Below, in pieces: positions 1 to 24,087 of a stretch of DNA of 24,087 bases. The stretch's first letter is position 1. The number at the start of each line of letters is the position of its first letter. The stretch is from IMG/VR virus record IMGVR_UViG_3300003691_000052, positions 1-24,087 of that record; one strand, written 5' to 3'. The position numbers and the translations under genes were made by a program. Origin of the DNA: a virus. Below the pieces are notes generated by a model. That model saw nothing but the letters and a program-made list of their open reading frames with translations, searched no databases and was not told where the DNA came from.

Positions 1-145
1 GCAACGGATGCCCTACAATATCCCGCACTGTCTGCATTCGGTTTAAGTGCTCTTGGCTTACACTGCGCTTATCGCAATGGGGATGGCCGCAAGTGCAGAG
101 TAGTTTTACGTCTAACTCAGGATTGAAGTTCTTTGTTGAGATCAT
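1..145 (-). CDS. Partial endolysin, peptidase M15-like (N-terminus only)
   Basis: The ATG at 145 overlaps the TGA stop of the tailspike gene (ATGA junction), and the frame stays open for 48 codons to the left window edge. The visible residues include FNPELDVKLLCTCG, then HPHCDK, then HLNRMQTVRDIVGHPL. A Cys-Gly pair followed by a His/Cys cluster, then a helix ending in a 'QTVRDIVG-P' phrase, resembles the N-terminus of phage M15 D-Ala-D-Ala carboxypeptidase-type endolysins, which cleave peptidoglycan cross-links at lysis. The zinc-binding motifs of that family lie further downstream and are outside the window, so the catalytic part is not seen. A lysis gene directly after the tail genes is a common arrangement. 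The assignment rests on the N-terminal pattern and context only. Confidence 0.7.
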   Translation of the reverse strand, partial: MISTKNFNPELDVKLLCTCGHPHCDKRSVSQEHLNRMQTVRDIVGHPL

Positions 146-2322
146 GACCACAGCATCATGCCGTCAAAATCTAAGTCTATCTTGGCATTTTGTATCGATG
201 CGTCGTTGTTGAATATGTCTATTCTTAGTGTGCCAGCTGACTCAGAGAATGGGATTGCACCGAGGATGATAGAACCAGTAGAAATATAATAACCTCGGGT
301 CGCAGTGAACGTAGGCGTGTTGTCTTTCGTTATCGTACTGGTTCCAATAAAGTGATCAGATGCAAGGCTGTCCCTGACAACATTTGATATGACATCGACA
401 TCCGTTCTATCCGGTGCGGTAAACAAGTCGATACTTGTAGTAGTAGATGCAGCCAAGTCGCCCGTCAACTCTACTGCCCATTGCAAACCTAACAAAGCAA
501 AGTCGTCAAAAGGGCTATATGCCAGGTTGGTGCAGTCTACACCCAAGTTTTTACCAACAACACCACGCATGGCCGACATATCGTACATATACTTGCATTT
601 CTTAACTGTATTACCTGACACGTTTAATGCAGAGGAGCTATTAGTCCATATTCCAGCATCGCAAAGTGATATGTGATTACCTTGCACAATGGGGTTATCG
701 TAGGGGTTGGAAACCCTTATTCCGCTCGAACAACTCGTCACAACGTTCCCGCTCACCACTACATTCTCCGGCTCACCGTCCACATTGTTCACCAGCCATA
801 TGCCCACCACATCAAGGTTGGGTGTAGAGTATGTAGAGGGATCATCAGTGTCAGTCCTGCTATACGGCCCCTCAATAACATTGCCTGTTATTGAGTAGTT
901 TCGTGTCAATGGGTATACCCATATCCCGCCACCCGACGCACAGTGAATGGTATTGTCTGCCACTACAAGGTTCTCACCAAGATTCTCTAAATGGATTGCA
1001 GCATCCCCGTCACCTACATCCATATTAATGAACGAATTCCCAGTGATGGTAAGGTACGCCATGCTATCACCCCCAACATGCTGGCCAAGATCATCAAAGG
1101 TATTCCCAGTAACAGTTATGTGCCTCCAAGGCATATCCGCCCCTGAGTCAGAGAATTGGCTGTTGAAAGTTATCCCCCCTGTGCAGCCTTTGAAGCTGTT
1201 ACCCGATATATTCCAGCCCGCTGCGATGTTGCCCGACGAACCGAAAAAGTTGCCTGAGAATAGAATTATATTAAGACCGTGAAATTCGTTGCCCCTAAGT
1301 TCAACATTATCTGCGTTTGCGGCATCTGAGAGCTTGATTCCGTGTGGCCAATACTGAGTCGTTAGTGATCTTTCACCGGTGATTTCACAGTTAATTAGCT
1401 TGAATCCCGCCGAGTTCTGCCCCAAGCCTACTGCCACTGTTGATCCGTTATCTGCATTTATATCTATAGTCATATCAGCGATAGTAACGTTGTTGCTAGA
1501 CACCGAAACACCTGTGCCAAGTTTAGTGGCCGCGTAGTTTATCTTCAAGGTTGTAATCCCCTTACCATCCCCGTAGAGCCTCACAGGATTGCTTAAACTC
1601 AGGCCGTTTGTGTCTGTCGTTAGGTCTAAAAGATAGTCGCCAGCGGGCAGATAAACGCTTCCTGTATTTGCTGTAATAGCCAACTGTATAGCCGTCTTAT
1701 CATTTGTCACGCCGTCGCCAACAGCACCAAAGTCTTTGACACTCACAGATTCTTGTAACTTTGCCTCGACTGTTGTTTCTGTAGCAGCGGGGTCTGCTTT
1801 GTATGTTATTAGCGAAGAGTCTGATTCAGTTAATGTTAACGCGCCATTTATTAATGCTGTCCCTCCAGCGTTCCATATTAATGCCTTGCCACTTACAGGC
1901 TCAGGCAGCTCTGTGTCGGTTCCTTGGGCTGATGATGGAAATTTAATAGCCCTCGCCGCTTGAGTTAAAGCCTTCCGTGCTACTCTTAGATTCTTGTCAT
2001 AAGACGTTTCATGTAGACGGCTGTAGAAAGCCCCTTGATCCCCATAAGGCGTGAGCTGGGAAACATCCACATCGTCTTCAATAGCTAAAGAATCACCTGT
2101 AGGCGGAGCAGTAGTAAGCGTAATACTTCCACCCGTGTTATCACCAACACCAACCACAGTGTAATCCGACCCCAGCACTAGAACTGTCTCTACTCCATCA
2201 GAGTCAGCTTGGGTGACCAACAGGTCTATCTCGTCAGTTATCTTGAATTCATAATCAAATGCAGTCGCAATGCCGTTGCCTGAATGCCGGGTAATACTTG
2301 TCTCACCTGATGGGATCGTCAT
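142..2322 (-). CDS. Tailspike/tail fibre with T7 gp17-like N-terminal anchor and pectate-lyase-like beta-helix
   Basis: This 726-aa protein is the likely receptor-binding tailspike. Residues 1-120 resemble the T7 gp17 N-terminal attachment domain: a DYEFKITDE stretch, a GSDYTV-GVGDNTGGSITL phrase and a 'QLTPYGDQGAFY' segment followed by a helix. Residues about 197-225 carry DFGAVGDGVTND, the classic entry to a Pectate_lyase_3/right-handed beta-helix domain, followed by many repeated 'SGN-F' and 'VSGN-V' turns to about residue 580. The C-terminal ~130 residues are beta-rich and may form a trimerisation or receptor-binding cap. The start is the ATG at 2322, which forms TAATG with the stop of the upstream polyvalent gene and has GGAG about 7 nt upstream. 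A GTG 24 nt further upstream is open but lacks this arrangement. Depolymerase activity on host polysaccharide is plausible but not shown. Confidence 0.9.
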   Translation of the reverse strand: MTIPSGETSITRHSGNGIATAFDYEFKITDEIDLLVTQADSDGVETVLVLGSDYTVVGVGDNTGGSITLTTAPPTGDSLAIEDDVDVSQLTPYGDQGAFYSRLHETSYDKNLRVARKALTQAARAIKFPSSAQGTDTELPEPVSGKALIWNAGGTALINGALTLTESDSSLITYKADPAATETTVEAKLQESVSVKDFGAVGDGVTNDKTAIQLAITANTGSVYLPAGDYLLDLTTDTNGLSLSNPVRLYGDGKGITTLKINYAATKLGTGVSVSSNNVTIADMTIDINADNGSTVAVGLGQNSAGFKLINCEITGERSLTTQYWPHGIKLSDAANADNVELRGNEFHGLNIILFSGNFFGSSGNIAAGWNISGNSFKGCTGGITFNSQFSDSGADMPWRHITVTGNTFDDLGQHVGGDSMAYLTITGNSFINMDVGDGDAAIHLENLGENLVVADNTIHCASGGGIWVYPLTRNYSITGNVIEGPYSRTDTDDPSTYSTPNLDVVGIWLVNNVDGEPENVVVSGNVVTSCSSGIRVSNPYDNPIVQGNHISLCDAGIWTNSSSALNVSGNTVKKCKYMYDMSAMRGVVGKNLGVDCTNLAYSPFDDFALLGLQWAVELTGDLAASTTTSIDLFTAPDRTDVDVISNVVRDSLASDHFIGTSTITKDNTPTFTATRGYYISTGSIILGAIPFSESAGTLRIDIFNNDASIQNAKIDLDFDGMMLWS

Positions 2323-5300
2323 TAATTTCTCCGATTCTTCTGCCACTCTGGGCCGAACATTGTTTGTTTAATAGTGGTGGGTAAGTCTTCGTCATCTTCT
2401 ATGGATCGCTTTAAGCCAAAGATAATTCTATTCGCTTGAGCTGCTGGTAGTCCTGTTAATAATCCTACAAACCATAAGCCGCTTCTAAACAACGCTTCGT
2501 CTGCTTCTCCCTGGTTGGCCTGGAATCCAAAATCAATCGTCTTCCCGATCAGCGCCGTACCTTGTGGCCCAGCATAATCAAACCCCATAAAAGCGCCTGA
2601 AAACTGTGCTGATATAGGATTCATACCGGCTAAAAACGCCAACTGCTCTTTAGCAACTCTTGAGATAAAGTCTTCATCATCTTCATCGCCTGCAATAAAG
2701 TCGTTCAGTATTGCCGTCAGCACCGCTGGCATTGTCAACAGCACAAACGTATTGACCGCGAAATCAAATATATTCTGCTCACCAGCCTTTGTTTGCTGGT
2801 AGTTCTCAGCCTGTAGATTATACGTTGTTATCATGTAGGTGAGGAAGTTAGTGAACAGTTTTCGGTATGGCCCACCCTGCATAGCTTCTGCTGTGTCGAT
2901 TATATTGCCGCCACCTTGAGCGTCACGAACCACTTGTTCCGCTAATTCGATAGCCTTGCTTTTATCCAAACCTTTGTCGATAAAATGATCTCTCGCCGCC
3001 ATATATAAAGGCGCGTCAACCGTATAGAACTGCGCCTTCATAATGGGAATCATTCCGGCCTCCTTCGCATTATCAGCCCAGCCGTTATTTTTTATCTTAT
3101 TCTTAATACGGCCAATAGCTACCGACTGGACCACCTCTCTATTTTTCATGTAAAGAGATTCTTCACGAATCGCGCGGGAGGATTGCGCAGGGCTAGCCAT
3201 GTACTTCGCGTACCCATTAGCTAAATCCATGCCGCCAATACCCGCTAGCCGCGCTTTAACAATGGAGTTAGTAATACCAAAAGGCTGCAATACTGTGGTT
3301 CTCAACGACATGCCAAGCATCGCTAGCGTTGCATTGTTGCGAACCACTAATGCTATTTGATCTTGAATATCTTTAACAGGCTCAGAGCCATCTTTGATAT
3401 TGCGTATCATGCTAGTGAGCTGCTTATAAACGTGCTCACCATAACTATCAGTGATAGCCTGCTTCACACCGTTATTCGCCAAGACTCGACCAGCGTCATA
3501 CAAGGCTCGACCGTGAGTAGTCTTGTGGATAACATCAGCTACATGGCCAAAGATAACATTGGTTAGATCAGTTTGAAGAGGGCGAACCACTCGTGCCGCA
3601 CGGGCTTGAGTGCTGCCTAGTTTTTGTTTTGAACCAATCGAACGAGTCAGTGGCTCCTCAAGGCTGGTCAGGCTTTGCTGTTCAGCGATAGAGGATTTTG
3701 CTGTATCGTATTTAATAGGGAAGTAACCACCAGGCATTGGCCCGAACTTTGTTTCAAACGGCTCTGCCTCTACTGCATCAGGTGTAAACCCGTACAAGTC
3801 TTTATGTAAATCAAACGCGGGCTTTTTATAGGTCTCAAGGTAGGCCCATATATCTTTTGCGAAGAGCGTGTCCTTCTCCGTTAGATAAGTGTCCATCAGA
3901 TGTTTAGCTTCTGCCTCGGTAATCTTTAAGCCATCAACTACGCGCTGCTTATTACCTGAATTACCCCAGTTTAAAAGGATAGACAGAATATCGTTGTGCG
4001 TTGACTCTATCCCTGTTTGCTCATCGTAGATAATAGTATTAAACGAGCTTAGCTCTTTGCCTGAATACCGCTTAAATATCTCGTGCAGCTGCTTATTAGC
4101 ATCATTAATCTGCTCAGTCTCAAGTGCTGCCGCAGCCTGTAATGGTGCGCCGATTAGATTCCAGCCAACGCCGTCATTCTCATAACCGTCCAGCATCTTA
4201 ATTAAAGCTGTTGGTGTACGCGATATATCCATGAACTCGCGCACCGACTTGCCGCGTTCTTCTGCTTTTGACTTGGCAGACCCGATGCGCCTTTTCTTAG
4301 GCCCACCATCATTCTTTTTATACTTAATTGCGCTCTTATCAATGCTGCTAATAAAACTCGATACCCATTCTCCCAGCTCGCGCTTATCCTTCTGAGTTAG
4401 TAAGCGGTTTTTCAGAAGACTCATGTGGTCAATCATCTTAATCGCATCAACAACACCCTGTAATTCAACAGGTGTTAAGGTACGATAGTTGATAATCTGT
4501 GATTCTTTGAGCATGGCGTCTGAGATATTAGCCATACCGCCCTGCACATCCTCGCGGTCTTCCTGATCGGCAATCTCTTTAGAATCTTCAGAAAGAATCT
4601 CATGACTTCTAACCGGGCTGCCTTCTCCGCCTTCCGATAAAGTCTTGACTATCCAATCAGCCATTGACTGACGTGACTCAATTTTCTTGTTCGATACCGT
4701 CCTGAATTCAAACTGAGACATAATACTGGTTAGCTGGCCGTAATAATGATCTCCAGACTTCCGCAATCTCGCTAGCTTGTTGCCTTTAAACGACCGAACA
4801 TAAGACACGTTTTTATCGGCCTTCTCTTTTGCCTTTGTAGATTCCCGGTATAGGTAGAACTGGCGCAACGCTTTATGCTGTTCTAGCGCAGCCTTCTTGA
4901 AATTGCCCTCAGCAGCAGCCCGTAGCGCAGCCTCACGCGCTTTAATCTCGTTTCGCTTATGAGCGTCTGGGCGCAGCTTGCGAAGCTCAGTCTCGCTCAC
5001 AGTCTGCTCAGCCGCAGCCTTAAAATACTGTCGTGGTGTTTGGGCCTTTCCAGCTCGCTTGTTCAAGAATCGTAATTGACTAATAAATAGGTCGGCCCGC
5101 TTATCGTTATGGACAACATTCTCTGCTTCTTCTGCTATTGTCCCATCAGTGCGAAGATCGCCCTTCTCCTGCCGCAACTGTTCTTCAGCATGGGCTTTGA
5201 TGTATTTCTTTCGCGCCGTGGCCCCCAATGATCCGATTAGTTCACGAACCATTTTATCGCCAGAGCTAAAGTTAAACGCAGGGGCTAGCATTTCAGGATG

Positions 5301-8273
5301 AACACCGCCTTTCTGCGCTAGCCTCTCACCTCTGAGCCGCTTGGCAACAGATGATCCGTACATTTCTTTTATGTGCTGGTAGTCTAGCTTCTGGTCACCA
5401 CTGGATAAATGCTTCCTTAGTTTATATACATCCATGCCATCCATTTCTTCCGTGATGGTTTCGATGTTTTCCTCAACACCTTTCTTCCACTGCTTTGTGT
5501 TCTCGCGCTGCATCTCCTTCATAACCATCGCGGTCATAGCTCGACGATCTTCATCGTCAGCGTCATCGAGCATCTTCTGATAGATAGGAGCCTCAGTTGG
5601 CGATATGCCTAATTGCTCTACAGTCAGCGGCCCGTAGGACATTTGCTCTTGCGCGTTGTTAATTGCTTCCTCACTAGCAAACAATCGACTTAATACACCG
5701 CGAACCTCGTCGCTTAATTCAACGCCTTCCAGCTTATTACTTGCGAAGATATTGCTTAGCTTCTTGTAAGTTACCGCCAGCCATGATGAAAAACGATTAA
5801 ACACCGGCTGCAATTCAGGAACAGGGGCTTTACCCTCATACAGAAATTGTTCGTAACCATTGGCAAACGCTTCTTCTTTGTCTCGCTGGGTCTTCAAACC
5901 CTGAGATGCCCACCATCCCTCAATAATCTGTAGATCAGACGCTATTGATTCATCCATTGTGGATAAGTCGCGCATCACATCAAGGAAGTAGTGTGCCGAC
6001 TCGTGCATAAATGTGGATAAGTCTGCATTCTCGGTCAGTGTAATGCGCTTTCTTTTGGGATCGTAATAACCTCGCGGCCTTTGCTTCTCCATCGCCATCG
6101 AAGCAGGGGCTTGTATCTCATTGCCACCGACGATAACGATAGCGTGTTCGCTGGGAGCGTCAGCCGTTTTAGCTATAGGTGTGTTTCGTCGTTCCTCTGC
6201 TGTCAGGTCTTTGCGAGCCTCAGTGTTACGGGCTTCAATCTCTCCAGCCAATGCCTTGTATACATGGTACGGGCTTTTAAATTGACTCTCTCGATGGACT
6301 GTTTCAGCTCTTTTCCCTCTTCGCTTTATTTCCTCTAACGGCTCCAACTTCTTGCGCATCTTGCTTGATTCTCGGACAAGCGCGTCAACCATGCCTTTTG
6401 TAGATCGAGTATCATCTTTGAATTTCTGCAATGAATCGGGATCAATTTTGGACTCAAACAGCCCGGCGGCCTCCATTGCCATATCAGCAATAAATGCACT
6501 ACGCTTTCTAAGTTTGTGTCGTTTTGGTATTTCGTAGAACTTATAGGACAGGTTGTTTGCAGTTACATCACCTTTGAACTCAGGCTCGTATATCCACTGC
6601 ATATTATTACGGATATGCTTAAACACCCCCGATGGTGACGCGCTGTGAGCGTACTTCCTTAATCGCTGGGCCGAGTCATACATCATTGCATCACGGGCCA
6701 TCTCAGAGGCTTTTTTAGCCCCCTTGATCTTCCATCCGTTGATGGACTCCCATGTCTTTTGCTGATCTTTTGTGCCGAGCTGTAAAGTATTTAGCGCAGC
6801 TTTAACGGATGCAATGAATTCTTGATTTGAATTACCACCAGAGGCGAAGCCTTCTTCTAGCTGGATAGCGTGTTGCAGCTCGTGGAGAAGTATTGTCCGA
6901 ACCTCGCCAACAGGGTTATCTTCACCTATGGCGATACGGCCTTCATGTCGATAGAACGTGGCTCCCGTACCCTCTCGCGGAGTAACCTCTATATCCTGAA
7001 GATGCGGATAAGCAAGGAATAAAACAGGATGGCGCATAACATCAGCAACATTAACCCGCTCGGTTGTGCCTTCCATTCCAAGTAATTCTTTTGATATGCC
7101 GCCTAAAGCCGATCCAGTGACCTCTTCGTAAATATCACCCCATGTTCCCTCGGAGACTTTGAACGGTGCTTTGATCGTTGCGCCATCATCGGATATTTCA
7201 TAGCGCCACATAGCGTCAACGCCGCGATGCCAGCCTGTCTCTCGCCTGATTGTTTCCATGCTCATCTTAGCGCCGTGCATTTCCTTTGCTCGCCGCAGAT
7301 TGCCTAGATCACTGAGGCCTGATTTCTCGCCAGCGAACTGCTCAAGAATATCCATCTTCACATCATCTGACACAGCTTCGCCGTTGATGTTTTTGATAGT
7401 GACTATATTTTCTGCGCCGGGGAATATGACGTAGTTTCGAGTGCCATCACCTTCTTGGCGAGAGCCTTGATCTAGGTATTTAATACCGGGGATGCCTAGC
7501 TCTTTGAACTCAAAGCTCGCATCTTCAGCATTTTGATGCTTGCGAACCCTGCTGTAATAAAACTCCCCCGCCGTACTGAAATCTTCATTAAAGGAAGCCA
7601 ATGAAAACTGCTGTTCTAGCGCAGCTATTACGCCTTCCGATTGCTCGCTTAAAGGCTTATCCCAGTCAAGCATCAACTCCACAGCAGAGTCGTCAAGATC
7701 GTACTCGTAGAGAAAGCTCTCTTGATCCTTGTACAGTGCTTCTATTTCGTCGATTGCCTCGCTTGCCGCTTCTCTGAAGTCTTCGTCGTAATCATCTTCA
7801 TCACGATACCGCTCACGCAATTCAGTAGGTGTTTCGTGCTGCATCGCATTTTCATAGACTTCCATGTGAGTGTACATTTCGCTATTGCTATAGCGGTCGT
7901 AAGCCTCTAATAGCTTTTCTTCGTAATCAAAATCACGCGGGGAATAGGATTTCGCCGTGTTAATATTCTCAGCAACGTAGTGCCCATAACCATAAACCTG
8001 AGCGCCCTCACCCGTACCGATGAAGCCAGCGTCTAACACGCCACTATGGCGTGTTGGCGATCCTTGGAATACCGGCTGCTCTAAGCGATTCACAGTGCCG
8101 CCTTGAGCCTCGATATTCGAGGCTAGGCTATCTATCTGTTGGTCGATAAAATCAAGTACAGAGGCCACAGCGTCCGCCTCAGCCACGCCCGACTCAACCA
8201 TGCTTTCAATGGCAGACTTATCCCGGTCGCTTAACGCATCACCGAACTTTTCAAAGCATTTTGATAGAGCCAT
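2322..8273 (-). CDS. Giant polyvalent internal virion protein (ART-like, two metallopeptidase motifs, LPD38-like C-terminus)
   Basis: This 1983-aa protein sits in the position of T7 gp16, between the internal core genes and the tailspike, so it is probably packaged and ejected with the DNA. Residues 67-295 resemble the ART-PolyVal ADP-ribosyltransferase-like domain: GTGEGAQVYGYGHYVAE, later IKYLDQGSR and GTRNYVIF. Residues 464-468 are HELQH, with GEIEARN at 677-683 as a possible third zinc ligand region. Residues 757-761 are HESAH, with an EEAFANGYEQFLYEGK segment near 800. Residues 860-1500 look helical and charged. From about 1650 onward the pattern resembles large polyvalent-protein domain LPD38, with hydrophobic segments near 1842-1862 and 1932-1950. 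Its ATG overlaps the stop of the 35-aa peptide (TAATG) and has only a weak GGTG upstream. No T7-type transglycosylase domain was recognised. Domain names are from memory of family patterns. Confidence 0.88.
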   Translation of the reverse strand: MALSKCFEKFGDALSDRDKSAIESMVESGVAEADAVASVLDFIDQQIDSLASNIEAQGGTVNRLEQPVFQGSPTRHSGVLDAGFIGTGEGAQVYGYGHYVAENINTAKSYSPRDFDYEEKLLEAYDRYSNSEMYTHMEVYENAMQHETPTELRERYRDEDDYDEDFREAASEAIDEIEALYKDQESFLYEYDLDDSAVELMLDWDKPLSEQSEGVIAALEQQFSLASFNEDFSTAGEFYYSRVRKHQNAEDASFEFKELGIPGIKYLDQGSRQEGDGTRNYVIFPGAENIVTIKNINGEAVSDDVKMDILEQFAGEKSGLSDLGNLRRAKEMHGAKMSMETIRRETGWHRGVDAMWRYEISDDGATIKAPFKVSEGTWGDIYEEVTGSALGGISKELLGMEGTTERVNVADVMRHPVLFLAYPHLQDIEVTPREGTGATFYRHEGRIAIGEDNPVGEVRTILLHELQHAIQLEEGFASGGNSNQEFIASVKAALNTLQLGTKDQQKTWESINGWKIKGAKKASEMARDAMMYDSAQRLRKYAHSASPSGVFKHIRNNMQWIYEPEFKGDVTANNLSYKFYEIPKRHKLRKRSAFIADMAMEAAGLFESKIDPDSLQKFKDDTRSTKGMVDALVRESSKMRKKLEPLEEIKRRGKRAETVHRESQFKSPYHVYKALAGEIEARNTEARKDLTAEERRNTPIAKTADAPSEHAIVIVGGNEIQAPASMAMEKQRPRGYYDPKRKRITLTENADLSTFMHESAHYFLDVMRDLSTMDESIASDLQIIEGWWASQGLKTQRDKEEAFANGYEQFLYEGKAPVPELQPVFNRFSSWLAVTYKKLSNIFASNKLEGVELSDEVRGVLSRLFASEEAINNAQEQMSYGPLTVEQLGISPTEAPIYQKMLDDADDEDRRAMTAMVMKEMQRENTKQWKKGVEENIETITEEMDGMDVYKLRKHLSSGDQKLDYQHIKEMYGSSVAKRLRGERLAQKGGVHPEMLAPAFNFSSGDKMVRELIGSLGATARKKYIKAHAEEQLRQEKGDLRTDGTIAEEAENVVHNDKRADLFISQLRFLNKRAGKAQTPRQYFKAAAEQTVSETELRKLRPDAHKRNEIKAREAALRAAAEGNFKKAALEQHKALRQFYLYRESTKAKEKADKNVSYVRSFKGNKLARLRKSGDHYYGQLTSIMSQFEFRTVSNKKIESRQSMADWIVKTLSEGGEGSPVRSHEILSEDSKEIADQEDREDVQGGMANISDAMLKESQIINYRTLTPVELQGVVDAIKMIDHMSLLKNRLLTQKDKRELGEWVSSFISSIDKSAIKYKKNDGGPKKRRIGSAKSKAEERGKSVREFMDISRTPTALIKMLDGYENDGVGWNLIGAPLQAAAALETEQINDANKQLHEIFKRYSGKELSSFNTIIYDEQTGIESTHNDILSILLNWGNSGNKQRVVDGLKITEAEAKHLMDTYLTEKDTLFAKDIWAYLETYKKPAFDLHKDLYGFTPDAVEAEPFETKFGPMPGGYFPIKYDTAKSSIAEQQSLTSLEEPLTRSIGSKQKLGSTQARAARVVRPLQTDLTNVIFGHVADVIHKTTHGRALYDAGRVLANNGVKQAITDSYGEHVYKQLTSMIRNIKDGSEPVKDIQDQIALVVRNNATLAMLGMSLRTTVLQPFGITNSIVKARLAGIGGMDLANGYAKYMASPAQSSRAIREESLYMKNREVVQSVAIGRIKNKIKNNGWADNAKEAGMIPIMKAQFYTVDAPLYMAARDHFIDKGLDKSKAIELAEQVVRDAQGGGNIIDTAEAMQGGPYRKLFTNFLTYMITTYNLQAENYQQTKAGEQNIFDFAVNTFVLLTMPAVLTAILNDFIAGDEDDEDFISRVAKEQLAFLAGMNPISAQFSGAFMGFDYAGPQGTALIGKTIDFGFQANQGEADEALFRSGLWFVGLLTGLPAAQANRIIFGLKRSIEDDEDLPTTIKQTMFGPEWQKNRRN

Positions 8274-8380
8274 TACACACCGTTATGTTTTAAAGACGTA
8301 CTCTTGTGAGCTAAGACAGTTGTGCTGTTGTGGGCAAGGCTGGTGCTGTTATGTTTTAAGCTGGTATCGTTGTGCTTCAT
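8273..8380 (-). CDS. 35-residue tandem-repeat peptide, translationally coupled to the polyvalent gene
   Basis: This short ORF fills what would otherwise be a 122-nt gap. It starts at ATG 8380 with AGAAGG seven nucleotides upstream and ends in TAA that overlaps the next gene's ATG (TAATG at 8271-8275). After the first two residues the peptide consists of four 7-8-residue units of the form H-[NK]-x-T-[ST]-(V)-L-[KA], for example HNSTSLA, and ends HNGV. The units use different codons for the same residues (Ser as AGC, AGT and TCT; Thr as ACC, ACA and ACG; Leu as TTA and CTT), which suggests that the protein sequence, not the DNA, is being kept. It is polar, with no signal peptide or membrane segment. 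No known family was recognised. It may be a structural or regulatory peptide, or a leader ensuring reinitiation at the giant gene. Being coding is likely; its role is unknown. Confidence 0.7.
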   Translation of the reverse strand: MKHNDTSLKHNSTSLAHNSTTVLAHKSTSLKHNGV

Positions 8381-8387
8381 GGTAAAC

Positions 8388-8393
8388 CCTTCT
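8388..8393 (-). promoter_or_regulatory. Ribosome binding site of the 35-aa repeat peptide
   Basis: The minus strand reads AGAAGG, 7 nt before the ATG at 8380. It lies between the stop of the 114-aa gene (8396) and the peptide start. It is stronger than anything directly upstream of the 1983-aa gene, so it probably serves both through coupling. Confidence 0.6.
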
Positions 8394-8395
8394 GA

Positions 8396-8740
8396 TTAGT
8401 GCACGTGTTTAGCAGTAACGCCGATCATGGTTCCGTTTGTATCTTTAACGACTTCAAAGTGTACGTCTTGTGGCTTGGTTTTGTGCTCCATAATCAGCCT
8501 GGCTAGCTCCACAGTATCGACATTGCCGTCCTTTACCGCAGCAGCCACGACTTTCGCCTGCCTGTCCATCGCTTCAACCTGCATTTTAACAGTTTCACAC
8601 TGGAACTCAGCTATTTTTGCCAGCCCAGCGACGATAGACTCAACGCCATCGACCACAACAGGCACAACGTCTTTCTTTAACTTAGCGCCGCCAGCCTTCA
8701 TTTCTAAAAGCTCGGCCATGCTTATCGTTCGCTTATCCAC
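8396..8740 (-). CDS. Hypothetical 114-aa phage protein between internal virion protein genes
   Basis: The family is not recognised. The protein opens with a charged stretch and then has a predicted helical body (residues ~30-75) rich in Ala, Val, Gln and Glu, which could form a coiled coil. It ends with a short beta-like tail, VHFEVVKDTNGTMIGVTAKHVH split across two strands. The start is a GTG at 8740, supported by TAAGGA about 9 nt upstream (8750-8755). An in-frame ATG at 8719 lacks a good ribosome site. The gene overlaps the stop of the 826-aa gene by 8 nt and is followed by the 35-aa peptide after 15 nt. Its place among ejection-protein genes suggests a virion-associated or assembly role, which is inference only. 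Confidence 0.8.
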   Translation of the reverse strand: MDKRTISMAELLEMKAGGAKLKKDVVPVVVDGVESIVAGLAKIAEFQCETVKMQVEAMDRQAKVVAAAVKDGNVDTVELARLIMEHKTKPQDVHFEVVKDTNGTMIGVTAKHVH

Positions 8741-11213
8741 CGATACAATTCCTTATCTGTTCAACAGCGTCACGGCGCTGCATCATTGCTTCAAATTTGG
8801 CCTGCGCGCTTTCGGTCGCCTCTACTGTCTCGCCTGTTTCCTCGATTGTCACTTCTTCTACGACCTGTATGTCGCTGAAATCTTGCTCTGAGGCTACAGG
8901 TAGTGGCTTAATGGCATCGCCTATCGCTTGTGTCAGCGCATCAGGGTCAGCAACCTCTCCCAAAGCCGTCAGTATTTCCTCGTTCGTCATGGTATCAATA
9001 TCAATACCAGCTTGGTCGATGGCATCACCAAGAGTGTTAAGGTTGGACTGTAAGCTTTGCAGATCTGTATTCTCATTACCCATTGCGTAGACTGGATCGC
9101 CACGCAGTTCTGCTGCCACAGCATCTACCACGGCCTGCTCAGTCCTTTCGGTGATGTAGCCCGCTTCCATCAGGTACTCAGCAGCACCGTCGAGCGTATC
9201 GCCGCCTTCTGTAATCACTCGCTTGAATCGACCATCTTTACCTTCATCAACATCTAACGCAGATAGCTCACCACCAATATCAGTAATACCACCTTGCGAC
9301 ATAATGTAAGGGATGATCGACTCGCCAAATATATCGGCGTTTTGCGGCACGTCACCATCACGCATCATATTGATTAACGTGTCAGCCTCAGTGACCGCCT
9401 TCATGCGCTTTTGTAATCGCGGGTCAACCTCACGACCAATAGAGGGGAATTGCCGCTTGAGTAAATCCATAGGGGTTAAGCCTTGGGCTTTAATGCCCGG
9501 CCTATCTGCCCATGTTTTAAAATGCGCTTCCCATACAATTGCATTGGTCTCAGCCGTAGACCGATCTGTACTTATCGCTAATTGCTGGCCAAGAATCTCG
9601 TTATATACTTCTGTATTCTCGACTCTATCCTCATGGCTTTGCTTGGTTAGCTCGGCAATGTTGGCTTGAATATCTGCGCTCTCTAGCTCTCCCTGAGTTA
9701 GCGCATCAGAATTCATCGTTATATGGGCTGCTAATCCAGCCTGCAAGTCTGTACCCACAATGTCGGTAGCGTAGACCTCGATAGGTATTTCTATCCTGCG
9801 GCCTTCTTCAATGGCAGACTCTATCTGATCTTTTATATCCTGAGCGGCTTTAAAGTCATCGCCTACCAGGATGTTCTCGCCTTGATACATACCTTGGAAG
9901 TAAACGTTTGCGCCTTCCGCATCAAGATAGATGGTATCAGTGACACCTTCCTCGCTCATCTTCGCAATCAGTTCGCGGAATTTCTCAGGATTACTTTCGC
10001 GCAAGGCTGATTGTTCAAGGTATTGGTTTAATTCTTCTAGCTTTTTCTGTCCGGCTTCTGATCGGTTAATCAATGCGCCAGCACCAGAGGCGATACCTAT
10101 TTGCGTACCACCGGCAACCAGTGTTGATACAAAAGTGACTGCCTGCCTTCTCGATTGAACCTCTGCCTTCTCGCGCAAGCCAACTGCGTTTTCTAGCTCC
10201 TCATCAAGCCCGTGCGCGTAAGCATTTAGACTTTGAGTGAACGTGGCTATCTGCTCTCCTGTTAGCTCGCCAATAGCGAACTTTGAAATAGCAGACTTCC
10301 ACCCAGGCCCCAATGCTTTAACCATTTGACTAGCGGGTATTAGCTCAGTAAGAACCTCGATGCTAGCATTAGTGCCTGCGTAAAGAGATGCTTGGCCATG
10401 CTCTAGCCCTTCTGATCGAGCCTCGCCATAAGCGCCAAATCCTTCAAACGAACCCATACCAGCAAGCATGGGAACTGGCGACCTTGATAACAATGTGGCC
10501 GCAAATAACGGAGCTTGCACCGAAAGAGAATGAATGCCACCCCTAATACCTTCTTGCAGGATGCTTAAATCTTCCGGGGTCAACTCTGCTATCTTTTCTT
10601 TGCCAGCTTTGATCTCACTGAACAGCGATGCTTGCGCGGCTTCTTTCGCATCAGCCAAATCGCCATCATTATCAATGCCAAACTCAGCAGCCAAACTACG
10701 ACTTAACATTTGCTGCTCAAGCATTGATATGCCAGGAGGGAATACACTTGCCGGTATCAGATTATCAACACGATCAGACGTGGAGTCAGTAGCGCCAACT
10801 CTCACGCCTCGACCAGCTTGCTTGAATGACTCACTAATCGATCCGCCAAGACCTTTGAAAATACCCTCAATGTAGCTCAGGTTCTCAATATCCTTATGTG
10901 CCAACCGTGCAAAGTCAACATCCTGAAAGGCTGCCCTGGTTGTAGGCGATGCGCTTTTTATCCGATCAGCCAAATCTACCGCTTCAATGTCGTCAGTCTT
11001 GCGGCGAACAGTATCTAGCTGATAGCCGTGCTTCTTCGACAGGTCGTTAAACCGGGCTTCCTGCTCTGGGTTTGAGTTTATCGTTTGGCGAGCAACACTA
11101 TCATCATTAAATAACGCCTTGTCTGCTTTCTCAGGACTAAACGTCAGCGCGTCAATTTGTTGATGCCCAACAGCCCCCAGCTCCTCATCAGCTTTCAGTG
11201 GGTTAAAAGCCAT
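8733..11213 (-). CDS. 826-aa internal virion (ejection) protein candidate with hydrophobic Gly/Ala-rich core
   Basis: This long protein lies in the internal core protein cluster (T7 gp15/gp16 region). Residues 222-300 form a Gly/Ala-rich, partly hydrophobic stretch containing GAYGEARSEGLEHGQASLYAG and an E-LTELIP phrase, and residues 358-382 form a second hydrophobic Gly-rich stretch. Both could enter a membrane or line a channel during DNA ejection. The N-terminal 200 residues are polar. The middle carries IEIPIEVYATDI, and residues ~680-730 contain an AGYITERTEQAVVDAV segment; both phrases recur in large phage ejection proteins as I remember them. The acidic C-terminus is probably coiled. 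The ATG overlaps the upstream stop as TAATG and has no strong ribosome site of its own, so it is probably coupled. No enzymatic motif was found. Confidence 0.82.
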   Translation of the reverse strand: MAFNPLKADEELGAVGHQQIDALTFSPEKADKALFNDDSVARQTINSNPEQEARFNDLSKKHGYQLDTVRRKTDDIEAVDLADRIKSASPTTRAAFQDVDFARLAHKDIENLSYIEGIFKGLGGSISESFKQAGRGVRVGATDSTSDRVDNLIPASVFPPGISMLEQQMLSRSLAAEFGIDNDGDLADAKEAAQASLFSEIKAGKEKIAELTPEDLSILQEGIRGGIHSLSVQAPLFAATLLSRSPVPMLAGMGSFEGFGAYGEARSEGLEHGQASLYAGTNASIEVLTELIPASQMVKALGPGWKSAISKFAIGELTGEQIATFTQSLNAYAHGLDEELENAVGLREKAEVQSRRQAVTFVSTLVAGGTQIGIASGAGALINRSEAGQKKLEELNQYLEQSALRESNPEKFRELIAKMSEEGVTDTIYLDAEGANVYFQGMYQGENILVGDDFKAAQDIKDQIESAIEEGRRIEIPIEVYATDIVGTDLQAGLAAHITMNSDALTQGELESADIQANIAELTKQSHEDRVENTEVYNEILGQQLAISTDRSTAETNAIVWEAHFKTWADRPGIKAQGLTPMDLLKRQFPSIGREVDPRLQKRMKAVTEADTLINMMRDGDVPQNADIFGESIIPYIMSQGGITDIGGELSALDVDEGKDGRFKRVITEGGDTLDGAAEYLMEAGYITERTEQAVVDAVAAELRGDPVYAMGNENTDLQSLQSNLNTLGDAIDQAGIDIDTMTNEEILTALGEVADPDALTQAIGDAIKPLPVASEQDFSDIQVVEEVTIEETGETVEATESAQAKFEAMMQRRDAVEQIRNCIGG

Positions 11214-12844
11214 TACCGAGTCCCAGCCTTATACGCTTCTTTGAGCGTTTTCGCATTGATAGTGCCGCCTCGCGACTCCAAGTAATCCCACACGCCGGGG
11301 ATTTCCGCCGCAGGTATATCCAACTCATCGGATAGCTCAATAATGTTTTCGGTCGTAAGAACCTCGTAAGCTGGGCCTTTTTCAAGACTGTCATATATCC
11401 AGCCCTTAGCAACCAGAAGATCAAATGTCGCCGTGACTCCTTTAACAAGGTCTTGTTGCTCTAGCTCATTCGGCTGACGGTCTTTCTCGTCAACAAATTG
11501 AGACACCGCCTTGTCATACGCCGCATAATAATTATCGACGCGCTTCTTATTGTCTTCATCAAAGTCTTCGTTTACATCAATACCAAACCCTGCCAACTGA
11601 GTGCGAATAAGATCATTGGCCGACCTTGTTACGCTTGGCTCCTGCATTGAATTGCGGCTTTTCATCACCATGGCAAAACTTGTGTAGTCCATGTGACCTT
11701 TCAGCGTATCAACATCGACCTTTAGCTGCTCATCAACAGACAGATTGTAGTAATTACTCGCCAGCCATGCGCTATCGTTGTGCTGAATAACGCCAGTGCT
11801 TCTTGCGATATGCTCATTACCGATTAAATCCCACTTGCCGTGAGACTTTAGATAATCCTCATCTTCTTGACTAATGCCGTCAATACCTTCGCCGCCCCAC
11901 ACTTGCTCAATAGAGCGCATAACAACGTCATTGGTCTTAACCCTTGATCTCTCGCGGGTTTCTCCCACACGAGCGTTGAAGCGCCTGACTAGCGCGTCTT
12001 CTTCCTTGCCTTCGTAATTCTCGCGGATGTATCGCTTTCCCGCCTTCTCATCCATGCCGAACTGAAGAAAGTGCTTCTCTGTAAGCGCCTGGTGGCGAGC
12101 TGTTTCCTGTTCATTGTCTATTTTCAGCTTCAGTTCGCTTGCCATGCTTTCGATAATCTCACCATCGTTCTTATCAAGGTACTGACCTGCTTTATCAAAC
12201 TCTTTACGCAGCATCATGTTTTCAACTGCGCTTCCGTGCATTGAGGACAGGTGCTTCTCGACTTCAACCTCAGTTTTTTCAGGCGGCCAGCCTTCTCGCT
12301 TTGCTAGATTGGCAAACGATGCTTTAATTTGATTGCTGTAAATAGCACTCTCATCAGGATTAGCAGCGCCATCCATCTGCGCTGCTTCAACCAAAGCCCT
12401 GTCTTGATCGCCAAGCCACTGAGTGCGCTCACCCATAGAGTGACGCGCCATACCATCGCTATCTCTTTGCAGGTATTGCTCGACAGACTCCTTGAATAGC
12501 CGAGACTGCCTATTCGACAAGCCCTTACTTAATTCCTTTGAGTTATCACGAAGCTCTTTCTCAATCTCACCGCGACTATCATAAGCAACACGACCTTTCC
12601 TTGTGTAATAAGCATCCTCATCTGAGAATAATCTATTCCTTGAGAAGTTACGCTGGCTCGTCATGCGCTCTTTAACTACAGCGGCATCGTCCTCGTCCTG
12701 AGCCTGCTCCATCACCCCAGCAACATCGCTTAAACCAGAAGCTAAAGCGGTGAAGTCTGCTCCACGACTATCTAAGTTCTGCAATGGAGTACGCAATGCC
12801 CGGCTTTGTACTTCCGGTGTTTCGTAGGTTTGTACTTTAGGCAT
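11213..12844 (-). CDS. 543-aa internal virion protein candidate (T7 gp15 position)
   Basis: This highly charged, mostly helical 543-aa protein follows the gp14-like gene by 6 nt, which is where T7 carries gp15, a component of the ejected periplasmic channel. It starts MPKVQTYETPEVQ, a short extended N-terminus often seen in podoviral internal proteins. Next come long helical stretches full of Arg/Glu/Gln (residues ~40-140 and ~160-300), then helical segments with LRKEFDKAGQYLDKN. No signal peptide, membrane helix or catalytic motif is evident. The ribosome site is weak (only GGGT upstream of ATG 12844). Sequence similarity to T7 gp15 itself is not obvious; the assignment rests on position, length and composition. 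Confidence 0.78.
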   Translation of the reverse strand: MPKVQTYETPEVQSRALRTPLQNLDSRGADFTALASGLSDVAGVMEQAQDEDDAAVVKERMTSQRNFSRNRLFSDEDAYYTRKGRVAYDSRGEIEKELRDNSKELSKGLSNRQSRLFKESVEQYLQRDSDGMARHSMGERTQWLGDQDRALVEAAQMDGAANPDESAIYSNQIKASFANLAKREGWPPEKTEVEVEKHLSSMHGSAVENMMLRKEFDKAGQYLDKNDGEIIESMASELKLKIDNEQETARHQALTEKHFLQFGMDEKAGKRYIRENYEGKEEDALVRRFNARVGETRERSRVKTNDVVMRSIEQVWGGEGIDGISQEDEDYLKSHGKWDLIGNEHIARSTGVIQHNDSAWLASNYYNLSVDEQLKVDVDTLKGHMDYTSFAMVMKSRNSMQEPSVTRSANDLIRTQLAGFGIDVNEDFDEDNKKRVDNYYAAYDKAVSQFVDEKDRQPNELEQQDLVKGVTATFDLLVAKGWIYDSLEKGPAYEVLTTENIIELSDELDIPAAEIPGVWDYLESRGGTINAKTLKEAYKAGTR

Positions 12845-12850
12845 AATTAT

Positions 12851-13318
12851 TTACCCGTAATATTTCTTCCACTGCCCGCCAACCTGTGAGCCTGTGGATA
12901 ATAAAGTGCTGCCGGCGGCAAACTTGCCCTTTTGCCTTGCTAGCTTGCCCTCAGCGCGACTATTGACAGCCGCGACCTTGTGACCATAAGCCTCGGTCTC
13001 TGCATTTGACCGCAATGTCATCGCATCAAGCTCACCCATTTGTGCAGTATCGCCGATAATATCCAAAGCAGAGCCAGAAATATCACGACCACTAGCGCCA
13101 AAGGCTGCCCGTTGATCTGATTTCATTTGTGCAACTCGCATGCGATGGCGCTGCTCTTCCTGCTGGCCGCGCTGCACGGCATTTTCAGCCATTCTGTTTT
13201 GCACAATAGCGTTGTTCTTGCCGACCTGTTCCTGGTATTTACCTTGCTGATATTGCCCATAAGCTGAAAACAGCCCGGATGCAGCAGTGACCGCCATAAT
13301 TGCCGGGGGATTACACAT
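12851..13318 (-). CDS. Internal virion protein, T7 gp14-like
   Basis: This 155-aa protein starts MCNPPAIMAVTAASG, a short hydrophobic N-terminus, then a long Gln/Arg/Lys-rich helix (residues ~20-120) and a Gly/Ser-rich tail. The MC-x-P start, a hydrophobic helix and a Q-rich coiled body are the usual look of podoviral gp14-like internal core proteins. In T7, gp14 inserts in the outer membrane during DNA ejection. I chose ATG 13318, because AAGGTG lies 7 nt upstream, over a TTG 6 nt earlier that sits too close to that site. The gene overlaps the stop of the GNAT-like gene by 8 nt. The family match is by pattern and gene order, not by strong motif. Confidence 0.8.
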   Translation of the reverse strand: MCNPPAIMAVTAASGLFSAYGQYQQGKYQEQVGKNNAIVQNRMAENAVQRGQQEEQRHRMRVAQMKSDQRAAFGASGRDISGSALDIIGDTAQMGELDAMTLRSNAETEAYGHKVAAVNSRAEGKLARQKGKFAAGSTLLSTGSQVGGQWKKYYG

Positions 13319-13790
13319 TATCAATCACCTTATCCATAACTCGCCTCATCTCAAAAGGATGGAATAACTCGCCATTAATACCAGTAGGCTCAGAAGGCAT
13401 TATCTCAAATCCCAGCCACTTCAACCATCTAATAGAAGCCTTGTTTCTAGCATCAACTCTATTTTGTAATACGGGGTAATAAGAAAGCATCTCATCGACT
13501 ACTGGAGCGCAGCCGGATATAAACCACTTTCTAATTTGCCTGATCTGATCTGTGCCCAATAACCACGGAGAGCCTTTCCCGCTTAATGCGGATATAGGCG
13601 CAACCCCAAACATAAGGCAGGGAATGCCATCTATCATCACCGTCTTGCACATAGTCGATACCTGCAAGCCTCTACTCAATGCCTCCAAAGGATCAGAACC
13701 GCTAGCCTTCAACTCTTCTTTGTCACCATCACGCATCATCATCGCAATATATCGCACATGAGTAGCGTTAGAATCAACGATATTAGCCAC
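13311..13790 (-). CDS. GNAT-fold acetyltransferase-like protein, T7 gp13-like
   Basis: This protein of about 159 residues resembles the phage DUF2833/gp13-like group, which adopts a GNAT acetyltransferase fold. The N-terminal strand and helix read ANIVDSNATHVRYIA then MMMRDGDKEEL, a central strand reads PCLMFGVAPI, and the C-terminal half has RNKASIRWLKWLGFEI, the typical 'N..a.rfL..lGF' phrase of GNAT domains. In T7, gp13 is needed for internal core assembly rather than known acetylation. It lies between the nozzle and gp14-like genes exactly as in T7. The start is uncertain: GTG at 13790 has GAG about 10 nt upstream and overlaps the upstream stop, while TTG at 13799 is also open but has that GAG too close. 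Confidence 0.82.
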   Translation of the reverse strand: MANIVDSNATHVRYIAMMMRDGDKEELKASGSDPLEALSRGLQVSTMCKTVMIDGIPCLMFGVAPISALSGKGSPWLLGTDQIRQIRKWFISGCAPVVDEMLSYYPVLQNRVDARNKASIRWLKWLGFEIMPSEPTGINGELFHPFEMRRVMDKVIDNV

Positions 13791-16305
13791 TAATATCAAT
13801 CTCAGGGATTATCGCAAGGATAGTCGCAGGTAGTGGATAGCTTTGGCGGACGTATATTTGCCCGTAATCACTCCAGCCAGGGGATACTTCAATTAATTTC
13901 TGAGCTGTAATTGGTGATATGTTGTTGTAGTTCATTGCTACAGTTCTGTCTTTAATGGCGTACAAGCTGTTAGCATCAGCACCAACGCTTAATCCTCTAG
14001 ATTCTAGCGTCCTGATGCCCACTCTAGCGATTTGCTTCCTCCTGCTTTGCAATACGTCCTTCGGATGAGATGCTTCCAGTGTTTGAATATCGCAGTTGTA
14101 TGGCATCCCAATATGAACCTCTGACCCTTCTACAGGTAAAGTCACATCGCCGTCAGCAGAGACAACCAAACCCTCAGCGACATTACCATCGACCAGCGCC
14201 ACCACTGTCTCACCTGCTAAATGGCGAAGGTTGCTTATACTCGTCGTGGAATACTGCACCGTACCACCGCTAACATACGTCGTATAGCCTGTTGAATCTA
14301 CATCATCGCCGTTAAAATTTTTCAGAGTTATATCATCACCAGACACGGCGCCGACCTTAAACTGGCGATCATTCAACTCAGCCATGCCAGCAATAGATCG
14401 AATCCAGAAAACCTCGCCTACTACCAACGCATGACTTGTCGCAGTTATCACGCAAGCAGCAGCCTTAGTAGCCGCTGTGACGATATAGGAAACCCCGCTA
14501 TAACTAAGTCCGCTATCTACATGGAATGCGTCCCGGATGTCGGTAAACAAGCCCTCGTGAAGCCTCTCGACGTATCTCTTGTCTGTGCCGTTAATCGTCC
14601 GTTTTACTACAACATAAACAATATCCTCATTGCCTTCTGATATAGAGCAAATAGACTCAAACGCACCATCGGTAACGTGCTTCGCCCATGCGTAAACATT
14701 GTGCTCACGAAGATAGGTTAGCGACAATAGAACGCCGTCATCACGAACAGCCCAGACAATCGAGTTAGGTTCCTGCGCGTAACACCATTCGCATATTTCA
14801 AAGCCTTCAAATAAATGCCTTGCCAATACACTCAGGTCATCACCGACATAACGGTCATCTTCAAAGGTGTATTTTAAATCACGAATACGACTACCTTTCT
14901 CCTGAATATATAACGCAGTCTCTCCCACTACCAAGGGAGGAACATCGGAGCAACCTCTAAAACCTTGCGACCTAAAATTGGTGTTCTCAGGGGTTAGTAT
15001 TCCGTCTTGATCCGCCGTGACCTTCCATTCGCCACCCGATGTGAAGATAAGCAGCTCATCAAGTGAAATTAGATGCCTGATCTCATTCACTTGCCTTGCT
15101 GAAATGGTCGCCTCTATCGAATCATCTGATCGAGTAGGCCGGGACTTGTCCATGTTGTCAAAGTCACCCGTGCGCGATGCCCACAGTGTTTGCAAATTAG
15201 TGGTCGTTGATCCAAACCACAACCGTTGTTGGTGATACGTCACACAGCCTGGTCGATTATCAGCAGTGCCGAAGGGGTTGTTTGCCAGCGGAGGCGTGAC
15301 AGACATGTCAGGGCCAAAGTTATAATCTTTAAACACCGGAGAAGCTGGATCCGCAGCCTCGCCAATCCATCCAAATATCCCAGAAGTAACGCTATATTCT
15401 TTATATACGTTATAAAACGCGGCCCCAGTAGCTTTCGACCATGTAATCTCATTGCCGTATGTAGTGCTTAAAGCATTAATGACAGCAGATGCGACAATAG
15501 CTGACGCGACCGACTCATCGCCCGTATCATCAACAGATGTGACCACATATCGATATTGCTTGTCTGGTGATCCAGAAGCCGTGCCGGTTTGAGTTACGGC
15601 AAGACCTGTTGGCGGTGACAAGTTAGATGCGAAGGTGACCGTCGATAGCGTCCATGCGGAATGACCTGTTCGTGATAGCTCCTGTATGGCGTTATCCCGG
15701 TGTGTAATTGTCATCACATCAGCAGACTGAGTAAACTTCAAAAGAGCAAGGTCAGCCTCAACGAAAGGCGTGACTAAAGTATAGATGCGCCCCGACGTTC
15801 CACCTGATGTATATGCCGCGTAACCCGTGCCATCTTCACCATCTAAAGTGTAAGCATTAGCACCAGTGACAGTAATTCGAAAGAACCTGTTATTAATCTC
15901 CGTCATCCCAGCAATGTCAGAAATATAAACATCATCGCCAGTAGTGTAGCCGTGGGCTGTAGACGTTATTGCTATAGGGTTGGCCTGTGTCGCGGCAGTG
16001 ATAACTTTGTCTGCTTCCAGAACCATCGCGCCATTACGGACAACTCTCATAGCTAGATTAGAGAATAGTAAGGCGTATGCCTGTTCGGTATTAAACTGGA
16101 AAGGTATTAGCCGGTTGACTTCTGTATCGTCGATAACTTCATTGACGTACTCAAAACCGGATCGAGTAGTAATGCCGCCTTGAGAAAGTACAAACCAGTT
16201 CTCACAGTGAGCTAGACCTGTTTGATACTTCTGAAGATCGGCATGAGAATGGAGTGAAGGAGATAATTCGCCGCCAGATAATGCAGTCTGAATAACGCGG
16301 GGCAT
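13783..16305 (-). CDS. Tail nozzle / tail tubular protein B, T7 gp12-like, with two inserted FCCH-like domains
   Basis: This 840-aa protein forms the distal tube of the short tail. Its N-terminus has the family's signature: GGELSPSLHSHADLQKYQTG, then ENWFVLSQGGITTRSGFEYV. A further hallmark is YHQQRLWFGSTTTNLQTLWAS then GDFDNM near residues 357-386. Two related insertions, at about 102-172 and 607-685, each contain a T-x-H-x-hydrophobic-x-x-G turn, an IAGM-E-N phrase and a Y-x-x-Y-x-SGGT ending; such domains are often annotated in phages as E1_FCCH-like. Residues ~230-330 look like a fibronectin-type beta domain. The ATG overlaps the upstream stop as TAATG and has a full AGGAGG five nucleotides upstream. 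The gp11-gp12 gene pair order is kept. Confidence 0.92.
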   Translation of the reverse strand: MPRVIQTALSGGELSPSLHSHADLQKYQTGLAHCENWFVLSQGGITTRSGFEYVNEVIDDTEVNRLIPFQFNTEQAYALLFSNLAMRVVRNGAMVLEADKVITAATQANPIAITSTAHGYTTGDDVYISDIAGMTEINNRFFRITVTGANAYTLDGEDGTGYAAYTSGGTSGRIYTLVTPFVEADLALLKFTQSADVMTITHRDNAIQELSRTGHSAWTLSTVTFASNLSPPTGLAVTQTGTASGSPDKQYRYVVTSVDDTGDESVASAIVASAVINALSTTYGNEITWSKATGAAFYNVYKEYSVTSGIFGWIGEAADPASPVFKDYNFGPDMSVTPPLANNPFGTADNRPGCVTYHQQRLWFGSTTTNLQTLWASRTGDFDNMDKSRPTRSDDSIEATISARQVNEIRHLISLDELLIFTSGGEWKVTADQDGILTPENTNFRSQGFRGCSDVPPLVVGETALYIQEKGSRIRDLKYTFEDDRYVGDDLSVLARHLFEGFEICEWCYAQEPNSIVWAVRDDGVLLSLTYLREHNVYAWAKHVTDGAFESICSISEGNEDIVYVVVKRTINGTDKRYVERLHEGLFTDIRDAFHVDSGLSYSGVSYIVTAATKAAACVITATSHALVVGEVFWIRSIAGMAELNDRQFKVGAVSGDDITLKNFNGDDVDSTGYTTYVSGGTVQYSTTSISNLRHLAGETVVALVDGNVAEGLVVSADGDVTLPVEGSEVHIGMPYNCDIQTLEASHPKDVLQSRRKQIARVGIRTLESRGLSVGADANSLYAIKDRTVAMNYNNISPITAQKLIEVSPGWSDYGQIYVRQSYPLPATILAIIPEIDISG

Positions 16306-16994
16306 TAGTACCTCCTATACGCTAAATCGCCGTAGAAGTAATCACGGTCAACAGCCCCATGACGCGCTTGAATTGACCGAGGCAATCGCTGTCGCCCATC
16401 CTCTGCTTCATTCTCTGAATGCACGATAGCTTCCTGCATTACTCGATTGAACGCCGCCTGAGCTTGATCCCGATACTTCGACCCACTATCGCCACCAAGG
16501 ACAATAGCGAGATCAATTGCTAACAACCATGCAAGCGCTTGAATAAATATAGGATCGAAGAGACTCACATCCGTAGCTGATGCCGTATAACTTACATAAG
16601 ACTCTTCGTAATCAGTAAGAATCCTGCGCGACCCATCATCACCCATAGCCACTTCAAAAGGGATAGGCTCATAATCGATGCGAGGCGTAGCGATACCCGT
16701 ACCTGTAACGATATTCTTTCCAGACTCGGGAGGGATAATGTAGTGCAAGCGCAAGCAATCGTTTGGGTAGTCGAACATATACAGCCATTCATCCGGCGTT
16801 TCGGACTTCAGGCTTAATGCTCGCGTAACCTTAGCGAATCGCCATGAGTACATGGTTAACAGGTGTTCGCGTGTTGTGTCGTACAGCGCAGAGCATTCAA
16901 CCGAAGAGGGAGACCCCTCAGTTAGATCGCTGATCTTTGCCGCTCTAACTCGACCAAGCGCCAGATTACATATCGCTACCGAAGTGGAAGCCAT
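16305..16994 (-). CDS. Head-tail adaptor / tail tubular protein A, T7 gp11-like
   Basis: This 229-aa protein precedes the nozzle gene and is the likely adaptor ring joining portal and nozzle. Its N-terminus reads ASTSVAICNLALGRVRAA, followed by an acidic turn with 'EGSPSSVECSALYDTTREHLL' and SWRFAK. The helix pair, a central Trp and a 'YPNDCLRL' segment are typical of gp11/gp4-type adaptor proteins. The C-terminal third is helical (residues ~160-205) and ends in an Arg-rich tail. The ATG overlaps the previous stop as TAATG, and its own stop overlaps the nozzle start. The ribosome site is weak, so translation is probably coupled to the small gene upstream. Confidence 0.87.
   Translation of the reverse strand: MASTSVAICNLALGRVRAAKISDLTEGSPSSVECSALYDTTREHLLTMYSWRFAKVTRALSLKSETPDEWLYMFDYPNDCLRLHYIIPPESGKNIVTGTGIATPRIDYEPIPFEVAMGDDGSRRILTDYEESYVSYTASATDVSLFDPIFIQALAWLLAIDLAIVLGGDSGSKYRDQAQAAFNRVMQEAIVHSENEAEDGRQRLPRSIQARHGAVDRDYFYGDLAYRRY
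16311..16316 (-). promoter_or_regulatory. Strong ribosome binding site of the nozzle gene
   Basis: The minus strand reads AGGAGG with spacer TACTA before the ATG at 16305. It lies within the last codons of the adaptor gene, so the nozzle can initiate independently as well as through the TAATG overlap. Confidence 0.75.
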
Positions 16995-17221
16995 TAGATC
17001 ACATCGGCATTAGCTTGGTTTTCTGTATTCTTCGATGCGCGTTTTACAGGCTTTTTAGATTTAGCCTCAACCGCTCGCATAGCTTCCTGCTCATCAATCA
17101 ATATCAAATCCTCGGGCAAAGGGTCGATAGCCTTGCTGGTAGTGATAGTGCTGTGCTTTCCACCAGGCTCACAAAACACACCATCATAAAACCGTGGCTT
17201 TGTTACTGTATATCTAGGCAT
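16994..17221 (-). CDS. Hypothetical 75-aa structural-module protein
   Basis: No family was recognised with confidence. The N-terminal half has a beta-like YTVTKPRFYDGVFCEPGGKH segment and a 'TTSKAIDPLPEDLILI' strand. Such a short beta module with a 'FYDG' or 'PG' turn is common in small proteins between capsid and tail genes of podoviruses. The C-terminal third is a Lys/Arg/Asn-rich, probably disordered tail. It is the first gene after the intrinsic terminator; GGAG lies 6 nt upstream of its ATG. It overlaps the adaptor gene by one base (TAATG). A connector or head-completion accessory role is inference from position. Confidence 0.78.
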   Translation of the reverse strand: MPRYTVTKPRFYDGVFCEPGGKHSTITTSKAIDPLPEDLILIDEQEAMRAVEAKSKKPVKRASKNTENQANADVI

Positions 17222-17233
17222 AAAAACTCCAGA

Positions 17234-17258
17234 TAAAAAGGCGGGTTTTACCCCGCCT
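17234..17258 (-). terminator. Rho-independent terminator after the capsid and cement genes
   Basis: On the minus strand a 7-bp GC-rich stem, AGGCGGG paired with CCCGCCT, encloses a 6-nt loop (GTAAAA) and runs straight into TTTTTAT. It lies 5 nt beyond the stop of the cement protein gene and just before the ribosome site of the next gene. It should end many transcripts after the capsid genes while letting some read through into the tail genes. There is no T-run on the plus-strand side, so it acts for minus-strand transcription only. Confidence 0.93.
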
Positions 17259-17263
17259 GATCA

Positions 17264-17713
17264 TTAACGGTTAGATTGATGGCCCATAGTGATGCCAGCA
17301 GTTGCCGTGCCAGCCGTGGTAGTGGCTGTACCGATAACATACTTGATTCGCACATACTGCTCTGTACCGTAAGGCACATGCTGCGGAAGCAAATAAGTAC
17401 CAGCGACAAGCGCCGCCAAGGCAAAGGTAGAACTCACCACTAAATCAATCGGGCTGGTAAAAACCTCATCAGTGGCCGTCTGTAGTGATACCGTCATTGT
17501 CGCAGCGCCGCCAGATGTAACGGTCTCCGTCAACTGACACAACAGCTCAACCGCATAGCCTTTACCGAGATCGTGTTGAATGCCGTTAGGCGCATCAACA
17601 GAAGTGGTATAGCCGGGGTCGCCAGCCAGATTAAGAATGTCGGAGTAGTAAGTACCTGCCGTTTGAGACAGATCTTGGTCGTCGGACATTAACGTTAAAA
17701 TATCAAGAATCAT
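17264..17713 (-). CDS. Capsid cement/decoration protein, Bbp16-like
   Basis: This 149-aa protein follows the major capsid gene by 16 nt. It matches the pattern of the BPP-1 Bbp16 capsid cement family as I know it: an N-terminal MILD then a 'SDDQDL' turn, a G-x-G-Y strand (DLGKGYAVELLCQL), a 'TSGGAATMTVSLQTATDE' segment, an 'LVAGTYLLP' strand and an 'QYVRIKYVIGTATTTAGTAT' ending. It is beta-rich, as expected for a jelly-roll protein that binds the outside of the capsid and strengthens it. The ATG at 17713 has GGAG about 8 nt upstream. The intrinsic terminator sits right after its stop, placing it in the highly expressed head transcript with the capsid protein. Confidence 0.85.
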   Translation of the reverse strand: MILDILTLMSDDQDLSQTAGTYYSDILNLAGDPGYTTSVDAPNGIQHDLGKGYAVELLCQLTETVTSGGAATMTVSLQTATDEVFTSPIDLVVSSTFALAALVAGTYLLPQHVPYGTEQYVRIKYVIGTATTTAGTATAGITMGHQSNR

Positions 17714-17729
17714 AATAATTCTCCAGTTG

Positions 17730-18749
17730 TTAAGCTACTACAGCTTCAGTGTTAATAAGGGCATCGCATTCTCGCAACGGCATACCGCGATACGACATAA
17801 CTTCTCGGCCTTCGACTTCACGAGTAGTGATTCGATTCGCGCCGGGAGTAGTTGTGCCGCCTGATGTTGCAGAAGTGGGCGTGGTTTGCGCATCCAATGC
17901 TTCCAATACGTCGGAGTTTGCATAGATACAGGCTTTACCACCGCCAATCTGACGTTGCTTCAATGCCCAGTAACCTTGACGGAGCAAGGCGAACATATCA
18001 GTTGTGCCAGCATTCATCGCACTTACATCGACGTTAGCGATACGGACAACATAGCGCCAGTCACGAACAGACAAACCGCAGTCCCAGTTAAACTTCTCAC
18101 GGTGAACGTCATACAACGAGCCATCAGAAACTTCTTTAGTCGTCTTGCCTTTGTCTTCACGACCCAAGCCAGCCTTAGTGCCTTTAGGGTAGATGCCGTG
18201 AACAGTTCGCTCACTCCATACGACCATCCAGATCGAAGTGTTATCAGAGCCAGCGCCACCAGCGTTGATAATCTGCCCGCCATTCTCAGCGCTCAAGTCA
18301 TTAAAGCGTGGAGCTAATCCGTGGAATTGCTCAGGATCAGCATTAGTGTTGCCATAAAAGACAGCAGTTGCCATTTGACGGTTCATTCCCTCAAGGAACG
18401 CACGAGCTTCGTTAAGACGGAACCGAGCTGGGTTACCAGACAGATCAATCAACTTAGAATCAACCTCGGACCATGCTTCCAGCATACCGCAAGTATCTTC
18501 TACCTGTGTATTGGTTGCCTTGGAAGGCTGAACGCCTTGGTACAGTCGTCGCCATGTAGCGGAAGGAATACCAGACCGGATGGTGGTCAGGTGCTTCGTG
18601 CCGTTGTTAGCCTCATAAAAAGGCATATCCATGAGGATCTGGTTCGTGTCGTTAAGGATTTCGACAATATCAGTAACGACATTGCCTTGCCCATCCATTT
18701 GCTTAGATAAATCAGCAAGGGTTGGGTAGTTATTGCTAAGAGTGGCCAT
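17730..18749 (-). CDS. Major capsid protein (HK97-fold, BPP-1/epsilon15-like)
   Basis: This 339-aa protein lies directly after the scaffold gene and before the cement gene, the standard place for the capsid protein. Visible family features are an N-terminal helix with a 'DIVEILNDTNQIL' segment, an early 'GTKHLTTIRSGIPSATWRRL' strand pair with Tyr-Gln-Gly-Val following, 'FLEGMNRQMATAVFYGN', and a central 'WSERTVHGIYPKG' phrase of the epsilon15 gp7/BPP-1 capsid group. A Thr/Ser/Gly-rich linker near residue 290 precedes the C-terminal strands. The ribosome site is a perfect AGGAGG five nucleotides from the ATG, the strongest in the window together with that of the nozzle gene, as expected for the most abundant virion protein. 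No frameshift extension was seen. Confidence 0.92.
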   Translation of the reverse strand: MATLSNNYPTLADLSKQMDGQGNVVTDIVEILNDTNQILMDMPFYEANNGTKHLTTIRSGIPSATWRRLYQGVQPSKATNTQVEDTCGMLEAWSEVDSKLIDLSGNPARFRLNEARAFLEGMNRQMATAVFYGNTNADPEQFHGLAPRFNDLSAENGGQIINAGGAGSDNTSIWMVVWSERTVHGIYPKGTKAGLGREDKGKTTKEVSDGSLYDVHREKFNWDCGLSVRDWRYVVRIANVDVSAMNAGTTDMFALLRQGYWALKQRQIGGGKACIYANSDVLEALDAQTTPTSATSGGTTTPGANRITTREVEGREVMSYRGMPLRECDALINTEAVVA

Positions 18750-18754
18750 TGTGG

Positions 18755-18760
18755 CCTCCT
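18755..18760 (-). promoter_or_regulatory. Strong ribosome binding site of the major capsid gene
   Basis: The minus strand reads AGGAGG with a 5-nt spacer (CCACA) to the ATG at 18749. It lies in a 29-nt gap after the scaffold gene. Together with the terminator downstream of the cement gene it fits a high-output capsid segment. Confidence 0.8.
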
Positions 18761-18778
18761 ATTCAGTTAGTAGACAGA

Positions 18779-19432
18779 TTAATTTACAGCAGTTTCATTC
18801 GGGTACATTCGATTCTCTATAACCGATTCATCTGATGCGATACCGCTTGAGCCTGGTTGATCTTCGGCAAGTGCTCGGCCAACAGCTAAAGCAAACTTGA
18901 ACATTGCAGGGTTATTACCCATGCCGGTACTCTCCATCAACTCACTCAATTCTGGAGACCCCAGCACTTTTATAGCGTTTGCTGCTATACCTGTATTTTC
19001 CTTGAACGCATCACCACCAACCTCACTATCGTTTTTCAACTCAGAGGCCCAATCATCAAGCTGCTTTGTGAAGGCCGTTTGTTGCGCCTCCGCATGGCTT
19101 TGCACCTGCTTGGCATAAGCATCGGTAATAGAATTAGCTTGCTCTTGAGAGAGATTAAGCTCTTTGAACATAGGGCTAATGGCATCAGCCATACCTTTGT
19201 CCATCTCCATACCTTCCGGCATAGCAAACTCATACTCTTCTGGAGCTACCGCTTCTGTAGTTTCACCTTCGGCTTTACCCTCAGACTCAACACCTTCTGC
19301 CTCGCTAGTTACTTCGCCAGTTACAGCTTGTTCGCCTTGTGCACCATCCGTAAGAAGAGTGCCTTCAGCTCCCGTTTCCTGAGTTTCAGTCGTGGTATCG
19401 ATGTTAGTCTGTCCACCTGTTTCGTCAGTCAT
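18779..19432 (-). CDS. Capsid scaffold / head assembly protein
   Basis: This 217-aa acidic protein precedes the capsid gene as T7 gp9 precedes gp10. The first 70 residues are a low-complexity Glu/Thr/Gly-rich tail. Residues ~85-135 are helical with 'LSQEQANSITDAYAKQVQ', the typical coiled scaffold core, and the C-terminal region has 'SPELSELMESTGMGNNP' then 'MFKFALAVGRALAED', a conserved-looking end for podoviral scaffold proteins. Scaffolds guide capsid shell assembly and leave before or during packaging. The ATG has AAGGA six nucleotides upstream. Identity is from composition, length and position; no protease domain is present. Confidence 0.87.
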   Translation of the reverse strand: MTDETGGQTNIDTTTETQETGAEGTLLTDGAQGEQAVTGEVTSEAEGVESEGKAEGETTEAVAPEEYEFAMPEGMEMDKGMADAISPMFKELNLSQEQANSITDAYAKQVQSHAEAQQTAFTKQLDDWASELKNDSEVGGDAFKENTGIAANAIKVLGSPELSELMESTGMGNNPAMFKFALAVGRALAEDQPGSSGIASDESVIENRMYPNETAVN

Positions 19433-19442
19433 TGGAATTCCT

Positions 19443-19751
19443 TTATTCTATTGGTTCATTAAATTTTGGTTTAAGCAGTTCAAACGCTAAATCCTGATTG
19501 ACCGCTGCCATATCCGACCAAATCTCCCTTGCAAAATCTTGCTTGCCACTCAGCCAATAACTTTGACTATTCCCTGTAAATGTAGAGCGGAACATACCTC
19601 CCTTTGAAACTATATCGGACATTACTCGCTGGAAAGAGGGGAGTTTTAACAGCTCAGCACGATCATTGTGCAGTTGTTGCTGCTTATCTCTCTCTCGACG
19701 CAGCGTAGCTTCGCGCTCTGCAATCTGATCATTAGTTTCATTGCGAGCCAT
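19443..19751 (-). CDS. Small Bbp19-like head-module protein
   Basis: This 102-aa protein lies between portal and scaffold. The first 35 residues are a charged helix rich in Arg, Glu and Gln. Residues ~36-95 show the pattern of the phage Bbp19-like family: a short 'LPSFQRVMSDIVSKGGMF' helix, 'RSTFTGNSQSYWLSGKQDFAREIW' and a terminal helix. Members sit next to portal genes in podoviruses; their function is not established to my knowledge. The ATG overlaps the portal stop as TAATG, with GGGG about 9 nt upstream of the ATG. The gene is followed by the scaffold after 10 nt. Confidence 0.8.
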   Translation of the reverse strand: MARNETNDQIAEREATLRRERDKQQQLHNDRAELLKLPSFQRVMSDIVSKGGMFRSTFTGNSQSYWLSGKQDFAREIWSDMAAVNQDLAFELLKPKFNEPIE

Positions 19752-21430
19752 TAAGCTGCCCCACTAATAGCATTCAATGCACTATCTTCGTTAGCCACAT
19801 CGGTTTCACTCAATGTTTTAGCGCCTTGTACCGCCTGATCAGCCATAGCGGCCATCTGAGCCATTTGCGCCTGCTGCTGCTCTTGATCGTAAGACTCTGC
19901 CGCCTCATCGTCTGAGCGTATCAGCTTAGGTGATGCACCCTTAGCTTTGGCGTAGTCATCAACTGCTTGCATAGCGTCAACCTTGTGTCGCGCTTCTGGC
20001 CATACCGCAGCCAGGTTGCCAGCAAACGCCATAGTCGCCTCGGTTGACTGTGTTGAAATAGCCCTCTGCGCTTGAGCAAGTACGCTAATGTATTCAATCT
20101 CAAGGTTAGCGCCTTCCAACTCAGGAGGAGGGGGTGGCAATATCCCCGCTCTTTCAGCAATAGCAAAGGTGCGATCAATAACTGGATCAAGTGTTTCGTT
20201 GTTCAGTCGCTCAAGAACAGGGCCTAGCATGAGCATCTTCTCTTCTTTGCGCTCTGCAATCTCTGTTGCCGTGATCTCTCGACGGTCAATATCGGTCAGC
20301 ATTAAGAATAAATCAGCGTAGAAGAACCGATTGATCCGGCTTTCCTTTGTCGTAATCTTATCCATCAAGCCAGACTGATCGAATCGCACATCATAAACCG
20401 ATGACAGCCCAGGCTTACCGCTTTGCGCCATGTTGGGCACATACGTAATGCCACCAGCAATTAAATCGGCTCCAGACTGCTTAATCGACACATCACCCAC
20501 CAACGGAGGGTTGTGCGACTTCTCTTGAGCTATCGCTGCATCAAGCTCGTCAATCTGAAGTGACTTATTCGAGGATAGGCTGTCAATCCCTGGGTAGCTT
20601 GTAGCGTATACATCCTCTGCCACTACAGACCACCGAGCAGCCATGAAAGGCTTCTCTCTAAATCCTGAGATCAACAAAGGCTTATCGCCATCTCCACCTT
20701 CTTCAAAGTAAGAAGAGGAATAGGCAAAGTCTTTTGCTAGTGGTGACTCATGATCTCTATTCGTGTTTGGCTCTATTGCGTGGATAATATTTAGTTTTGA
20801 ATCCAAAGAGCCTGTAGACCATAGGTTCTGCACTGACTGACTACACGCATCAAGGCCAAACCGTTTTACAGTCTCGCCGACAGTTGCCCGATACTCTCGA
20901 TACATAGTGTCAACATTGCGCCGACCATCCATGCCGAGCGAAAACGACCCAATGGTATAAGGCTCAAAACGGACAACGTTCTCGTAGTCTTCATAAAGAC
21001 CCATGCAGGTCGTGCCGAAGATGCCTTGCTCAAGATAGATATTATAAATCGCGTTGTAGAAGTTAGACTTAGCGAAGATGCGCAACATAATACGACGCAC
21101 ATCATCTAACCATATTCTGACAGGCTCGTACTCATCCATCTCAGGATCAGGTGCACCCAATCGAAACCAAGGGCGAGCAGGAGAGGTAATACCAGCCATC
21201 ATTCCGCTAGCTAGTGTGAACGCTGCCTGTTTGGGAGTCTCGTTATATAATCGCTCATTGCGACGGTGTACGGCTTCATCGCCGTTATCGCCATCGCCAG
21301 GCAGAAACCTTCCGCGAGAACCTAGAACGAAATCACTCAACTCTCTCCAGTCGCCAGAATATCTATCACGCTCTGCTCGAAGGGCTTGACGACGACTGAA
21401 GATCCGCTCTTTGTTCGACTTGTAAGGCAT
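19751..21430 (-). CDS. Portal (head-to-tail connector) protein
   Basis: This 559-aa protein matches the podoviral head-to-tail connecting family (Head-tail_con type). The N-terminus has 'RRQALRAERDRYSGDWRELSDFVLG' and an 'RNERLYNETPKQAAFTLASGMMAGITSPARPWFRL' stretch split over a helix and loop, the family's strongest signature. Later segments include 'YLEQGIFGTTCMGLYED' and 'FYADLFLMLTDIDRREITATEI', which mark the portal stem and clip region. The C-terminal ~90 residues are Gln/Ala-rich and probably helical, like the barrel or crown. Twelve copies would form the packaging and ejection vertex. The ATG is one base past the stop of the proline-rich gene, with AGGCGG upstream. Confidence 0.93.
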   Translation of the reverse strand: MPYKSNKERIFSRRQALRAERDRYSGDWRELSDFVLGSRGRFLPGDGDNGDEAVHRRNERLYNETPKQAAFTLASGMMAGITSPARPWFRLGAPDPEMDEYEPVRIWLDDVRRIMLRIFAKSNFYNAIYNIYLEQGIFGTTCMGLYEDYENVVRFEPYTIGSFSLGMDGRRNVDTMYREYRATVGETVKRFGLDACSQSVQNLWSTGSLDSKLNIIHAIEPNTNRDHESPLAKDFAYSSSYFEEGGDGDKPLLISGFREKPFMAARWSVVAEDVYATSYPGIDSLSSNKSLQIDELDAAIAQEKSHNPPLVGDVSIKQSGADLIAGGITYVPNMAQSGKPGLSSVYDVRFDQSGLMDKITTKESRINRFFYADLFLMLTDIDRREITATEIAERKEEKMLMLGPVLERLNNETLDPVIDRTFAIAERAGILPPPPPELEGANLEIEYISVLAQAQRAISTQSTEATMAFAGNLAAVWPEARHKVDAMQAVDDYAKAKGASPKLIRSDDEAAESYDQEQQQAQMAQMAAMADQAVQGAKTLSETDVANEDSALNAISGAA

Positions 21431-21431
21431 A

Positions 21432-21632
21432 TTAGCCGCCTAGTAATGTCTTGCCGGTATTAGCAGGACCAGACAATCCGCCGCTGCCGGTGAGAACGGT
21501 AGAGCTTCGGCCTGATGCCGCTCGCTGACGATCTTTCTCACGACCGTACACGCCTTGCACATCCTTGTCGGCATAAGTGGGTGGCGCTGCGGGAGGGGGT
21601 GGCGGCTTTGGCGGCTTGCTGCTGGAACACAT
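21432..21632 (-). CDS. Small proline-rich head-module protein
   Basis: This 66-aa protein begins MCSSSKPPKPPPPPAAPP, continues with a charged middle containing 'GREKDRQRAASGRSSTVLTG' and ends 'ANTGKTLLGG'. An MC start, a polyproline run and a TLLGG ending form a recurring pattern in small proteins beside portal genes of podoviruses and some other tailed phages; their role is not known to me. It sits between terL and portal, one nucleotide before the portal ATG, so translation is probably coupled. The Shine-Dalgarno signal at its own ATG is weak. A candidate promoter lies in the 57-nt gap just upstream. Confidence 0.82.
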   Translation of the reverse strand: MCSSSKPPKPPPPPAAPPTYADKDVQGVYGREKDRQRAASGRSSTVLTGSGGLSGPANTGKTLLGG

Positions 21633-21658
21633 AAGAGTGATTCTCGTATGAAAGTGTA

Positions 21659-21687
21659 ATTTTAAAACAATAGGTGGCTACTATCAA
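21659..21687 (-). promoter_or_regulatory. Candidate sigma-70 promoter upstream of the portal-capsid genes
   Basis: On the minus strand TTGATA (21682-21687) and TAAAAT (21659-21664) are separated by exactly 17 nt, one mismatch each from the consensus hexamers. It lies in the only non-coding gap of the head module, between the terL stop and the proline-rich gene, with expected transcription start near 21652. AT-rich gaps can give such matches by chance. Confidence 0.45.
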
Positions 21688-21689
21688 CC

Positions 21690-23174
21690 TTACCGGCCTA
21701 GTCTTGCTTTGATTGGATTGTATTGTTTGGCCTCATACTGCCTAGCTAGATTGATAGCTCTTGTTGTTTTTGTTGCAATTGGTAGCGCAAAGGTAATAGC
21801 CAGCGCATCTAAATCTCCTGGCGACCTTCCCAGCACCTCCCTCATATCCTCCTTTGGCATTAATTTATACTTGCCATCCAGTGTTGGCACTGTTTCTGTG
21901 GCGATCAACTCATCATAAAGACTCTGCTCATCAGGTATAGCTCCGCCCTGCTTCAGCCAGTCGCGGGCCTCAATATACATTTCCGCTCGCTTGTTCATGC
22001 AATCCGGCCTACCTGATGCAGAGCTAAACCAAACAATATTCCACTCGCGGCCCATTGTGCGCCCCGCAGAAACAATACCAGTACCATAACCTCCATCGAT
22101 ATTCACCGCGTCCGCTTGATACTCATCTTCGTATCGAGCCAGAAGATTAGCCGCTTGTATGTCATTATCATTCTTTGGATGACGAGCGAGCACTTTATAC
22201 ATAAGCCCTTGCCGTAATCCGATAACCAGCTCATCGTCGCCAGTCCATGCGGGATCGCAAGCAATAATAACCGGGGCAAAGTCGTACTGGTCTTTTCTTA
22301 AGCTCCTGCCAAATGCCGCGTCCACGTCTTTCGTATCAAATAATTGGTACATGGACTGTGACGGGAACTGCCCTCTGCATCGAACCTTAAAGAAGTCGCT
22401 CTCCTCTCCATACTGCTCGACCCAGCGATCAAAAAGACCTTTATTAGTGCCCTCTACATCTCGGCTGTCAATATGCCTTGTATGCCAAAACTTGCTGTAC
22501 TTCCTAAAGCATTCTCGAAACCTGCCGTTGTTCCTTGTAGGATTCCCGAAAGCTATCCATATAATCTCTGTTCCCTCATCTGTTAATGCTCCCTCTACCA
22601 CCTCCCATATAATATCGTCTATCGAGCTAGCCTCGTCGAAGATGACTATCAACCGCTTGCCCTCATTGTGCAGGCCAGCAAATGCCTCTGAATTATCTTT
22701 TGACCAAGGCGAGAAGTCGCAACGCCATGATCTAAGATGCTCGGGATCAGTTGAATGGATTGCTGTGGCTGTTGTTTTAAACCAATCATCTGTTATAGCA
22801 AGTCGCTGCCATTTTGTTACTTCTGGGACTGTTTTGGTTTTTAGCTGAGTGTCTGTATTTGAAGTGCAAACAATGCGCGTATCCTCGCAGGTGTCTAGCC
22901 CCCACCTGGCAATCATCCCAATAAGCGCGCTCTTACCAATACCGTGTCCTGATGCCACCGCTATCTGACATGGCTGGTGACGCGTATCAGGATTGCGCAG
23001 GTGGCCGCCGATTATATTTAATGTATCAACCTGCCATTGCCGAATATTCTTCCCTTCTAGCGGCCCCTCCTCATCCCACGCGTAAGAATACATCGCATGG
23101 CCATACGGGTCGTGCGTGAATGACGCAATGTCCTCGATTAACGATATTTCATAACCTGTACTACTTTCCGGCAC
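21690..23174 (-). CDS. Terminase large subunit (ATPase and nuclease)
   Basis: This 494-aa DNA-packaging motor has both enzyme domains. Residues 76-82 are GHGIGKS (Walker A) and residues 175-181 are LIVIFDE (Walker B plus catalytic Glu). A coupling-type motif, FGNPT, is at 209-213. The RNase H-like nuclease shows acidic residues in IIACDPAW (D307), VNIDGGYG (D360) and SPGDLDAL (D454). Length and motif spacing fit a complete, active enzyme. The start is a GTG at 23174; it overlaps the small-subunit stop by 14 nt and has GAAGG about 9 nt upstream. The first in-frame ATG would remove 27 residues. The likely packaging strategy cannot be read from the window. Confidence 0.95.
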   Translation of the reverse strand: MPESSTGYEISLIEDIASFTHDPYGHAMYSYAWDEEGPLEGKNIRQWQVDTLNIIGGHLRNPDTRHQPCQIAVASGHGIGKSALIGMIARWGLDTCEDTRIVCTSNTDTQLKTKTVPEVTKWQRLAITDDWFKTTATAIHSTDPEHLRSWRCDFSPWSKDNSEAFAGLHNEGKRLIVIFDEASSIDDIIWEVVEGALTDEGTEIIWIAFGNPTRNNGRFRECFRKYSKFWHTRHIDSRDVEGTNKGLFDRWVEQYGEESDFFKVRCRGQFPSQSMYQLFDTKDVDAAFGRSLRKDQYDFAPVIIACDPAWTGDDELVIGLRQGLMYKVLARHPKNDNDIQAANLLARYEDEYQADAVNIDGGYGTGIVSAGRTMGREWNIVWFSSASGRPDCMNKRAEMYIEARDWLKQGGAIPDEQSLYDELIATETVPTLDGKYKLMPKEDMREVLGRSPGDLDALAITFALPIATKTTRAINLARQYEAKQYNPIKARLGR

Positions 23175-23712
23175 GCTTCCGCGCCTTCGCTAAAATTCCA
23201 GCGCGATCAACAACCTCAACTGTGCTTTTCTCATTAAATGCTTGGACTGTAATGTGCTTGCCTACCAACTCAAGCGCTTTAAGTTTATCGAAGGTCTTTA
23301 ACTTTAACCTGTCAACATTAAATGTTTCATCTCCATCATTTTTAGAAATCGTATCAACCACATACTCACTTATACAGTACCAGTCATCATCCGTAGCCGC
23401 GCTAAAATCATAGACAGCATTGCCTTTGTCGTCAGTCTTAATAAATGAATATAAATTAAAATCAGCCAGCAATGCCGCTCGCTTTAACACCCATGCAGCA
23501 TCTATTCCCGCGTCTTTTGATGCTTTATCAATAATCTCTTTTATTACTCTAGCCATGTGAGGTCGATTAAATAAGTCGGCGGCTCTACGATGTACAGTTC
23601 TTGGCACCATCTTCTTTGTGCTATAAGCATGGCGGTAAGCATCAACCTTCGACCTATGCACGGCATAATGATCGATGGCCTTCTGCTCTTTTGCCGTTCT
23701 TTCCTTAACCAT
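23161..23712 (-). CDS. Terminase small subunit
   Basis: This 183-aa protein precedes terL and resembles the Terminase_2 small-subunit family. Residues 1-60 look like a helix-turn-helix DNA-binding region (KEQKAIDHYAVHRSKVDAYRHAY, split by a turn, then 'PRTVHRRAADLFNRPHMARVIKEI'). The middle contains 'AAWVLKRAALLADFNLYSF', and the C-terminal part 'KLKALELVGKHITVQAFNE' is the usual 'ale.lGkh..v..F' ending of these proteins, with a basic tail. It binds the packaging start site and recruits the large subunit. The ATG at 23712 has no strong ribosome site, so it may depend on coupling to the upstream gene, whose stop lies 17 nt away. Confidence 0.92.
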   Translation of the reverse strand: MVKERTAKEQKAIDHYAVHRSKVDAYRHAYSTKKMVPRTVHRRAADLFNRPHMARVIKEIIDKASKDAGIDAAWVLKRAALLADFNLYSFIKTDDKGNAVYDFSAATDDDWYCISEYVVDTISKNDGDETFNVDRLKLKTFDKLKALELVGKHITVQAFNEKSTVEVVDRAGILAKARKRAGK

Positions 23713-23729
23713 GCCTAATTTATGCCCCG

Positions 23730-24074
23730 TTATTTAATCATTTCCATGTAGGCCGCCGCCAATATCAACAGCAACTCCTCCTCTTCTCTTGCTTGCCTCT
23801 CTAGCCAGTTCGAAGGGGTCGCTCCTCTGAACCCACCTCCTACTCTTGGTGCTAAGGGTCTTGCTATAACACCGACTGGCGCACCTGTTATCCATACCCC
23901 CATCGACTGCAATAGTGTGATGCCGGGTGTGGCTACAAGTACAGAAGGGTTTCCGCCTGTTATCCATACGCCTGTAGCCTGCAATAGCGTGATGCCGGGT
24001 GTCGTTGTTGCGACAACCTTGCTTAGTGGTATTACTCCTTGTAGTGCTAGGAGGTCACGCAGACCGCCTGCCAT
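23730..24074 (-). CDS. Hypothetical small protein with tandem 24-residue repeat (may extend past the window)
   Basis: The family is not recognised. Residues ~23-70 contain two copies of a Gly/Thr/Ile-rich unit, TPGITLLQ-x-x-GVWITG, 24 residues apart, and the C-terminus is an Arg/Glu then Leu/Ala helix ending AAAYMEMIK. The repeat copies differ mainly by synonymous third-base changes in this frame (Thr ACG/ACA, Gly GGC/GGG), which supports this frame over the overlapping one on the same strand. The first ATG is at 24074, with no clear ribosome site and no in-frame stop between it and the window edge, so the true start could lie outside. It directly precedes terminase; a virion or packaging role is only suggested by location. 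Confidence 0.6.
   Translation of the reverse strand: MAGGLRDLLALQGVIPLSKVVATTTPGITLLQATGVWITGGNPSVLVATPGITLLQSMGVWITGAPVGVIARPLAPRVGGGFRGATPSNWLERQAREEEELLLILAAAYMEMIK
23884..24002 (-). repeat. Two 47-bp imperfect direct repeats, period 72 bp, inside the pre-terminase gene
   Basis: Copies at 23884-23930 and 23956-24002 differ at only a few positions. The 72-bp period is a whole number of codons (24), so the repeat is in frame and duplicates the TPGITLLQ...GVWITG unit. It looks like a recent in-gene duplication. Confidence 0.9.
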
Positions 24075-24087
24075 ATTACGTGGTATC

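Follow-up and report, generated by a model that had tools for sequence, protein, structure and literature searches.

The closest described counterparts of this locus are giant polyvalent proteins encoded beside a structural lysozyme gene, namely bbp10 of Bordetella phage BPP-1, AF_016 of Pseudomonas phage AF and gp32 of Cobetia phage Carin1. Each is homologous to one or both of two large ORFs, of 826 and 1983 aa, in the window, by which we mean the whole 24,087-nucleotide stretch of viral DNA analyzed here (IMG/VR record IMGVR_UViG_3300003691_000052), and the gene order is as in the window. Each of the three is one uninterrupted ORF of 2052-2854 aa, with no small ORF at the place that corresponds to the junction studied here. 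In the named relatives, among them BPP-1, AF and Carin1 as well as Vibrio phage PS25B.1 and Caulobacter phage BL94, a single ORF of 2039-2854 aa follows the structural lysozyme gene immediately.

The window differs in that the protein is encoded in two pieces. The profile phrog_9880 matches the 826-aa ORF at profile positions 254-744 and the 1983-aa ORF at 789-2200, and PHROG and Pfam matches (LPD22 in the first ORF, LPD23 and DUF6782 in the second) place both in one giant family. These matches identify the 826-aa and 1983-aa ORFs as the N- and C-terminal halves of one split polyvalent protein (Table 1). The initial annotation had spoken of "gp16-like/polyvalent" genes in related phages; the label "gp16-like" is not borne out by the HMM matches, which are to LPD22/LPD23 and to PHROGs of unknown function. 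Both halves lie in one ORF at 52 of the 53 loci where both were matched, a count of records that includes near-duplicate contigs rather than one of independent lineages. The exception is L009 (IMG/VR contig IMGVR_UViG_3300025722_000002, extended as L182), which has the same split as the window and a giant region 38% identical to it.

Table 1. Features at the split of the giant gene (window coordinates).
Feature	Position	Strand	Description
826-aa ORF	8733..11213	minus	identified as N-terminal half of split polyvalent protein; LPD22
826-aa ORF, C-terminal tail (about aa 765-826)	8733..8921	minus	similar in L009, absent from unsplit L183
114-aa ORF	8396..8740	minus	predicted long helix and C-terminal beta hairpin; C-terminus resembles L009 p117
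Shine-Dalgarno-like AGAAGG	8388..8393	minus	7 nt 5' of peptide ATG at 8380
35-codon peptide ORF	8273..8380 (8380→8273)	minus	reads MKHNDTSLKHNSTSLAHNSTTVLAHKSTSLKHNGV
Unit 1, KHNDTSL	8377-8357	minus	exact heptad
Unit 2, KHNSTSL	8356-8336	minus	exact heptad
Unit 3, AHNSTTVL	8335-8312	minus	8 codons, one residue extra
Unit 4, AHKSTSL	8311-8291	minus	exact heptad
Unit 5, KHNGV	8290-8276	minus	partial, C-terminal end of peptide
TAATG	8271..8275	minus	peptide stop TAA (8275-8273) overlaps ATG of 1983-aa ORF by 1 base
1983-aa ORF, N-terminal tail (about aa 1-67)	8073..8273	minus	similar in L009, absent from unsplit L183
1983-aa ORF	2322..8273	minus	identified as C-terminal half: LPD23, DUF6782-like metallopeptidase region, second HE..H region

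We compared the cut with L009 and with L183, the best-matching relative (major capsid protein 76% identical), in which the giant gene is unsplit, one ORF with a length of at least 4120 codons. Similarity of L183 to the 826-aa ORF ends near residue 764, and that to the 1983-aa ORF becomes clear at about residue 80 (BLAST carries the match back to residue 8, but weakly); L183 has neither the tails nor small genes at the corresponding place. The tails recur in L009 and in no other fetched locus: the first half ends with RRGVVEQLADCMGA in L009 and RRDAVEQIRNCIGG in the window, and the second half starts with VASLADCIRKAGKALDGKDRDALEAYL and MALSKCFEKFGDALSDRDKSAIESMV, respectively. The gene order in L009 is lysozyme-like, 915-aa, 117-aa, 760-aa, 704-aa, 79-aa and 2569-aa ORF. 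Its 117-aa protein (p117) ends in DGTGDIVGVKPKARH and the 114-aa protein of the window (p114) in DTNGTMIGVTAKHVH, both carrying GxxxGVxxKxxH at the stop; the predicted structure of p114 combines a long helix and a beta hairpin (mean pLDDT 73). Since the tails and a gene of the 114-aa type are common to the window and L009 and are missing from L183, they form a shared split block, and the rest is cargo. Two small genes, the 114-aa ORF and a 35-codon peptide ORF, occupy the cut in the window, whereas L009 has no heptad peptide and carries in its place two large genes and the 79-aa gene. By this comparison, the cargo that the window carries in the split slot is the heptad peptide. The 760- and 704-aa genes of L009 lie at L009:1472-5861, and the second has only a weak match to a head-decoration PHROG. 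In L183, the giant ORF (L183:8576-20936) runs past the fetched stretch and contains several separate matches to about residues 174-311 of the 1983-aa ORF.

An intron or a frameshift of the giant gene is not supported, the halves ending in tails common with L009 and the block holding genes of its own. The initial annotation had treated the gap before the 1983-aa ORF as a general feature. It is the split of the giant gene alone that creates this gap, and nearly all relatives are gapless at this point: the median gap is -1 nt, no small ORF there has a repeat score above 40, and no relative of the peptide was found. The arrangement suggests a broader, testable feature: in phages, a giant polyvalent protein can be cut in two at a single site, where dedicated tails flank a slot with exchangeable cargo.

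The peptide ORF itself is as the initial annotation had described it at both ends, with AGAAGG 7 nt before the ATG and one base common to the TAA stop and the ATG of the 1983-aa ORF. The AGAAGG is a modest to weak Shine-Dalgarno (SD) sequence with an AAGG core. Four or five units of seven residues, nearly identical to one another, make up the peptide; of the four heptads counted previously, three are exact, while the third unit has eight residues, and a fifth, partial unit had been missed. The ORF is in frame with the preceding 114-aa ORF, from which TAA and five codons separate it (chance expectation 1/3). With the peptide ORF counted, all gaps in the window are at most 57 nt, and without it the 122 nt between the 114-aa and 1983-aa ORFs would be the largest. 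Overlaps of 1 nt are common in this operon, occurring at 6 of 19 junctions if the fiber gene starts at ATG 2322. This spacing fits the operon and adds weight to coding. The open frame, the start codon, the plausible SD and the tight spacing of a lineage-specific small late gene were all found here. Two other genes of the window deserve mention. The tail-fiber-like gene is listed with GTG 2346 as its start, but ATG 2322 is the more likely one; its SD is better, and it overlaps the 1983-aa ORF by 1 nt. A separate 114-aa ORF at the window end (23730-24074) contains two copies of a segment of about 16-20 residues (TPGITLLQxxGVWITG).

The repeat in the peptide is far above chance. Its ungapped self-similarity score is 71 at period 7, whereas 20,000 shuffled peptides average 21 and never exceed 51. 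The window has 101 ORFs of 25-60 aa that start with ATG, of which the next best scores 36, and only three of the 10,176 such ORFs of related loci reach 71, all three being low-complexity. In the remaining five frames of this stretch of DNA, scores range from 16 to 40.

The units differ by 39% at the DNA level, mainly at third codon positions, and are 70% identical as peptide. Pairwise differences at codon positions 1, 2 and 3 number 15, 13 and 35 (54 comparisons each), values that need a few-fold discount because the frame was picked by a reader. A comparison of dN/dS between units had been proposed in the initial annotation; run here as pN/pS, it gives about 0.27, in keeping with the third-position excess. 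When neutral divergence was simulated from the consensus unit until the DNA divergence equaled that observed, amino acid identity between units averaged 16 of 54 and reached at most 30, compared with 38 of 54 in the peptide (0 of 3,000 simulations reach 38), and a third-position bias as strong as the observed one appeared in 0.4% of simulations, again subject to the few-fold discount. The earlier suggestion, from synonymous codon differences, that the peptide is under selection thus stands for the units, and the case is drawn entirely from repeats inside one sequence because no homologue was found. Together, the divergence of the unit DNA with the peptide kept and a repeat beyond chance make it most likely that the 35-codon ORF is a translated gene whose peptide sequence is under selection. 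The locus is a compact case of within-gene repeats giving coding evidence for an orphan gene without homologues.

We are inclined, if by no great measure, to see the ORF as a short gene of the late (virion) operon that is cargo of the slot opened by the giant-gene split and makes a self-associating accessory peptide. A single-ORF polyvalent protein of the ejection type was split into the 826-aa and 1983-aa halves, opening the slot in which the peptide gene is carried. Ribosomes would initiate at the peptide's own weak SD, immediately after the 114-aa gene, synthesize the 35-residue peptide of seven-residue units and stop at TAATG, where re-initiation directly on the 1983-aa half is possible, so that peptide and half-protein may be made together. 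The peptide would most likely be a helical heptad module that self-associates, with Leu and Asn at core positions, and could act as a small accessory component, either of the split protein or of the virion.

The TAATG overlap is equally what one would expect of a pure coupling leader, translated to deliver ribosomes to the 1983-aa start with a peptide sequence that is irrelevant. The weak 4-nt SD (GGTG) 5' of the 1983-aa ATG fits this too, as does the unrelated small gene (p79) that directly precedes the giant half in L009. However, the units keep the peptide while their synonymous sites diverge, a point made by the repeats alone, so the product and not just the act of translation appears to matter, and most other junctions of the operon are also tight, so coupling needs no dedicated gene. 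We therefore consider a pure leader unlikely: the coupling role put forward in the initial annotation is compatible with the overlap, but by itself it leaves selection on the peptide unexplained. Relatives keep the giant gene with no peptide between the halves, so most do without it, which also weakens the idea that the peptide is required for expression of the downstream gene.

It is quite improbable, in our estimate, that the ORF is a diverged 21-bp DNA tandem repeat (a minisatellite) that is open in one frame by chance and encodes a peptide without a role. The ORF contains two exact copies of a 12-nt sequence, TTAAAACATAAC, that is found nowhere else in the window even with one mismatch, and a search with a DNA pattern derived from the peptide turns up 21-bp arrays in unrelated bacteria, some of them interrupted by in-frame stops. 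In species genomes, the two-heptad form of this pattern gave 11 matches, all of them repeat arrays of this look-alike kind and several with stops; in viral contigs it gave none, and a looser pattern gave two low-complexity arrays. Seven such 21-bp arrays served as controls, and six lack the third-position bias that the window has. The exception is an intergenic Nostoc array with no clear start (L178:4984-5214; open for 100 codons, with HNITPLV-type heptads), whose strong bias is similar to the window's, and because of it we regard third-position bias as supportive rather than conclusive. Neutral divergence, moreover, would not keep the peptide so similar, the ORF fits exactly between an SD-bearing start and the ATG of the next gene, and TRF calls no array there. 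A remnant of L009-like, fiber-like cargo is very unlikely, as is an extension of the 114-aa ORF, whether a former one or one reached by readthrough: the peptide ORF occupies the same slot as p760, p704 and p79 of L009 and lies in frame just behind p114, but it has no similarity to the L009 cargo and has its own SD and ATG, and the ends of p114 and p117 fall on equivalent residues, which makes the p114 stop look original.

We read the peptide as an orphan, a lineage-specific small late protein without known relatives, in agreement with the initial annotation, which knew of no described family. A tblastn search of phage records and searches of PDB, Pfam, PHROGs and NCBIfam gave no match to the peptide at E up to 10, although this absence is no proof, as the records closest to the window may be missing from the searched collections. 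Among plasmids, tblastn gave only E=3 matches in Nitratiruptor (unannotated, 47% identity), which we take as chance. A heptad regular expression run over an earlier set of the fetched loci found the window itself only, and a literature search found nothing on such peptides. No terminator was found at the peptide ORF, and no promoter on its coding strand. An RNA element was rejected as an identity for the ORF, with a fold weaker than that of shuffles (z +1.8) and no Rfam match.

Run on the single sequence without an alignment, AlphaFold predicts one helix over residues 4-33, which would suit a heptad helix, at low confidence (mean pLDDT 67). The period is seven, with one skip residue. Units rich in Ser, Thr, Asn and His, with one Leu per heptad, would make for a weak coiled coil. 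We speculate, as a long shot, that a tiny, self-associating His/Asn heptad peptide acts together with the coiled 114-aa protein and the tails newly present on both half-proteins to replace the covalent link of the split ejection protein. Trimeric coiled coils can carry Asn in the core, as in the N@d layers of trimeric autotransporter stalks, and phage fibers contain His-rich heptads. The peptide resembles the Asn-core trimeric coiled coils in its seven-residue period, and with Leu placed at a, Asn falls at d where present. Unlike those stalks and the His-rich phage fibers, it stands free, is 35 residues long and has only a single Leu in each heptad and no sequence-family match.
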